A stretch of 64,000 bases of DNA, taken from NCBI RefSeq assembly GCF_000759855.1, contig NZ_JNAI01000010.1, positions 186,001 through 250,000 of the forward strand, written 5' to 3'. Below, piece by piece: positions 1 to 64,000 of this stretch; positions within the stretch are counted from its first letter, which is position 1; each line of letters starts with the position of its first letter. Source of the DNA: Prochlorococcus marinus str. MIT 9107. Lineage in GTDB: Bacteria; Cyanobacteriota; Cyanobacteriia; PCC-6307; Cyanobiaceae. Below the pieces are notes generated by a model. It did not search any database. It was given only the letters and a program-made list of their open reading frames with translations, and was not told where the DNA came from. The position numbers were made by a program, and so were the translations under genes.

Positions 1-2
1 TG

Positions 3-257
3 TCAAATCCATTAATAAGATCATCAGATCATTATGTATTATTAGAGCCAGATTCAAAAGAAAAAATAGTATCAAAGGAAGAAGCAATTTTATGGTTAAG
101 GAATTGGATAAGTAAGTCCGAGACACAAACAATATATCAAAATGTAGATGATCCTGATCAGGAATTTTTTCAAGAAATATTGGAAAGCACTTATGAATTA
201 GAAATAAAATCAGGATACGTTATTAAATGGTTTGCAGTGAGAATCGAACCAAATTAA
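3..257 (+). CDS. Chlororespiratory reduction 7 (Crr7/DUF3571)-like protein, 5' truncated by window edge
   Basis: An open frame runs in from the left edge and gives 84 residues before the TAA at 255-257; the start codon lies outside the window. The visible features are an LLEPD segment near the N-terminus and a C-terminal end reading KWFAVRIEPN. From memory this matches the small cyanobacterial Crr7 family, linked in plants to the NDH-1 complex; I could not check this by alignment. It is convergent with aroK, and the two stop codons overlap. Confidence 0.5.
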   Translation, partial: SNPLIRSSDHYVLLEPDSKEKIVSKEEAILWLRNWISKSETQTIYQNVDDPDQEFFQEILESTYELEIKSGYVIKWFAVRIEPN

Positions 258-811
258 TTAATGATTTCTTTATGCATCATATATATTATTTTCATTGCAA
301 CTTCTTCAACATTTTCTTTTTTTATCTCAATTCTTAAATCAGCTTGAGAATATAAATTTTCTCTAGATTTTAAAATACTTGTATATAAATCACCTAGATT
401 CTTTCCTTGTAGTAATGGTCTTTTATGAATTTCATTCTTTAATCTCTCAAGTGCAATATCTTTGTCGAGATCTATCCATATAATTATTCCCTGTCTTAAT
501 ATTCCCCAGTTTTCAGACTTGGTAACTATCCCTCCTCCAGTTGATATTACTAATGAAGGAATTTTGATAGCCTCTTTGAGGCAGTTTGTCTCTAATTGAC
601 GAAAATTATCTTCTCCTTCATCATTAAAAATCTGATTGATAGATTTTTTTGCCAACTTTTCTATTAATGAATCTAAATCGATATATTTATATTTCAATAA
701 ATCAGCCAGTTTTAAGCCAGTTTCTGACTTGCCACAACCCATCATTCCTATTAAAAATATGCTTCTACCTTTGATGACCTCAACTATTTTTTCGATAATG
801 GATTGTTCCAT
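254..811 (-). CDS. aroK: Shikimate kinase
   Basis: This enzyme phosphorylates shikimate at O-3 with ATP in the aromatic amino acid pathway. The 185-residue product has a Walker A loop GMMGCGKSE at residues 22-30, the shikimate-binding DLD around 45-47, the STGGG substrate loop near 90 and a lid arginine in KRPLL. Length fits the family. The ATG at 811 leaves about 50 bp to the divergent PTPS gene. The 3' end overlaps the stop of the Crr7-like gene. Confidence 0.95.
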   Translation of the reverse strand: MEQSIIEKIVEVIKGRSIFLIGMMGCGKSETGLKLADLLKYKYIDLDSLIEKLAKKSINQIFNDEGEDNFRQLETNCLKEAIKIPSLVISTGGGIVTKSENWGILRQGIIIWIDLDKDIALERLKNEIHKRPLLQGKNLGDLYTSILKSRENLYSQADLRIEIKKENVEEVAMKIIYMMHKEIIN

Positions 812-861
812 AAAGACAAAAGCGTATATAAAACCTTAAGATAGTATTATTACAGACAGCA

Positions 862-1788
862 ATGACTTCTACACAAACCCATTCATTACATGGAAAGGGA
901 CGTGAATGCGTCATAACTCGACGTGCCTGCTTTAGTTCTAGTCATCGTTATTGGCTTCCTGAAAAAAGTCCAGAAGAAAATCTATCTCTTTTTGGAAAGT
1001 GTAGTTTTGCACCAGGACATGGTCATAATTATGAGCTCATTGTATCAATGGGTGGAGAACTAGATTCAGATGGAATGGTCTTAAATCTATCTGATGTAAA
1101 ACACTCTATTAAAAATGAGGTTACTGGACAATTAGATTTTCGTTTTTTAAATGATGTCTGGCCAGAATTTAATATTTATAGTGAGGATGGAATACTCCCA
1201 ACAACCGAAGCATTAGTTAAGGTTATTTGGAATCGTTTAAAAAATGATTTACCTCTCACAAGTTTAAGACTTTATGAAAGCCCGACTTTATGGGCAGATT
1301 ATTCTGGGAAAAACATGGAAGCTTTATTAACAGTTCAAAGTCATTTCAATGCAGCTCATAGATTAGCCAAAGATGAAATCTCTTTAAGTGAAAACAAAAA
1401 AATTTATGGGAAATGCGCCAGAATTAATGGACATGGCCATAATTATTTTCTTGACGTAACTGTTCGAGGACAAATAAACCCCAGAACAGGGATGATTTGT
1501 GATTTACCTTCACTACAATCAATTATTGATGATCTTATTGTGGAACAATTTGATCATACTTTTTTAAATAAAGATATTGAATATTTCAAAACTTGCGTTC
1601 CAACTTGTGAAAATATTGCATTACATATTTCTGATATCCTTGCATCTCCCATTAAAAATATTGGAGCAAATCTACATAAGATTAGACTCCAAGAAAGCCC
1701 AAATAATGCTGCTGAGATTTATGTTGAGCAAACTATTCCAAATTCCCTACAAAGGAATCTTGAAAATTCATTATTTGCTCAAGCTTGA
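862..1788 (+). CDS. Tandem 6-pyruvoyl-tetrahydropterin synthase (PTPS/QueD)-family protein
   Basis: The 308-residue protein holds two PTPS folds in a row, about residues 13-140 and 150-295. Each keeps the GKC...GHGHNY block (FGKC..GHGHNYEL and YGKC..GHGHNYFL) that supplies the catalytic cysteine and zinc-binding histidines. An upstream His is also present in each (SSSHRYW; FNAAHRL). Family members act in tetrahydropterin, queuosine-precursor or folate metabolism; which one applies here cannot be told from sequence. Single-domain PTPS proteins are about 120-150 residues, so this is a duplication-fusion. Its TGA overlaps the TTG start of the next gene, suggesting translational coupling with the RibD-like reductase. 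Confidence 0.85.
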   Translation: MTSTQTHSLHGKGRECVITRRACFSSSHRYWLPEKSPEENLSLFGKCSFAPGHGHNYELIVSMGGELDSDGMVLNLSDVKHSIKNEVTGQLDFRFLNDVWPEFNIYSEDGILPTTEALVKVIWNRLKNDLPLTSLRLYESPTLWADYSGKNMEALLTVQSHFNAAHRLAKDEISLSENKKIYGKCARINGHGHNYFLDVTVRGQINPRTGMICDLPSLQSIIDDLIVEQFDHTFLNKDIEYFKTCVPTCENIALHISDILASPIKNIGANLHKIRLQESPNNAAEIYVEQTIPNSLQRNLENSLFAQA

Positions 1789-2444
1789 GTATCCCCAGAG
1801 TAACAATTGTTATAGCATCAAGTCTTGATGGGAGAATAGCTTTTCCTGATGGAGGAGAATCACATCTTGGTAGTAAAAAAGATAGAGAAATTTTGAATAA
1901 AAACTTGTCTTTAGTTGATGCCACAATATTTGGTTTAGAAACATTAAAAGCCCATCAATCAACATACCTTATTAAAAATCACTTTGGGCATAAAAAAGCA
2001 AAAATATCAGAACGCCAACCAATTTCCATAGTTGCTTCAAATAGCAAGAGATTTAACAAGAATTGGAAATACTTTCAACAACCAATTAGAAGATGGCTAA
2101 TTAGCTCAAAAATAGTTGATAATTCCTCAAATAATGATTTTGAGAAACAACTCTTATTCGACAATTCATGGGAAAAAACTTTAATTTCACTCAAAAAAAA
2201 AGGGATAAATGATCTAGCTCTTTTAGGAGGTGCAAAACTTATAAATTCATTTATAAAAGAGGATTTAATAACAGATATAAAAATTACAATAATTCCGCGA
2301 ATTATTGGAGGTAGATATACATGGATCCCTCCAGAACAATCAAATGAGATTTTTAATCTAAAAAAACTATGGGAAATAAAATCAATTAAAAATTTAATGA
2401 ATAATGAAATCCACGTTCATTACAAAAAATTTGAAATGGATTAA
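1785..2444 (+). CDS. RibD C-terminal-domain (pyrimidine/pterin reductase-like) protein
   Basis: The 219-residue protein opens with the reductase signature ASSLDGRIA and ends with a GGAKL...DLITDIKITIIPRIIGG block typical of RibD C-terminal and DHFR-like reductases. The deaminase half of RibD is absent, so it is a stand-alone reductase. The start is a TTG at 1785 overlapping the PTPS stop codon. The coupling to a pterin-family enzyme suggests a shared pterin or flavin step, which is inference. Confidence 0.75.
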   Translation: MSIPRVTIVIASSLDGRIAFPDGGESHLGSKKDREILNKNLSLVDATIFGLETLKAHQSTYLIKNHFGHKKAKISERQPISIVASNSKRFNKNWKYFQQPIRRWLISSKIVDNSSNNDFEKQLLFDNSWEKTLISLKKKGINDLALLGGAKLINSFIKEDLITDIKITIIPRIIGGRYTWIPPEQSNEIFNLKKLWEIKSIKNLMNNEIHVHYKKFEMD

Positions 2445-2451
2445 ATAATAT

Positions 2452-3606
2452 ATGAAAAAAAATATATATAAAGTTAAAGTAAAATTATCCATTAAAGAAA
2501 TCTCCAAAGAGATATGGAATCAATTAACAAATGAAGTGAATAATCCATTTTATGAATGGGACTGGCTCAAAAATCTTGAAGTATCAAAAAGCGTTTCAAG
2601 AGAAACTGGTTGGCAGCCTCTATATTTTGTTGTTTATAACAATGAAGAAATATTAGGTATTGCTCCACTTTTTTTAAAAAATCATAGTTACGGAGAGTTT
2701 ATTTTTGATCAATCATTTGCAAGATTAGCTCAAGAACTGAATTTAAATTATTACCCTAAATTAATTGGAATGAGTCCTTATAGTCCTGTAAATGGATATC
2801 AATTTCTATATAAACAAAACAAAGATAAGACAGAAATTACAAATTCACTAATTAAACATATCGAAAACTTTGCAATTACAAACAAAATTTTAAGTTGTAA
2901 TTTTTTATATATCGATGAAAGCTGGGGTAATCATCTTAAATCTTTGGGATACCATGAATGGATAAATTCCAGCAGTGAATGGAGAAGTCATGGAGAAAAA
3001 ACATTTGATGACTTTCTGTCTAGATTTAACTCTAATCAGAGAAAAAATATAAAAAAAGAAAGAAAGTCAATTATTAAACAGAATATTAAAGTAGAAATTT
3101 TTGAGGAAGATAATATAAACCAAGAAATCCTCAAAAAAATGCATAATTTTTATGAGCAGCATTGTCTGAGGTGGGGAGTCTGGGGAAGTAAATATCTAAC
3201 ATCTACATTTTTCGAAAAAATTTTTGATAATAAAAAAAACCTTTTGCTGTTTAGCGCAACAAAAAAAGACTCTGATAATATTTTTGCGATGTCAATGTGT
3301 GTTAAAAATAAAAATAACTTATGGGGCAGATATTGGGGCAGTCAAGAAGAAATCTCTAATTTACATTTTGAATTATGCTACTACCAGCCAATTGAATGGG
3401 CGATAAAAAACAGTATCGATTTTTTTGATCCTGGGGCAGGTGGAAAACATAAACGAAGAAGGGGTTTTTTTGCAAAAAGCACCGTAAGCCTTCATAAGTG
3501 GTTTGACAAAAATATGGAAAATATTATTAATCCTTGGCTAAATGAAGTAAATAGACAAACCGAGATGGAAATTGAATTTGAAAATAACTCTATACCCTTT
3601 AAGTAA
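2452..3606 (+). CDS. FemAB-like / DUF482 GNAT-superfamily protein
   Basis: The 384-residue soluble protein resembles the DUF482 (FemAB_like, PF04339) family. Visible features are an N-terminal NPFYEWDWLKNLE motif, a central SNQRKNIKKERK basic stretch and a C-terminal FDPGAGGKHKRRRGF motif. Members are predicted acyl- or aminoacyl-transferases related to peptidoglycan FemAB enzymes, but the substrate in cyanobacteria is not known. It starts 7 bp after the RibD-like gene and probably shares its transcript. Confidence 0.75.
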   Translation: MKKNIYKVKVKLSIKEISKEIWNQLTNEVNNPFYEWDWLKNLEVSKSVSRETGWQPLYFVVYNNEEILGIAPLFLKNHSYGEFIFDQSFARLAQELNLNYYPKLIGMSPYSPVNGYQFLYKQNKDKTEITNSLIKHIENFAITNKILSCNFLYIDESWGNHLKSLGYHEWINSSSEWRSHGEKTFDDFLSRFNSNQRKNIKKERKSIIKQNIKVEIFEEDNINQEILKKMHNFYEQHCLRWGVWGSKYLTSTFFEKIFDNKKNLLLFSATKKDSDNIFAMSMCVKNKNNLWGRYWGSQEEISNLHFELCYYQPIEWAIKNSIDFFDPGAGGKHKRRRGFFAKSTVSLHKWFDKNMENIINPWLNEVNRQTEMEIEFENNSIPFK

Positions 3607-3665
3607 AAATTATTTGGCTTTACCAAATATTATATTAGTAATATAGTTTGTCATTAAAAGTCAAA

Positions 3666-4052
3666 ATGGATTCTAATAAAAGTTTCGAAGAAAAAATAAA
3701 GAAGGATAATGATCTATCCAATAGATATATAGACTTAGATCCAAAAGGTTATTTTATTATAAAAGTAGATTTAGAAGAAAAAAAAATAATTTTAGAGCAC
3801 TTTTTAAATAATATTAATGACAAGGGATTTGCGCTTGATCCAGAAACAAATGAGCCAATTAAATGCGACTCTCAAAGTAAAAGAGTTAGTAATGAAGTGT
3901 TTGAAGGTATTAGTGCCAAACAACTTGGAATATTGATCACTGAAAAAAGAAATGACTTGATAACTAGATTTGATCATGCTCTATATTTAGGTCGAGAATT
4001 ACAAAAAGCAGAAGAATGTTTATACAAAAAATTACCCTATATTCAAGATTAA
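3666..4052 (+). CDS. DUF4346 family protein
   Basis: The small cyanobacterial protein contains DLDPKGYFII, an ALDPETNEP block and DHALYLGRELQKAEECL, which I recall as marks of DUF4346. The function is unknown; the domain also occurs fused to pterin-binding enzymes in other cyanobacteria. The frame stays open back to a TTG at 3648 (134 residues), but the ATG at 3666 (128 residues) is the more likely start. Confidence 0.7.
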   Translation: MDSNKSFEEKIKKDNDLSNRYIDLDPKGYFIIKVDLEEKKIILEHFLNNINDKGFALDPETNEPIKCDSQSKRVSNEVFEGISAKQLGILITEKRNDLITRFDHALYLGRELQKAEECLYKKLPYIQD

Positions 4053-4116
4053 GAAATTAAACGAAAAAATCGAATCTTTTGATCTGATGTTAAATTAAAG
4101 AAAAATAAAAGAATTA

Positions 4117-4209
4117 ATGAACATTATTTTCTATTTTGCATTTCTAGGGTTTGGTTTTGGAGCTGCTTTCGCATTAGATAAGCTCTTAAGGGTAGTTAAA
4201 TTAATTTAA
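4117..4209 (+). CDS. petL: Cytochrome b6f subunit PetL-like small membrane peptide
   Basis: This 30-residue ORF starts at an ATG and encodes one hydrophobic helix (IIFYFAFLGFGFGAAFAL) followed by a basic end finishing in KLI. Cyanobacterial PetL peptides are the same size and end in a similar basic-KLI tail, so PetL of the b6f complex is the best guess. It lies between DUF4346 and the convergent rimO gene. The small size makes the assignment tentative. Confidence 0.55.
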   Translation: MNIIFYFAFLGFGFGAAFALDKLLRVVKLI

Positions 4210-4213
4210 AAAA

Positions 4214-5578
4214 CTACAAAATTTTAATAGCCTCTCCGTACAAATCATATTCATCAGCAAAACAAATATTTGCTTCAACAAATTTGCCAACATAATTTTT
4301 CAGATCATTATTATCTTTAATAGATAAAATTACATTTCCATCAATTTCAGGCGCAAAATGGTAAGAACGACCAATTAATTCATTATTGTCAGATATTTTT
4401 TCCACTAAAATCTTCATTTTTGAACCAACATATGACTGATTTTTCTTTTTAGATATATTTTGTTGAACTGAAATAACATTATCTTTTCTTGCTTCTGCGA
4501 TCTCTGGGAGTACTCTATTTTGCAACACAAAAGCTGAAGTTCCCTCCTCAGGAGAAAAAATAAATACTCCTACATGATCAAACTTGTGTCTATCCAAAAA
4601 TTTAAGAAGGTGTTCAAAATGTTCTTTTTTTTCTCCTGGGAAACCAACAATGAGGCTTGTTCTTAATACAGCAGATGGGATTTCTTCTTTAATTTTGCTC
4701 AAAATTGATTCATTCAAAGAAGCCTGCCAAGGTCTATTCATCCTCTTCAAGACATCTGGATGACTATGCTGAAGTGGTAAATCAAAATAAGGCACAATAT
4801 TTTTTGAATCTTTGAAAGCTCTAATAACTTCATCAGTTAAACCAGTTGGATAAGCATAATGTATCCTTATCCAAGGAATGGAAACTTTTGAAAGCTCATT
4901 CAAAAGTTTTGCCAATGAAGGTTTTCCATAAATATCTTTCCCATAATTAGTTGTTATTTGACTAATTAATATAATTTCTTGAATACCCTGCTTTGCAAGA
5001 CTTTTAGCTTCTGAAACTATTGATTCTATTGTTCTACTTCTTTGAGGACCTCTCAACTTAGGAATAATACAAAAAGCGCAGTTATAATCGCAGCCCTCAG
5101 CAATACGAAGATAAGTAACAAATTTTTCTTTATTTACAAAACGAGGCATTACCTCATCTGCAATAAATTCCGGTATTTTTGAAACTTCATTAACTATTTC
5201 TCCCTTTTCTACTCTATTCAAAACCTTTGCTATCTTTTGATAATCTCCTGTGCCAACCAAACCTTTTATTTCAGGTATTTCTCTCAGAAGTTCGTCTTTA
5301 AAATGCTGAGCCATACAGCCTGCAACAATTACTTCCTTTCCTTGATTTGTATATTCTAGAATTTTCCTTATAGATTCCTCTCTAGCTGTTTCAATAAAAC
5401 TGCAAGTATTTACAACTACAACATTTGCATCATTTATATTGCTATCAACCTCATACCCCTCTTTATCTAATAAGCCTTGCATATGTTGAGTATCAACAAG
5501 ATTTTTCTCACAACCAACATGACTAAATGCAATCTTAGATAGTTTTTTATCTTTAACATTGAGGTTATTTTGTTTCAC
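4214..5578 (-). CDS. rimO: Ribosomal protein S12 methylthiotransferase RimO
   Basis: RimO is a radical SAM enzyme that adds a methylthio group to an aspartate of ribosomal protein S12. The 454-residue protein shows the MTTase N-terminal domain with cysteines in [15 protein letters not shown] and VAGCMAQ, which hold one cluster. The radical SAM motif CDYNCAFC near residue 160 holds the other. A C-terminal TRAM-like domain follows. The GCEKNLVDT opening favours RimO over MiaB. Confidence 0.93.
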
Positions 5579-5677
5579 AAATTTTAGAAATTAAAAAATT
5601 TAAACAGCATTTCGTAAACAACTCTCATGCCAAGATAATATTAGGATAAATCATGTAAATCACAAACTTTCATTTTT

Positions 5678-6613
5678 ATGGCGCTTAAGACTTTTAAAAA
5701 TAGAAATAATAAAGATTTGAAATGGCCAAAAATCATAATCACAATTCTTAGCACTATAGGCTTTGTTGATACAGGTTCGATTACTTTAAAAAACTGGGGA
5801 TTATTTACTTCACTTTCATGCCCTGGGATACAAAATGGCTGCGAAACAGTTTTAAATAGCCCTTGGGGTACTTTATTTGAAAATAATCAAGTTAATATCC
5901 CTCTCTCATTAGCTGGCTTCATAACATATCTATCGATATTAGTTATCACAATAATACTTTCACTTAATTTAATTTCTCCAAAAGAAAAGCTTAATAAGTT
6001 TTTATGGTGGTTAATATTTCTAATTTCTTGCGCTTCCTCTACATTTAGTTTCTTGTTAATAAATATAATGTTTTTTAAGATTCAGGCATATTGTTTTTTT
6101 TGTATACTTTCAGCAATTTTATCGTTTTCTATCTTTATAATTTCTATGATTGGAGCAAAGTTTGAAAGTAGAGAACCTATGATTTTTAGAGGTTTTATAG
6201 TAGCCATAAGTGTTCTACTGGGCGGTCTAATTTGGTCAACAAATGTTGACCCGTCTAATGCTCAAGATGTTACAAGTTCCACAGAAAATGTTTCCCCTCG
6301 AATTACCACTTCAAGTTCTCCACAGAAGGTTAAATTTGCAAGATTTTTGAGAGAGAACAATATTGTTATGTATAGTGCGTATTGGTGTCCACATTGCCAT
6401 GATCAGAAACAACTATTTGGTAAGGAGGCCGTAAAAGAGTTAAAGATAGTTGAATGTGCTAAAGATGGCAAAGATAATCAATATGAGCTATGCCAAACGA
6501 AAGGGATTAGTGGATTTCCTTCTTGGGAAATAAATGGAAAAATCTCAAGTGGTACAAGTGACTTGAATGAATTAGCGATAAAAACCGGCTATCAAGGAGA
6601 TCCTAATTTTTAA
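5678..6613 (+). CDS. VKOR-thioredoxin fusion (vitamin K epoxide reductase family)
   Basis: This membrane enzyme is expected to drive disulfide-bond formation in the periplasm or thylakoid lumen with quinone as acceptor. Of 311 residues, about 20-180 form the multi-helix VKOR domain with cysteines SCPG...GC and the redox pair CFFC. The C-terminal 100 residues form a thioredoxin-like domain with the active site YWCPHC. The two-domain arrangement is the known cyanobacterial and plant form. The 3' end overlaps that of nadB by 11 bp. Confidence 0.92.
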   Translation: MALKTFKNRNNKDLKWPKIIITILSTIGFVDTGSITLKNWGLFTSLSCPGIQNGCETVLNSPWGTLFENNQVNIPLSLAGFITYLSILVITIILSLNLISPKEKLNKFLWWLIFLISCASSTFSFLLINIMFFKIQAYCFFCILSAILSFSIFIISMIGAKFESREPMIFRGFIVAISVLLGGLIWSTNVDPSNAQDVTSSTENVSPRITTSSSPQKVKFARFLRENNIVMYSAYWCPHCHDQKQLFGKEAVKELKIVECAKDGKDNQYELCQTKGISGFPSWEINGKISSGTSDLNELAIKTGYQGDPNF

Positions 6614-8270
6614 CAAATCTTTTATGAATTTTTTGATCTGCCTGTTGTCTAGTATGACATTCCCAATTTTTATTTTTATCTGGAAAATCATCTCTATAGT
6701 GCCCTCCCCTACTCTCTTCTCTAAATAGACAAGCTTTTAATAAAGTTATAGTTGTTATTTGTCTATTCTTTAAATCAATTAAAAGATTCAATACCCTCCT
6801 ATTACGTTCACTTAGTTTGATTTTTTGATCAAATTTTATTTTTTCAAGACTATTTAGCAAAGCATTGTTATGTACTTGATCCATATCATCTTCAATATAA
6901 GTTAGAAATTTACTCATATTGACCTTATTTCGAGATACACCTAAATTTGACCAACATAGTTTTCTTAGTTCATCAATTTTTTCAGCAATTTTAGAAATTT
7001 GATCTTCTTTCGGATCTTGAATATCAAATTTTTGGAATGCTCTATCAAATTTTGCAACTTTAGGAGGATCATTCAAAACAATCGAAGACATTTTTCTGGC
7101 AAAAACAAGGCATTCCATTAGTGAATTACTAGCCAATCGATTAGCACCATGAACTCCCGTGGAAGCGACTTCTCCTACGGCGTATAATCCTTTTCTTGTA
7201 GAAGAAGCATTCAAATCGGTTTTTACACCTCCCATCCAATAGTGAGCTGCAGGCGCTACAGGAATTACCTCATTTAAAGGATTAACTCCATATTCCTGAC
7301 ATCGACTTAAGATAGTGGGAAATCGCTCTACAATTTTTTCTGGGTCAATATACCGAAGATCTAAGCCAACATGATCAACATTATTATCATGCATATTTTT
7401 CATAATTGCTCTACTGACCTGATCTCTAGTAGCTAAATCCCGATTTTTAAGATTTTTGACTGGGCTTTCACCATTTTTATCAATTAAAATGGCCCCTTCT
7501 CCTCTAAGTGCCTCAGAAATTAAGAAGCAAGGTGCGCCATAAAATTTCAAAGCAGTTGGGTGAAATTGAACAAACTCTAAATCTTCGATAGCAGCGCCTG
7601 CTTTCCATGCAAGAGCAATCCCTTCTCCAGATGATTGAGGAGGATTTGTTGTATTAGTAAATAAATGACCACCCCCTCCGGTAGCTAAAACAACAGCTCT
7701 TGATTGAATCCAATATAAATTTGCTCCATCAAGGACCTGAACTCCTTTACATTCTTCATTTTCAATTAAAAGTTCGGTTACTCTTACGCCCCTGCAGTGA
7801 AGGATATTTTTTTTATTTTCAATATGATCTTCTAGAACTTCAACTAATGCTCTTCCAGTACGATCTTTAACATGCAAGACTCTTCTTCGCGAATGGGCTG
7901 CTTCTAAGGTAGTAGCTAATTGATCAAAACTTTGATCAAAAATCATCCCTAAATTCTGCAACCTATCGACACAAATTGGGGCTTCTTTAACCAGCATTTG
8001 CACTGCTTGAAAATCACAAAGTCCGTCTCCTGCTCTTAAAGTATCATCAGCATGCAGATCGAATGAATCCTCTTTTCTAACTACAGAAGCTATTCCTCCT
8101 TGAGCCCATCTACTAGAAGATATCTTGCTTGTGTTCCTATTTAAAAGTAGCACTTTTAAATCTGAAGGTAATTCAAGACAAGTCATAAGTCCTGCAGCTC
8201 CAGCGCCTATTACAATAACATCCCAATTATTTAATGGAATCGGTTCTTGCGAAAAAGGAGGTCTTAACAT
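6603..8270 (-). CDS. nadB: L-aspartate oxidase
   Basis: NadB oxidises L-aspartate to iminoaspartate in NAD synthesis using FAD. The 555-residue flavoprotein opens with the dinucleotide-binding GAGAAG motif and carries SSSRWAQGG, HSRRRVLH and GANRLASNSLMECLVF, all typical of NadB, plus the helical C-terminal domain. Its ATG shares one base with the stop of the upstream DUF3120-like gene, so the two are probably cotranscribed. Confidence 0.95.
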   Translation of the reverse strand: MLRPPFSQEPIPLNNWDVIVIGAGAAGLMTCLELPSDLKVLLLNRNTSKISSSRWAQGGIASVVRKEDSFDLHADDTLRAGDGLCDFQAVQMLVKEAPICVDRLQNLGMIFDQSFDQLATTLEAAHSRRRVLHVKDRTGRALVEVLEDHIENKKNILHCRGVRVTELLIENEECKGVQVLDGANLYWIQSRAVVLATGGGGHLFTNTTNPPQSSGEGIALAWKAGAAIEDLEFVQFHPTALKFYGAPCFLISEALRGEGAILIDKNGESPVKNLKNRDLATRDQVSRAIMKNMHDNNVDHVGLDLRYIDPEKIVERFPTILSRCQEYGVNPLNEVIPVAPAAHYWMGGVKTDLNASSTRKGLYAVGEVASTGVHGANRLASNSLMECLVFARKMSSIVLNDPPKVAKFDRAFQKFDIQDPKEDQISKIAEKIDELRKLCWSNLGVSRNKVNMSKFLTYIEDDMDQVHNNALLNSLEKIKFDQKIKLSERNRRVLNLLIDLKNRQITTITLLKACLFREESRGGHYRDDFPDKNKNWECHTRQQADQKIHKRFVKN

Positions 8271-9037
8271 TAAACCAATCCACTAAAAGTTGGTTGCAGA
8301 ATTGCTAAAAAAATGAAAATACCATCAACAATTAATGTCGTTTGAATTACATAACTAGAAACTAAGAGTGCTTTACCATTAGTAGTATTAATATTCGCAG
8401 AATCAAGAATTTCTTTTGAAATAAACCAAAGTATAAGTGCAACAAAAACAATAATAGATAATGATTTTATTTGGATAAGATTCTCTGAAGTTTTTTGAAG
8501 AATTAGTGGTGCAGTTTCAGAGTCTGCTGTAATGACCTCCCTCCATTGATCCATTATTCCGATTAAAAATATTGTAATGTCAGTAACTGCTGTTCCAAAT
8601 AAAGAAGAAATATAAAAACTAGAACCAATCTTCCAATTAGTACCAAGTCCAACTAAAGCCAACGGGAGAACTACAGCTTCAACAGGAATATGTAAGATAG
8701 GAAATGGACTTAACCATCCCCAGAACAAACATCCACCAAGCCAGCTTCCTGATACACCAAGTAATAATGAACTTACAATAAACCATTTGTTTGATTTTGT
8801 TTTATCCAAAACAAATGCTCCTAAGACAATTAAAAAAGTGAAGCAAAGAGCACTAATTGGTTCTAATCTTACCCAAGGAGCTTGAACAAATATTGGTAAA
8901 ATCACAAAAAAAGAAGACCACAATCTTAAAGAAATAGGACTTGACAGAATAGTACTGTCATAGGAATCAACTCTCATATTCAATTCATAGTTCAATTTAT
9001 CTTTCACCTCAATTTTTTTTGTAATTAATTCTTTCAA
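8270..9037 (-). CDS. DUF3120-like integral membrane protein
   Basis: The 255-residue protein has about six hydrophobic helices, with a GSWLGGCLFWGWLSPFP loop and HIPVEAVVLP that I recall from the cyanobacterial DUF3120 family. The function is unknown. A second possible start at residue 21 (MRVDSYDS) would remove a charged N-terminal stretch. It sits immediately upstream of nadB in the same operon, which does not by itself reveal a role. Confidence 0.6.
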   Translation of the reverse strand: MKELITKKIEVKDKLNYELNMRVDSYDSTILSSPISLRLWSSFFVILPIFVQAPWVRLEPISALCFTFLIVLGAFVLDKTKSNKWFIVSSLLLGVSGSWLGGCLFWGWLSPFPILHIPVEAVVLPLALVGLGTNWKIGSSFYISSLFGTAVTDITIFLIGIMDQWREVITADSETAPLILQKTSENLIQIKSLSIIVFVALILWFISKEILDSANINTTNGKALLVSSYVIQTTLIVDGIFIFLAILQPTFSGLV

Positions 9038-9223
9038 TGAATAAAATTTGTTAGGTTATTTTAATTAATTTAAATCGTGTTTTAAAAAACTGCGAATGCC
9101 ATATTTTAATAAATTAAAGACCCCTTACCTCAGAATTTTATTTAGTATTTTAAAAGTATTTAATACACTTTGAGACATATATAAGTTTAGAATAAAAAAA
9201 AGAAGAATATTTGGAATTTCATT

Positions 9224-10624
9224 GTGTGGCAAGAAATTAATTATAAAGAAAATTCAAATGATATTTTGGTTCCCAATATTACCTATAAAATAAATCCTGC
9301 AGAAATTGAAAGTATTGAAGCTAATTCCATTGCTCAAGAAATAGGATTTGAATCAGGTGATTCTATTATTAGCATTAATGGAAAAAAACCAAGAGATTTA
9401 ATTGATTATCAGATTCTCATTAGTGAAGAAGTTTTAAACATATCAGTTTTAGATAAAAATGATGAAATTCACAATATAAGTATCGAAAAAGATCAAGACG
9501 TCAATTTAGGTATAAATTTTAAAAATGCTTTATTTGATTCAATCAAGCAATGCAACAATAAATGTCCATTTTGTTTTATTGATCAACAGCCAAGCGGCAA
9601 AAGAAAGAGTCTTTACTTAAAAGATGATGATTATAGATTAAGTTTCCTTTATGGCTCTTATCTAACTCTTACGAATTTAAAAAAAGAAGACTGGGAGAGA
9701 ATTTCCACACAAAAACTATCCCCACTATTTATTTCTGTTCATGCTACTGATCCTGATACTCGAGAAAAATTATTAAATAATAAAAAAGCAGGAGTAATTC
9801 TCGACCAAATCTCCTGGTTTGAAAAAAACTCTATTCAAATACATGCTCAAATTGTTGTATGTCCAAATATAAATGACGGAGAGATTCTTGAGAAATCAAT
9901 TTTTGAACTTGCAAAATTTTACAAAAAAAATTCTCAAACAGTACTTTCAGTTGCAATAGTTCCTGTAGGACTTACAAAATTTAGACCTGAAAATGATGGA
10001 TTGAAATCAATAAGCTCAGAATACGCAAAAAAAATCATTAAACAAGTAGAGATGATTCAAGACTCTCTACAAATAACTCTTGGGACTCGTTTTTGTTGGC
10101 TAGCAGACGAATGGTATTTAATCGCAGGTAAAATTTTACCTAGTTACAACACCTACGAGAATATGCCACAAGAATCTAATGGAGTTGGCTCTATTAGAAG
10201 TTTTCTAAAAACATTAAGTGAGAAGTCTAAAAACCTACCTCAAAAAGTAAAAAAGCCAAAAAAAGTTAGTTGGATTGTTGGTAAATTAGTTTATGAAGCC
10301 CTTATTCCTATAGTTAAAAAATTAAACTTAATTGATGGATTGACAATTAATTTATATGGTTTAGCAAGCATTTATTGGGGACAAGAGCAAGTCGTAACTG
10401 GACTTCTAACTGGAGAAGACCTTATTTTCGGACTACAAAATAAGGATTTAGGAGAGGCTATTTACATCCCATCAATCATGTTAAAAATTAATACTGATTT
10501 GTTTTTAGATGATAAAAATATTAAAGAAGTAGAAAATCAATTGAATACCCAAATTCACGTTCTTGATGATTCAAATGATATTATAGATACTTTGATTGGC
10601 AAATCTAATAAAAAAATACTATAA
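9224..10624 (+). CDS. PDZ-like / radical SAM DUF512 family FeS protein
   Basis: The 466-residue protein begins with a PDZ-like segment (SIAQEIGFESGDSIISINGK, about 24-43). A CNNKCPFCFIDQ cluster-binding motif follows near residue 110, and a long DUF512-type C-terminal domain completes it. Cyanobacteria carry a conserved member annotated as a putative FeS oxidoreductase; no reaction is established. The start is a GTG. The next gene begins 3 bp after its stop. Confidence 0.8.
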   Translation: MWQEINYKENSNDILVPNITYKINPAEIESIEANSIAQEIGFESGDSIISINGKKPRDLIDYQILISEEVLNISVLDKNDEIHNISIEKDQDVNLGINFKNALFDSIKQCNNKCPFCFIDQQPSGKRKSLYLKDDDYRLSFLYGSYLTLTNLKKEDWERISTQKLSPLFISVHATDPDTREKLLNNKKAGVILDQISWFEKNSIQIHAQIVVCPNINDGEILEKSIFELAKFYKKNSQTVLSVAIVPVGLTKFRPENDGLKSISSEYAKKIIKQVEMIQDSLQITLGTRFCWLADEWYLIAGKILPSYNTYENMPQESNGVGSIRSFLKTLSEKSKNLPQKVKKPKKVSWIVGKLVYEALIPIVKKLNLIDGLTINLYGLASIYWGQEQVVTGLLTGEDLIFGLQNKDLGEAIYIPSIMLKINTDLFLDDKNIKEVENQLNTQIHVLDDSNDIIDTLIGKSNKKIL

Positions 10625-10627
10625 AAA

Positions 10628-12061
10628 ATGCTTAAAAAAGTAATAAATCCTGTTTTATTTTTTCCTCTTGCTTTATTTATTCACTCTCAAGAGGTGCTAT
10701 CGAACGGGGAAAAAAGCTTAATCGATAAAGTTTTAGAAGAAAAATCAAATAAACCTTTTATCAGTTACCAAGATATAGAAAAAATTGTCTTAAATAATGA
10801 AGAGCTAAAATCATTACAAAATTTAGTTACCTCCGCTAGTTTTAATCTTTCAAGTCAAATTGGTCAAAGATATCCATCCTTAGATTTCCAAGCCAATGGG
10901 TTACCAAAATACGTATCAGGTAAAAAATATAATAGCAATTCAGAAACTTTGAAAACGTCACAATTTACTGCTAATCCTTCTCTTAATATTAAATGGGACT
11001 TGATCGACCCCCTAAGGAGATTAGACATAAAAATTGCCAAAGAAAATTTTAAAATTGCAGAAAATAATTATGAAATTAAGAAAAAAGATTTAATTCAAGA
11101 AGCAAGAATGAGGTATCATAAATACCAAAAGTCATATCAAGATATCAAAAATAAAAAATTTACACTTGATTTGTCAGTTACAAGTTTGAATAATGCTAAG
11201 GCAAAGTTAGAATCTGGAATTGGCACAAAATTCGAAGTTATTGAAGCAGAAGCTCAATTATCTAGAGATAAACAATCTCTTAATGAAAAGAAAATAGAAA
11301 ATGAAATTAACAAAATTTCCCTTAAAGAGATCCTTAATATAAAGGGAGATTTTGCAATTAATCAAGAGCAAAACCTAACAGGTTTTTGGAATCATAGATT
11401 AAATAAAAATATTAATGAAGGTTTAAATAAAAATCTTTCTTTAAAAAACCTCCTTCTTCAAAATTCTATTAAAAAGAGCCAAGCAAAAAGTTTTTTATCT
11501 CAAAATAAGCCAAATATTTATATCAGCAACATATTCGCAAGTACATTTTCCAAGGGAGACTCTCTATCGAATAAGATTAACTCTGAAAAGTCTGGATCGA
11601 ACTACACAAATACAATAAGTTTAAATTTTGCATGGAGTATTTTTAATGGCGGACAGAATAAAAACTCTTATAAATCAAAAATAGCAGATGCAGGATCTGA
11701 TAAATATGCTTATAAAAATCTAAAAAATGTTTTAACCACAAATATTAGTAAAGCCTATTTGAATCTAAAATTAAATGAAGAGAAAATAATTTCTTCCCTA
11801 AAAGAAATTGAATCTAGCAAAGAGTCTGTAAGGCTTTCCAGGCTTCGATATGATGTTGGAATATCAACTCTCAAAGATGTACTTGTAAGACAAAGTGAAT
11901 TAAGTAACGCAAAATCAAAACATATTAATGCTCTATATAATTACAACTTGAATTTAGATGAATTAGAAAGGTTAACTTTTCTTGAAATAAATAAAAATTG
12001 TTTGGATAAAAATAATAATGAAATTCAAGATAAAGAGTCTATTTGCAGTATCCAAAGATGA
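10628..12061 (+). CDS. TolC-like outer membrane efflux protein
   Basis: The 477-residue protein has a signal peptide (hydrophobic residues 8-22, cleavage probably near residue 25). It is followed by long alpha-helical hairpins typical of outer membrane efflux factors, such as SLNNAKAKLESGIGTKFEVIEAEAQL and its internal repeat SKESVRLSRLRYDVGISTLKDVL. It would form a trimeric channel for type I secretion or drug export. No inner-membrane partner is adjacent. Its stop overlaps the next start as ATGA. Confidence 0.88.
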   Translation: MLKKVINPVLFFPLALFIHSQEVLSNGEKSLIDKVLEEKSNKPFISYQDIEKIVLNNEELKSLQNLVTSASFNLSSQIGQRYPSLDFQANGLPKYVSGKKYNSNSETLKTSQFTANPSLNIKWDLIDPLRRLDIKIAKENFKIAENNYEIKKKDLIQEARMRYHKYQKSYQDIKNKKFTLDLSVTSLNNAKAKLESGIGTKFEVIEAEAQLSRDKQSLNEKKIENEINKISLKEILNIKGDFAINQEQNLTGFWNHRLNKNINEGLNKNLSLKNLLLQNSIKKSQAKSFLSQNKPNIYISNIFASTFSKGDSLSNKINSEKSGSNYTNTISLNFAWSIFNGGQNKNSYKSKIADAGSDKYAYKNLKNVLTTNISKAYLNLKLNEEKIISSLKEIESSKESVRLSRLRYDVGISTLKDVLVRQSELSNAKSKHINALYNYNLNLDELERLTFLEINKNCLDKNNNEIQDKESICSIQR

Positions 12062-12858
12062 ATCTACCAAATTTAACTAATAATCAACTAAATGAATTAG
12101 GCTCTTTATTTGAATTAGTTGGTCAACGTCAAATAAAAGATTTCGGAAACATTAGCGCTAGCAATAAAGAAGATGGATCATTATTAACCAGTTGTGATTT
12201 ATGGAGTGATAAGACAATCGTAGATGGTCTAGCTTCAATTGCTCCAGGTGAGGGTGTCCTCAGTGAAGAAGGGGAGAAGTTGATTCCTAATACAAAAGCT
12301 TATTGGGTGGTCGATCCACTTGATGGAACAACAAATTTTGCTGCGGGTATTCCTTACTGGTCTATATCAGTAGCAAGGTTCGTTGATGGCAAACCGCAAT
12401 CTTCTTTTTTAATAATCCCAACTTTGAAAAAAAAGTTTGTATCCATTAAAGGTAAAGGGGTTTGGTTAAATAATCAAAAAATAGATCCCAGCCAAAATAA
12501 TCACCAAAGTGAATGCATTTCTTTGTGTAGTAGATCTATAAAAATCTTACAAAAAAAGCCAAACTCAGTATTTCCTGGCAAAATTAGACTCTTGGGTGTA
12601 TCGAGTTTAAATCTAACGAGTGTAGCGATGGGACAAACTTTCGGAGCAATAGAATCAACCCCCAAGATATGGGATATTGCCGCGGCCTGGCTGTTATTAG
12701 AAGAACTAAATTGTTCTATTGAGTGGTTAGAAACAGATCCTTTGAATTTAGTTTCAGGACAAAACATGAGCGATGTTAATTTCCCATTAATTGCTTGTAG
12801 ATCTATAGAAAAAATTGAAATCTTAAAGCCATGGGGTAATTTATTATTGGAAAAATAG
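12058..12858 (+). CDS. Inositol monophosphatase family protein
   Basis: This is a metal-dependent phosphatase of the IMPase/FBPase/CysQ superfamily. The 266-residue product carries the metal-binding SEEGEKL, VDPLDGTTNF and IWDIAAAWLL motifs in order. Substrates in the family include inositol phosphates, histidinol phosphate and PAP, and sequence reading cannot choose among them. An upstream in-frame TTG exists, but the ATG at 12058 overlapping the tolC-like stop (ATGA) is the natural coupled start. Confidence 0.88.
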   Translation: MNLPNLTNNQLNELGSLFELVGQRQIKDFGNISASNKEDGSLLTSCDLWSDKTIVDGLASIAPGEGVLSEEGEKLIPNTKAYWVVDPLDGTTNFAAGIPYWSISVARFVDGKPQSSFLIIPTLKKKFVSIKGKGVWLNNQKIDPSQNNHQSECISLCSRSIKILQKKPNSVFPGKIRLLGVSSLNLTSVAMGQTFGAIESTPKIWDIAAAWLLLEELNCSIEWLETDPLNLVSGQNMSDVNFPLIACRSIEKIEILKPWGNLLLEK

Positions 12859-12948
12859 TTGCATCATAAAGAAATAATTGCTTGAAAAATCCCTTAATTA
12901 GATACAATAAAAAATAATATATAAGATAAATATTTGAAGAAAATCAAT

Positions 12949-13860
12949 ATGCAACGCAGCTCAACATGGATACTTAAAAGTTTATGGGGAGCTTGTGAGA
13001 GATGGAGCAAATCCGATTGTATTGATTTAAGTGCTGCATTTGCTTACTACACACTACAATCATTTTTTCCTATACTTCTAATTTCTCTTTCAACAGCATC
13101 ATGGTTCCTTGGAAAACAAGAGGGATTAGATCAACAAATCATTTCTATTGCTGCTCAGGTTTTACCTCCTTCAGTAGTTGAATTAGTAGAAACAACATTA
13201 TTTAATTTGATTGATCAAGGTTTTGGAGCAGGTATTCTAGGGGCTATGTTTTTGCTATTCACAGCAGGAAATGCATATTTATCTCTCCAAAGAGGTTCAG
13301 ATAGGCTATGGGAAGACGAATTACCTTCTAAGAAAGCAAATGCTGCTTGGAGAGAACAAGCTTCGAGGTTTCTACGAAACAGAGTTGAAGCTTTTCTAAT
13401 AGTCTTCTTTATAGGTTTATTAATGGTATTAGACCAGATTAGTGCGAATCTTAGAATGATCCCAAGTAATGTTTTGGAAAATCTTTCACAATCTAATAAT
13501 TTAATTTCTGATTTATTAGTAAAGTTACCGCTACTACAAGTGGGTCAATTTGCAATACCACTAATTGGATTTTCTTTAATGGCTCTTTTATTACAAGCCC
13601 TCTTACCTAGTAGAAAAGTTCCTTTAAGGCCACTGTTGCCAGGATCTTTTCTTATTGGGATTGGCCTAACAACATTAAATCTGGCAGTAAGTAAAAGTAT
13701 TCTCTCACTTGGAGCAAGATTTCAAGCATATGGTTTTATTGGAGGTTTTCTTGTACTTACTTTATGGGTTTGGCTACTAGGAGTAATTTTATATTTTGGG
13801 CAGTGCTGGAGCGTTGTTATTGCTAGTATGTCCTTAGTAAATAAGAAAAAATATAAATAG
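12949..13860 (+). CDS. YihY/BrkB family inner membrane protein
   Basis: About six transmembrane helices and the family motifs DCIDLSAAFAYYTLQSFFP near the N-terminus and RFQAYGFIGGFLVLTLWVWL near the C-terminus identify YihY (old name ribonuclease BN, also BrkB). The molecular function is unsettled. The frame extends upstream to a TTG at 12934, but the ATG at 12949 is preferred. Confidence 0.85.
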   Translation: MQRSSTWILKSLWGACERWSKSDCIDLSAAFAYYTLQSFFPILLISLSTASWFLGKQEGLDQQIISIAAQVLPPSVVELVETTLFNLIDQGFGAGILGAMFLLFTAGNAYLSLQRGSDRLWEDELPSKKANAAWREQASRFLRNRVEAFLIVFFIGLLMVLDQISANLRMIPSNVLENLSQSNNLISDLLVKLPLLQVGQFAIPLIGFSLMALLLQALLPSRKVPLRPLLPGSFLIGIGLTTLNLAVSKSILSLGARFQAYGFIGGFLVLTLWVWLLGVILYFGQCWSVVIASMSLVNKKKYK

Positions 13861-13871
13861 TAATAACTACG

Positions 13872-14213
13872 ATGAATTATTTTCTTAAAGCTAATATAAA
13901 ATTTATTACTTACTCATTAATTTTACTTTTAGTCATTCCTTTTTTTGGAATTAACTTTTTCATAAGCTTTCTCGGTAACGTCCTACTACTTTTCTTGCTA
14001 ATTCCTCTTTTATTATTACTTTTAGTATTTTTAGGTTTTAACTCTTACAAATCAAAAATCAACACATGTAGTAATTGTGGTGCCATATATTTTGGTTTAA
14101 ATAAAACTTGCATGAACTGTGGTTTAGATTTAGAGGATATTAGTAAGAATGATCAATTAGGTAACAAACCAAGTGAAAGTACTATTGAAGTGAATGCAGA
14201 AGAAATAAAATAA
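13872..14213 (+). CDS. Small membrane protein with C-terminal zinc ribbon, unknown function
   Basis: The 113-residue protein has two hydrophobic helices (residues 8-55) and a cytoplasmic CSNCG...CMNCG four-cysteine ribbon at about 68-85, followed by an acidic tail. I do not recognise a named family. It begins 11 bp after the YihY gene and is likely in the same operon. The four cysteines suggest zinc binding. Confidence 0.65.
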   Translation: MNYFLKANIKFITYSLILLLVIPFFGINFFISFLGNVLLLFLLIPLLLLLLVFLGFNSYKSKINTCSNCGAIYFGLNKTCMNCGLDLEDISKNDQLGNKPSESTIEVNAEEIK

Positions 14214-14217
14214 GAAA

Positions 14218-14364
14218 CTAACCTATTCCGATTTGTCGAAGGATACTTTGTCCAGTAATTAATTCAGTACCAAGGCCAATCAAAATACCCATCATTGCCA
14301 TTCGACCATTCCAGGTCTCAGCAAAATTTACAAAGCCAAATCTTGGTTGATTCTCATCATTCAT
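14218..14364 (-). CDS. hli: High light-inducible protein (Hli, single-helix LHC-like)
   Basis: This 48-residue ORF contains the chlorophyll-binding AETWNGRMAMMGILIG signature of Hli proteins and a single membrane helix. Hli proteins protect photosystems under excess light and during phage infection, and are numerous in high-light Prochlorococcus. The ATG is at 14364 and the TAG at 14218-14220. It is convergent with the zinc-ribbon membrane gene, with 4 bp between stop codons. Confidence 0.9.
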   Translation of the reverse strand: MNDENQPRFGFVNFAETWNGRMAMMGILIGLGTELITGQSILRQIGIG

Positions 14365-14433
14365 AATTAACTACATTATTCATTTAATTATTTTAACGTT
14401 TTAAGGAAGAATTTATGATAAATAATAAATTAA

Positions 14434-14817
14434 TTATTTAACATGTCTAACTCCATCAACAGGTCGATACTCCTCTCCCGTTAATTCCTCATATACAATG
14501 GCGGGCAATCCTGTATCAAACATTGTTTGCAATGCTTCCTTTAACATGGGGTTCCATCCACCTGTACTTACTTTGCCATGTCTTACTGTCCAATCCCAAG
14601 TTCCCTGGAGATCTCTGGGCAATCTACCTTCTCTATCTCTTCTAGCTACTAAGTCTAAAGACTCTACTAAACCAACAATAATTGGATTTTTACCATAAGA
14701 AGGTGTTAGGCTTAGTTCAAGCCTAACAGGGTCTTCTTTAACCATTTTTAAACGAAATCTTGGTGGCAATTTTAGAGATCTTATGACCGCCGAGACAATT
14801 TTTGTTCTTAATTCCAA
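14434..14817 (-). CDS. Conserved cyanobacterial protein, function not recognised
   Basis: The 127-residue soluble, basic protein has no membrane segment. It contains a conserved-looking GTWDWTVRHGKVSTGGWNPM stretch and ends VDGVRHVK. I do not recognise the family. It lies 26 bp downstream of the DUF2973-like gene on the same strand and probably shares its transcript. Confidence 0.65.
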   Translation of the reverse strand: MELRTKIVSAVIRSLKLPPRFRLKMVKEDPVRLELSLTPSYGKNPIIVGLVESLDLVARRDREGRLPRDLQGTWDWTVRHGKVSTGGWNPMLKEALQTMFDTGLPAIVYEELTGEEYRPVDGVRHVK

Positions 14818-14843
14818 TTTGTTTACCTTAAAATTTAAATTGC

Positions 14844-15110
14844 TTAATCAGTTGTTGTACCCTTTTCTTCTAGGGTAGAGTCATTGTCATTAGAAAATCT
14901 TACTGTTAATAACTCCTCTTCAGTTATGTTTCCTGATTTATCTAGAAGTTCGGGATGTATTGTGTACTTTTTTTGTTTAAAATTGGGGCTACTAAAACCT
15001 TTTTTTTCAGTACCAGTTATATTCCAACCATTGGACATTACTTTAAATGCTTTCCATACTAGGTAGGTTAAGGCTGCAGAATATATAATTGGAAATAGAA
15101 TAGTCATCAA
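14844..15110 (-). CDS. DUF2973 family small membrane protein
   Basis: The 88-residue protein has one N-terminal helix (ILFPIIYSAALTYLVWKAF) and then YTIHPELLDKSGNITEEELL followed by LTVRF, which I recall as the DUF2973 signature. The function is unknown. The gene is divergent from the HtrA-like protease across about 145 bp. Translation may start at either of the two leading methionines. Confidence 0.7.
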   Translation of the reverse strand: MMTILFPIIYSAALTYLVWKAFKVMSNGWNITGTEKKGFSSPNFKQKKYTIHPELLDKSGNITEEELLTVRFSNDNDSTLEEKGTTTD

Positions 15111-15254
15111 ACTTATAAATTAATTAGATATATATATGATTATCATAATAGCCAGAAAAAAATAAAATTAGCTATCTAAGTTAATAAAATATTCTGCTTA
15201 CTAAATTAATTTTTTTGAGTAGTTATATTAAAAATACATCAATATTGCTTATTA

Positions 15255-16406
15255 ATGAATTCGAAAAAAATAAAAAAGTTAAATTTGAAAAGATTCAATA
15301 AAAAGATATTATTACTCTCTTCAGCAATATCAATCGGAATTTTTTGCCCATTAAATACAATATCTCAACCATTAATTACTTCAGAATTAAATGAGATTAA
15401 TAAAGATTCCAATAAATCGTTCATAACTAAAGCTGTTGAAAAAACTGGTTCTTCTGTAGTAACAATTGATACTCAAAGATATGTTAAAAAAAGAAAATTT
15501 CAAAGCAATTCCCAAATATTTTTAGACCCATATTTTGAGAGATTTTTTGGACTAGATTTACCTTACAACAATCAGCCAAGAATAGAGCAAAGCCAAGGAA
15601 GTGGATTTATATTCGCAGACGGACTTGTTATGACTAATGCTCATGTTGTAAATGGATCAGATAAGGTAATTATAGGTTTGACCAACGGCAAAAAATTCAG
15701 TGGAAAACTAATAGGTCAAGACTTTTTTACCGATTTAGCTGTCCTTAAGATTGAAGGGAAAGGACCTTGGCCAAAAGCACAATTGGGCGATTCAACAAAA
15801 ATTAAAGTTGGTGATTGGGCAATCGCAGTTGGAAATCCATTCGGTTTGGAAAATACAGTTACCCTTGGTATTATTAGTAATCTTAAAAGAAACGTTACTC
15901 AATTAGGCATATACGATAAAAAACTTGAGCTTATTCAAACAGATGCTGCTATTAATCCAGGAAATTCTGGAGGTCCATTGTTAAATAGTAACGGAGAAGT
16001 AATTGGGATTAATACGTTGATCAGATCAGGTCCTGGAGCAGGTTTAAGTTTCGCAATTCCTATCAATAAAGCAAAGGAAATTTCCTATCAACTTATAAAT
16101 AATGGAAAAGTAATACATCCAATGATTGGGATAAGTCTAAAAGATGAAAGTAATTTTGAAACAAGTAATAATGTCGTTAAAGTTGGTTATGTAGTCCCTA
16201 ATAGTCCAGCAGAAAAAAGTGGAATTATGGTAGGTGACATTATCATCAAAGTGGGTAATAAAGAAATTGCTACCGCTTCAGACGTTATCAGCGAAATAAG
16301 TAAAAATGGTATTAAAAAACAAATAAATATAGTATTAAAGCGAAGAAATAAATTTATTAGATTAAAAGTAATACCAACTGACATTACTAATCTACAAAAT
16401 AATTAA
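15255..16406 (+). CDS. HtrA/Deg-family serine protease with PDZ domain
   Basis: This is a periplasmic or lumenal quality-control protease. The 383-residue protein has a signal peptide (about 1-38) and a trypsin-like domain with catalytic His130 (TNAHVV), Asp160 (TDLAVL) and Ser238 (GNSGGPLL). One PDZ domain follows at about 285-375. Length and single PDZ fit cyanobacterial HhoA/HhoB/HtrA; which paralogue cannot be decided here. Confidence 0.93.
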   Translation: MNSKKIKKLNLKRFNKKILLLSSAISIGIFCPLNTISQPLITSELNEINKDSNKSFITKAVEKTGSSVVTIDTQRYVKKRKFQSNSQIFLDPYFERFFGLDLPYNNQPRIEQSQGSGFIFADGLVMTNAHVVNGSDKVIIGLTNGKKFSGKLIGQDFFTDLAVLKIEGKGPWPKAQLGDSTKIKVGDWAIAVGNPFGLENTVTLGIISNLKRNVTQLGIYDKKLELIQTDAAINPGNSGGPLLNSNGEVIGINTLIRSGPGAGLSFAIPINKAKEISYQLINNGKVIHPMIGISLKDESNFETSNNVVKVGYVVPNSPAEKSGIMVGDIIIKVGNKEIATASDVISEISKNGIKKQINIVLKRRNKFIRLKVIPTDITNLQNN

Positions 16407-16411
16407 AAGTG

Positions 16412-16555
16412 TCAACTGTTATTTTGTTTAAGTATTTCTACACATCTAGAAATACAATCACCATCTTTAATATCACAACTAGAGATGCATTCAAAATAAC
16501 TTTCAACAGGATCAGAAATTTGAAATTTTTTTTCCTTAAAATCACAATTTGTCAT
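16412..16555 (-). CDS. Small cysteine-rich protein, unknown function
   Basis: The 47-residue ORF starts at an ATG and holds five cysteines, four of them in a twin arrangement, CISSC...C...RC (about residues 23-38), suggestive of a metal site or a CHCH-like helical hairpin with disulfides. I know no name for it. It is convergent with htrA, with 5 bp between stops. Gene reality rests on the ORF and the cysteine pattern only. Confidence 0.55.
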   Translation of the reverse strand: MTNCDFKEKKFQISDPVESYFECISSCDIKDGDCISRCVEILKQNNS

Positions 16556-16718
16556 ATTTATAACTAAAAACTTTTTTTTGTACTTTTAACAGTAAACAAG
16601 GACAGTAAACTATGTAAAGAGAAATGAGTGATCTTGCCTATCTAAATGTAAACTTTTTTAAAAGTGAAAAAAAATTTCAAAAATGATTATTTATTTAATT
16701 ACAAAATTTTTGTAGTTT

Positions 16719-18329
16719 TTATTTTTTGTCTAAAAAATATTCGTAATTACCATCATAAGAGAATAACTTAGAATCTTTAATTTCGACAATTCTATTTGCT
16801 ACCTTTGAAATGAAATATCGATCATGAGAAATGATTAATAATGAACCTTTATAATTCTTAATTGCTAATTCTAGATTTTCCTTAGATTGCAGATCTAAAT
16901 GATTAGTTGGCTCATCCAATAGCAAAAAATTACTAGGATTAATAATCATAAGAGCCAATGCTAATCTTGCCTTTTCTCCGCCACTAAGTTGTTTTATATA
17001 TTTAAAAACAGTTTCATTTTGAAAGCCAAAACCTCCTAAAAATGTTCTTAATTTTTTTTGTGACCATTCTGGAGATTTATTACATATTAAATCAATCACT
17101 CTTTCTTCAAGCGAAAGTGCTTCAGCTTGGTTCTGCTCATAATAGCTAGTAATTATATTATGTTTACCAAGATTAATTTCTCCAATTTCAGGAGATATTT
17201 TTTTCATAATAAGTTTAAGCAATGTAGATTTACCACATCCATTAGGTCCTAATATTGCTATTTTCTCTCCCGAAGAAACCTTTAAATTCACGTCTAAAAA
17301 AAGAATAGTATCTTCATAACTATGAGATAAATTTTTGATATTTAGAACTAATTTTCCTGAGCGAGGACATTCTGGAAAATTAAAAGCGGGACTTTTTGAT
17401 TTTGCTCTAGGAGCCTCAATTTTAGAAATCTTTTTTAATTGTTTTTCTCGACTCTTGGCTTGAGAACTTCTATTTGCACTAGCTCTAAATTTATCTATAT
17501 ACTTTTTCTGAATCTCAATTTCTTTTTGTTGTAATTGATATGCTTTATTGTGTGATTCTTCATTTAAAGATTTCTGTTCTACAAAAAAAGAATAGTTCCC
17601 ATTATATGTTTCAGCTATTCCTCTATCTATAAAAATTATTTTTTTACATAATTTGTCTAAAAAATATCTATCATGGCTAATAATAATAATTGCTATCTTA
17701 AGGGACGAAAGATATTCTTCCAACCAGAAAATAGTATCTAAATCTAAATGATTGGTTGGTTCATCAAGTAAAAGCAAATCAGGTTTTTGTAAGATTATTT
17801 TTCCAAGTGCAACTTTCATCTGCCAACCACCTGAAAAGTTGCCAACTAATTTATCAGCATCATTTACAGAAAATCCTAGTTTAGGCAATATTTTCTCTAC
17901 ATCAGATTGCATTTGATAACCACCTAAAGCTTCAAATTTTGCTTGATATCTTGCGAGTTGATTGACTAATTTTTCAAGTTCATCGGAATGTTTTTTTGTA
18001 TCCAAAGATTTCATTTTTTTCTCAATTTCTAAAAGTTTAATGGCAACAATTTGTATATCTTTGAAAGAACTTTCTAATTCCTCTCTCACTGAACAATTCA
18101 AGTTACAATCAAACTCCTGTTTTAAGTGTGCAATTTTAGGATTTCCCTCTTTGATGATAGATCCACTTGTTTGATCTTCCTCTCCAATTAAAATCTTAAA
18201 TTGGATGGATTTACCTGCACCATTAGAACCAACTAAGCCAACTTTTTCTCCTTTTTTAATCTCCCAATTAATATTTTTTAAAACAATATCTGTAGAATAA
18301 ATTTTGCTTACATCTTCAAATCTAATCAC
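16719..18329 (-). CDS. ABC-F family ATPase (ribosome-associated type)
   Basis: The 536-residue protein has two ABC nucleotide-binding domains in tandem and no membrane segments. It has Walker A GSNGAGKS and GPNGCGKST, signatures NFSGGWQMK and QLSGGEKAR, and two LLLDEPTNHLDL Walker B blocks. The long charged linker between domains contains RSSQAKSREKQLKKI. ABC-F proteins act on ribosomes in translation or ribosome protection. This looks like the Uup/YheS group. Confidence 0.9.
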   Translation of the reverse strand: MIRFEDVSKIYSTDIVLKNINWEIKKGEKVGLVGSNGAGKSIQFKILIGEEDQTSGSIIKEGNPKIAHLKQEFDCNLNCSVREELESSFKDIQIVAIKLLEIEKKMKSLDTKKHSDELEKLVNQLARYQAKFEALGGYQMQSDVEKILPKLGFSVNDADKLVGNFSGGWQMKVALGKIILQKPDLLLLDEPTNHLDLDTIFWLEEYLSSLKIAIIIISHDRYFLDKLCKKIIFIDRGIAETYNGNYSFFVEQKSLNEESHNKAYQLQQKEIEIQKKYIDKFRASANRSSQAKSREKQLKKISKIEAPRAKSKSPAFNFPECPRSGKLVLNIKNLSHSYEDTILFLDVNLKVSSGEKIAILGPNGCGKSTLLKLIMKKISPEIGEINLGKHNIITSYYEQNQAEALSLEERVIDLICNKSPEWSQKKLRTFLGGFGFQNETVFKYIKQLSGGEKARLALALMIINPSNFLLLDEPTNHLDLQSKENLELAIKNYKGSLLIISHDRYFISKVANRIVEIKDSKLFSYDGNYEYFLDKK

Positions 18330-18401
18330 TATTTTAAAAGAGAATTAACAAAGTCTTAGGCTTATTTACAAAAAAATATTTTGTGGAATAAAATTGAATT
18401 T

Positions 18402-18578
18402 ATGAAAAGAATAGAACAAATTGTAGTAATTTTCATAGCGGCCGCTCTTGCAATTCCAAGTTATTGGTTTTTTTGGACTTTAGCTGGTGGAGGTGGCTAC
18501 AACAAAAGAATAAAACCTATGACGAATCAAGACAATAATTTTTCGAAACCTTTTCCTAAAGACCTCCTCGAGCCTTAA
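18402..18578 (+). CDS. Small single-helix membrane protein, unknown function
   Basis: From the ATG at 18402 the product is 58 residues: one helix (IVVIFIAAALAIPSYWFFWTL), a glycine run (GGGG) and a hydrophilic tail. An upstream TTG at 18381 would add seven residues and is less likely. Its last 23 bp overlap the end of the convergent Nif11-like gene in another frame. Confidence 0.55.
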   Translation: MKRIEQIVVIFIAAALAIPSYWFFWTLAGGGGYNKRIKPMTNQDNNFSKPFPKDLLEP

Positions 18579-18786
18579 CTAACCACATTTTAGTTGCCTC
18601 ATCGTCAATAGTACTTAAATATTCAATAACCTCTTCTTTGGTAACCGCAAGATTCAATTCGCTGCCAATATCACATATTTTATCTAAGGCCTTTTTGGGA
18701 TTGGTCAAGGCTGTCATAAACAAACTTTGTTTTTTTTTGGAGTCGTTTGCTATTAATTTATAGAGCTTTTCAGCATTACTTGTCAT
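18556..18786 (-). CDS. Nif11-like small protein
   Basis: The 76-residue helical protein resembles the Nif11 fold: an N-terminal NAEKLYKLIANDSKKKQSL helix, an ALTNPKKALDKI segment and LNLAVTKEEVIEYL. Nif11 domains serve as leader peptides for modified peptides (prochlorosins, nitrile-hydratase-type leaders) and also occur alone. This one ends RGGL, so a double glycine lies at the very C-terminus with no core peptide after it. No modifying enzyme is nearby. The resemblance is by eye. Confidence 0.5.
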   Translation of the reverse strand: MTSNAEKLYKLIANDSKKKQSLFMTALTNPKKALDKICDIGSELNLAVTKEEVIEYLSTIDDEATKMWLVKARGGL

Positions 18787-18821
18787 GTTTTTTTAAATCT
18801 ATTTACTAATAGATTATTACT

Positions 18822-19160
18822 TCAGGCTACATTTTGTTCAGTATATTTATTAATAGATAAATCATTATCAGTATCTTTTATTTCTTTTGCTGATGCATCT
18901 GCCATACTTCTTGCGTCTAAACATAAAACCTTTCTTAGTTTCGCAAAGTTAGCTGCATGAGATTTTCTTCCATCTTTTTGAGCATAATACTCAGACTGTT
19001 GAAGAATATGGTGAAGATGAGTCAACAAATATGGACTGATTACCGCTGATACCAAAACATCACTATTTTCATTATCGTGAGAATCAGAATTAACTAATAT
19101 TTTTTTCTTTCTATCAATTATCGACCTTTTAGGTGAATCAAGTTTTCTTGAATTTTTCAT
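18822..19160 (-). CDS. Conserved picocyanobacterial protein, unknown function
   Basis: I chose the ATG at 19160, giving 112 residues; the frame stays open upstream to 19220, but the extra residues look like non-coding sequence. The product is basic at the N-terminus (SRKLDSPKRSIIDRKKK), then has a helical middle (SPYLLTHLHHILQQSEYYAQ) rich in histidine and serine. No family is recognised. It is divergent from the ribbon-helix-helix regulator across a promoter region with an inverted repeat. Confidence 0.55.
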   Translation of the reverse strand: MKNSRKLDSPKRSIIDRKKKILVNSDSHDNENSDVLVSAVISPYLLTHLHHILQQSEYYAQKDGRKSHAANFAKLRKVLCLDARSMADASAKEIKDTDNDLSINKYTEQNVA

Positions 19161-19222
19161 AGGGCAATAAAAATAATTAATTGATACGGAGATATATTTC
19201 CTTACTAATAATATACACAAAG

Positions 19223-19252
19223 ATAGTATCCTTGACTAACAATGTATACTAT
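19223..19252. promoter_or_regulatory. Inverted repeat in divergent promoter region, candidate operator
   Basis: ATAGTAT (19223-19229) and ATACTAT (19246-19252) are perfect inverted arms around a 16-bp spacer, between the divergent unknown gene and the ribbon-helix-helix regulator. TATAC also recurs at 19211-19217. Its placement suggests a binding site for the adjacent regulator, which is inference; short AT-rich palindromes also arise by chance. Confidence 0.35.
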
Positions 19253-19278
19253 TAAGTAACAGTTATCAACTTTGACTC

Positions 19279-19587
19279 ATGGCTACCCGTCAAAACTCAA
19301 CAAATGGGAAGCCTAAATCTCCCAGAATTCAAGTAGTTCTTCCAGAATCAATATGTGAACAACTGAATATTTTAGCTAGTAATCAATCTAGAACAGTGAG
19401 TAATATGGCAAAAGTGTTGATACAAGAAGGTATTAAAAAATACTTCGAGAAAGAGGACAAATCACTTGTCTCAGAAAATAATTTCAATACAGATAAATTT
19501 AGAGTCGAACTTGAAAAGCAAAGCGCCAGGAGATTTAAAAAAGCTAGTCAAAGAATTAGATACTATAAAAAAACTGATCAAAAATAA
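19279..19587 (+). CDS. Ribbon-helix-helix (CopG/MetJ-type) DNA-binding protein
   Basis: The 102-residue protein has the pattern RIQVVLPESICEQLNILA for the beta strand and first helix, followed by SRTVSNMAKVLIQEGIKKY for the second helix (about residues 17-60). The rest is a basic tail (RRFKKASQRIRYYKK). It probably acts as a dimeric repressor. No toxin gene is adjacent, so it looks like a stand-alone regulator rather than an antitoxin. Its stop abuts the ktrA stop. Confidence 0.8.
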   Translation: MATRQNSTNGKPKSPRIQVVLPESICEQLNILASNQSRTVSNMAKVLIQEGIKKYFEKEDKSLVSENNFNTDKFRVELEKQSARRFKKASQRIRYYKKTDQK

Positions 19588-20292
19588 TTAATTTTGAGGC
19601 AATTCCTGTAAATCTACAGTTTTTCCCATAACTACCAAAATATTTCCTCTTTCCAAAATATATTTTGCAGGAGGATTAACTGTTAACTTTCCCGCAGGTC
19701 CAGCTGCAAGAACATTTACTAAATAATTTTTCCTCAAATTTAAATCTCTCAAAGATCTTCCAATAAATTCTTCTGGTACAGTTATTTCATCTATACCAGT
19801 TTGGTTATCTAGCTCCAATCTTTCAATTAGATTTGGTCTGACCAGTTCTAAGCCCAATCTTTCACCTTGCATTCTGGAAGGAAAAACAACTTTATCTGCA
19901 CCTACCCTTTTTAACATTTTTTCGTGTAAGTCACTCGTAGCTCTTGCTATTACTCTTTTGACTTTGCTACCTTCACTATCCTTAGCAATCAGTGTTGTAG
20001 TTATACTTGCTTCAATAGGTTCACTTATACCTACTACAACAGTATTCATTTCAAGTATGCCAGATTCCTTCATAGATTCTTCATCAGTACAATCTACAAC
20101 TCTAGCTTCTATCGAAGGTTCCAATTGTCTCAAATCATCAATAGCTTTTTCCGAATAATCTGCAGCCAAAACATCTGCACCATTACTTATAAGTTCTCTA
20201 CAAACAGCAGTACCAAATCTTCCAACACCAACAACTGCAAAAGTAAGTGCTTCTTTTCCTCTGTCTTGAGACCACTGCCACCAATCAGCCAT
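19588..20292 (-). CDS. ktrA: KtrA/TrkA-type regulatory subunit of K+ (Na+) transporter
   Basis: This cytoplasmic RCK protein gates the membrane subunit in response to nucleotides. The 234-residue protein has the Rossmann motif VGVGRFGTAVCREL near the N-terminus and a C-terminal TrkA_C domain (ITVPEEFIGRSLRDLNLR). It lies 19 bp downstream of the KtrB-like gene and in one operon with it and the SLC13 transporter. Confidence 0.9.
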   Translation of the reverse strand: MADWWQWSQDRGKEALTFAVVGVGRFGTAVCRELISNGADVLAADYSEKAIDDLRQLEPSIEARVVDCTDEESMKESGILEMNTVVVGISEPIEASITTTLIAKDSEGSKVKRVIARATSDLHEKMLKRVGADKVVFPSRMQGERLGLELVRPNLIERLELDNQTGIDEITVPEEFIGRSLRDLNLRKNYLVNVLAAGPAGKLTVNPPAKYILERGNILVVMGKTVDLQELPQN

Positions 20293-20311
20293 AATAAAAC
20301 TCAGTCAATAC

Positions 20312-21715
20312 CTAAACATAAAGATCAGCCTTAGGATAGCCAATTCTCTTTTGTCTATCTATTCTACTCTTATAAAGAGCCTGCCAAAGTGCGCTTAATA
20401 GCAAAAGGATACCGAGTCTACCAACAAACATACCAACAATAAGAATAAATTGGCCAAAATGATTTAATTTTGCAGTTAAACCAATATCAAAACCAACTGT
20501 TGCAAATGCAGATATGCAAGTAAACAGAATTTCTAGGAATGTGAAAGATTCTTTTTTAACAAAAGTATTAGTTGTACTTAGCAGCATTGCCATTAAAATA
20601 ACAAAAAGCAATGATCCAACTGTGATTCCAACTGCCTTTAGAATAACTTTGTCTGATATTAATCTATTACTAATAATTACATCTTTCTGACCTCTTAAAG
20701 TAGATCTAGTTGCAGCCATTAACGCAATAAATGTAGTTGTTTTGATGCCTCCACCAGTACCTCCAGTACTTGCCCCAATAAACATCAGTGTCATTAGTAA
20801 TAAAATACCAGTATCTGAGATAGAGTTTATGGAGATCGGGTAATTTGTAAAGCCTGCAGTTCTTGCACTCACTGTTTCAAAGATTGATGATAATAACCTT
20901 TCAAACAAATTCAAATCATTAAAAAATTGACTATTTAGTAATGATTCAGTTATGAAGAATCCTAATGATCCAAAGAATATTAGAGAAAAACTTATCCTAA
21001 TAACTAGTCTGGAATGAAGGCTCAATTTTTTATATGAAAGATTTTTTTTATTACTCCAAATATCATCAATAACTCTCCATCCCAGTCCACCCATGACAAT
21101 AAGAAAAACAAACACAGTATTAACCAAAAAATTTGTTCTATAGTCTTGGAGACTATTTGACCATAAAGAAAAACCTGCATTGTTGTATGCAGATATGCTG
21201 TGAAAAATCGAGGACCAAAGTCTTTCCCAATTATTTTGAATATCTACAAATCCAAAAGAATATAAAACAATTGCTCCAAAAGATATTATGAAAGTTGCAG
21301 TTATAACAATGCTTTGAAAAGTTCGACCAATTCCTCCAACTCCAAATTCATCTAGAGTCTTTCCTTTATCTAATCTAGTTCTTAGCTTTGTCCCCTTTAC
21401 AACGAAGCCTTGTAAAAATGTCGTAATAGCCATTAATCCTAGACCACCTGATAAAAGCATCAAAGCTAAGAAAACTTGGCCAAAGAAATTTAAATCAACC
21501 CCAATATCTATTATGGTTAAGCCAGTAACTGTTATAGCAGAAGTAGATGTAAAAAATGCTTCCCACAAACCAACCTTTGAAGATGAACATAATGGAGAAC
21601 TTAAAATTATAGTTCCAACGAAAATAATAAATAATCCTGTAACAATAGTAAATTGAGGTACAGATAGTTTTCTGTAGGCATCTTTTAACTTATAAAAATT
21701 ACTTGTGAATTTCAC
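20312..21715 (-). CDS. ktrB: KtrB/TrkH/NtpJ-type K+ (Na+) translocating membrane subunit
   Basis: The 467-residue polytopic membrane protein has four pore-loop repeats, visible as SAITVTGLT, NAGFSLW, SARTAGFT and FATVGFD, each with the filter glycine. This is the KtrB/TrkH superfamily, which uses a Na+-coupled mechanism. It pairs with the KtrA-like gene just downstream. In marine cyanobacteria the system controls K+ and Na+ balance. Confidence 0.92.
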   Translation of the reverse strand: MKFTSNFYKLKDAYRKLSVPQFTIVTGLFIIFVGTIILSSPLCSSSKVGLWEAFFTSTSAITVTGLTIIDIGVDLNFFGQVFLALMLLSGGLGLMAITTFLQGFVVKGTKLRTRLDKGKTLDEFGVGGIGRTFQSIVITATFIISFGAIVLYSFGFVDIQNNWERLWSSIFHSISAYNNAGFSLWSNSLQDYRTNFLVNTVFVFLIVMGGLGWRVIDDIWSNKKNLSYKKLSLHSRLVIRISFSLIFFGSLGFFITESLLNSQFFNDLNLFERLLSSIFETVSARTAGFTNYPISINSISDTGILLLMTLMFIGASTGGTGGGIKTTTFIALMAATRSTLRGQKDVIISNRLISDKVILKAVGITVGSLLFVILMAMLLSTTNTFVKKESFTFLEILFTCISAFATVGFDIGLTAKLNHFGQFILIVGMFVGRLGILLLLSALWQALYKSRIDRQKRIGYPKADLYV

Positions 21716-21720
21716 GTTAT

Positions 21721-23529
21721 TTATCTGAAATTTAGAATTATCAAAGCTGGCACTGTAAATGACATTATAAGTGTTAATCCAGCTCCGTATTTTGCGATAT
21801 CAAAAAATCTATATCGCCCAGGACCGTAAACCATTAAATTTGTTTGATAACCCATTGGAGTCAAGAAAGATTGACTTGCTCCGAATAAAACAAGCATTAT
21901 TAAAGCGCTAGGTGAAATGCTTAAAACATTTGAAAATTCAATGGCAACAGGTAAAATCAAAGCCACCGAAGCAGCATTACTTATAAATTGGGTAAGAATA
22001 ACTGTCAATACAAAAATTACGACTAATGCAAAATAAAGAGGCATTCCATAAAGAGCAAAATCAAGATTGACTGCTATTAAATCTGCTAGTCCCGTTACTT
22101 GCATAGCAACACTAAAACATGATAAGGATCCCAACAATAAAATAACGTCTAACCTAATTGATTTTTGTATTTCTGCAGGTCTTAAACAGCCAAAAGCAAC
22201 CATTGCAATAACTGCCAAAAGAACGGAACCTACCAATGGAATATTAGTAACCGTAGGTAAAACCACCATTCCTATTGCAATTGCAATCGCTATAGGTTTT
22301 TTTATCAAGACAGGTAAATCATCTTCGAATTGATCTAAAATAAGCAAATCATTGCTGGCCTGCAAACCTCTTATTGAATCTAAAGGCGCTTGCAATAATA
22401 AAACATCTCCAGCCCTTAAAACAGCTTGGCCTAATCTCTCCTGAACAGTTTGTTGACCTCTTCTCAGTGCCAAAACTGTTGCATTATGACGCTGCCTGAA
22501 TCTTAATTCTCTCAAACTTGCACCAGCTAAAGTTGAGCCAGATGGTAACAATGCTTCAAAGGTTTTAGTACCTTCATCATCTGAGAAAACATTAGCTTCT
22601 CCAAAAGATGTTTTATTCTCGCCTAATAAAATGGTATGTTCCTGTTGCAGTCTAAATAAGTCAGCTCTTGTAACGCGTATTATTAATCTATCATCCGGTT
22701 CAATCTTTCTGTCTGCCAAAGGAGGGAGAATAACTTTTCCATTACGTTGCAATTCCAGAACATCAACATCAAATCGTCTCTGCAATCTACTATTTCTAAC
22801 AGACTGTCCAACTAATTCTGACGCAGAGGGGATAGTAACTTCAGTAAAATAAATATTCATATCCCCATTTTTAATAAAATCCTTATTTCTCCCTCTATCT
22901 GGCAAAAGCATTCCTGAAAATAGGATCATATAGGTTGTACCTATCAGCCACACAGGAATTCCGATTGAAGTCAAACTAAATAATTCCAAAGCTCCATAAC
23001 CTAATTGCTGACTAATATCGCTTACAAGAAGATTTACTGAGCTACCTAATAATGTCAGAGTTCCACCTAGCAAAGTAGCAAAAGAAAGAGGTAATAAAAC
23101 TTTAGATGGTGAGATATTTCTCCGTTCGCACCAACCTTCAATTAAAGGTAATAAGGATGCTACTACTGGCGTATTAGGTACAATTCCAGATATTGGAGCA
23201 ATTAAAAAAGCTATTAATGAAATTAATTTCCTTGGCGTTCTAATACTTTCAGAAGAAATCAATTCTCTTACTCTGTCTAAGGCACCACTTTTAAATAATG
23301 CAGAGGAAACCGCAAATAAACCCATAAGAGTAATTAGGGAAGGGCTACCAAATCCAGCTAAAGCTTTTTCAGGCGAAAGAACCCCTGTAGCTATAAATAT
23401 TCCAACACATAACAAACCAGTCAACTCTGGCGCAATAGTGTTTTTTATAAATAAAATTATTGACATTATTAAAACAACTACCGTTATAAACGCATCATGA
23501 TTATTACTAACAACTGCAATTAAATTCAT
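21721..23529 (-). CDS. SLC13/DASS-family sodium symporter with two TrkA_C domains
   Basis: The 602-residue protein has N- and C-terminal membrane halves with SLC13 features (PNTPVVASLLPLIEGWC; FISNAASVALILPVAIE). Between them, at about 210-390, lie two TrkA_C (RCK-C) domains, each beginning like SASELVGQSVRNSRLQ and GSTLAGASLRELRFRQ. Related proteins transport sulfate or dicarboxylates with Na+. It ends 5 bp before ktrB, so sodium-coupled transport and Ktr are expressed together. Confidence 0.87.
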   Translation of the reverse strand: MNLIAVVSNNHDAFITVVVLIMSIILFIKNTIAPELTGLLCVGIFIATGVLSPEKALAGFGSPSLITLMGLFAVSSALFKSGALDRVRELISSESIRTPRKLISLIAFLIAPISGIVPNTPVVASLLPLIEGWCERRNISPSKVLLPLSFATLLGGTLTLLGSSVNLLVSDISQQLGYGALELFSLTSIGIPVWLIGTTYMILFSGMLLPDRGRNKDFIKNGDMNIYFTEVTIPSASELVGQSVRNSRLQRRFDVDVLELQRNGKVILPPLADRKIEPDDRLIIRVTRADLFRLQQEHTILLGENKTSFGEANVFSDDEGTKTFEALLPSGSTLAGASLRELRFRQRHNATVLALRRGQQTVQERLGQAVLRAGDVLLLQAPLDSIRGLQASNDLLILDQFEDDLPVLIKKPIAIAIAIGMVVLPTVTNIPLVGSVLLAVIAMVAFGCLRPAEIQKSIRLDVILLLGSLSCFSVAMQVTGLADLIAVNLDFALYGMPLYFALVVIFVLTVILTQFISNAASVALILPVAIEFSNVLSISPSALIMLVLFGASQSFLTPMGYQTNLMVYGPGRYRFFDIAKYGAGLTLIMSFTVPALIILNFR

Positions 23530-23576
23530 ATGAAACTTATTTAACTCAATATACCCAAAAACAATTTCAAAAAAGT

Positions 23577-24770
23577 TTAATTGAAATTATCTTTTTTAAG
23601 AAACTTTTTAAAAATAGATTTTTTTTGGAATATCCATAAAGATGCAGATTTTAAGCTTTCAGTTATATCAGGCAATTTAGAAGCATATATAAGTCTTCTT
23701 GCCTCAAAAGCCAATTTACCGGATAAAGTAACCCCAAGGCCAGAGATTGAAGCTTCCCCTATTCCTAAGCTAATCATTTCACCATTATCTTGAAATTCAA
23801 AAGGTAAAAGATCTTTTCCTTGAAACAATAGTTCTAGATTTTTAGCGAGATGATTTCCTTCCTGCATAGCAACCTGAGCTGTTATGGGTAGATCCTCCAT
23901 CCCTGCAATAATTGAAACATCGCCAATAGCAAAACAGTTTTTATAGTTTTCTATTTGCAAATTATCATTAACTAAAATTCTTCCAAATTTTTTTGTTATT
24001 TCATCATTTTCCAAATAAGACAAATTAGGTTTAACACCTGCAGTCCAAATAACAATATTTTTATCCAAAGAAGTTATTCCATCCTCGCCATCAATACTAA
24101 TTTGAGTTTCTGAAACTTCTTTAACTGTGGAATTTAAAAGAACGTTAATTTTTCTTTTTTTTAATGCCTTCTCTGCTTGTTCTCGATTAAAAATTTTGTT
24201 CTTATTGAGAATTTCATTTGATTTTTCTATTAGATTAATTTCAAATTGATCTTGAAATATATCTTTAATTTTGCATGCCAACTCGATACCAGAGGGACCA
24301 CCTCCAACTATGAATAACTTTTTATGAAAAGAAGTTTTTTGTGATTTTTTTAAAAAAGATTTTAATTTATTTAGATCTTGAAAATCATTAAAAAAATAAC
24401 AATTTTCATCTACACCTTTTATTGAAAAACTATTTGGAATAGATCCTGTACAGATTATGAGATATTGATAACTTAATTTTAATTCGTCACTAAATTGAAG
24501 AATATTTTCTTGGAAGGAAATCTTGGTCAAGCAATTTTTTAAAAAAGTTATCCCTGCATCAGAAAAAATATTTGCAAATTTTGGCGTAGCCTCCCACATT
24601 CTTATTTCTTTACTTAAAACTTCATACATTAAAGGTTTAAATATAAAGTTAGATTCAGAATCAACTACAAGAATCGGTAAAGAAGGATTAAGATTCTTTA
24701 AATTCAATGCAAATGTCATACCTGCAAAACCTGCTCCAACTATTACTATTGGTTTTTGTATTGATTTCAT
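23577..24770 (-). CDS. ndb: Type II NADH dehydrogenase (NDH-2)
   Basis: This peripheral flavoenzyme passes electrons from NAD(P)H to quinone without pumping protons. Of 397 residues, the FAD-binding GAGFAGMTFAL opens the protein. A second dinucleotide site, VGGGPSGIELA, lies near residue 153, and the IVIWTAGVKPN and NCFAIGDVS motifs follow. The C-terminus is amphipathic, as expected for membrane association. Confidence 0.9.
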   Translation of the reverse strand: MKSIQKPIVIVGAGFAGMTFALNLKNLNPSLPILVVDSESNFIFKPLMYEVLSKEIRMWEATPKFANIFSDAGITFLKNCLTKISFQENILQFSDELKLSYQYLIICTGSIPNSFSIKGVDENCYFFNDFQDLNKLKSFLKKSQKTSFHKKLFIVGGGPSGIELACKIKDIFQDQFEINLIEKSNEILNKNKIFNREQAEKALKKRKINVLLNSTVKEVSETQISIDGEDGITSLDKNIVIWTAGVKPNLSYLENDEITKKFGRILVNDNLQIENYKNCFAIGDVSIIAGMEDLPITAQVAMQEGNHLAKNLELLFQGKDLLPFEFQDNGEMISLGIGEASISGLGVTLSGKLAFEARRLIYASKLPDITESLKSASLWIFQKKSIFKKFLKKDNFN

Positions 24771-24865
24771 TAGCGAAATATTGTTATGCGTAAATGTATT
24801 ATTAAACTATACGAATAATTTTCAAATTGAGCGAAATAAAATTAAACTCATAACCAACTTGAAGA

Positions 24866-25588
24866 ATGATTGAAAACATCCACAAAGATATTCAACCTAA
24901 CTTAAGGAAATATATTCAAGAGCTAGTAGATATGAAGCCTCAAGAAATGCTTACATGGGGTTATGAAAAGTTTGATAATCAATTTGCAATTACAACAAGT
25001 TTTGGAATACAGTCATCAGTCCTTTTAAATATGGTCAGCAAATTATGTCTTCAAAAAAAAATCAAAATATTTTGGATAGATACAGGTTACCTACCTCAAG
25101 AAACATACCAATACGCAGAAAAGCTGATTCAAGATTTGTCTTTAGAAGTAGAAGTTCTACAAAGTGAATTAACTCCAGCAAGAATGGAGGCTTTACACGG
25201 AAAACTTTGGGAGACAAATAAAGAGAGTCATTTAGATAAATATCATGAATTAAGAAAAATAAAACCTTTAGAAAATGGTCTAGAAAAATATAATATTTAC
25301 TGTTGGGCAAGCGGTGTTAGATCAAATCAAACAGAAAATAGAAATAAAATGAAATGCCTAGACATAATTCGACAAAGACTTTCTTTAAGACCTTTATTAA
25401 ATTGGACAAATAAAGATATTTTTTATTATATGGAAGAGAATAATTTACCTGCCCATCCTCTTTTTATCAAAGGTTATTCTACTGTAGGTGATTGGCATTC
25501 AAGCAGTCCTGATGGTATCGAAACACAAGGCAGAGATACAAGATTTGGTGGTATTAAACAAGAATGTGGAATCCACACTGATAATTAA
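24866..25588 (+). CDS. cysH: Phosphoadenosine phosphosulfate (PAPS) reductase
   Basis: CysH reduces PAPS to sulfite with thioredoxin in assimilatory sulfur metabolism. The 240-residue protein has the nucleotide loop TTSFGIQSSVLLNM, FWIDTGYLP, the CWASGVRSNQT loop and the catalytic cysteine in the C-terminal QECGIH. The paired cysteines that hold an iron-sulfur cluster in APS reductases are not visible, which favours PAPS as substrate. Confidence 0.93.
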   Translation: MIENIHKDIQPNLRKYIQELVDMKPQEMLTWGYEKFDNQFAITTSFGIQSSVLLNMVSKLCLQKKIKIFWIDTGYLPQETYQYAEKLIQDLSLEVEVLQSELTPARMEALHGKLWETNKESHLDKYHELRKIKPLENGLEKYNIYCWASGVRSNQTENRNKMKCLDIIRQRLSLRPLLNWTNKDIFYYMEENNLPAHPLFIKGYSTVGDWHSSSPDGIETQGRDTRFGGIKQECGIHTDN

Positions 25589-25603
25589 ATTGATCATAAA
25601 AAA

Positions 25604-26299
25604 ATGGTCTCAGATATTAATTTTTTATTAGTTGGCAATAGTAGGCTTCATTGGGCTAAGTATTCGCAAAATCAATCTAAATTCTTCCATACTAAAAAAG
25701 ATCAACAAGTTCCCAAAAATATAGATCTTGATCATTTGATTTGGGCTTCTGTAGGGCAATTACCTAATTTTTTGCTGAAAGAAGAAAATGAAATAAAAAC
25801 TAAAGATATTCAATTATCAAATCTCCCTGATTATTTTGGAGTTGATAGAGCTCTTGCCTGTATCGCAGCTTTAAAGATTATTGAAAACCCTTTAAATAAA
25901 GATTTGCTAATTGCAGATTTTGGAACGATATTATCAATAACAAAACTAAATTCAAATGGTTCTATTCTTGGAGGTCAACTTATTCCAGGTTTTGTAACAC
26001 AATTAAAATCAATGGAACAAAATACAAAAAATCTCAAATTTCCCAAAAAATATGATATTCCTATCAAAGATTTTTTAATTAATACAGAAGAAGCAATTTT
26101 AAAAGGAGTAATCAATTCTCTTACTGGAGTTATTAATAGTTTATTTAATCCCGCAAAAGATATTTTAGTAATCTGTGGAGGAGACTCTGAATTCATCACA
26201 AAATACCTAAAAACTCAAAAAGAAAATATTATCCATGCTCCTAACTTAGTTATGGAAGGTATGATCATTTACCACCTATCCATAAAAAAGCTACTTTAA
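25604..26299 (+). CDS. coaX: Type III pantothenate kinase
   Basis: CoaX carries out the first step of CoA synthesis. The 231-residue protein has the ASKHA-fold motifs VGNSRLHWAKY (phosphate loop), GVDRALACIAA and ADFGTILSITK, and the GGQLIPGF substrate loop, in the family's order. It starts 15 bp after cysH. Its end overlaps the convergent bcp gene by 9 bp. coaE lies about 37 kb away in this window. Confidence 0.87.
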   Translation: MVSDINFLLVGNSRLHWAKYSQNQSKFFHTKKDQQVPKNIDLDHLIWASVGQLPNFLLKEENEIKTKDIQLSNLPDYFGVDRALACIAALKIIENPLNKDLLIADFGTILSITKLNSNGSILGGQLIPGFVTQLKSMEQNTKNLKFPKKYDIPIKDFLINTEEAILKGVINSLTGVINSLFNPAKDILVICGGDSEFITKYLKTQKENIIHAPNLVMEGMIIYHLSIKKLL

Positions 26300-26758
26300 T
26301 CCAAGATCAGCAATAATATGATCAGCCATTATTGCTGCTTTTACCTTTAAGTAAATTTTTTCGATGTTACCATCAGTATCAATCAAAAAAGTATTTCTCA
26401 TCATTCCAATATATTCTTTTCCCATGAATTTCTTAAGTCCATAGCTATCGTAATCAGAAGAAACTTTAAAAGGTTCAGGATCAGTTAAAAGAATAAAAGG
26501 TAAATTAAATTTTTCTATAAACTTCTGATGAGAAGAGGCATTATCTTTACTAATACCAAGCACAACAATATTATTTTTTTGGAGTAAATCCCAATTCTCT
26601 TTAAAATTACAGGCTTCTTTCGTACATCCTGGAGTGTTATCTTTTGGATAAAAATATAGTATTATTCTTTTACCTTTAAAATCACTAAGAGAAACTTCTT
26701 TCTCAAAAGAATCTTTTAATTTAAATTCTGGTGCTTTGTCGCCAACCTTAAGAGCCAT
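26291..26758 (-). CDS. bcp: Bcp/PrxQ-type peroxiredoxin
   Basis: This thiol peroxidase detoxifies H2O2 and organic peroxides. From the ATG at 26758 the product is 155 residues, opening ALKVGDKAPEFKL, with the peroxidatic cysteine in TPGCTKEACNF and a second cysteine five residues on, as in PrxQ. The frame stays open upstream to 26794, but the added residues do not match the family. The start codon overlaps that of the divergent phosphopantetheinyl transferase. Confidence 0.93.
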   Translation of the reverse strand: MALKVGDKAPEFKLKDSFEKEVSLSDFKGKRIILYFYPKDNTPGCTKEACNFKENWDLLQKNNIVVLGISKDNASSHQKFIEKFNLPFILLTDPEPFKVSSDYDSYGLKKFMGKEYIGMMRNTFLIDTDGNIEKIYLKVKAAIMADHIIADLGLK

Positions 26759-27414
26759 TGAAATTATTAAATGAGTATGAATATAAAATACCAAAAATTT
26801 GGTTTTATGAGGTTAAAGGTGTGCAAGATGTCGCAACGGTAGAGGAAATTAAAACTGCAAAAAACCTAACAAGTTCAAGATCAAAGATTTTTTTGGAAAC
26901 GAGAGCTTATTTAAGACAATCACTTTCAACACTTTTTGATTTAGATCCCCTAGAAATTCCAATTAATGCTTATCCTGGAGAGCCTCCAAGTTTACCCTCT
27001 GGCATGGGAAATATCAGTTTAAGTCATTGTAAAGATGCCATTACTATAGTCTGGCATAAAAGCAAAATAGGGATTGATGTTGAGAGAACAGATAGAGATT
27101 TTAACCATATAAAATTTGCAGAAAAATATTTTTTTCATACTAACAAATCAAACCATAATAATTATTTAACAAAAAATATGATATTAAATCAATGGTGTGC
27201 TGTTGAAGCGGCTATAAAATGGGATCATGGAAAATTAGCTAAAGACATTAACCATTGGCAATTTTTTGAAAATCAAAAAGAGTTAATTCATAAAAAGAAA
27301 AACATACATTTAAATTATTCACAGATTAGCTTCCATAATTGGACTATAGCTTTAGCCTACAAAGAAAAAACTTCTTTTAATTCTGAGATTATTTGTTGTT
27401 CGGAAAAATTTTAG
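26758..27414 (+). CDS. 4'-Phosphopantetheinyl transferase (Sfp type)
   Basis: The enzyme transfers the phosphopantetheine arm to carrier proteins. The 218-residue product has ISLSHCKDAI, the Mg-binding IGIDVERTDRDF and a degenerate W(C)AVEAAIKW in place of the usual WxxKEAxxK. The only good start is the TTG at 26758, whose first base is shared with the bcp start on the other strand. An alternative GTG lies further in (GTG for the V of KGVQDV). Confidence 0.82.
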   Translation: MKLLNEYEYKIPKIWFYEVKGVQDVATVEEIKTAKNLTSSRSKIFLETRAYLRQSLSTLFDLDPLEIPINAYPGEPPSLPSGMGNISLSHCKDAITIVWHKSKIGIDVERTDRDFNHIKFAEKYFFHTNKSNHNNYLTKNMILNQWCAVEAAIKWDHGKLAKDINHWQFFENQKELIHKKKNIHLNYSQISFHNWTIALAYKEKTSFNSEIICCSEKF

Positions 27415-28700
27415 TTTTCTTTTCTTCTAATTAGTTCTTCATATTTAGTTCTCTCCCATCCATTATTATTTGGTTCCCATATTTTTAAACCTTTTAAAGA
27501 TTTAGGAAGATATTCTTGTGCGACCCAATTACCTGGATAATTATGAGGATTAACATAACTATTAGAATTATTTTTTAAATGAAGTGGAACATCAAAAGCA
27601 TTGGTAAATTTGATTGTTTCAATTGCTTTAAAAATACTTTTCGTACTATTACTTTTTGGAGACATAGCTAAATATAAAGAAGCCTGCGTTAAAAAATATA
27701 ATCCTTCTGGAAAACCAACCCTATCAAAAGCATCACAACAGGATTGTACAACTACTATGGCATTAGGATCAGCTATTCCAATATCTTCACTGGCAGATAT
27801 TAGTAGTCTTCTAAAAATAAAATTAGTATCTTCACCAGCCTCCAGCATATTCGCAAGCCATAATAAAGTTGCATCTGGATCAGAACCTCTTATGGACTTG
27901 ATAAAGGCACTTATTACATCGTAATGATTCTGACCATTTTTATCGTAAACAATATTTTTCTTTTGAATTGCATCCTCTGCTATTGAGAGATTAATGTTGA
28001 TTTCTTTAGCAGCATTTTCAGCAGTTGTTTCTATGGCCATCTCTAGCGCATTTATTAATGTTCTTGCATCACCGCCAGAAAATTTAATTAAATGATTTTT
28101 CGCATCCTCGGTTAAATAAACCTTTTTTGAATCTTTTTGTTTTGAATAGTGATTTAAGACTTTTTCTATTATTTTCTGCAAATCATTTTCTGCCAAAGGA
28201 AGTAATGTAAAGATACGAGACCTACTAACAAGCGCTTTATTAACAGCAAAGAAAGGATTTTCAGTTGTAGCACCAATAAAAGTTATAGTTCCATTTTCTA
28301 TTGAAGGTAATAGAGCATCTTGTTGAACTGATGTAAATCTATGAACCTCATCGATAAATAAAATTGTTTTTCTTTTTGAATTTATTAATCTATCTTTTGC
28401 ATCAGCGATTTCATTTCTTAATTCTTTGACACTTGATAATACTGCATTTAACTTAATTAATTTGGACCGCGTATTAAAGGAAATAATTTCAATTAGAGTA
28501 GTTTTTCCAACACCAGGAGGGCCAGAAAAAATAAAATTACTAATCTTATCGTTTAATATTGCACTTCTTAAAAGCGAATTCTCATTCAGGATTGGTTGTT
28601 GACCAAAAAAATCCTCCAAATTCTTTGGTCTTAATTTATCTGCCAAAGGTGCATTATTTTCTATTTGAGAATAATTAGTAAATAAATTTTCTGAATGCAT
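27411..28700 (-). CDS. rarA: RarA/MgsA AAA+ ATPase (replication-associated recombination)
   Basis: RarA acts at stalled replication forks. The 429-residue protein begins with LADKLRPKNLEDFFGQ and has Walker A GPPGVGKTT, Walker B ILFIDEVHRF, sensor GATTENP and the arginine finger SRSRIF. The C-terminal oligomerisation domain contains SASEDIGIADP and YPGNWVAQEYLP, diagnostic for RarA/WRNIP1. The 3' end overlaps the convergent phosphopantetheinyl transferase stop by 4 bp. Confidence 0.93.
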   Translation of the reverse strand: MHSENLFTNYSQIENNAPLADKLRPKNLEDFFGQQPILNENSLLRSAILNDKISNFIFSGPPGVGKTTLIEIISFNTRSKLIKLNAVLSSVKELRNEIADAKDRLINSKRKTILFIDEVHRFTSVQQDALLPSIENGTITFIGATTENPFFAVNKALVSRSRIFTLLPLAENDLQKIIEKVLNHYSKQKDSKKVYLTEDAKNHLIKFSGGDARTLINALEMAIETTAENAAKEININLSIAEDAIQKKNIVYDKNGQNHYDVISAFIKSIRGSDPDATLLWLANMLEAGEDTNFIFRRLLISASEDIGIADPNAIVVVQSCCDAFDRVGFPEGLYFLTQASLYLAMSPKSNSTKSIFKAIETIKFTNAFDVPLHLKNNSNSYVNPHNYPGNWVAQEYLPKSLKGLKIWEPNNNGWERTKYEELIRRKEN

Positions 28701-28733
28701 ATAAATAAAATCAAAAAATCATTACTTTCAATT

Positions 28734-30380
28734 CTATGTAATTACTGTAGGAGTTTCCATTTGAGTAAGTTTTGAAATGTTTAATAAAGCATCTAAATCA
28801 TTTATCAAAGGTTTCAAAGCAACCTGAGGATTTAAAGAAAGATTCTGTTCTGAATTGAAAAACTTCTCGAAGTAGAGTCTTAATGTTGCACCCTTTGTTC
28901 CAGTTCCAGAAAGACGAACAATTACTCGAGAATTATCATCAAGAATCAATCTTAAACCTTGATTTTCACTTATAGAATCATCAACAGGATCTAAATATGA
29001 AAAGTTATCTGCAACTTGAACTAATTGACCAGCAAAATTACGTCCTTTAAAATTTTCGATCATAGAAGTTAGATTACTAAAGATTTGATTAGCAGTATTT
29101 GAGGGAATTGCCTCGTAATCATGTCTTGAATAATAATTCCTTCCAAATTGTTTCCAATGATTCTGCATCAAATCACTTACAGAACAATTTTTTTCAGCTA
29201 AAACTTGTAACCAATACAAAACTGCCCATAATCCATCTTTCTCCCTTACGTGGTTACTACCTGTTCCAAAACTTTCTTCGCCACATAAAGTAATTAAATT
29301 ATTATCTAAAAGATTTCCAAAGAATTTCCAACCCGTAGGTGTCTCAAAACAAGGAATATTTAATGCGCTCGCAACAATATCAACGGCTGAACTGGTTGGC
29401 ATAGATCGCGCCACACCTGTAATGCCATCTTTATAACCAGGGACAAATTTGGTGTTGGCAGTTATAACTGCAAGGCTATCACTAGGATTTACAAAACATC
29501 CACTTCCTAGAATCATATTCCTATCCCCATCTCCATCGCAAGCAGCACCAAAACTATAAGATTTTTTATTTAATAATAAATCAGCTAAATGAGATGCATA
29601 AGTTAGGTTGGGATCAGGATGTAAACCACCAAAATCTTTTAACGGAGTACCATTCATAACACAATCATTTGCGAGACCCATTTTTTCAACAAAAATATTT
29701 TTTGCGTATGGGCCTGTTACTGCGTTCATTGCATCAAAGATTAATGAGAAATCTTTTTTTAAAAAATCACTAATTTGATCAAAATCAAAAAGTTTCTCCA
29801 TCAAATTAGAATAATCTTTCAATCCATCAATAATTTCTAAGTTAGTTTCCCCGTAAGAATACTTTCCATACTTACTTAAATCAGGAATTTGTATTTTACA
29901 AATTTTATAACTAGTTAGTGATTGTGAAACTTTGAATATTTTATTAGTAATCATCTCAGGAGCTGGTCCACCATTAGAGATATTCAACTTAACTCCAAAA
30001 TCACCATCAATCCCACCAGGATTATGACTTGCAGAAAGAATAATGCCACCGATAGCATTTTCTTTTCTAATTAAATGTGATGTGGCAGGAGTAGATAATA
30101 AACCACCTGTTGGAACAATAACCTTTTGTACTTTATGAGCAACGCATATTTGAAAAATTTTTTCTATTGCTTGAATATTTCCATATCTTCCATCCCCGCC
30201 AACTACTAATGTTGACGCTTGCAAATCTTCTAATGATAGTAAAATTGCTTCTATAAATATTTCTAGATAATGCTCTTCCTGGAACTTTAAAGTGCTTTTT
30301 CTTAAACCAGAAGTTCCTGGTTTTTGATCTGAGAAAGGAGAATTGATATTTATTACATTGATTTCATTCATAAATTTCAT
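28734..30380 (-). CDS. pgm: Phosphoglucomutase
   Basis: The enzyme interconverts glucose 1- and 6-phosphate for glycogen and sugar-nucleotide synthesis. The 548-residue protein has PGTSGLR at the N-terminus, the catalytic serine in SASHNPGGIDGDFGVK, the metal loop CDGDGDR, the sugar-binding GEESFGTGSNH and the phosphate-binding RLSGTGTKGATLR. Length and motifs match the eukaryote-like Pgm of cyanobacteria. Confidence 0.95.
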   Translation of the reverse strand: MKFMNEINVININSPFSDQKPGTSGLRKSTLKFQEEHYLEIFIEAILLSLEDLQASTLVVGGDGRYGNIQAIEKIFQICVAHKVQKVIVPTGGLLSTPATSHLIRKENAIGGIILSASHNPGGIDGDFGVKLNISNGGPAPEMITNKIFKVSQSLTSYKICKIQIPDLSKYGKYSYGETNLEIIDGLKDYSNLMEKLFDFDQISDFLKKDFSLIFDAMNAVTGPYAKNIFVEKMGLANDCVMNGTPLKDFGGLHPDPNLTYASHLADLLLNKKSYSFGAACDGDGDRNMILGSGCFVNPSDSLAVITANTKFVPGYKDGITGVARSMPTSSAVDIVASALNIPCFETPTGWKFFGNLLDNNLITLCGEESFGTGSNHVREKDGLWAVLYWLQVLAEKNCSVSDLMQNHWKQFGRNYYSRHDYEAIPSNTANQIFSNLTSMIENFKGRNFAGQLVQVADNFSYLDPVDDSISENQGLRLILDDNSRVIVRLSGTGTKGATLRLYFEKFFNSEQNLSLNPQVALKPLINDLDALLNISKLTQMETPTVIT

Positions 30381-30404
30381 GAAACTTCAAAAAATCTAAA
30401 TAAA

Positions 30405-30575
30405 TTAATGAGGCATTTCGGATGTTCTTAACATAGCGATAAACCATAATGAAGAAATTAACAAAGTACTCAGTATACCGTAATTAACACCAAATTTAGA
30501 AATTGTAATTGGGACTATAAGTGGAAATGTTAATGCTCCAAACAAAGGGGTGAAAGCTACAATTTTTTTTAACAT
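30405..30575 (-). CDS. Small two-helix membrane protein, unknown function
   Basis: The 56-residue ORF with ATG at 30575 encodes two hydrophobic helices (VAFTPLFGALTFPLIVPITI and GILSTLLISSLWFIAML) and a short polar tail. It lies 24 bp upstream of pgm on the same strand, and 12 bp downstream of the DUF4912 gene. I do not recognise the family. Confidence 0.6.
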   Translation of the reverse strand: MLKKIVAFTPLFGALTFPLIVPITISKFGVNYGILSTLLISSLWFIAMLRTSEMPH

Positions 30576-30587
30576 TAATTTAATTGA

Positions 30588-31778
30588 TTAAAACCACTCT
30601 CTCTCAGCATTATTTTTTTCATTAGTATCGTCAAGTGGAGTAGTTCTATCAAATCTCATTGATATACTTTTTTGTTGCTTACCAGATATGTCAATAGCTT
30701 TGATATCGTATTTTTGAGTCCCATCTCTAAATGGGACTTGAATCCTAAAAGTACCATCAGCAGCAAGGGGGACATCTTCTCCACCAATTGTTAATTTCGC
30801 AGAAGGATCAGTAGCTCCATAAACAATTAATTCAGCATCTGCAACAAGCCAAAAAGATCTTTTTTTAACAACACCAGTTCCAGATTCATTTAAACCTGAA
30901 GACCAATTACCAGCTCCTGAGTCAGTAAGATTATCATTTGTTGAATTAAGATTTTTCATAAATTCTTCTGAACCAATTTTTCTTCTTAGAGATATGTTTG
31001 TCGCTGCTTGATATAACCTTTCATGCATTCCATTTTGTTCTGAAGCCATCGGATTTGAAATATCTGGAATTGACTCAGAAGTAGAATCCAAATTAAAAGG
31101 TACAAATTTATCAAGAATTTGCTCAGATGGATGAGATCCAGGAACATGACTTATTGAGGAAAATGCCAAAGACATCCAGTTAAAACCATATTTGTAACCT
31201 AATTCAACCTTATAGTCTCTATCTGCGAGCGGGATTGGCAAGTACCACTCAGTACTGTAACTATCTACTGCTATCTCCCTAAGTGTTCCTTGGTTCAAAT
31301 TACTTCCATCAGAACCAGAAGCATCGAATAATCGTAAACATAACTTGTTTGCTCCCAAAGATTTTGCTTTTTCTCTATCAGCATCAGAAATTTGCCAAAA
31401 AACGTATGCCCAATCTGGATCCCGAGGTAAGAAAACTACATTTGTTTTAACTTCTTCACCACTTTTTGGAGTATTGGACTCAAAAAAATTGTTAAGAATT
31501 TGCTGAGGTGCACTGGTATTTGTTTTTTTAAGAGATTTTTCTTGATATTTAAGTATTAAATCTACTAGAACTGCCTTTGTTTTACGACTATATAGAGGTA
31601 CTGATAATTTACTTGCTTCTTGACGTAATTGTCTGAGAGTTAATGAGAGTAATTGATCTTTATTCATGATCCCATCAGCCACTTTAAAATCTCCATTTTT
31701 GCCTGGGATCAGTATGTTCTTTTTTTTGGCCAATTGTGTGTCTTTTACACCTGTCGTCAGGATCCTCTGACTACTCAT
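30588..31778 (-). CDS. DUF4912-domain protein with Rho-N/SAP-like N-terminus
   Basis: The 396-residue protein has a helical QLRQEASKLSVPLYSRKTKA segment near residues 50-70, like Rho-N or SAP domains that bind nucleic acid. The DUF4912 core follows (FLPRDPDWAYVFWQISDADR, about 118-137). The C-terminal part has a carbohydrate-binding-like LTIGGEDVPLAADGTFRI segment. Function is unknown. Confidence 0.72.
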   Translation of the reverse strand: MSSQRILTTGVKDTQLAKKKNILIPGKNGDFKVADGIMNKDQLLSLTLRQLRQEASKLSVPLYSRKTKAVLVDLILKYQEKSLKKTNTSAPQQILNNFFESNTPKSGEEVKTNVVFLPRDPDWAYVFWQISDADREKAKSLGANKLCLRLFDASGSDGSNLNQGTLREIAVDSYSTEWYLPIPLADRDYKVELGYKYGFNWMSLAFSSISHVPGSHPSEQILDKFVPFNLDSTSESIPDISNPMASEQNGMHERLYQAATNISLRRKIGSEEFMKNLNSTNDNLTDSGAGNWSSGLNESGTGVVKKRSFWLVADAELIVYGATDPSAKLTIGGEDVPLAADGTFRIQVPFRDGTQKYDIKAIDISGKQQKSISMRFDRTTPLDDTNEKNNAEREWF

Positions 31779-31952
31779 AAATTTACAAAATCATTATTTA
31801 TCTTCAAACCTGTTGGTAATAAAGGAATTAATTAATTTCCAAAGATTATTTAAATGTAAATTAATTTTCTTTTTTTTTAAATTTTATTACCTAAATTTGT
31901 TAACGACTCAACAAAAATATATTTTTTCTTTGGGATCAATATAGGGCGATTT

Positions 31953-32306
31953 CTAACTTTGTTTAACTAAAAGTACTAAATCATCAATATCTAAATCCTC
32001 AAGATTTTTATCTATTGTCTTTGAAAAAGTATTTAACTTTTTTGCAGTTAATTCTAATTGCTGATAAAAAAGGTCACTAAATTTTTTATCATCAAATTTT
32101 TTAGATTGATTATCACACCATGCTCTCAGAGGATTTGTATCACATGATTCAAAACTATTATCTCCAGCTATGATTTTTAGAATCTGGAGGCAATGAGTGA
32201 GAATTCTTAAATGATGTTTCTGTATTATTGGTAGATCTAGATTATCAATTTCTTGAATAGTTTGAATATTTAAAGGATTTGACAAAGGATCAAAATGATT
32301 AGACAT
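31953..32306 (-). CDS. Conserved protein divergent from suf operon, unknown function
   Basis: The 117-residue helical, acidic protein has no helix-turn-helix or cysteine cluster that I can see, so it is not the SufR repressor found next to suf in some other cyanobacteria. A DLDIDDLVLLV stretch closes the protein. The start is 95 bp from sufB on the opposite strand, so promoters probably overlap. Confidence 0.6.
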   Translation of the reverse strand: MSNHFDPLSNPLNIQTIQEIDNLDLPIIQKHHLRILTHCLQILKIIAGDNSFESCDTNPLRAWCDNQSKKFDDKKFSDLFYQQLELTAKKLNTFSKTIDKNLEDLDIDDLVLLVKQS

Positions 32307-32401
32307 TAATTTTTCATTTAATAAAGGGGAAAAAACTCAATATTGGGGGTATCTTTCGTTAGAGTATATAAAAGTAATTGTAATAGGTTATTTTTGATAA
32401 C

Positions 32402-33844
32402 ATGGTTAACGAAAATTTAGTTAAAGATGTAGTAAAGGAGCCTTACAAATATGGTTTCGTTACCGATATTGAAACTGAAAAAATTGCGAAGGGATTGAAT
32501 GAAGAAATCGTTAGACTAATCTCACAAAAAAAAGAAGAACCAAAATATCTCCTTGATTTCAGATTAAAAGCCTTTAAAAAATGGCAAAAAATGGAGGAAC
32601 CTGATTGGGCAGGATTAGGATATAAACAAATCGATTATCAAGATATAATTTATTACTCTGCTCCCAAACAAAAAGAAAAAATCGCTAGTTTGGATGAAGT
32701 TGATCCCAAACTTCTTGAGACTTTTGATAAATTAGGAATACCTCTTACTGAGCAAAAAAAACTCACAAATGTAGCAGTAGATGCTGTCTTTGATAGTGTT
32801 TCTATAGCTACAACATTTAGAGAGGAACTTGCCGAACATGGAGTTATATTTTCCTCAATCAGTGAAGCAGTAAAAAATCACTCAAATTTGATTGAAAAAT
32901 ATTTAGGTACTGTAGTTCCAGCTAGCGATAATTATTTTGCAGCACTAAATTCTGCTGTTTTTAGTGATGGTTCTTTTGTTTATATCCCAAAAGGTGTGAC
33001 CTGTCCTATGGACCTATCTTCCTACTTCAGAATTAATAGTGGAGATTCTGGACAATTCGAGAGAACACTAATCATTGCTGAAGAATCAAGTTCTGTAAGT
33101 TATCTAGAAGGCTGTACAGCGCCAATGTTCGATACAAATACCCTGCATGCTGCGGTTGTGGAACTAATAGCCCTTGACGATGCTTCAATCAAATATTCAA
33201 CAGTGCAAAATTGGTATGCAGGTGATGAAAAAGGTGTTGGCGGAATTTTTAATTTTGTCACCAAAAGAGGAAAATGTTTGGGAAAGAGAAGTAAAATTAG
33301 TTGGTCTCAAGTTGAAACTGGTTCTGCAATTACATGGAAATATCCTAGCTGTCTTCTTTTAGGAGAAGAATCTGTAGGGGAATTTTATTCAGTAGCACTC
33401 ACAAATAATCTTCAACAAGCAGATACCGGTACAAAAATGATCCATATAGGTCCCAAAACCAAATCAACGATTGTTAGCAAAGGTATAAGTGCTGGCAATT
33501 CAATAAATAGCTATAGAGGCCTTGTCAAAGTAGGGGCAAAAGCAACTGGATCAAGAAATTACAGCCAATGTGATTCAATGTTAATAGGGGATCAAGCTTC
33601 TGCAAATACATTCCCTTATATCAAATCTCAACAACCCAATTCTGAAATTGAGCATGAAGCAAGCACATGTAGAATCTCCGAAGATCAACTTTTTTATCTC
33701 CAGAGCAGAGGTATAGAATTTGAGGAGGCAATATCTATGATGGTCAGTGGTTTCTGCAGAGATGTGTTTAATCAATTACCTATGGAGTTTGCTGCTGAAG
33801 CCGATAAGTTACTGGCACTTAAACTCGAGGGATCAGTAGGTTAA
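32402..33844 (+). CDS. sufB: Fe-S cluster assembly scaffold protein SufB
   Basis: SufB is the scaffold subunit of the SufBCD complex, which builds iron-sulfur clusters. The 480-residue beta-helical protein carries [29 protein letters not shown] and the C-terminal [20 protein letters not shown], all typical. It is the first gene of the sufBCDS operon. This is the main housekeeping Fe-S pathway in cyanobacteria. Confidence 0.96.
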
Positions 33845-33865
33845 TTAATCAATTTCTAAAGTGAA

Positions 33866-34651
33866 ATGCAAAGAAAAATGAAAGAATCAGATCCAATATT
33901 AGAAGTTCAAAATCTCTTTGCATCTACTGATAATCTTCCAATTTTGAAGGGAGTTTCTCTTACTGTCAACCCAGGAGAAATCCATGCCATCATGGGAAGA
34001 AATGGATGTGGTAAAAGTACTCTTTCGAAAATTATTGCAGGACATCCCTCTTATAGTATTACAAGTGGGGACATAAAATTTTCAGGAGAAAATATTAACT
34101 CTCTAGAACCTGAAGAAAGAGCTCAATCAGGAATTTTCCTTGGCTTTCAATATCCAATAGAGATCCCAGGCGTGAGTAATCTTGAATTTCTTAGAGTTTC
34201 AACAAACGCTAGAAGAAAATTCCTCAATAAAGAAGAATTAGATACTTTTGATTTTGAGGAATTAGTTAAAGAAAAGTTGGAACTTGTAAAAATGGATCAT
34301 GCATTCCTATCAAGAAGCGTAAATCAAGGATTTTCCGGAGGTGAAAAGAAAAGAAACGAAATTCTGCAAATGGCTTTACTTGAGCCCAAGATAGCAATTC
34401 TAGATGAGACCGATTCTGGTCTGGATATTGATGCTCTTAGAATAGTCGCATCAGGAATTAAAAAAATATCTAATGCACAGACTGGAATTATATTAATCAC
34501 ACACTATCAAAGATTATTAGATGAAATTGAACCCAACTATGTTCACGTTATGGCAGATGGCCAAATCATTAAAACTGGTGGGAGTGATCTTGCATTAGAA
34601 CTTGAAAAAAAAGGTTATGAATGGACTGATAATTTTGTAAAAGAGACTTAA
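33866..34651 (+). CDS. sufC: Fe-S cluster assembly ATPase SufC
   Basis: SufC is the ABC-type ATPase that drives the SufBCD scaffold. Of 261 residues, Walker A is GRNGCGKST, the signature is [12 protein letters not shown] and Walker B is [15 protein letters not shown], the SufC form of the D-loop. It begins 21 bp after sufB. A second ATG at residue 4 (MKESDP) is an alternative start. Confidence 0.96.
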
Positions 34652-34655
34652 AGAA

Positions 34656-35873
34656 ATGGAAATTATTGAACAAATAAAAACCAATAAATTATTTGAAAAT
34701 CAAACAGAAATACAAAAAATCTGTATTGATAAATTACAATCAAATCCACTCCCTAATCCTAAAAGTGAACTATGGAGACTTTCAAATAAATCAAAATTTT
34801 CAAACTTATTGGACTACTCAATCAATGAAAAAGATCCAAAATTTGATATCCCTTTTCTGAATAATACTCAAAACATTATTAGATTAGTAATTGGGGAGGA
34901 TAACAAAATTTTCTTAAAAGGGGAAAATTATTCAATACGGCAATTAAGTAAAAATATATTAGATGAATACATAAAGCAAAAGATATCTTCTTTTGATCAA
35001 AACGAGCATTGGAGTGATCTACTAAATCTGTCTTTAAGTTGTGAAAAGAATATTTTGGGATTAAAAATAAACGGATCAAAAATCCCTCCTATTGAAATCT
35101 TTAGTCATGCCTCAAGTAATTCTTTAACCGCAAAAACCCTAGTTATATTTGTAGAAAAGAATTGTGATATTGAATTATTACAAGTAAATCTATGTGAAGA
35201 AAACTCGTCATTATCTCAATCCACATTCCTTTGTTTAGAAGAAAATAGTTCCATATTTCATGGTGTTGTTTCCTACGGTGAAAACAAATCACATCTATTA
35301 AATTCTCTCAATGTAATTCAACAAAAAAATAGTGAATACAAGTTAGGATCTTTACATTTCAAATTAGATTATGCAAGATTTGAAATTCGCGTTAAACAAT
35401 CTGCAGGAAATGCTAAGACCAATATCAAAGGCATGCAAATTACAAAAAATGATGAACAAATTTCTACTCATACAAAAATAGACTTTAATGGTCCAAATGG
35501 ATTTTTAGATCAAATCAACAAATCTCTTGCTGATGATAAATCACATGCAATATTTGAAGGTTCAATAATTGTTCCGAAAATTGCTCAAAAAACTGATGCT
35601 TCTCAATTAAGCAGAAATTTACTTTTATCAAATCGTGCACAAATAGATACCAAACCCCAATTAGAAATCATCGCTGATGATGTCAAATGCAAACATGGAG
35701 CTACAATTTCACAATTAAATGAAGAAGAACTTTTTTATATGCGCACAAGAGGTATCACATTGACAGAGGCAAGTAAACTACAATTAAGCTCGTACTTTCA
35801 AGAAATAATTTCATTTATTCCCGTTTCAAAAGATAGATGGGATTTGCTTGATAAGCTTTTACATGAGAATTAA
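34656..35873 (+). CDS. sufD: Fe-S cluster assembly protein SufD
   Basis: SufD pairs with SufB in the scaffold. The 405-residue protein has the weakly conserved N-terminus of the family and a conserved C-terminal core with DASQLSRNLLLS, DVKCKHGATISQL and EEELFYMRTRGI. Its stop codon shares a base with the sufS start (TAATG). Confidence 0.95.
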   Translation: MEIIEQIKTNKLFENQTEIQKICIDKLQSNPLPNPKSELWRLSNKSKFSNLLDYSINEKDPKFDIPFLNNTQNIIRLVIGEDNKIFLKGENYSIRQLSKNILDEYIKQKISSFDQNEHWSDLLNLSLSCEKNILGLKINGSKIPPIEIFSHASSNSLTAKTLVIFVEKNCDIELLQVNLCEENSSLSQSTFLCLEENSSIFHGVVSYGENKSHLLNSLNVIQQKNSEYKLGSLHFKLDYARFEIRVKQSAGNAKTNIKGMQITKNDEQISTHTKIDFNGPNGFLDQINKSLADDKSHAIFEGSIIVPKIAQKTDASQLSRNLLLSNRAQIDTKPQLEIIADDVKCKHGATISQLNEEELFYMRTRGITLTEASKLQLSSYFQEIISFIPVSKDRWDLLDKLLHEN

Positions 35874-37126
35874 TGGAAACAATTCAAAATTTTCCTGAAA
35901 TAACAAAAAAAGACTTTCCTCTTTTAAATAAGAATTCAAAAATTAATGAGGGAATCATTTACTTAGACCATGCTGCGACTACTCAAAAGCCGATACAGGT
36001 CTTAAAAAAAATTGATGAATATTACAGAAACTTTAATGCAAATGTACATAGAGGTGCACATCAACTAAGTGCTAAAGCAACAGAAGAATTTGAAAATGCA
36101 AGATATTTAATAAGTAAATATATAAAAGCTAATTCAACAAAAGAAATTATTTTCACTAGAAATGCTACTGAAGCAATCAATCTCGCAGCTAAATCATGGG
36201 GTGAATCTTCATTAAAAGAGAATGATGAAATTCTCTTATCAATTATGGAGCATCATAGCAATATTGTTCCTTGGCAAATGGTTGCAGCAAAAAATAAATG
36301 CAAATTAAAATTTATAGGTATAGATAAAAATGGGAAATTAGATATTGACGATTTTAAATCTAAATTAACATCTAGAACAAAGCTTGTTAGCCTCGTACAT
36401 ATTAGCAACACACTAGGGTGCTGTAATCCAATTAAAGAGATAACTAAATTAGCTAAACAAAAAGGTTCTTTAGTTCTAATAGATGCATGTCAAAGTTTAG
36501 CGCATCAAAAACTGAATGTAATTGATCTTGATATAGATTTTTTAGCGGGTTCAGGACATAAACTTTGCGGTCCAACAGGTATTGGTTTCCTCTGGTCAAG
36601 AAAAGAAATACTAGAGAAGATTCCTCCTCTCTTTGGAGGTGGAGAAATGATTCAGGATGTTTTTGAAGAAACAAGTACTTGGGCAGAACTCCCTCATAAA
36701 TTTGAAGCTGGAACTCCTGCCATTGCAGAAGCCATAGGTCTTGCTGAGGCTATAAATTATATAAACAATATTGGATTGAATGAGATTAATGAATATGAAA
36801 AAAATATTACTAAATATTTATTCAAAAAATTAAATCAGATAGAAAATATTGAAATTATAGGTCCATCTCCAGAAATAGATCCATACAGAGCATCACTTGC
36901 TACTTTTTATATAAAAAATATACATTCAAATGATATTGCTGAAATTCTTGATTCGAAAGGGATTTGTATAAGAAGTGGTCATCATTGCTGTCAACCTCTT
37001 CACAGATATATTGGAATTAAATCAACTGCTAGAATTAGCATGAATTTCACAACTAATAAAGATGAAATTGATATATTTATAGAAAAATTAAAAGAAACTA
37101 TTAATTTCCTAAAAATGCATTCTTAG
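35873..37126 (+). CDS. sufS: Cysteine desulfurase SufS
   Basis: This PLP enzyme supplies sulfur from cysteine to the Suf machinery. The 417-residue protein starts after YLDHAATTQKP and has HHSNIVPWQ, DACQSLAH and the PLP lysine in SGHKLCGPTGIGFL. The active cysteine lies in RSGHHCCQP. The 3' end overlaps the convergent S9 peptidase gene by 4 bp. Confidence 0.96.
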   Translation: METIQNFPEITKKDFPLLNKNSKINEGIIYLDHAATTQKPIQVLKKIDEYYRNFNANVHRGAHQLSAKATEEFENARYLISKYIKANSTKEIIFTRNATEAINLAAKSWGESSLKENDEILLSIMEHHSNIVPWQMVAAKNKCKLKFIGIDKNGKLDIDDFKSKLTSRTKLVSLVHISNTLGCCNPIKEITKLAKQKGSLVLIDACQSLAHQKLNVIDLDIDFLAGSGHKLCGPTGIGFLWSRKEILEKIPPLFGGGEMIQDVFEETSTWAELPHKFEAGTPAIAEAIGLAEAINYINNIGLNEINEYEKNITKYLFKKLNQIENIEIIGPSPEIDPYRASLATFYIKNIHSNDIAEILDSKGICIRSGHHCCQPLHRYIGIKSTARISMNFTTNKDEIDIFIEKLKETINFLKMHS

Positions 37127-39063
37127 AGATCCAAAGCATTTTTCAAAAATTCCTGAGTTTTTTGCATTACTATTTCTTTATTTTCAATATTTTTAAAACC
37201 ATGACCTTCATTTTCGAAAAAAATAACTTCTGAATATTTATTATTCCGAATCAATATTTCTTGAATTTTTAAAGTTTGTTTGTATGAAATAACTGAATCT
37301 TTTTTTCCATGAAACAAAAGGATAGGTTTTTTGATTTTGTTCATTTGATGAATTGGCGATCTATTTACGTAAATATCATGGTTTTTTGCATAATCTCCTA
37401 CCAAAGAATTTAAGTAATCTTTTTCAAACCTATGAGTGTTGTAATGCATATCCTTAAGATCAAGAACAGGATATTTGCAAATTGCGGCTGTAAAAATAGA
37501 ACAATATGACAAGCAATTTAGAGCAGTGAGTCCTCCAGCACTGTTACCAAAAATTACTAATTTATCTCTATCAACTATATCTAATTTAAGTAATTCAAGC
37601 ACTAGTGCATTGCAATCATAAGAATCAACAATACCCCATTTATTATTCAACCTCTCTCTATACTCTTTGCCGAAGCCAGATGATCCTCCATAATTAACTT
37701 CAGCAACAAAAAATCCCTTAGACGTCCAATATTGAACTTCAGGATTATATGATCCATCAAAAAAAGAAGTTGGTCCACTATGTGCTCTAACTAAGAGCGG
37801 AGGCTTTATAAATTTTTCTTCAAGAGGCCTATAAAGAAAGGAATGAGTAGATTGATCTTCAAAACCTTTAAACCAAAAAGATTCAGGTTTTGAACAATCT
37901 TTTATATGTTCAATATAAATCTCCTCAGAAAAATTTGATGAAACTTTTTCTGCAAAATCAATTTCAAGTATATTTCCAAAAAAATCAAATCCATTACCTT
38001 TTAAAAGAATATTCTCACCAAAAACACTGAAATCACTTACGGAGGTAAAAATAGTAGAAAATTCTTTATTAAACACAAGATCTTTATATTGTTCTAATAT
38101 CAAACTATTTTCTTTTTTTGCTAAACAAAAGAAATTTTTAATCGTTCCTGCAAAATATTTTATTCCAGACACCCATTGAGGTGCTCCATATTCTATAAAA
38201 TTCCTCTTAACTCTTTTCATAACAAAAATACTCTCAATTTCACTAACATCTAGAAATATTAAGTTCCACCATCCAGAACTATCTTCAGAACATACTAAAA
38301 TTTTTTCACTTATCCAATAAGGTTGAAAAAAAGAAACGTTTTTATTTTTATTTATATTTTTATGCGTAAATTTTTTTATTTTCTTTAATTGACCGCAAAC
38401 ATCAATTTCAGCAAAAAAAAGATCGTTTTTTTCCCAAGGCATATACGGAGTATCCCACTCTATCCAGGACAGTAAATTAACCGAAGTATTAGAAGATAAA
38501 TCTCCAGCAAAATTATTAAATTTTTTAAGTATTTTAAGATCTTGATTTATTTCCTTTATATTTAGAGAGTAAAGATAATCATTTTTATTAATTTCAATTA
38601 AACCAATTAATGTAGACTTGTTCTTGAGGCAAAAACATCCATCAAAATTGCCCTCTATTGAATTAGTTAGTTTATTTATATTTCCTTTTGGCAAAATATA
38701 ATTATCAGTATGTTCAAGAATATTAATTTGAAAAACTTGACTCCATAATGATTTAGATAATTGATCAATCCAAAAAATATATATATTTTCGCCATATTCA
38801 AAACATTTATATGACATTCCTCCATATCCATGAAAGGAGTTTTTTATATAAAATTTCTCTCCTGTTAAATTCTGAGGTCGCGATTTTTTTTTATTAAAAG
38901 GTCTCACAAAAATTGCATTTATTCCCTCCTTTTTTGTATTTAGAGGTTCAATCCAGAAAATTAAATTTTTTACAAGTAATAGCTCTTTATGAGAATTCTT
39001 TAATTTATTGAGATCTTCGCTTTTGTGTGTAATGTGATTTTTCATTGAACTTATAGCATTCAA
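37123..39063 (-). CDS. S9 family (prolyl oligopeptidase-like) serine peptidase
   Basis: The 646-residue protein has an N-terminal region read as a beta propeller and a C-terminal alpha/beta hydrolase domain from about residue 400. The nucleophile motif is GNSAGG, where the serine is Ser within FGNSAGGLTAL. The Asp is in GKKDSVI and the His in NEGHGF. It lacks a signal peptide. Homologues are acylaminoacyl or dipeptidyl peptidases. Confidence 0.87.
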   Translation of the reverse strand: MNAISSMKNHITHKSEDLNKLKNSHKELLLVKNLIFWIEPLNTKKEGINAIFVRPFNKKKSRPQNLTGEKFYIKNSFHGYGGMSYKCFEYGENIYIFWIDQLSKSLWSQVFQINILEHTDNYILPKGNINKLTNSIEGNFDGCFCLKNKSTLIGLIEINKNDYLYSLNIKEINQDLKILKKFNNFAGDLSSNTSVNLLSWIEWDTPYMPWEKNDLFFAEIDVCGQLKKIKKFTHKNINKNKNVSFFQPYWISEKILVCSEDSSGWWNLIFLDVSEIESIFVMKRVKRNFIEYGAPQWVSGIKYFAGTIKNFFCLAKKENSLILEQYKDLVFNKEFSTIFTSVSDFSVFGENILLKGNGFDFFGNILEIDFAEKVSSNFSEEIYIEHIKDCSKPESFWFKGFEDQSTHSFLYRPLEEKFIKPPLLVRAHSGPTSFFDGSYNPEVQYWTSKGFFVAEVNYGGSSGFGKEYRERLNNKWGIVDSYDCNALVLELLKLDIVDRDKLVIFGNSAGGLTALNCLSYCSIFTAAICKYPVLDLKDMHYNTHRFEKDYLNSLVGDYAKNHDIYVNRSPIHQMNKIKKPILLFHGKKDSVISYKQTLKIQEILIRNNKYSEVIFFENEGHGFKNIENKEIVMQKTQEFLKNALDL

Positions 39064-39120
39064 AGTTTCAAAATAATGTTATTATTTTTATAGTTTAACC
39101 ATCAACTACCGCAACAAATA

Positions 39121-39726
39121 GTGGCAAATCATTTTTCACATCTGGCAAGAAAATCAAGGAATAATGTTTCTACTACTAAAGTTACAAAAGAGGTTATTGA
39201 TAATCCCCCTTTAGAAATATATAAACTAGGAAGCAACACTTTAAGAACTGCCGCTAAAAGAATAAGTAAAGTGGATATCGATACAAGAAAACTTGCAAGA
39301 GAGATGCTTCAGAGCATGTATTCTGCAAAAGGGATAGGCCTGGCAGCTCCTCAAGTCGGAATAAGTAAAGAACTTTTAGTAATCGATATCAATTTTGAAG
39401 ATTCTGCAGCAGAACCTCTAATTTTAATTAATCCAGAAATTACTGCTTTTGGATCTACACTTAACTCTTATGAAGAGGGTTGCTTGAGCATACCAGGCGT
39501 TTACTTAAATGTTATTAGACCATCTACCATAAAATTAAAGTTTAGAGATGAAATGGGGAGACCAAGAAAAATGAATGCTGATGGACTCTTGGCAAGATGT
39601 ATTCAGCATGAGGTCGACCATTTAAATGGCGTGCTATTCGTGGATAGAGTAACTTCAAAAGAAGACCTCAAAAAAGAGCTTACGAAAGAAGGTTATCAAA
39701 TGAAAGATGTTATCCCAATGAATTAA
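39121..39726 (+). CDS. def: Peptide deformylase
   Basis: Def removes the formyl group from new polypeptides. All three motifs are present: GIGLAAPQVG, EGCLSIPG and QHEVDHLNG, with the metal-binding Cys and two His. At 201 residues it has an N-terminal extension of about 25 residues compared with E. coli Def. The start is a GTG at 39121. Confidence 0.95.
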   Translation: MANHFSHLARKSRNNVSTTKVTKEVIDNPPLEIYKLGSNTLRTAAKRISKVDIDTRKLAREMLQSMYSAKGIGLAAPQVGISKELLVIDINFEDSAAEPLILINPEITAFGSTLNSYEEGCLSIPGVYLNVIRPSTIKLKFRDEMGRPRKMNADGLLARCIQHEVDHLNGVLFVDRVTSKEDLKKELTKEGYQMKDVIPMN

Positions 39727-39744
39727 TTAATTTACAAATCTTAA

Positions 39745-40086
39745 ATGAGCGAAACAACTATTTTCTCCAAAATAATAAATGGTGAAATCCCATGCGAAAA
39801 ACTTCATGATGATGATCATTGTATTGCATTTAATGATATTTCACCTCAAGCTCCAGTACATTTCTTAGTGATCCCCAAAAAGGCCATAGTAAGTCTATCT
39901 GAGTGTATGCTAGAGGACAAAAACCTATTAGGGCATTTATTGTTTACAGGAAGCAAAATAGCAAGGTCCAAAAACTTGAGTAATTGGAGAACTGTAATTA
40001 ATACTGGAGAAGAATCAGGACAAACAGTTTTTCATTTACATATACATTTCTTATCAGGGAGAAAAATGAAATGGCCACCAGGCTAA
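39745..40086 (+). CDS. HIT family (Hint-like) nucleotide-binding protein
   Basis: The 113-residue protein has the TIFSKIINGEIPC opening and the histidine triad in HLHIHFLSGRKM. Members hydrolyse nucleoside phosphoramidates. It lies 18 bp after def and is likely cotranscribed with it. Confidence 0.93.
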   Translation: MSETTIFSKIINGEIPCEKLHDDDHCIAFNDISPQAPVHFLVIPKKAIVSLSECMLEDKNLLGHLLFTGSKIARSKNLSNWRTVINTGEESGQTVFHLHIHFLSGRKMKWPPG

Positions 40087-40133
40087 AACTCTCGAAATAA
40101 TTGTTTATTGGCTATAAATAAGAAAAACATAAA

Positions 40134-40412
40134 ATGAATACACCTGACTCACTAAATTCTGAACAAAAAAATATTTTATATTTAGTTACTAAAAATTGGG
40201 AAAACTTAGACAACTCCCAAAAAGTGATTCTTACAAAAATTTGGAAGGTATTAACATATAAATGGCAATTACAAATTGTATTTAATTTACCTTTTTTAAT
40301 GTGGTGGGCTTTAGATAAATCATTTGTAAAAGTGCATGAATTTGATGCGATAATTTTAAATTACCTAAATCTTCCTGACTGGGCATTATCATTTATTGGC
40401 TTTGGTCAATAG
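40134..40412 (+). CDS. Small protein with amphipathic/membrane C-terminus, unknown function
   Basis: The 92-residue ORF has a helical, tryptophan-rich N-terminal half and one hydrophobic segment (LQIVFNLPFLMWWAL). I recognise no family. It sits 47 bp after the HIT gene and 42 bp before the ABC transporter on the same strand. Confidence 0.55.
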   Translation: MNTPDSLNSEQKNILYLVTKNWENLDNSQKVILTKIWKVLTYKWQLQIVFNLPFLMWWALDKSFVKVHEFDAIILNYLNLPDWALSFIGFGQ

Positions 40413-40454
40413 ACTTCTAAAAGATATAATCTATTTTATAAAACTTGCCGAGTA

Positions 40455-42437
40455 ATGAATAAAGCCGTTAAAAATAAATCCAAGATACTTTACCAATTAC
40501 AAAAATTAAGGAAATTATCCCAGCCATTTTTTCTCCCCATTGATCAATGTAATGGATTTCAATTTATATGGCTTTTGATATCTCTATTATTTTGTGTTGG
40601 AGGAATAGTGCTAGTTGGTCTGACAGGAATAATAAGTTTTTTTGAAAGCGTACAACCTATTTTTCTTGAAAAATATTTTGGAGGTGTAGTAAATACAGTT
40701 AATGCGATTTGGGCTGGTAGCTGGGGATTGCTTTTTTCTGCCTTATTTCTAATTGGATCAGGAAGCTTTTTTAGCTTAAGACGTCAATTAAAAAACCGTA
40801 GATGGTTACATTGGTTATTCCTTGCGATAATTGTATTAATGCTTTTAGCTGTAAACGGAATAAATGCAGGAATAGGATTCATAGCAAGAGATTTAACAAA
40901 TGCTTTAGTAGAAAAGCAAGAAGATGGATTTTATCGGATATTGGGGATTTATGCTTGTTGTTTTGCTGTTGCCCTACCAATACGTGTTTCCCAAATATTT
41001 TTTACATATAAATTGGGAATAATTTGGAGAGAATGGCTTTCAAAAAGTTTAGTCAAAGATTATATGACTAATAAAGCTTATTACCAATTAAATCCAAATG
41101 ATGAAGAGCAAACTGATGTAGATAATCCTGATCAAAGAATCACAGATGATACCAGAGCTTTTACAGGGCAAAGTCTTTCTTTTACATTAGGTATTTTTGA
41201 TGCTCTACTAACATTTTCACTTAATATTCTTATTTTATGGAGTATCAGCACAACACTTACTTTTTCTTTATTTGGTTACGCTGCATTTGCAACTTCTATC
41301 CTTTTAATTGCTGGTAAAAATCTTGTCAAGATAGACTTTGATCAACTTAGATACGAAGCAGATTTTCGTTATGGCTTAGTACATATTAGAGATAATGCAG
41401 AATCAATAGCTTTTTACTCTGGGGAGAACCCTGAACGAAGTGAAACTGAAAGGAGATTAGGAGAAGTAGTAAGAAACTTTAATTTGCTGATTATCTGGAG
41501 AGTAATAATTGACGTCATGAGAAGATCCATTAATTATGCTGGAAATTTCTTTCCATATTTAATTATGGCAATACCTTACTTTAGAGGTGATATTGATTAT
41601 GGGCGATTTATTCAGGCAAGCTTTGCATTTGGAATGGTCGAAGGTTCGTTATTTTTCATTGTTAATCAAATAGAAGAACTTGCAAAATTTACTGCTGGGA
41701 TTGGAAGATTAGAGGGATTTCAATCAAAAGTAGAATCCATAAGTCAAACTAGTCCTAAAAGCAATCAAAAAATTATTTCAGATTATCCCTCAATTCTCAT
41801 TAATAATGCTGACCTTTGCCCACCAGGCTCAAATAAAACAATAATTAAAAATTTAAATTTGAGCATCGACAATAACCAATCACTTTTGGTTGTAGGACCT
41901 TCTGGATGTGGAAAAACATCTTTACTAAGAATGATTAGTGGTTTATGGGAACCAGATTATGGAGTAATTAAAAAACCAAAAATTGGTGAATTATTATTCA
42001 TACCCCAAAAGCCTTATATGTTACTAGGCTCTTTAAGGGAACAATTATGTTATCCCACAGAAGTAAAAAAATTTAGTGATGAACATCTTACTTCTGTTCT
42101 TCATGAAGTAAATTTAAAAACCTTAGTCGATCGTTATCCTAACCTTGATATAAAACAAGATTGGCCAAGAATTCTTTCTCTTGGAGAACAACAAAGATTA
42201 GCTTTTGCAAGACTCTTGCTAAATTCTCCAAGATTTGCAGTACTTGATGAGGCAACAAGTGCTTTAGATATTGACACTGAAAAAAAACTATATAGTTTAC
42301 TCAAAGAACGCGAACTTTCTCTTATCAGTGTTGGACATAGACCGAGCTTAAAAGATTTTCATGAAAACATTTTGGAATTAAATGGGCAAGGAGATTGGAA
42401 ACTATTGACTTCTGATAAGTATAATTTTAAGGATTAG
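40455..42437 (+). CDS. SbmA/BacA-like ABC transporter (ABC_membrane_2 family)
   Basis: The 660-residue half transporter has six membrane helices at about 35-410 with the ABC_membrane_2 signature GIIWREWLSKSLVKDYM and DNPDQRITDD. The ABC domain has Walker A GPSGCGKTS, signature LSLGEQQRLAFARLLL and Walker B FAVLDEATSALD. Relatives import vitamin B12, bleomycin or fatty acyl-CoA. The substrate here is unknown. The hli gene follows after 8 bp. Confidence 0.88.
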   Translation: MNKAVKNKSKILYQLQKLRKLSQPFFLPIDQCNGFQFIWLLISLLFCVGGIVLVGLTGIISFFESVQPIFLEKYFGGVVNTVNAIWAGSWGLLFSALFLIGSGSFFSLRRQLKNRRWLHWLFLAIIVLMLLAVNGINAGIGFIARDLTNALVEKQEDGFYRILGIYACCFAVALPIRVSQIFFTYKLGIIWREWLSKSLVKDYMTNKAYYQLNPNDEEQTDVDNPDQRITDDTRAFTGQSLSFTLGIFDALLTFSLNILILWSISTTLTFSLFGYAAFATSILLIAGKNLVKIDFDQLRYEADFRYGLVHIRDNAESIAFYSGENPERSETERRLGEVVRNFNLLIIWRVIIDVMRRSINYAGNFFPYLIMAIPYFRGDIDYGRFIQASFAFGMVEGSLFFIVNQIEELAKFTAGIGRLEGFQSKVESISQTSPKSNQKIISDYPSILINNADLCPPGSNKTIIKNLNLSIDNNQSLLVVGPSGCGKTSLLRMISGLWEPDYGVIKKPKIGELLFIPQKPYMLLGSLREQLCYPTEVKKFSDEHLTSVLHEVNLKTLVDRYPNLDIKQDWPRILSLGEQQRLAFARLLLNSPRFAVLDEATSALDIDTEKKLYSLLKERELSLISVGHRPSLKDFHENILELNGQGDWKLLTSDKYNFKD

Positions 42438-42445
42438 GAAAAAAA

Positions 42446-42721
42446 ATGAATTCTAAAGAAGAACAAACTAATTCAGAAGTCTTTAATTTAGAGGATGAAA
42501 GTTCTAAAGAAAAACAGAAAGACTCAAATTACATCGAAGAAAAAACTTCAGATATTAAATTAAATGAAAAACCAATTGATATTGAAAATGAATATAAGTT
42601 TGGATGGAGTAGGTATTCTGAGAAAACCAATGGAAGATTTGCAATGATGGGATTCCTTGCAATAATACTAATTGAATTATTTAGTCAACAATCATTTTTA
42701 AAATGGGCAGGAATCTTATAA
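42446..42721 (+). CDS. hli: Hli protein with long acidic N-terminal extension
   Basis: The C-terminal 42 residues form a normal Hli unit with KTNGRFAMMGFLAIILIELF. The N-terminal 50 residues are highly charged and rich in Glu, Lys and Ser. At 91 residues it is about twice the length of the Hli at 14,218-14,364. It is 8 bp downstream of the ABC transporter gene and its stop abuts that of ycf66. Confidence 0.85.
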   Translation: MNSKEEQTNSEVFNLEDESSKEKQKDSNYIEEKTSDIKLNEKPIDIENEYKFGWSRYSEKTNGRFAMMGFLAIILIELFSQQSFLKWAGIL

Positions 42722-43648
42722 TTAATCGTCAAATCTAGAACTGTTATCTCTAGGTTTCTTTTTATTTGTTCCTACGGTATATCTACCATTTTTATTTTTT
42801 GAACTTGATCTCAATGAGGAGCTTGTTCTACGATTCTCACTCGTTTTTTTTACTGCACTAGTATCCTTGAATGAAGCATCTTCTACTTGCTCTTTTGAAT
42901 TTTGCTGCCTTATAGCAGATCTTATGGAGTTCTTTCTTAATGGGGAAGAATCATTAGGAGTAGAAATATTTTCTTGACTAGATACTCTCTGATTCATTCT
43001 AGGTCTTGATCCTGTTTTAACTTCATTGCGAGATAAGTTTCGTCTCTCACCAAAGTTATTTCTTACTGATTTATTACTATCTCTATCTTCAGAAGTCTTT
43101 CTTCTTCTTATAGGTTGGTCATTTTCAAACTGATTTGACTCTCTTGAAGATGGCCTTCTTCTACTTACAGCAGAGGCAGGTATAGCTCTTGAAACATCCC
43201 TCCTACGCAATCTTCCTTCCATATATTCATCTTCAAAGTAATCATCTTGAGGTTTAAATCTTCTAGATGGTCTCTCAGGTTCTTCAAACCTATCGTAATC
43301 ATCATTAAATCTCCCTCTAGAATTTCTAGGCACATCGGAAATAGGATCATCATCAAAATAAGATGACCTTCTAGCTTGATCAGTAGCAACTCCCCTCAAT
43401 CGCACACTTTCATACGCGAAAAAAACTGTAGTTCCTGCTAACAAAAACTGACCAAACTGTAGGATAGGATCTAATCTCCAGCCTTGAAAAAATAATATTC
43501 CCCCGCACAAAAGTCCTATAGCTGCAAAGAAAACATCATAATCTCTTGCCAATGCAGGTTTAAAAGACCTTAAAAAATAAAGACCCCCTCCACATACCGC
43601 TAGAACTATACCAACAATACTGGCCCAGTTGAGACTAGCATTGACCAC
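42722..43648 (-). CDS. ycf66: Ycf66 family membrane protein
   Basis: The N-terminal 90 residues hold three hydrophobic helices with SIVGIVLAVCGGGLYFLRSF and LDPILQFGQFLLAGTTVFFA, the Ycf66 core found in cyanobacteria and some plastids. The remaining 215 residues are disordered and rich in Arg, Ser and Asp (many RRR and SS runs). The function is unknown. It lies 80 bp downstream of psbX on the same strand. Confidence 0.85.
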   Translation of the reverse strand: MVNASLNWASIVGIVLAVCGGGLYFLRSFKPALARDYDVFFAAIGLLCGGILFFQGWRLDPILQFGQFLLAGTTVFFAYESVRLRGVATDQARRSSYFDDDPISDVPRNSRGRFNDDYDRFEEPERPSRRFKPQDDYFEDEYMEGRLRRRDVSRAIPASAVSRRRPSSRESNQFENDQPIRRRKTSEDRDSNKSVRNNFGERRNLSRNEVKTGSRPRMNQRVSSQENISTPNDSSPLRKNSIRSAIRQQNSKEQVEDASFKDTSAVKKTSENRRTSSSLRSSSKNKNGRYTVGTNKKKPRDNSSRFDD

Positions 43649-43728
43649 ATTCTTTCTCCAAAATTTATTTTTTAAAGGGAGATATAAATCACCCTATATA
43701 TATAGTGTACTTAAAACTTCTATAAAAA

Positions 43729-43914
43729 CTAGCGTCCCCCAGCAGAAGTACGATTTATAGAATCGTTTTGACTTACAAAAATCAAAAATGCAGAAGCTGG
43801 AATAACGATAAGTAAAGCGGCTGCAATAAAACTCCCTATCATTCCAACTGCAGAATTACTTGCAACTTCAGCAGAAAAATCTGCAGCTAATAATAAATTT
43901 GAGATGTGAAACAC
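43729..43914 (-). CDS. psbX: Photosystem II protein PsbX
   Basis: The 61-residue product has an N-terminal [14 protein letters not shown] stretch and one helix ([26 protein letters not shown]) before a polar [12 protein letters not shown] tail, as in Prochlorococcus PsbX. PsbX helps quinone turnover in PSII. The Ycf66 and YggT neighbours match the arrangement I recall in Prochlorococcus genomes. Confidence 0.85.
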
Positions 43915-43939
43915 TTTTTTAATATTTAATTCTCAATTT

Positions 43940-43945
43940 ATAATA
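43940..43945 (-). promoter_or_regulatory. Candidate -10 element upstream of psbX
   Basis: On the minus strand TATTAT lies about 26 bp upstream of the psbX ATG, in a GTATTATAAAT context. No clear -35 box is seen. In such AT-rich sequence this is suggestive only. Confidence 0.25.
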
Positions 43946-43995
43946 CGAATTAAATACGTTTCAGTGGGTTATTTATTAAGATGAGTTAAATAATT

Positions 43996-44310
43996 GTGAT
44001 TTCCTTGCTTGAAAACTCTCTCCAATTTTTAGATGTTAGTTTAGGAATTTTTCTATCATATCTAACTATAGTTTTTTTAATAAGATTAATTCTTACTTGG
44101 TACCCAAAAATTGATTTAAGTAAAGGGTTATGGTTATTAATTTCAATCCCATCAAGCTTTATTCTTAACATAACCAGAAAAATAATTCCCCCTATTGGAG
44201 GAGTTGATGTAGGACCCGTAATTTGGATTGGAGTTATAAGTTTTTTAAGAGAGATTTTAGTTGGTCAACAAGGGCTTATAAAAATTGCCTTGCATACAAA
44301 TATTGCGTAG
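43996..44310 (+). CDS. YggT family (Ycf19-like) membrane protein
   Basis: The 104-residue protein has two hydrophobic regions with the family motif LIRLILTWYPKIDLSKGLW and a second repeat containing RKIIPPIGGVDVGPVIWIG. YggT/Ycf19 proteins are linked to cell or thylakoid membrane organisation. The start is a GTG. It is convergent with accC. Confidence 0.87.
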   Translation: MISLLENSLQFLDVSLGIFLSYLTIVFLIRLILTWYPKIDLSKGLWLLISIPSSFILNITRKIIPPIGGVDVGPVIWIGVISFLREILVGQQGLIKIALHTNIA

Positions 44311-44328
44311 AGATTATTTAATTATTCT

Positions 44329-45675
44329 TCAGTAATTTGGCAATAATTCTTCTTCAACATATTTAGTATGTATCTTACCTTCCTTAAATTTAGCTTTATT
44401 CAATAAGGTTAAATGAAAATTAATTGTTGTAGGTATGCCAGTTACTGCACATTCATTTAAAGCCCTATTCATACGTTTAATTGCAGTATTGCGATCTTTT
44501 CCCCAAACTATTAATTTACCAATTAAAGAGTCGTAGAATGGAGGTATTTCATAACCGGTATAAACATGACTATCCACTCTTACACCAGGACCACCTGGAG
44601 GAAGCCACCCAGTTATTTTTCCAGGTGATGGTCGAAAATTATGAGAAGGATCTTCAGCATTGATTCTACATTCAATCGCATGTCCGTTTAAATGGATATC
44701 ATCTTGATTAAACGCCAAGCTTGCACCGCTTGCGATTTTAATTTGCTCAGCTATTAAATCAACCCCCGTAACCATTTCAGTAACAGGATGTTCAACTTGA
44801 ATCCTAGTATTCATTTCCATGAAATAAAAATTATCGGCATCAACTAAAAATTCAACTGTTCCAGCTCCTTCGTAACCAATACTTTTTGCAGCAGCAATAG
44901 CTGCTTTTCCCATTTTTTTTCTTAATTCAGTGTTAATTGCAGGGCTAGGAGACTCTTCCAATAATTTCTGATGTCTTCTTTGAACAGAACAATCTCGCTC
45001 TCCTAAATGAACAACATTTCCAGACCGATCTGCCAAAATTTGAATTTCTACATGTCTTGGCTTCTTTATAAATTTCTCCATATATAGGCCATCATTACCA
45101 AAAGCTGCTTCTGCTTCACCTTGAGCTGCTTTGAACATTTTTTCAAGATTATCAGCATTTTCAACCAGCCTCATACCTCTTCCACCTCCTCCAGCTGTCG
45201 CTTTGATAATTACCGGATAACCAATATCATCTGCCAATTTATAAGCCTCATCAACACTTGATAATAAGCCCTTACTACCTGGGACTGTTGGAACTCCCAC
45301 TTCTTCCATAGTTTCTTTAGCCGTAGATTTATCTCCCATAGATCTAATAGCGTTGGGGGATGGACCAATAAAAATTATGCCGTGATCATTACACATCTCA
45401 GCAAATTTATCATTTTCGGCAAGAAATCCATAACCAGGATGAATGGCATCAACTCCTCTTGATGTAGCAGCAGCAAGTATATTTGGAATATTTAAATAAC
45501 TCTTATTGCTTAATGAGTCGCCAACACAAACCGCTTCATCAGCAAGTTGGACATGCAATGCTTTTTTATCTACAGTGCTATAAACTGCTACGGTTGCAAT
45601 ACCTAGTTCTCTGCAACTTCTAACAATTCGTAAAGCTATTTCTCCACGATTAGCAATTAAAACTTTTTCAACCAT
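44329..45675 (-). CDS. accC: Acetyl-CoA carboxylase, biotin carboxylase subunit
   Basis: AccC carboxylates biotin on AccB for fatty acid synthesis. The 448-residue ATP-grasp enzyme starts [20 protein letters not shown] and has the glycine-rich ATP loop [37 protein letters not shown] and ECRINAEDP. Length fits the family. Confidence 0.96.
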
Positions 45676-45936
45676 TTTGAAAATTAAATTGAAGAAATGA
45701 AAATGACTTAAAATAAAAAATTCTTTGCCAAAGTTTTTAAAAAAATTTTTTAGTGATCAGAGCACATTTTTTACAATACAACCTAAAACGTTATATATGT
45801 ATAAATATTTGTTTTATGCAATAGAAAAAGAATTCATAATATTCAAAAATTCTCTTTCAGAACTGCATCCTTATTTCAGTTGATAATGTATGATATTTCT
45901 AAGGTTTAGACACCCGCAGGTGCTTGAAAACCCTTT

Positions 45937-46018
45937 GCGGACGTGGCGGAATTGGTAGACGCGCACGTCTAAGGAGCGTGTGGCTTAGGCCTTGCGAGTT
46001 CAAGTCTCGCCGTCCGCA
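45937..46018 (+). tRNA. trnL: tRNA-Leu, anticodon AAG as read
   Basis: A full cloverleaf can be drawn: acceptor arms GCGGACG and CGTCCGC, then the D arm GCG...CGC and anticodon stem CACGT/GCGTG around the loop CTAAGGA. A long class II variable arm and T arm GCGAG/CTCGC with loop TTCAAGT follow. The discriminator is A. The anticodon reads AAG (codon CUU), so A34 would need deamination to inosine to read CUC. CCA is not encoded. The LpxB-like gene follows within 5-26 bp. Confidence 0.93.
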
Positions 46019-46043
46019 TTTGATGTATTCTGATCTAACTGCA

Positions 46044-47312
46044 ATGAAAAAAAAATCTCTTGCAGTAGTTATAGTTTCTAATGGTCCTGGTGAATTAGCT
46101 ACATGGGTGAAACCTGTAGTGGATGAGCTTAACAAAATAAATGATACTTTACATTTTAAAGATAAACCGGGTTTCGCTCTTAGGTTAGTCCTAGTGCCTT
46201 GTCCAAATGCGACTGGTAAAGAATTTACAGTAGCAAATTCATGGAATAAATTCGAATTAATTACAAAATCAAAAAATTTTTGGGAATTATTAATAAAGCC
46301 AAGTTCTTTTGCGAATTGGCCAAAAAAAGGAATAGTTATTTTCCTTGGAGGAGATCAATTTTGGAGCATTTTACTCGCCAAAAGATTAGGTTATTTAAAT
46401 ATCACATATGCTGAATGGATTTCACGATGGCCTCAATGGACAAACGAAATTGCAGCTATGAATGTAAAAGTAAAAGAGTTAATACCTAAAAGATATAAAA
46501 ATAAATGCCAAATAATAGGCGATTTAATGGCAGATATTAAATTAAATAGTGAAATATCATTAAAAGATAAAGAAAAACATCATATTGCATTGTTGCCTGG
46601 GTCTAAAAAAACCAAGCTCTCTATTGGTATTCCTTTCTTCTTAGAAATAGCAGATCATATAGCTAAAAAAAATCAAAATATAAATTTTATAATCCCCATT
46701 GCGCCAACCACCAATAAAAGTGAATATTTATTCTTTCAAAGCGAAAGAAATCCTATTGCAAAATATTACTCATCAAAAATCAAAACAATTAAAAATATTA
46801 AAGACTCCAGTTTTGATTATGTAATAGAAACATCAAAAAACACAAAAATTTATGTAATCAAAAAACATCCTTGTTATGAAATATTAAAAGAATGTGATCT
46901 AGCGATTACAACAGTTGGGGCAAATACTGCAGAATTAGCAGCAATTTCTCTGCCAATGTTAGTAGTTCTACCAACTCAACATTTAAATATGATGAATGCC
47001 TGGGATGGAATTTTTGGCGTAATTGGAAAAATTTCATTCATAAATAGATTCCAAACTTTTATCGTTAAATATTTCTATTTTAAAAAAAAGAAGTTTTTTG
47101 CTTGGCCAAATATTAAAGCAAAAAAAATGATTGTCCCTGAAAGAATAGGAAATATTTCGCCTATAAATATTGCAAGAGAAGCATTATTTCTAATTAAAAA
47201 TAGGGATCAATTAAAAAATATAAGTGATAATTTACTCAAAGAAAGAGGGGGAAAAGGTGCTGCAAAAAAACTCGCTTATATGATTTTCAATTCAATAAAA
47301 AAACTTTATTAA
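46044..47312 (+). CDS. LpxB-related GT-B glycosyltransferase-like protein
   Basis: From the ATG at 46044 (an ATG at 46023 is also possible) the product is 422 residues. It has the N-terminal VVIVSNGPGELATWVKPV and mid-protein ALLPGSKKTKL, which parallel LpxB's LPGSR. Near the C-terminus are TTVGANTAELAAISLPMLV and LPTQHLNMMNAWDG, matching the nucleotide-sugar site. It lacks some LpxB motifs, so it is a distant relative with unknown substrate, perhaps in lipid glycosylation. Confidence 0.7.
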   Translation: MKKKSLAVVIVSNGPGELATWVKPVVDELNKINDTLHFKDKPGFALRLVLVPCPNATGKEFTVANSWNKFELITKSKNFWELLIKPSSFANWPKKGIVIFLGGDQFWSILLAKRLGYLNITYAEWISRWPQWTNEIAAMNVKVKELIPKRYKNKCQIIGDLMADIKLNSEISLKDKEKHHIALLPGSKKTKLSIGIPFFLEIADHIAKKNQNINFIIPIAPTTNKSEYLFFQSERNPIAKYYSSKIKTIKNIKDSSFDYVIETSKNTKIYVIKKHPCYEILKECDLAITTVGANTAELAAISLPMLVVLPTQHLNMMNAWDGIFGVIGKISFINRFQTFIVKYFYFKKKKFFAWPNIKAKKMIVPERIGNISPINIAREALFLIKNRDQLKNISDNLLKERGGKGAAKKLAYMIFNSIKKLY

Positions 47313-48347
47313 TTACCAAGGATCATCAATTTCAAAGTTTTCTGATTTTTTATTATCTTGAGCTAATTTTTTTTCATCTAATGGTTCAATATCTAAAGTT
47401 TCATTTGTATTTTGAATTGGTCTTTTCGATGCCAAACTAGTCTTTAATTGTTTATTTTGTTTAAGATAAATATTTTTTTCTTCGTCTATTTTACTCACAC
47501 TATCGTAATTATCTATCTGATCAGTAGAATCATTTTCCATATATAGTTTTTTTCTATTATTAAGTTCTTCTGAAGAACTCTTTATTTCAACATATTCCAG
47601 TTCATCTTCATAATCATCTTGTTCAATAACTTCTTCTTCATATTCTTCAGTCAAATTGTTTTGTTGTTCGTATTCTGAACCAGACACTAACTGATTCTCA
47701 ACTGGAACAAGATTTGCTGAGTATCCGTTCCCTTCCCCTTCATCCCATGAAGAACCTCCTACACCAAGTTTCTCAAGTAGTCCACTACTTAATTGATTCA
47801 ATTTCTCCTCAGCACCTTCATAAACAATAATCCTATCTGTACCACTACTGACTATTTCTTCAGCAGGAATTTCCCAAGTACTTAAAACTCCCTCCCCTAA
47901 AAGAGGCACACCAACTGCACCCATGACAAGAGAAATCAAATCTCCAGTCTCGATATCAAAAGAAAAACCAAGAACTCTTCCTAAAAGTTGACCAGATTCT
48001 GTAATCACCTGACAATTAATTACCTTTCCATATCTTTCTGGAGAAAAACCTTCACTCAATGAATCTAAGGAGTCTACTAATATGACATCTCCAACTTGCT
48101 TTATACTTTCTAAGGGCATCCATTTTGGCAAGCCTGGCAAAAATCTTGTAAGTGGATTATCTCTAAGGCCCAAAGCGACCACCTCTCTTCTATCAATATC
48201 AACAACAACCTCGCCAACTACACCTAAGCGCCTACCTGTATCTGTAGTTATAACCTGTGTACCCATCAATTCAGACCTTAACCATAACCGTTCACTAGGA
48301 ACAGAATTAGGACGATTATTATTTGCAGATGTGTTAGACAAACTCAT
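47313..48347 (-). CDS. PRC-barrel domain protein with acidic tail
   Basis: Of 344 residues, the first 175 contain two PRC-barrel repeats (LMGTQVITTDTGRRLGVVGE and VITESGQLLGRVLGFSFD). The remainder is a disordered, Glu/Asp/Asn-rich tail. PRC-barrels occur in photosynthetic reaction centre H subunits and RimM. The role here is unknown. It starts 45 bp downstream of the smc stop. Confidence 0.8.
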   Translation of the reverse strand: MSLSNTSANNNRPNSVPSERLWLRSELMGTQVITTDTGRRLGVVGEVVVDIDRREVVALGLRDNPLTRFLPGLPKWMPLESIKQVGDVILVDSLDSLSEGFSPERYGKVINCQVITESGQLLGRVLGFSFDIETGDLISLVMGAVGVPLLGEGVLSTWEIPAEEIVSSGTDRIIVYEGAEEKLNQLSSGLLEKLGVGGSSWDEGEGNGYSANLVPVENQLVSGSEYEQQNNLTEEYEEEVIEQDDYEDELEYVEIKSSSEELNNRKKLYMENDSTDQIDNYDSVSKIDEEKNIYLKQNKQLKTSLASKRPIQNTNETLDIEPLDEKKLAQDNKKSENFEIDDPW

Positions 48348-48392
48348 AAATAACTTTTCATCATTCTGACGTATAAATATAAAAAAGTGTGC

Positions 48393-51300
48393 TTATGCAG
48401 CATTTGGTAACCCAACAACTTGAGTATTAGCACCTCTTGCTTGCGCAACTCCAATTGTTCGTTCAGATGCGCTTATCATAGGCCTTCTATGACTTACGAC
48501 TATAAATTGAGCATTTGATGACTGATTAGATATCAATTTTGACAGCCTTTCAACATTTATGCCATCTAAAAAACTATCAACCTCATCTAATGCATAAAAA
48601 GGTGAAGGTTTATATTTTTGCAAAGCAAATAAAAAACTTAAGGCAGTTAATGATTTTTCACCTCCTGACATAGAAGCTAGTCTTCTGACATTTTTTCCTT
48701 TAGGATGAGCAACTAAAGTCAAGCCTCCTTCCAAAGGAGAATTAGGATTTTCAAGCTGAAGGAAACCATCTCCATCTGATAAATTTGCAAAAATCTCTCT
48801 AAAGTGTTTATCAACTTCTACAAATGCTTGCATAAAAGCCTCTTGACGCATAGTAGATACAGTTTCTATTCTGAGCAATAATTCAGATCTTTCATTAGAT
48901 AGAATTTCTAATTTTTCTCTTAATCCATTTAATCTCTCAGTTAATTCTTCTAATTCATCAAGAGCCAACATATTTACAGGTTCTAAGCTTTCTAGTTTTG
49001 CATTTATAATCGCTATTTCTGATTGCAAGGATTCAAGACTCTTACCTTCATATTCTCCAAACTCCGGAGAAGGATTAGGTAGATCTTTTTTATAGTTTTC
49101 TAATTTTATTTTCTCGCTCCTCATCTCTTCTTTAAGAGAAGAAATATCTCTCTCAAGGTATTCCAGCTTTAATAGATAGTTATTATGTTCTTGCCTTTTA
49201 TTTGAAATTGAAGAGTTTAATTCATCTCTTTTCCTTCTCAATAAACCCAAATCCTTCTCTAGAGAATTTTTTTGATTATCGAGCACTAAAAGCTCTTTTT
49301 TGAATTTATCTCTTTTTTCTATCCATTCACTATGAGCAATTGCAAGTTCTTTGATAGATTCCTGCAAGTTTTTTTCTTCTAATAGTGTAATTTTCAATGA
49401 ATTATTGATACGTTCTTTATTTAAAGCAAATTGATTCTTCTTATCTAATAGTGTATCTCTTTCTTTAATAAGCAATTCAAGTTTTTTATCAAGATCGTTA
49501 AAATCATTATTAAAAGCTATTAGAGATGATTTTTGATTTTTTTCATAATTTTCCTTAAGAATTATTTGCAATTGATCTAACTTATCTTGATTGGGTTTCA
49601 ATTTATTTTTTAAAAGATCTAACTCCACAAATAATAAATTATTAGCACTATCAAGTTTATCTAATCTCAATTTACCATCCTCAATTCTTTGCATGAATAC
49701 CTCAAGAGAATTTTTATTTACTTCAATTTCTTTATTAAATGAGGCGCAATCCTCAATTATTTGACTGCGATTAGAATTTAATTTACTGAGTAAATTATTT
49801 TTTATAATCAAATTATTATTTGACTCTTTTAAAGCTTCTTCAATAACTATTAATCTTTCTTGTATAGGGCTAGAATTATCAAGATCATTATTAATTCCGA
49901 ATCTATAAGCTAAATCTTTATTTAACTTACTACCTCCTGTAATAGCACCACTTGCTTCCAATAATTCTCCACTTAAAGTAACTAACCTAATTTTTTGCTT
50001 AGATAACCTAGCTGATGCTAAGTCTGAAAAAACCAACGTATCTCCAAAAACATATCTAAAAACATCTGAATAAACTTCATCAAAAGTAATTAAATTAATA
50101 GCTTTATCAATAAATCCTTGCTCTTTATTATTTTCAAATCTTGAAATTGCATAATTCTTTTTTTGACTTTTAATTCTATTTAAAGGTAAAAAAGTTAATC
50201 TTCCTGCCTTTTTCTTTTTAAGAATTTCAATTGCTTTAGCGGCAATATGATCATTGTCAACAACAATTTGTCCTAGCCTATTGCCTGCAGCAATTTCTAA
50301 TGCATATCTATTTTTCTCACTGACCTCTCCAAGTTGAGCAACATAGCCATGTATACCCTCTAGACCTGCTTCTAATAAAATTCTAAGAGCATATGAACCC
50401 CTGGATTCATTTAAAGCTTCTTTTCTACTTTCAAATCGAGATAAATCTTTTTCAAGCCTTAATTGCTCGTTGTTAAGTCTTAATTTAGTTTTATTTAACA
50501 AATTAATTTCATTTTTTAAAGAATTAATTTCCGCACTGTTACTTGCTAAATTATTTTTTTTCATGTCAGATGTCTCTTTTCTCATTCGATTTCTCTCTGA
50601 AAGTTTCTGCTTTTCTAAAGTAATCGCGTTGATCTGAGAAGATATTTCATCTTTTTGAATGTTATTTTGAATAGTTTGTTCTTCAATTTTCCTTTTTTTA
50701 ACTTCCAAAGGGTTAATTATATTTTGTATACTTTCAAGCTCAGCATTTAATTTGATACTTTGTTTTGAGAATTCTCCAGATTCTCCCGCTGCATCAGAAA
50801 GTTTTTTTCTGGATAATTTATGTTTTAAAGTAAGATCATTAATTTGCAAGTTTAATTTATTTAAAAAGTTATCATCAAAATTTTTTTGCCTCATCTTTTC
50901 TGACTCAATATTCCTCTTAGATATTGCAATTTCATCTCTCTGCTTTTGTAATTTAATGCCCTCTTCTTTATTCAAAATTGATATCCTATCGAGTTCTCTC
51001 AAGCTAGAGTTAATACTGCCAATATCAGAATTCACTTTTATCAAATTATCCTCTCCTTTCTCCTTAAGCTCAGCAACAAGTATTTTCAAAGCACCTTCTA
51101 AGACTGATATTTCGTTATTAATAGATTCTTTTTGTTCATTAAATAAAATTTTATTTTTTTCAATTTCAGTTTCTTTAATCTCTATAGATTCAACATGCTT
51201 AACTTGCTTTTCGAAAATAAGAACTTTCTCTAACTCCATTATTTGAAAAAGTTTTACCTTTAACTCTTTATATCGCTTAGCTTTTTCACATTCTTTTTCA

Positions 51301-51983
51301 AGCTTATTTTTACTGGATTGCAATTCATTTTCTAAAATTTCACACCTTTCTTGTCTTTCAAAAACGTCATTTAATTTTGCATTAGTTTGTTCTATTCTTG
51401 TATCAAACAGTGCCACCCCTGCTAATTCATCAATAAGATTTCTCCTTTCCTTATTATTCATTGATACTATTCTTGTTACATCGCCCTGCATAACAACATT
51501 GCTGCCCTCAGGATCAACACTAATATCTCTTAATATTCTCTGAATTTGTTGCAAGGTGCATTGTTTTCCATCAGAGGTATAAGTCGAAACATAAGAACCA
51601 CCAGGCATAAGCCTCAATTTTCGAGAAACGACCCATTCTTTTTGCCCTTTATTAAGAGCGATTTCTTCCTCCTCTAAATCCAAGGGTGGAAGGTCCTCCC
51701 TAGGGGACCAATCTTGAATATTAAATTTTACTGATACAAATGTTTCGGATGACTTACCTTCTTTAACTTTGGAATTGTTTATTAGATCTGGCAACCTTTC
51801 TGCTCTCATCCCTCTACTATTAGCCAAACCTAAACAAAATAAAATTCCATCTAAAATATTACTTTTCCCAGAACCATTAGGCCCAGTAACCACCGTAAAA
51901 CCCTCTTCAAGAGGAATTTTTACACTTCCCCCAAAAGATTTAAAATTCTCAAATTCGACCTGATTGATATGTACCAATCTCAA
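48393..51983 (-). CDS. smc: Chromosome segregation protein SMC
   Basis: SMC organises and segregates the chromosome. The 1196-residue protein has Walker A GPNGSGKSNIL (about 34-44), a long coiled coil, a hinge at about 520-660 (LEGIHGYVAQLGEVSEKN), a second coiled coil, the signature LASMSGGEKSLTALSF and Walker B FYALDEVDSFLD. Length is normal. No scpA or scpB is adjacent. The ATG at 51983 opens directly on MRLVHINQVEFENFKSFGG. Confidence 0.96.
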   Translation of the reverse strand: MRLVHINQVEFENFKSFGGSVKIPLEEGFTVVTGPNGSGKSNILDGILFCLGLANSRGMRAERLPDLINNSKVKEGKSSETFVSVKFNIQDWSPREDLPPLDLEEEEIALNKGQKEWVVSRKLRLMPGGSYVSTYTSDGKQCTLQQIQRILRDISVDPEGSNVVMQGDVTRIVSMNNKERRNLIDELAGVALFDTRIEQTNAKLNDVFERQERCEILENELQSSKNKLEKECEKAKRYKELKVKLFQIMELEKVLIFEKQVKHVESIEIKETEIEKNKILFNEQKESINNEISVLEGALKILVAELKEKGEDNLIKVNSDIGSINSSLRELDRISILNKEEGIKLQKQRDEIAISKRNIESEKMRQKNFDDNFLNKLNLQINDLTLKHKLSRKKLSDAAGESGEFSKQSIKLNAELESIQNIINPLEVKKRKIEEQTIQNNIQKDEISSQINAITLEKQKLSERNRMRKETSDMKKNNLASNSAEINSLKNEINLLNKTKLRLNNEQLRLEKDLSRFESRKEALNESRGSYALRILLEAGLEGIHGYVAQLGEVSEKNRYALEIAAGNRLGQIVVDNDHIAAKAIEILKKKKAGRLTFLPLNRIKSQKKNYAISRFENNKEQGFIDKAINLITFDEVYSDVFRYVFGDTLVFSDLASARLSKQKIRLVTLSGELLEASGAITGGSKLNKDLAYRFGINNDLDNSSPIQERLIVIEEALKESNNNLIIKNNLLSKLNSNRSQIIEDCASFNKEIEVNKNSLEVFMQRIEDGKLRLDKLDSANNLLFVELDLLKNKLKPNQDKLDQLQIILKENYEKNQKSSLIAFNNDFNDLDKKLELLIKERDTLLDKKNQFALNKERINNSLKITLLEEKNLQESIKELAIAHSEWIEKRDKFKKELLVLDNQKNSLEKDLGLLRRKRDELNSSISNKRQEHNNYLLKLEYLERDISSLKEEMRSEKIKLENYKKDLPNPSPEFGEYEGKSLESLQSEIAIINAKLESLEPVNMLALDELEELTERLNGLREKLEILSNERSELLLRIETVSTMRQEAFMQAFVEVDKHFREIFANLSDGDGFLQLENPNSPLEGGLTLVAHPKGKNVRRLASMSGGEKSLTALSFLFALQKYKPSPFYALDEVDSFLDGINVERLSKLISNQSSNAQFIVVSHRRPMISASERTIGVAQARGANTQVVGLPNAA

Positions 51984-52059
51984 GTCTCAATAGCTAAATA
52001 AGAATAACTAATTTGCACACATTCTCAAGAGAAATATTAAGATTATTTATAAATGAATA

Positions 52060-52422
52060 TTAATTACTTTTACTTAATCTACAAGAATTACCAGAAATTT
52101 CAAACAAACCATACAGAAGTTGACCGTCCAAAATAAATCGAAAATCATCGGAGTTTAATTGATCAGAAACATCTTTAAATATTCCATGATCAATTCTTTT
52201 TACTAAACCTCGATTCCCAGAAAGTTGATGTTCTTTCCTTGATAGCCATACAAGTCTATGATTTGGCTGTTTAAAAATTTCTACAGAAGCTTGATTCGAT
52301 AAAGGTAGTTTTAGAAATTTCCAAGTTAAACAATCAATTTCATTTTCAACAAGAAAATCATAATGAAGATCAAAAGATTTACCCGAATAAACTTTATGTT
52401 CAAGCAAAACCCATTTACTCAT
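52060..52422 (-). CDS. Small protein resembling LigD 3'-phosphoesterase domain
   Basis: The 120-residue protein has LLEHKVYSGKSFDLHYDF and LTWKFLKLP, followed by SRKEHQLSGNRG and GQLLYGLFEISG. These recall the KH...HYDFRLE...W..PKGP and EHP...G...I.G pattern of the LigD phosphoesterase domain, which trims 3' phosphates. The match is by eye. It has no ligase or polymerase domain. It lies 76 bp upstream of smc on the same strand. Confidence 0.45.
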   Translation of the reverse strand: MSKWVLLEHKVYSGKSFDLHYDFLVENEIDCLTWKFLKLPLSNQASVEIFKQPNHRLVWLSRKEHQLSGNRGLVKRIDHGIFKDVSDQLNSDDFRFILDGQLLYGLFEISGNSCRLSKSN

Positions 52423-52505
52423 TATCTAGTTGATAAATAAATCGAATCTATTTTCAAAACAAAATTGAGATAAAATTATATTTTATTGAAGATAGTTCCT
52501 GTTAT

Positions 52506-52661
52506 TTAATTACTTGCATCAGGGACAAATCTTAAAGCAATGAATAGCAAACTTCCTGCTCCCGCGATGGCTGCGGCTACTAATCCAAAATCTGTAGGGA
52601 TTGTGCGAGATGCAAAAATTAATGATGCAAATGTGATATCCATGATGAAATTTAAGCTCAT
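52506..52661 (-). CDS. Small single-helix membrane protein, unknown function
   Basis: The 51-residue ORF has an ATG at 52661 (or 52643 at residue 7) and one helix (GLVAAAIAGAGSLLFIALRF) near the C-terminus. Such small helices are common among photosystem and NDH subunits, but I do not recognise it. It lies between the LigD-PE-like gene and the divergent 153-residue gene. Confidence 0.55.
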   Translation of the reverse strand: MSLNFIMDITFASLIFASRTIPTDFGLVAAAIAGAGSLLFIALRFVPDASN

Positions 52662-52831
52662 TTAATAAATTCAGTAATAGCTTAACAAAACCTTCTTGCA
52701 GAACCGAGTAGATAAATAAAATGTAAATAAACTTTTATATGTTTGTATTCTATATAAATCGCACAAATCTTTAGATAAGGGTTCCAAATTAAGAAAATAA
52801 GGTCTAATCTTAAAATAATCAAATTAAAACA

Positions 52832-53293
52832 ATGGAGACTTATCACCCTCCCAAAGAAGTAGAAGAAAAAGTAGATAACTCTTCACTTCCTGAGAAAGAA
52901 GTTATCTCAGAGAAATGGTTACTTGAAAAAATTGACAGTTTAATACCCTTAATTAAAGAAAAATGGCCTAATATTGCTCAGCAAACTCTTGAAGCCACCA
53001 AAGGGAGTATTGATGATTTAGTTGAAGTAATAGCGAGCCATACTGGAACCTCTGCAATTGGAATAAAGCGCCAACTATTGGAAATCATTGATTCAATACG
53101 AGAAAACAACTGGGAAATCTCAGAAAAGATTGAACCTATCGAAAGTCAATTAGAAGAGTTACTAGAAGAACTCAACAATACACTGAGACCGAGAATAGAA
53201 AGTCCAATCAGAAAAAAACCAATTTTATCTATTGCTATTGCCGCTGGTATTGGATTACTAATAGGTACTCTCCTCAACAGTGGGAGAAAATAA
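52832..53293 (+). CDS. Tail-anchored helical protein (DUF883/ElaB-like), unknown function
   Basis: The 153-residue acidic protein has helical segments and a single C-terminal membrane anchor (ILSIAIAAGIGLLIGTLL, about 131-149) before a basic GRK end. The layout resembles ElaB/YqjD-type proteins. It is followed after 1 bp by the holin-superfamily-like gene, which matches ElaB/YqjD-YqjE-type pairs. That pairing is inference. Confidence 0.6.
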   Translation: METYHPPKEVEEKVDNSSLPEKEVISEKWLLEKIDSLIPLIKEKWPNIAQQTLEATKGSIDDLVEVIASHTGTSAIGIKRQLLEIIDSIRENNWEISEKIEPIESQLEELLEELNNTLRPRIESPIRKKPILSIAIAAGIGLLIGTLLNSGRK

Positions 53294-53294
53294 T

Positions 53295-53681
53295 ATGGAA
53301 AAACCAAAAAATAAAAACTTTACAAATACCGCTTCAAGAATTTCAGCGATAGCAAGTTCAGTGATGGATTTGCATGTAAGAATAGCTCTTCAAGAAGTAG
53401 ATAGAGAAAAAAGAAGGTTAATTAGTGGTGGGATATTTTTAGCAATTGGAGGCACATTACTATTATTAGTTCTGATTTGCATTCATATTATTTTCTTTCT
53501 TTCTATAAAAAAATATAATAACTGGAATAATGAATATAATTTATTAATAATAATATTTATCGATTTATTTCTTGCAGGCTTAAGTTTGAAGCTTGGTGGG
53601 AAATTAGCAAAAGGTCCATATCTTCCTCAAACATTGGAGGGCTTAGGGAAGACAACAAAAGCCGTTTTAGGCAAAAAATAA
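53295..53681 (+). CDS. Phage_holin_3_6/YqjE-like membrane protein
   Basis: From the ATG at 53295 the product is 128 residues: an amphipathic helix (VMDLHVRIALQEVDREKRRL) and two membrane helices with GIFLAIGGTLLLLVLICIHI and LLIIIFIDLFLAGLSL. This fits the PF07332 superfamily, which is not restricted to phage. A GTG at 53280 would overlap the previous gene and is less likely. Confidence 0.65.
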   Translation: MEKPKNKNFTNTASRISAIASSVMDLHVRIALQEVDREKRRLISGGIFLAIGGTLLLLVLICIHIIFFLSIKKYNNWNNEYNLLIIIFIDLFLAGLSLKLGGKLAKGPYLPQTLEGLGKTTKAVLGKK

Positions 53682-53682
53682 A

Positions 53683-54807
53683 TTATCTTATTAAATATTT
53701 TATCCATCTGCAATCAATGCCTCCATTACTAACAGGTATTTTCAATGATGATTTCATTCTCAAATATTTTGTTAGTTTTGGATTTCCACTAAGTAGCCAA
53801 AATTCCCAACCTGAAAAGTTCTTCTTTAAAAAGGACCCAATTTCTTCATATAAACAAATGAGTTCATTTTCATTACCTAATTTTTTCCCATATGGAGGAT
53901 TACATATTATTATTCCAGGAGTAAATTTTAATTGGAGTTGTAAAAAATCAATATTTATAAGTTCAATATAGTTTTCAAGTCCTGCCAATGATTTGTTTAC
54001 TTCGGCCTGCTCAAAAACCTTTTTATTAATTTCGCAGCCAATAATTTTTGGTAATTTTTCATAATTTATAATTTTATGTTTGGCTTTATTTTTTTCATAA
54101 AGATAAATATCTTTCCTGAAGTCCAACCAATTCTCAAAAAGATAAACTTGATCAATATTTATAGGGACGTTAAGAGATTGGTTAACAGCTTCAATTAAAA
54201 AAGTTCCTGAACCACACATAATGTCAATTAAAGGGACTTTGCCATTCCATTGAGTCATCTTTATCAATCCAGAAGCTAAATTTTCTTTTAATGGTGCATT
54301 CCCAACTGCAGGCCTATAGCTTCGTTTATGTAAACTTTCTACACTACTTTGGAGACTGATAATCGCTTTATTATTATTTAAATGAAGATGAATTATAAAA
54401 TCAGGATGATCTAAAGAAATATTTGATCTTTTATTCCAAACTGCCCGTTGCAAATCAGTTATAGAATTTTTCACTTCAAGAGCAGTAAAATGTGTATGAA
54501 TTAAAGAAGATGTTCTCCCAGTTACTTGAACATTAAACGTTTTTTCATGGTGCAACCAATCTAACCAATCGAATGAATCTCTAACCCCTGCATATAAAGA
54601 TTGCTTGTCATAGCAAATAAAACTTGCAATTTTTCTATAAAAACGAAAAGCTAATCTGGAATAGAAATGAACTCTGTAAAAAGTCGCATAATCACATTCA
54701 AAATTAATAAATCTTTTAAAAGTGTTAATATTAGATCCGCCTAAATTTGAAATTTCTTCAGCTAAATATTCTTCCAATCCCTCTGGAGCTGATGCAACTA
54801 CATTCAT
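53683..54807 (-). CDS. THUMP-domain RNA methyltransferase (RlmL N-terminal/UPF0020 type)
   Basis: This is a likely 23S rRNA or tRNA guanine-N2 methyltransferase. From the ATG at 54807 (374 residues) the protein has an N-terminal region starting VVASAPEGLEEYLAEE, a THUMP domain, DIMCGSGTFLIEA for SAM binding and the catalytic IICNPPYGKK. An upstream ATG at 54840 would add 11 residues. The gene is divergent from ssrA. Confidence 0.88.
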   Translation of the reverse strand: MNVVASAPEGLEEYLAEEISNLGGSNINTFKRFINFECDYATFYRVHFYSRLAFRFYRKIASFICYDKQSLYAGVRDSFDWLDWLHHEKTFNVQVTGRTSSLIHTHFTALEVKNSITDLQRAVWNKRSNISLDHPDFIIHLHLNNNKAIISLQSSVESLHKRSYRPAVGNAPLKENLASGLIKMTQWNGKVPLIDIMCGSGTFLIEAVNQSLNVPINIDQVYLFENWLDFRKDIYLYEKNKAKHKIINYEKLPKIIGCEINKKVFEQAEVNKSLAGLENYIELINIDFLQLQLKFTPGIIICNPPYGKKLGNENELICLYEEIGSFLKKNFSGWEFWLLSGNPKLTKYLRMKSSLKIPVSNGGIDCRWIKYLIR

Positions 54808-54857
54808 ATACGATAAAAACTTAATAAAAAAACTATTCAATTCTCATTTTGCCTGTC

Positions 54858-55150
54858 AGAATATAAATGTCCAATTGGACTAGGTGATCTCAACCGATGT
54901 TTCGGACAGCGGTTCGATTCCGCTCAACTCCATTTTTTGGGGTTGTAATGGTTTCGACGGGGCATAAGGAAGGTGACTGAAGCTGGCTCGGTTAGAGCAA
55001 AAACACAAACGCTAACAAAATCGTTAGTTTCTCCCGTCAAACAGCACCAGTTGCTGCTTGATCCTAAAGGAGATGGGGTTATATCAGCCTTATCAACCAA
55101 ATGATACGAGGAGTCTGGAAGGACTCCACATTCATTTGTTTGCAAAATTT
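54858..55150 (+). ncRNA. ssrA: Two-piece (permuted) tmRNA gene
   Basis: tmRNA rescues stalled ribosomes. The acceptor piece comes first: a T arm CAGCGG-TTCGATT-CCGCT, then CAACTCC and discriminator A at 54932. After TTTTTT the coding piece begins at 54939 with GGGGTTG, which pairs with CAACTCC. The tag frame is 55011-55061 and reads ANKIVSFSRQTAPVAA-stop, the picocyanobacterial tag. This permuted order is known in marine picocyanobacteria. The outer ends are approximate. Confidence 0.93.
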
Positions 55151-55288
55151 AGTATTAGAAAGCTGCTTAGTGTGTAAATATTGCTGCAATCAATAGTATT
55201 AAAGTTAATTTTTTGAATTCAATAAGTATAAATACTGAGAAGATTTAATAAAAATTAATTTATCTTATCTAAAAGAAAACATTTAAAG

Positions 55289-55411
55289 ATGAATCCTGAT
55301 AAAAGAATAAACGACTTGATAATAGATCTCCAACCTAAAGTAATTAGGTTTACAGGTAAAAAATTTCCAACAGAATTATGGAACAATAATAAGATTAAAA
55401 AAAACAAATAG
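55289..55411 (+). CDS. Small basic protein, unknown function
   Basis: A 40-residue ORF from an ATG, with KRINDLIIDLQPKVIRFTG and a lysine/asparagine-rich end. There is no strong ribosome binding site. It stands alone between ssrA and the convergent aldo/keto reductase. Its reality is uncertain. Confidence 0.35.
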   Translation: MNPDKRINDLIIDLQPKVIRFTGKKFPTELWNNNKIKKNK

Positions 55412-55430
55412 ATATCAGCATAAAATTCAT

Positions 55431-56414
55431 CTAAATGCTAGAAAAGGGATTTCTTGGCATCTTTTTCAAACAATTTCTTGAAACTTCTTGAAGTAATTGA
55501 AATTCGTTTTTAGTTAAATTCCATTTAAAAACATTCGATATATCAATAACTTGAGATTTTTTTCGCATACCAACAAGAGGAATAGCTCCCTGATAACAAC
55601 ACCAATTAATTGCAACTTGAGATTGTGATACAGATCTTTCCATAGCAATATTTTTCAAACATCGTCTAAGTTCATGTGTTGGTTTTTTATAGTTTTCAAA
55701 TAAAGCATTACGTAAAACTGTACAATCTCTTTTCTCATCTTTTTCAGGATCAATACAAAGAATTCCAAAGCACAAAGGACTATAAGCAAAGAAATCAATA
55801 TTGTTTTCATCGCATATTTTTTTAACTTGATTTTGTTTTAATAAATCTGGAGCAAGCAAAGAAAACTGAATCTGAACACTTTTCAATTTCTTATCTCGTT
55901 TTGATAAATGTTTTATTAATATTTTTAATCTTTGAGGGCCGATATTTGATAGGCCAATTTGAAAATTAAATCCTTGATCTAATAGATCACAAAGATTATC
56001 TAAAAACTGTAATTCTTGCCAAGGATTATATTTAGCTGTTGACCAATGTAGTTGGACTATATCTAATTTATTATTCAACCTCTCTAAACTGTTTAGAAAT
56101 GACTTATTAAAACCTTTATTACCAATCCTCCATGGATAAGGTGCCAACTTGGTAGCTATTTGAATTCGTTTTTTTTTAGCAATAGAAGTATCTACTAAAA
56201 ACTTACCTAAAAGTGATTCACTTCTTCCATTTAGAGTTCCAGTTCCATAAGAATCTGCTGTATCAAACAAATCAATACCTCTGTTTAATGCTTCATTAAA
56301 TGTCTCACTCAAATCATTATCATTACTTGTTTGATAATTCCAAAAGAGTTTATTGCCCCAAGACCACGTACCTAATCCGATTCTTTTTTTAACTTTACTA
56401 TTCTGAAAAAACAC
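55431..56414 (-). CDS. Aldo/keto reductase
   Basis: The NADPH-dependent oxidoreductase has a TIM barrel of 327 residues. The catalytic tetrad can be seen as D and Y in DLFDTADSYGTG, K in QIATKLAP and H in VQLHWST. The cofactor end has GLSNIGPQRL and AINWCCYQGAIPLVGMRK. Substrate is not known. Confidence 0.9.
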   Translation of the reverse strand: MFFQNSKVKKRIGLGTWSWGNKLFWNYQTSNDNDLSETFNEALNRGIDLFDTADSYGTGTLNGRSESLLGKFLVDTSIAKKKRIQIATKLAPYPWRIGNKGFNKSFLNSLERLNNKLDIVQLHWSTAKYNPWQELQFLDNLCDLLDQGFNFQIGLSNIGPQRLKILIKHLSKRDKKLKSVQIQFSLLAPDLLKQNQVKKICDENNIDFFAYSPLCFGILCIDPEKDEKRDCTVLRNALFENYKKPTHELRRCLKNIAMERSVSQSQVAINWCCYQGAIPLVGMRKKSQVIDISNVFKWNLTKNEFQLLQEVSRNCLKKMPRNPFSSI

Positions 56415-56544
56415 TTTTTTAAATTACATAAAAACATTGATCCTTTAATAATATTTAAAAAAAATAAGTTTTAAAGCATTTAAAAAGGTTTTCTATTGAC
56501 ATTCAGAAATTATTCTCCAAAGTAAGATAAATAAAATTAAAAAA

Positions 56545-57216
56545 TTGTTTATTACTGTTTGCGGTCAAAAAGGAGGAGTAGCTAAAACCTGTACAAGTGT
56601 TCACCTTGCAAGCGTTTGGCATTCTGAAGGCAAAAAAGTTTGCATAGTGGATGCAGACAAAAATAGATCAGCATTAGCGTACGCATCAAGAGGTAATCTT
56701 CCATTTCCCGTTTTCCCAGTAAGTTCAGCTGCAAAATCATCAAGATCATCAGAAATTGTTATTACTGATGGCCAAGCTAGCAGTGATCAAGAAGAGCTAA
56801 AACATCTAGCATATGGATCTGATTTAGTAATCTTACCAACTACTGCAAAAGCAAGATCAGTAGAATTGACTGTTGAATTAGCTTCTTTATTAGGAAATTT
56901 AAAAGTAAACCATGCGGTAGTAATTGTAAAAGTAGATTTCAGACAGCAAAAAGCAGCCCAACAAGCTAAACAGGCTTTGGAAAATTTTGGTTTACACGTT
57001 TTTGATACATTTATTCCTTTACTTTCAGCTTTTGATAAAGCAGAAGCATCTGGCAATGCCGTTTTTGAAGCTGTTGACGATTTAGGTAGATCAGATCCCC
57101 GTCGAATGACGGGATGGTCTGCCTATTGTTCAATTGCATCTCAAATTCCATGCCTGATTTCGAAAAACTTATCCAACACCAACAACTTAAACAGCCAAAA
57201 ACCAATCAGCGCTTAA
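56545..57216 (+). CDS. Orphan ParA/MinD-like P-loop ATPase
   Basis: The 223-residue protein opens FITVCGQKGGVAKTCTSVHL, the deviant Walker A of the ParA family. DADKNRSALAYA, an IVITDGQASSDQEEL segment near the usual Walker B position and the C-terminal TFIPLLSAFDKAEASGNAVF follow. No parB or carboxysome gene is nearby. The start is a TTG. The 3' end overlaps the next gene by 67 bp in another frame. Confidence 0.87.
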   Translation: MFITVCGQKGGVAKTCTSVHLASVWHSEGKKVCIVDADKNRSALAYASRGNLPFPVFPVSSAAKSSRSSEIVITDGQASSDQEELKHLAYGSDLVILPTTAKARSVELTVELASLLGNLKVNHAVVIVKVDFRQQKAAQQAKQALENFGLHVFDTFIPLLSAFDKAEASGNAVFEAVDDLGRSDPRRMTGWSAYCSIASQIPCLISKNLSNTNNLNSQKPISA

Positions 57217-57392
57217 AAGTAGTTGACTCATCTAATTTTGAAAAAGAAAAAAAGGAACAACCAGTAATTCAGAAAAATGGAATTATAGTTAACTTTTTTG
57301 GAGGTTTTATTGGTTCTGTAATTGGAACTTCAACAATTCTTTTCCTTTATATAAATAATTATCTACCAGTAGATCTAATCAAGCTTAAGTAG
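57150..57392 (+). CDS. Small tail-anchored partner of orphan ParA, unknown function
   Basis: From the ATG at 57150 the product is 80 residues: a polar, lysine-rich N-terminus and a C-terminal helix (GGFIGSVIGTSTILFLYI). It lies within one transcript with parA and overlaps it by 67 bp. Its stop TAG (57390-57392) falls inside the first argJ-end-like repeat that opens the island. Confidence 0.6.
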   Translation: MPDFEKLIQHQQLKQPKTNQRLKVVDSSNFEKEKKEQPVIQKNGIIVNFFGGFIGSVIGTSTILFLYINNYLPVDLIKLK

Positions 57393-57405
57393 TATATTCG
57401 CTATT
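57385..57405 (-). repeat. argJ-end direct repeat, copy 1 (left border of island)
   Basis: On the minus strand this reads AAT AGC GAA TAT ACT ACT TAA, which encodes NSEYTT-stop, the C-terminus of argJ. It holds the 14-bp core GTATATTCGCTATT (plus strand, 57392-57405) and differs from the argJ end at one base in 21, a synonymous change. It marks the left border of the island. I interpret it as an attachment site. Confidence 0.8.
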
Positions 57406-57433
57406 CATTGCTATATAAAGACAATCTCTATAA

Positions 57434-57490
57434 TTGCTTGCGATCACTTACTTTCATAAGTGAATACAACTGTAAGCAAACTGTAAGCAA
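57434..57490. repeat. Segment A left iterons (GTAAGCAA)
   Basis: Two perfect tandem copies of ACTGTAAGCAA lie at 57469-57479 and 57480-57490, and an inverted near-copy (TTGCTTGCGAT) at 57434-57444. A matching ATCGTAAGCAA lies at the other end of the segment (59305-59315). A CACTTA/TAAGTG inverted repeat at 57445-57462 lies between them. Position inside the border repeat suggests recombinase arm sites. Confidence 0.55.
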
Positions 57491-57582
57491 CAGAACATGC
57501 GTTCTGAAACAGTAAATTAAACAAAAAAGTAAAATATTGGCATTATGTCTTATCGGAAATTATGTTTCTTATAAGTTAAAGT

Positions 57583-58105
57583 TCAAGCAAAAAGAGATGT
57601 CTCAATCCCACTTTCTTCTTTTAGTTCCGCAAGGGAATGAACTTCCATATTGGTGGTAAACCAGTTTTCTGTGGTCCCTTCTGCAAGTCCTATTTTTTCT
57701 TTTAACCATCTCTTAAATTCATTTTCTACATTTAAAACTAGTTGACCATTTTATAGGACCTATTTTGTCAACCTCTTTCCATCCTTTAGATTTATGAGTT
57801 TGCATTCTGGTAATTATGTCATTAGTGATTCCAATTTGTTGTTCATTTTTTCTTCTCATCAAATAAAACTATGCAGGTTTTTCTGGATTAAATCCATATT
57901 CTGCACAAATGGGACATCCATAACCATGAGAGGTTCTATTGGTTAATGTTGCCTTCCAAGTATGTCCCTCCTTACATTTCCAAGGCATCTTTTTACCACT
58001 TCCATAAGTAACAGTTGATGGATCCCAACCATCTGCTTCTGCTGCTAATTTAGGAAACTTTGTCTCTAAATCATTAATACCTTTTTCTGGGATGGATGAA
58101 GGCAT
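57583..58105 (-). pseudogene. Decayed zinc-ribbon + GIY-YIG-like protein gene
   Basis: The reading frame starts at the ATG at 58105 with a zinc-ribbon unit (MPWKCKEGHTWKATL...YGCPICAEYGF). It stops at TAG 57869-57871, where homologues I recall have Trp (KPA-W-FYLM). The same frame resumes with FYLM...QQIGITNDIITRMQTHKSKGW, a GIY-YIG-related segment, then shifts frame near 57735. The third piece (VENEFKRWLKEKIGL...ENWFTTN, ending at 57583) is in another frame. So one nonsense change and one frameshift disrupt a single ancestral gene. Confidence 0.8.
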
Positions 58106-58133
58106 ATAAAATTTAATGCAATTAATGAATTTT

Positions 58134-58259
58134 TTAATAATGTGGTGGTTCTGATTCTTGTGGAGGGGAATAAGTATTATCATTACTTTTTTCCTTCTTT
58201 CTGAAATACTCATCGGATGGGTCTAATCCATCATTATCGTAATTTCGTTCTTTTTCCAT
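58134..58259 (-). CDS. Small acidic/proline-rich protein, unknown function
   Basis: A 41-residue hydrophilic ORF (NDGLDPSDEYFRKKEKS, then YSPPQESEPPHY). Its ATG shares one base with the stop of the thiamine-binding-like gene, a sign of coupled translation. No family recognised. Island segment A. Confidence 0.45.
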   Translation of the reverse strand: MEKERNYDNDGLDPSDEYFRKKEKSNDNTYSPPQESEPPHY

Positions 58260-58552
58260 TATTTATCTAATACACTTTTTACTTTATCTGAGAATTTTTG
58301 TTCTTTATCAATTCTAGTATTAACTTTCATTGTTGTATAAATTCTAGGCGCACCTTTTGAATGAATTTTTTTATGGCACTTTTTAACACATTCAAATACT
58401 GTATCCCAATCTCCCTCTATTGCAGTTCCATTCGCTCCTAATTGATAGTTAAGACCTTCATTTTTGATAACTTCAATACACTCTTTTATATAAGGAGATA
58501 GGGAAGTTCCAACTCCAATAGGGACTAAGCATAAGTCAATACTTACAAACAT
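58259..58552 (-). CDS. MTH1187/YkoF (DUF77) thiamine-binding-like protein
   Basis: The 97-residue protein has VSIDLCLVPIGVGTSLSPYI, EGLNYQLGANGTAIEGDWDTVF and the C-terminal RIYTTMKVNTRID, the order seen in the PF01910 family, which binds thiamine or its pyrimidine in some members. It appears intact. It is the only recognisable complete metabolic cargo of island segment A. Confidence 0.85.
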   Translation of the reverse strand: MFVSIDLCLVPIGVGTSLSPYIKECIEVIKNEGLNYQLGANGTAIEGDWDTVFECVKKCHKKIHSKGAPRIYTTMKVNTRIDKEQKFSDKVKSVLDK

Positions 58553-58653
58553 AATTTTTTCCTATTTTGATAAATCTAAACATTCATATTCTAAATGCTA
58601 ATGTCGATAGAATTTAGCAAAGATAATCAGTAAAAGTTTACTAAAAATAAAAT

Positions 58654-58677
58654 AAGAGGGCATTTGTTTGCCCTCTT
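58654..58677 (-). terminator. Rho-independent terminator
   Basis: A perfect 9-bp stem (AAGAGGGCA and TGCCCTCTT) with a TTTGTT loop is followed on the minus strand by ATTTTATTTTTAG. On the plus strand no T-run follows, so it acts on leftward transcription, ending the candidate RNA upstream of it. Confidence 0.75.
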
Positions 58678-58800
58678 CGAGTCGTATGCACCTCGCTGTC
58701 CACAAAGTCGATGAAGTGCTTTTGACTCCTGGATTATTTCTACTCCTAGTTAATGGGGAAAGATAGTCGTGACAACCACAAAGCACTTTTACTCGGGTAA
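58654..58800 (-). ncRNA. Candidate structured small RNA
   Basis: Leftward transcription would give an RNA whose 9-nt arms AAGTGCTTT (minus, 58780-58788) and AAAGCACTT (58714-58722) pair around a 57-nt loop, followed by a short region and the terminator. CTTTGTGG also occurs twice, on both sides of that loop. There is no convincing ORF: the open frame across it runs through the terminator stem. The start is a guess. Confidence 0.45.
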
Positions 58801-58861
58801 TAATACTCTATGAATTTCAAGTTAATAGGAGGACAATATAGATATAGATCTAGGAGGTCTT

Positions 58862-59044
58862 ATGAAACTATTCAATCAATTTAACATTCTTCCAAGATAC
58901 CTAACTGCGTTTAATTATGCAGGATTAAATCTCAACGAAACCCCAAAAGAACTTGAGAAATGCACCCCTGAGTTTCAAAACTTTTGGGAGAAAGAATGTA
59001 GAGAACATCCAACAAATCAAAATTGTTTAATTTACTGCGACTGA
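58862..59044 (+). CDS. Small protein with strong Shine-Dalgarno, unknown function
   Basis: A 60-residue ORF from ATG at 58862, preceded by AGGAGG 4 bp upstream of the start. The product ends in a cysteine-bearing stretch (EKECREHPTNQNCLIYCD) with four cysteines in total. Family unknown. The initiation region AGGAGGT-TT-ATGAAACT is almost the same as that of the next gene. Confidence 0.6.
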   Translation: MKLFNQFNILPRYLTAFNYAGLNLNETPKELEKCTPEFQNFWEKECREHPTNQNCLIYCD

Positions 59045-59082
59045 GTTATTAATTTTTAGTCTTTATTAAAAAAGGAGGTTTT

Positions 59083-59250
59083 ATGAAACTAACTACTCCA
59101 TTCACCATTCTCAATCGAAAATTAAATGAGATGGATTTAATTAGAGATGCAATGAAAAAAAGAATATTAGCAACTGAAAGATTGCATGATGATTATAGAA
59201 AAATGTTCAAAAACAAAGAACATCCAACCATAGTTAACGGTTATGTTTAA
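59083..59250 (+). CDS. Small basic helical protein with strong Shine-Dalgarno, unknown function
   Basis: A 55-residue ORF with AGGAGG 4 bp before the ATG. The product is helical and charged (DLIRDAMKKRILATERLHDD). It shares the leader AGGAGGT.TTATGAAACTA with the previous gene, but the proteins differ beyond the first residues. Family unknown. Confidence 0.55.
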   Translation: MKLTTPFTILNRKLNEMDLIRDAMKKRILATERLHDDYRKMFKNKEHPTIVNGYV

Positions 59251-59304
59251 CCTAGTACAACTAAATTTAATTAGTAATAATAAGTCCTAATTTAATTTAA
59301 GCAG

Positions 59305-59315
59305 ATCGTAAGCAA
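59305..59315 (+). repeat. Segment A right iteron (ATCGTAAGCAA)
   Basis: This copy matches the left iterons of segment A (ACTGTAAGCAA, and ATCGCAAGCAA on the minus strand). It lies about 45 bp inside repeat copy 2. Confidence 0.45.
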
Positions 59316-59360
59316 CATATATATCATCTTCAGCTCTATTCCTATAACTGCGTTTTGACG

Positions 59361-59390
59361 TTAAGTAGTATATTCGCTATTAATTTCCAC
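59361..59390 (-). repeat. argJ-end direct repeat, copy 2
   Basis: On the minus strand it reads GTG GAA ATT AAT AGC GAA TAT and then ACT ACT TAA, which encodes VEINSEYTT-stop. It differs from argJ at three third-codon positions (GTG/GTT, ATT/ATA, ACT/ACG), all synonymous. The core GTATATTCGCTATT is at 59368-59381. Border of segments A and B. Confidence 0.85.
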
Positions 59391-59455
59391 CTTTGGCATT
59401 TAGTATATCCACCTTGCTGTAATCCATTGCTATTACTTAAGTGAATTTTTAGAAA

Positions 59456-59577
59456 ATAATCACACCATAATCACAGTCGGCAAAATAATAATCACAGTTT
59501 TAGATTTTTAAATAAGAACCATTGAAATAATTAGGATTAATTTCTGTGATCTTAGGAGTAATCACAGAATAATCACA
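59456..59577. repeat. Segment B left iterons (TAATCACA)
   Basis: Five direct copies of (A/G)TAATCACA(G) start at 59456, 59467, 59488, 59558 and 59569, and an inverted CTGTGAT lies at 59544-59550. The same motif occurs near the right end of segment B at 60946 and 60957. Spacing is irregular, unlike CRISPR. Confidence 0.7.
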
Positions 59578-59722
59578 TTCATACCAAAGGTGAGTATTTA
59601 TTATTTAGAGGGGGGATGGGAATTTCCTACTTTTATAAAGTTACAAAGATAAAGATAAGTAAGCATTTTTACTTATGTGTTTTTAATTATTTTGTAAAAT
59701 TTAAGAAATTTAAAATTGGAAA

Positions 59723-60946
59723 ATGAAAAACTTGTCAAAAAAACTTTTTAGTTCTCTTTTTACTTCAACCTTACTATTATCCCCTTTTGCATCATTTTCT
59801 GGAGAGGTTACTACTAATACTTCAGATTTAGGATTTTTTGTCGCTGAAGACCCAACCAAAGTTAACAGTGGTGGCAATACTACTTCAAACTTGTACAAAC
59901 TTAGCTCAGATGGTGCAGTTACGCTAATGAAAGAAGATATCTTTCCAGATGTTGGAACCAATTCATTTACATCAAGTAATTTCACAATAGATGAGTCTGA
60001 AGGAAAAATATATTTCCTTGAAGATGATAGAGGTGGCGGTGCCGCAAGAAGATATAGAAAATATGATATTGAAAATAATGAATTTGAAGGCTACATTACT
60101 GTGACTGGATTACCTAGTGGGGCGGTACCAATAAATATAGGAGTCATCAATAAATTAAATAACACAATTGAAAAAAAATGTGAATCAACAGATAGTGACT
60201 GTGATGATGCTTCAGATACAAAGTTTGTTTCATTAGGAGGAGAGGGCACTGATGAATTACTAAGAATTGATAATGATGGAATTAGTCAAGGAGGATCAAC
60301 TGGTAAGAGCCTTGTGAAATATGTAGGAGATGAACTTCATATTGGTGAAAACTCTTGGATTACGAAAGAAGAAAACGGTAGGCAAAAAGTATATGCAAAA
60401 GATGCGGCAGGAAATCCAATTCCTATTGATTACACAAACGGAACTAAATTATTAATAAATGGAAGAGATGTAGAACAATCTATAAATAATGTTGGAGCAT
60501 TAAGTGCTGCTTTAACTGGACTACCAACAGTACCAACTGACACAACTCTCGCATGTGGTTTTGGAACTGGAACTCATGGAGGAGATTTTGCTTTTGCTGG
60601 TGGTTGCGCTTCTAAAGTAAATGAAACACTATCAGTAAACTACGCAGCGTCAATGACTATGCCTGGACAAGATTATGCGGGTGATTTTGAAGATACTTTC
60701 TCTGCAAGAGCAGGATTTGTTTGGAAATTAGGAAAACCAGTAAATTCAGAACTTATAAGTATAAAAGAAAAAGAATTCCAAACAAAAATTATCTCACTTG
60801 AAGAAAAGAACCAAGAACTTTTAGCAAGATTAGAGAAACTAGAAAAAGTAGCATTAGGTAAAGTCGGATCGAAAGATTTAGCATCTAATACTATTAATTA
60901 CCAAGAGATGAATAAAGGATTAACCTTCAAAAAAATTAGTAAATAA
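59723..60946 (+). CDS. Surface protein with YadA-like anchor and C-terminal coiled coil
   Basis: The 407-residue protein has a signal peptide (about 1-26) and a beta-rich passenger (about 27-205) with strands like NLYKLSSDGAVTL. A linker (IHIGENSWITKEENGRQK) leads to KLLINGRDVEQSINNVGALS. The segment at about 260-340 (LPTVPTDTTLACGFGTGTHG...FSARAGFVWKLG) resembles the four-strand YadA anchor of trimeric autotransporters. A coiled coil (LEEKNQELLARLEKLEKVAL) then follows, which is unusual. Homologous to the broken gene in segment C. Single gene of segment B. Confidence 0.6.
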   Translation: MKNLSKKLFSSLFTSTLLLSPFASFSGEVTTNTSDLGFFVAEDPTKVNSGGNTTSNLYKLSSDGAVTLMKEDIFPDVGTNSFTSSNFTIDESEGKIYFLEDDRGGGAARRYRKYDIENNEFEGYITVTGLPSGAVPINIGVINKLNNTIEKKCESTDSDCDDASDTKFVSLGGEGTDELLRIDNDGISQGGSTGKSLVKYVGDELHIGENSWITKEENGRQKVYAKDAAGNPIPIDYTNGTKLLINGRDVEQSINNVGALSAALTGLPTVPTDTTLACGFGTGTHGGDFAFAGGCASKVNETLSVNYAASMTMPGQDYAGDFEDTFSARAGFVWKLGKPVNSELISIKEKEFQTKIISLEEKNQELLARLEKLEKVALGKVGSKDLASNTINYQEMNKGLTFKKISK

Positions 60947-60966
60947 TAATCACAGTATTATCACAG
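60946..60966 (+). repeat. Segment B right iterons
   Basis: ATAATCACAG at 60946-60955 and ATTATCACAG at 60957-60966 match the left iterons. A shorter ATCACA lies at 61026-61031, close to repeat copy 3. The first copy starts at the stop codon of the surface protein gene. Confidence 0.65.
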
Positions 60967-61035
60967 TCTCAAAAGATGTGTATTCTTTTTGAGATTTTAT
61001 ATAGTTATATCAATTGATCCCAAAGATCACATTTT

Positions 61036-61068
61036 CTACGTCGTATATTCGCTATTTATTTCAACATA
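61036..61068 (-). repeat. argJ-end direct repeat, copy 3
   Basis: On the minus strand this encodes YVEINSEYTT-stop. A 29-bp stretch (61040-61068) is identical to the argJ end (62499-62527). Beyond that, the last codons read ACG ACG TAG against ACG ACT TAA in argJ, again without changing the protein. It marks the border of segments B and C. Confidence 0.9.
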
Positions 61069-61110
61069 GAAGACAAAAGTCAGTTATACCAATGGTTCTC
61101 AAGGATTAGA

Positions 61111-61194
61111 TTAGTGTTTTATTAGTGTTTTATTTTGATTTTTCTCGCTGAAAGTAAATGCTATGACTAGAACAATGTTTTATTAGTGTTTTAT
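61111..61194 (+). repeat. Segment C left iterons (TTAGTGTTTTAT)
   Basis: TTAGTGTTTTAT starts at 61111, 61122 and 61183, with a partial ATGTTTTAT at 61175. The block 61122-61194 is matched at the right end by 62376-62448: both are 73 bp long, with the outer parts conserved and the 33-bp middle diverged. Confidence 0.75.
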
Positions 61195-61311
61195 GAAAGA
61201 ATAAATTTGCAGTTTACTTAACAGAAAAATGAACGATAAGTCTTAGTTCTTAAAACAAAAGAAGCGTTTATCAAAAAATCATGGAAACTAAGAGAAAACT
61301 AAATTAAAGGC

Positions 61312-62366
61312 ATGAAAAAGTTATTAGCATTATCTTTAATCGGATTTTCTCTAATACTTGGTTCTAATTCCGCAAAAGCAGATTGGGATTATTGGGGTAT
61401 CTCGGATAATGGAAAAAGTGTGAATACAATTAATTCACAAACAGGAGAAGGTACCAAAGTATTTGATGCTACCCCATACTTAACAACGCAATATGATTTG
61501 TTCCAAATTCTTGACGCTCCCACTAAAGATGAAGTGCTTCTAAAACACATAAAATATTCTGCTGATCCTGTGTACTACTTATTTAATAACGAAACAAAAT
61601 CTTTGGAAGAAACAACTACTCCTTGGCATCAATCTTATGGTAATACTGGAGTCCTTGACGAAATCAAGAGACCAAATATTATTTCAGATAACGCAGGCAA
61701 TTCTCAAATACAAATAAATGGAAAAAAACTTATTGAACATAAAAATGATGGTGCCATTCATATTGGTGAGAATTCTGCTGTATTTAAAGAAGAGAATGGG
61801 AGAGAAAAATTTTGGGCACAAGATGCTAATGGCAAATCTATTCCGATTGATATAACCAATGGTTCCAAATTGTTAATTAATGGCAGAGATGTAGAACAAT
61901 CAATTAATAATGTTGGTGCATTAATGCTGCTTTAACTGGACTACCAACAGTTCCTACTGACACAACTATTGCATGCGGATTAGGAACAGGGACGCATGGA
62001 GGAGATTTCGCTTTTTCTGGCGGTTGCACTTCTAAGGTTAATGAAAAACTATCAATTAATTATGCAGCATCTATGACTATGCCAGGACAAGATTACGCAG
62101 GTGATTTTGAAGATCAGTTTTCTGCTAGAGCAGGATTTGTTTGGAAATTAGGGAAGGCCACAAAACCTTCTCAAATTACTATGAAAGATAAAAAAGTAAT
62201 GGAAAAAAAAATTGAATCACTTGAAAAGGAAAACAAAACAATACTTTCCAAAAATCAAAAATTAGAGAATAAACTTTCTACCTTGATGGCAAGATTAGAA
62301 AGACTAGAAAAAGTCGCTTTAGGAGATCTCAAGTCTAAAGATTTGGCAGTTTATTCACTCAAATAA
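61312..62366 (+). pseudogene. Frameshifted surface protein gene, paralogue of the segment B gene
   Basis: The first part (from ATG 61312) has a signal peptide (LLALSLIGFSLILGSNSAKA) and a different passenger from segment B. It rejoins it at IHIGENSAVFKEENGREK and NGRDVEQSINNVGAL. There GCATTA-ATGCTGC replaces GCATTA-AGTGCTGC, a loss of one G near 61924. This gives a stop at 61933-61935. The second part continues in the other frame with AALTGLPTVPTDTT...FSARAGFVWKLG and a longer coiled coil ending at 62366. A programmed or phase-variable shift is possible but no mononucleotide run is present. Confidence 0.8.
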
Positions 62367-62375
62367 ACTCAATAT

Positions 62376-62448
62376 TTAGTGTTTTATTTTGATTTTTATT
62401 CCTAAGATTACCTGTTACCTCTAAAGCACTGTTTTATTAGTGTTTCAT
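62376..62448 (+). repeat. Segment C right iterons
   Basis: TTAGTGTTTTAT at 62376-62387, with TTTTGATTTTT after it as on the left, and TTAGTGTTTCAT at 62437-62448 preceded by GTTTTA as on the left. Same order and 73-bp length as 61122-61194. Confidence 0.75.
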
Positions 62449-62494
62449 ACTTTATCCTATTCGCTAAGATCCCTTGCGGTGCAATGGATCTCAA

Positions 62495-62527
62495 TTAAGT
62501 CGTATATTCGCTATTTATTTCAACATA
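62495..62527 (-). repeat. argJ-end direct repeat, copy 4 (within intact argJ)
   Basis: The last ten codons of argJ plus stop (YVEINSEYTT, 62495-62527) form the right border of the island. This copy lies in the working gene and would be the chimera left after integration of segment C. Confidence 0.85.
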
Positions 62528-63733
62528 CTTTTTAGACAAATCACATCCCCATGCAGTGCCCTTGGATTCGCCAGAATTCAGGTCAAGTATAATATGCAAA
62601 ATATCGTCTACTAAATATTTACCTTTCATTCTTGATTGCATATAGTGGATCACTTTTGATGAATCATATTGTATGAAATTTCCCTTTTTCAAAATCTGAT
62701 AATCACCTATAAACAAATCGACTTCATTAAGATTAAATTTAATACCAGAATTACCTGCTGCTGAGATAATTCTTCCCCAATTTGGATCACAGCCATGTAT
62801 TGCAGTTTTTACCAATGCAGAATTACATATAGATTTTGCAACCATAATTGCATCATCAATATTTTTTGCTCCTTTAACTAAAACTTCTAATAAACAATTT
62901 GCTCCCTCTCCATCTCTTGCAATATTTTTTGCCAAGTTTTGACACACAATATCAATTCCTTTTTGGATGATTGGAAAAAATTTTTTATCAATTTTATCTC
63001 CTGCATTTATTCCAACGAATGCATCATTTGTGCTTGTCTCTCCATCAACTGATATTGCGTTAAAAGATTTTTGAACGGCAATGGAAATCATTTCATCCCA
63101 TTCTTCTTTATCAATACCCGCATCACATGTTAGAAAAGCAAGCATTGTAGCCATATTGGGATAAATCATTCCTGATCCTTTTGCCAATCCTGCTATTTTT
63201 ATTTTTTTACCTTGAATAATCGTCTCTATTAAAACTTTTTTCGGAGTCAAATCAGTAGTTAAAATTGCTTCTGCTGCATTTTGAAAATTATTAATTTTTA
63301 AATCACTCACTAAATTCGGTAAATTTTTTACTAAATTATTTATTTCTATAGGGACACCGATTAAACCAGTTGAGCACATCAAAACTTCCTCTTCTTTTAT
63401 TCCTAAAAGTTTTGCAATCTTTGCTGTAGCAATTTGAAAATGTTTAAGTCCAAGATTTCCTGTGCATGCATTTGCTTGTCCAGAATTAATTAGTATTGCG
63501 CGTAGAAAACCTGAAGATTTTTTAATCCTTTTCTCAGAAATATCTACACAAGAAGCGCGAACTATTGATTGGGTAAACTTACCGCTAAAGATGCTTCCTT
63601 CTGGAGCAAGTATAAGTGCTAAATCTTTCTTATTAGAAGCTTTTAATCCAGCAGATATTCCAGCAAAAAGAAAACCGCTGGGTGTTGCATTACCTTCATC
63701 AACAAATGACCAAATGGAATCAGACTGGCTCAA
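62495..63733 (-). CDS. argJ: Bifunctional glutamate N-acetyltransferase / ornithine acetyltransferase
   Basis: ArgJ transfers acetyl groups in arginine synthesis. The 412-residue precursor self-cleaves before Thr in MATMLAF (after GSGMIYPN), giving two chains. Other motifs are GVALP-like opening GNATPSGFLFAGISAGLK, NSGQANACTG, NDAFVGIN and HGCDPNWGRI. It appears intact, including the C-terminus VEINSEYTT that matches the repeats. It is divergent from coaE across 75 bp. Confidence 0.95.
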   Translation of the reverse strand: MSQSDSIWSFVDEGNATPSGFLFAGISAGLKASNKKDLALILAPEGSIFSGKFTQSIVRASCVDISEKRIKKSSGFLRAILINSGQANACTGNLGLKHFQIATAKIAKLLGIKEEEVLMCSTGLIGVPIEINNLVKNLPNLVSDLKINNFQNAAEAILTTDLTPKKVLIETIIQGKKIKIAGLAKGSGMIYPNMATMLAFLTCDAGIDKEEWDEMISIAVQKSFNAISVDGETSTNDAFVGINAGDKIDKKFFPIIQKGIDIVCQNLAKNIARDGEGANCLLEVLVKGAKNIDDAIMVAKSICNSALVKTAIHGCDPNWGRIISAAGNSGIKFNLNEVDLFIGDYQILKKGNFIQYDSSKVIHYMQSRMKGKYLVDDILHIILDLNSGESKGTAWGCDLSKKYVEINSEYTT

Positions 63734-63808
63734 TCTCTTTTATATTTTAATTCATACTAACTACTACTTAATACTAAAGAAACAGGTAATTAGATTATTA
63801 TTAAATAT

Positions 63809-64000
63809 ATGAATATTCCTCAAAAATTAAAAAATAAACAAAGAAGAATTGGTTTGACAGGAGGTATTGCATGTGGGAAGTCAACCATAACAAATTATAT
63901 TAGAGAATATAAAAATATTCCGATACTAGATGCAGATAATTTATCAAGAGAATTAACCAAACCAAACACATATGGATATAAAAAAATCTTAAATTATTTT
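63809..64000 (+). CDS. coaE: Dephospho-CoA kinase, 3' truncated by window edge
   Basis: The last step of CoA synthesis. The visible 64 residues contain the Walker A loop GLTGGIACGKST (15-26) and the substrate-site DADNLSRELTKP (41-52), both diagnostic. The rest lies beyond the window. Confidence 0.93.
   Translation, partial: MNIPQKLKNKQRRIGLTGGIACGKSTITNYIREYKNIPILDADNLSRELTKPNTYGYKKILNYF

Follow-up and report, generated by a model that had tools for sequence, protein, structure and literature searches.

In Prochlorococcus marinus MIT 9107 (genome 1.70 Mb; contig at 31% GC), the argJ 3′ end is a hotspot for site-specific integration, and in the 64,000-nucleotide stretch analysed here (the window) it carries a tandem array of three segments, A, B and C. 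The reading that we favour, and consider probable, is that B and C represent integrase-less, CIME-like mini-elements that are moved by integrases in trans and deliver interchangeable surface proteins of the trimeric autotransporter type. In this mechanism, B and C would be two site-specific mini-elements inserted one behind the other, head to tail, into an attB that the argJ 3′ end provides. In each cassette, the single trimeric-autotransporter-type gene would encode a Sec signal peptide, then a variable passenger and a stalk, a YadA-like outer-membrane anchor that stays constant, and a coiled-coil tail. Excision and insertion would most likely be carried out in trans by integrases of other argJ-site elements, as in CIME-style accretion, and homologous recombination over the conserved anchor DNA would swap passengers and tails between cassettes. 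The outcome in the population would be a surface protein that is exchanged from strain to strain.

The segments are delimited by 32-nt direct repeats at 57386, 59362, 61037 and 62496, the last copy being the argJ 3′ end itself (...EYTT stop). The features that define the site are as follows.

56545..57392, plus strand: ParA-like gene (CbiA, PF01656) and an overlapping 92-aa ORF, the conserved left flank of the hotspot
57386..57417, plus strand: left att copy (attL of segment A), 81% to the reference repeat
57418..59361, no strand assigned: segment A, with a thiamine-binding protein (Thiamine_BP, PF01910), a zinc-finger protein (DUF4379) and small ORFs
59362..59393, plus strand: att copy between segments A and B, from the repeat search
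61037..61068, plus strand: att copy between segments B and C, 97% to the argJ-end copy
62496..62527, plus strand: att copy formed by the argJ 3′ end, the right boundary, from the repeat search and hotspot comparison
62495..63733, minus strand: argJ, an intact ORF whose 3′ end is the attachment site and which adjoins the array in all sampled hotspots

When the 23-nt att core was searched with up to three mismatches, these four copies were the only matches in the whole genome. The borders consist of direct repeats of the target, and the repeat search found no terminal inverted repeats at the ends of the cassettes.

Of 94 sampled hotspots in which the left flank (the ParA-like gene) and the right flank (argJ) were both present, 31 were empty or nearly empty. 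This fraction is not an occupancy rate, since genomes with several att copies or with anchor genes were sampled preferentially. Most empty sites had 175 bp between the ParA-like stop codon and the argJ end, and a single att copy at +179 from the parA end. Most occupied hotspots had their left att likewise at +179 (+182 or +185 in a few), as does the window with its copy at 57386, and their right copy was the argJ end. This pattern, with a left att at constant position in occupied sites and one att copy in empty ones, is characteristic of site-specific insertion. In total, 100 att-bounded segments were delimited at argJ, compared with a background of 3 calls per 1.88 Mb (flank and opposite strand) with a stricter att caller. 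Single-gene YadA-anchor cassettes accounted for 45 (1165–2518 bp), all in one orientation, read towards argJ, with up to four in tandem (genomes G059 and G171).

Segments B and C each contain one gene of this kind.

59723..60946, plus strand: gene B, intact, 407 aa, with signal peptide, passenger, stalk, YadA-like anchor (268–333) and coiled-coil tail
61312..61935, plus strand: gene C, 5′ part, with signal peptide, a different passenger and stalk; the frame stops inside the anchor
61918..61939, plus strand: one-base deletion in C relative to B, near 61,924 (B equivalent 60497)
62073..62366, plus strand: gene C, 3′ part, with the end of the anchor and the tail, in another frame

The initial annotation had described these adjacent genes as sharing everything from the HIGENS motif through the anchor while differing in signal peptides and passengers, and the comparison bears this out. 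The shared DNA runs from about 60336 in B and 61757 in C (HIGENS) through the YadA_anchor domain, and is seen as repeats D1 (231 nt, 86%) and D2 (139 nt, 76%), 1420 nt apart; in B, the anchor matches Pfam YadA_anchor (PF03895) at 26.7 bits (cut-off 22.7). To call the constant regions near-identical was an overstatement: tblastn of the queried constant region gave 77% (residues 2–57) and 67% (56–184), although the last barrel strands are nearly identical. Windowed nucleotide identity was 70–92% to approximately the anchor end, dropped to 38–64% in the tail and recovered at the 3′ end; the passengers, at about 57%, are at the level expected of a forced global alignment of AT-rich DNA. Both genes have a charged, coil-like tail of 40–80 aa after the anchor. 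The further proposal that two elements at one site deliver alternative surface proteins stands in part. B and C are indeed separate genes on separate elements at one att site, each att-bounded and with its own end-repeat type, but C is frameshifted by a deletion within GCATTAATGCTGC (window ~61918–61930), its ORF (61312–61935) terminating right after SINNVGAL, so that B alone yields an intact product in this strain.

Read across relatives, the sequences point to modular proteins with clear mosaics. Among 42 proteins, median pairwise identity was 21% for the passenger, 81% for the anchor and 45% for the tail, and passenger classes differed by eye. Some are propeller-like and distantly related to one another, one is a TVPAGT class, and others have true YadA-head repeats; the expected passenger diversity was thus found, in place of a single orthologous family. 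The B passenger is 97% identical to that of L089 (tail 57%), whereas the B tail is 94% identical to that of L085 (passenger 19%), and one passenger is paired with three tails (L085, L086 and L087). The shared anchor DNA is long enough to recombine. The passengers of B and C have weak profile similarity to one another (hhalign 72%). AlphaFold2 predicted the B monomer with helix 257–264, four strands at 276–334 and helix 349–379 at low confidence (pLDDT 53), and the 5′ part of C as a β-rich monomer (pLDDT 78). β-Propellers ranked first in the fold matches of both models with weak scores, and the matches of B were used as support only because its model is of low confidence. A head with two blades per chain, which would make up a six-bladed propeller once three chains assemble, is a guess. 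A sequence search of solved structures returned no useful match.

In their domains, these proteins resemble trimeric autotransporter adhesins (type Vc, YadA family), with a YadA-like membrane anchor in B, a stalk and a variable head, and would form homotrimers displayed on the cell surface via BAM. PF03895 was above the cut-off in B and in the relatives L174, L182 and L198. No Pfam head domain was found in B or C; relatives do carry YadA head and stalk modules N-terminal to the anchor, as in L198 (YadA_head, PF05658) and in the repeated stalk modules of L092, L098 and L115. They differ from type Vc proteins in that most heads are small propeller-like domains, delivery is by mobile cassette and the anchor is not C-terminal: a tail of about 40–80 aa follows it in all relatives read to their end (in B, the predicted helix 349–379). 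In YadA, C-terminal residues matter for the BAM signal. Outer-membrane proteins carry this signal in the last, C-terminal strand of their barrel (PMC6604945), so that a constant coil-like tail beyond the anchor is a real departure. In several Prochlorococcus anchor proteins (L068, L104 and L081), tandem 42-nt repeats encode 14-aa β-roll repeats of the YadA-head type.

Anchor genes were present in 67 of the 266 genomes of the genus. In the fetched regions, they lay beside argJ at 44 loci (window included) and elsewhere at 15, and so mostly at the argJ end, in keeping with the initial annotation; element borders were present. Thirteen of the 15 loci away from argJ were flanked by tRNA-Leu or tRNA-Pro repeats or situated at those sites. 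At tRNA-Leu(TAA) and tRNA-Pro(TGG), part of the tRNA gene is duplicated around the anchor genes, and these cassettes have iterons of their own (by eye). One such tRNA-Pro locus, in the window's own genome (L122; G000:C7, about 28.0–28.5 kb), holds a degraded anchor gene with in-frame stops. The remaining cargo of argJ cassettes includes a thiamine-binding protein (as in segment A), a PEBP-family protein, restriction-enzyme-like and PD-(D/E)XK/trypsin proteins, methyltransferases, a DnaB-like helicase and, in two cases, a tyrosine integrase. The thiamine-binding gene of segment A (57869–58552; YkoF/MTH1187-like) recurs in several other sampled argJ arrays, with 91–97% protein identity in the cases measured.

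An anchor gene also lies close to argJ in three other Cyanobiaceae genera (L218, L224 and L227), so the association is old. Its age would suit a history in which the YadA genes settled beside argJ long ago and were copied and reshuffled there through homologous recombination, the att-like repeats were left behind by unrelated integrations and the cassettes can no longer move; the anchors are similar enough for such recombination, mosaics exist, C is a pseudogene and other copies hold stops. We regard this history as quite unlikely, given that each YadA cassette is singly att-bounded, that the 31 empty hotspots have one att copy, that near-identical cores hold different content, that cassettes of unrelated cargo have iterons in common and that the same genes sit at tRNA sites with duplicated targets.

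Mobile cassettes, as we favour, are consistent with the comparison of individual strains. Hotspots with flanks 98–99.6% identical had different content or none. In 8 of 17 comparable pairs, the cassette was more similar than the adjacent argJ core, for example 93.5 versus 77.8%, 82.8 versus 68.9% and 97.0 versus 91.4%. Cells thus appear to exchange their surface proteins one cassette at a time. IMG/VR and phage records yielded neither an excised circle nor a particle-borne copy. Viral origin or packaging was rejected, as IMG/VR held no relative of the anchor or the integrase and the phage records held none of the anchor; two exact att matches in IMG/VR were on phage contigs of 43% GC with unrelated genes, no argJ and no array gene, and were judged to be chance.

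Each cassette has short direct repeats (iterons) that flank its gene on either side, immediately inward of the att copies. In the window, these are GTAAGCAA in A, AATCACAGT in B and TTAGTGTTTTAT in C. The arms of B and C are as follows.

59457..59577, plus strand: left-arm iterons of B, (TA)ATCACAG type, 5 copies, two pairs 11 bp apart
60947..60967, plus strand: right-arm iterons of B, ATCACAGT, 2 copies 11 bp apart
61111..61194, plus strand: left-arm iterons of C, TTAGTGTTTTAT type, repeat D6
62376..62448, plus strand: right-arm iterons of C, D6, 78% to the left-arm block

These iterons are often 11 bp apart and, within the array, occur on the plus strand only, with one exception inside a gene. 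Across 94 segments, the longest word common to a segment's own two arms averaged 11.8 nt, compared with 8.93 (s.d. 0.21) when arms were re-paired, and 0 of 10,000 re-pairings scored as high; no motif was chosen for this test, and motif typing came later. AATCACAG was found in 49 + 17 copies on the plus strand and 0 on the minus strand. Cassettes of unrelated cargo can have the same iteron type, and 27 of the 94 segments lacked a recognised type.

This arrangement matches integrase arm-type sites flanking a core, and by this analogy the iterons may be bound by an integrase. Their resemblance to the arm-type sites of a tyrosine-integrase attP suggests that the cassettes are most likely moved in trans by argJ-site integrases. 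The left-arm iterons are upstream of the gene, and a spacing of about one helical turn would also fit a regulator, so that they might instead be regulatory or replication sites, with mobility depending on the att core alone. We consider this unlikely, because iterons are found at both ends, in a single orientation and with unrelated cargo, including the integrase-bearing cassettes.

Elements that share the argJ site do encode a candidate for this activity. A tyrosine integrase (PHROG 1; E values 2e-20 and 4e-19; L129 and L099) directly adjoins argJ in the argJ-site elements of genomes G082 and G088. It was found through array ORFs and PHROGs, its domain being too divergent for the Pfam PF00589 cut-off. 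Integrases occur in only 2 of the 100 argJ segments, and close relatives of this integrase in only those two of 266 genomes, at argJ in both. Both elements bear a sister iteron type, AATCACAC, which closely matches one arm type only; no helper integrase was found for the remaining arm types. In L099 (G088), a type-I YadA cassette lies between the left flank and the integrase element, abutting the latter. Each of the two elements also encodes a serine resolvase (L129:6033-6746 and L099:11237-11773). A domain scan of the window detected no tyrosine recombinase in segments A–C, and the argJ-type integrase was not found in the MIT 9107 genome.

The sole PF00589 match in that genome is a 389-aa tyrosine recombinase (L210:4682-5851; G000 contig C6), which is on a contig other than that of the array. 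Its gene is found in nearly all Prochlorococcus, between hemH-like and cobO/pyrH-like genes, and the protein has LRH and GHS...TYHHW motifs. Being genus-wide, and with these motifs, it could be imagined to work the cassettes in the manner of a chromosomal integron. Integron cassettes, too, are one-gene units arrayed in one orientation with a recombination site between them, yet here the target is the argJ end, no IntI lies beside the array and the att repeat lacks an attC-like fold (z +0.6 and −0.3), on which ground an integron reading was rejected. The missing hairpin, the distance of the 389-aa gene from the array and the use of the same argJ site by integrase-bearing elements make a host-encoded activity very unlikely. 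It is further disfavoured by the variety of iteron types among cassettes, which suggests several integrases.

Among mobile elements, the nearest class is that of CIMEs, with agreement in those features that could be tested. Classical CIMEs are 1.2–13 kb, att-flanked and without recombination genes, and accrete in tandem at gene 3′ ends (PMC7563491). The argJ cassettes are likewise att-flanked, lack recombination genes and form tandem arrays at a housekeeping-gene 3′ end, and in L099 a YadA cassette lies beside an integrase-bearing element at the same site. CIMEs are, however, defined as decayed ICEs or IMEs with miscellaneous cargo, whereas here one gene family occurs as single-gene cassettes that keep intact paired arm iterons. 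No conjugative partner was seen in these organisms, and no conjugation genes were recognised among the scanned array proteins, a subset of array ORFs. Within the genus, the nearest elements are tycheposons, which are 4–200 kb, integrate at tRNA genes and carry a tyrosine recombinase (PMC10872708). Both are site-specific cargo elements that remodel genomic islands, and sister YadA cassettes are found at tRNA genes. The argJ cassettes depart from tycheposons in size (1.2–2.5 kb) and in two defining features: the target is the end of a protein gene, a tRNA target being seen only at the sister loci at tRNA-Leu and tRNA-Pro, and segments A–C have no tyrosine recombinase of their own. Staphylococcal SCC likewise accumulate in tandem at a core-gene 3′ end, that of rlmH (orfX), and some of them lack a recombinase. 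SCC carry 20–60 kb and have large serine recombinases, compared with 1.2–2.5 kb for the argJ cassettes.

Three aspects are new: argJ as the target, a one-gene cassette of regular build with paired arm sites, and the delivery of surface proteins with a constant anchor and variable heads. Neither the argJ attachment site nor the YadA-anchor cassette proteins were described in the open-access literature searched, outside of which lay the main tycheposon paper. The site would bear on how Prochlorococcus varies its exposed surface and on what its phages and grazers recognise. A fixed site that gains, loses or re-heads one surface-protein gene at a time would be a concrete, countable target, whose occupants could be tallied in metagenomes and in single cells for correlation with phage host range. 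Such a site would further illustrate how very small genomes exchange single genes by site-specific recombination without carrying an integrase. A role of the cassettes in avoiding phages or grazers is plausible, and selection by either might act on them. More tentatively, and with some doubt, we propose a picocyanobacterial surface-adhesin cassette system, in which single-gene, integrase-less mobile cassettes that combine a constant anchor with interchangeable heads would form a pool shared across the population, occupy a few fixed sites (the argJ end, tRNA-Leu and tRNA-Pro), be moved in trans by arm-site-specific integrases and allow rapid surface change under phage or grazer pressure.

Several other genes in and around the arrays were recorded. 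Several genomes have integrases of about 505 aa, some partial, at ~7–13 kb from argJ on its coaE side (G137:C1:75322, G009:C1:694140, G208:C10:5799, G238:C16:32699 and G123:C8:31430). They were set aside because their site is a different one; no tRNA was found near them in two regions (L211 and L212), and they perhaps mark a second protein-gene integration site. In L092:6085-10107 and L163, a large protein that matches Type IIG restriction-methylation models (PADLOC E 1e-145) is accompanied by a repeated 150–166-aa family; four argJ arrays encode the large protein. L095:8337-11222 encodes a 962-aa protein that combines a PD-(D/E)XK nuclease, a trypsin-like protease and TPR repeats, and related ORFs occur in several arrays; from its sequence, it looks like a defence protein.
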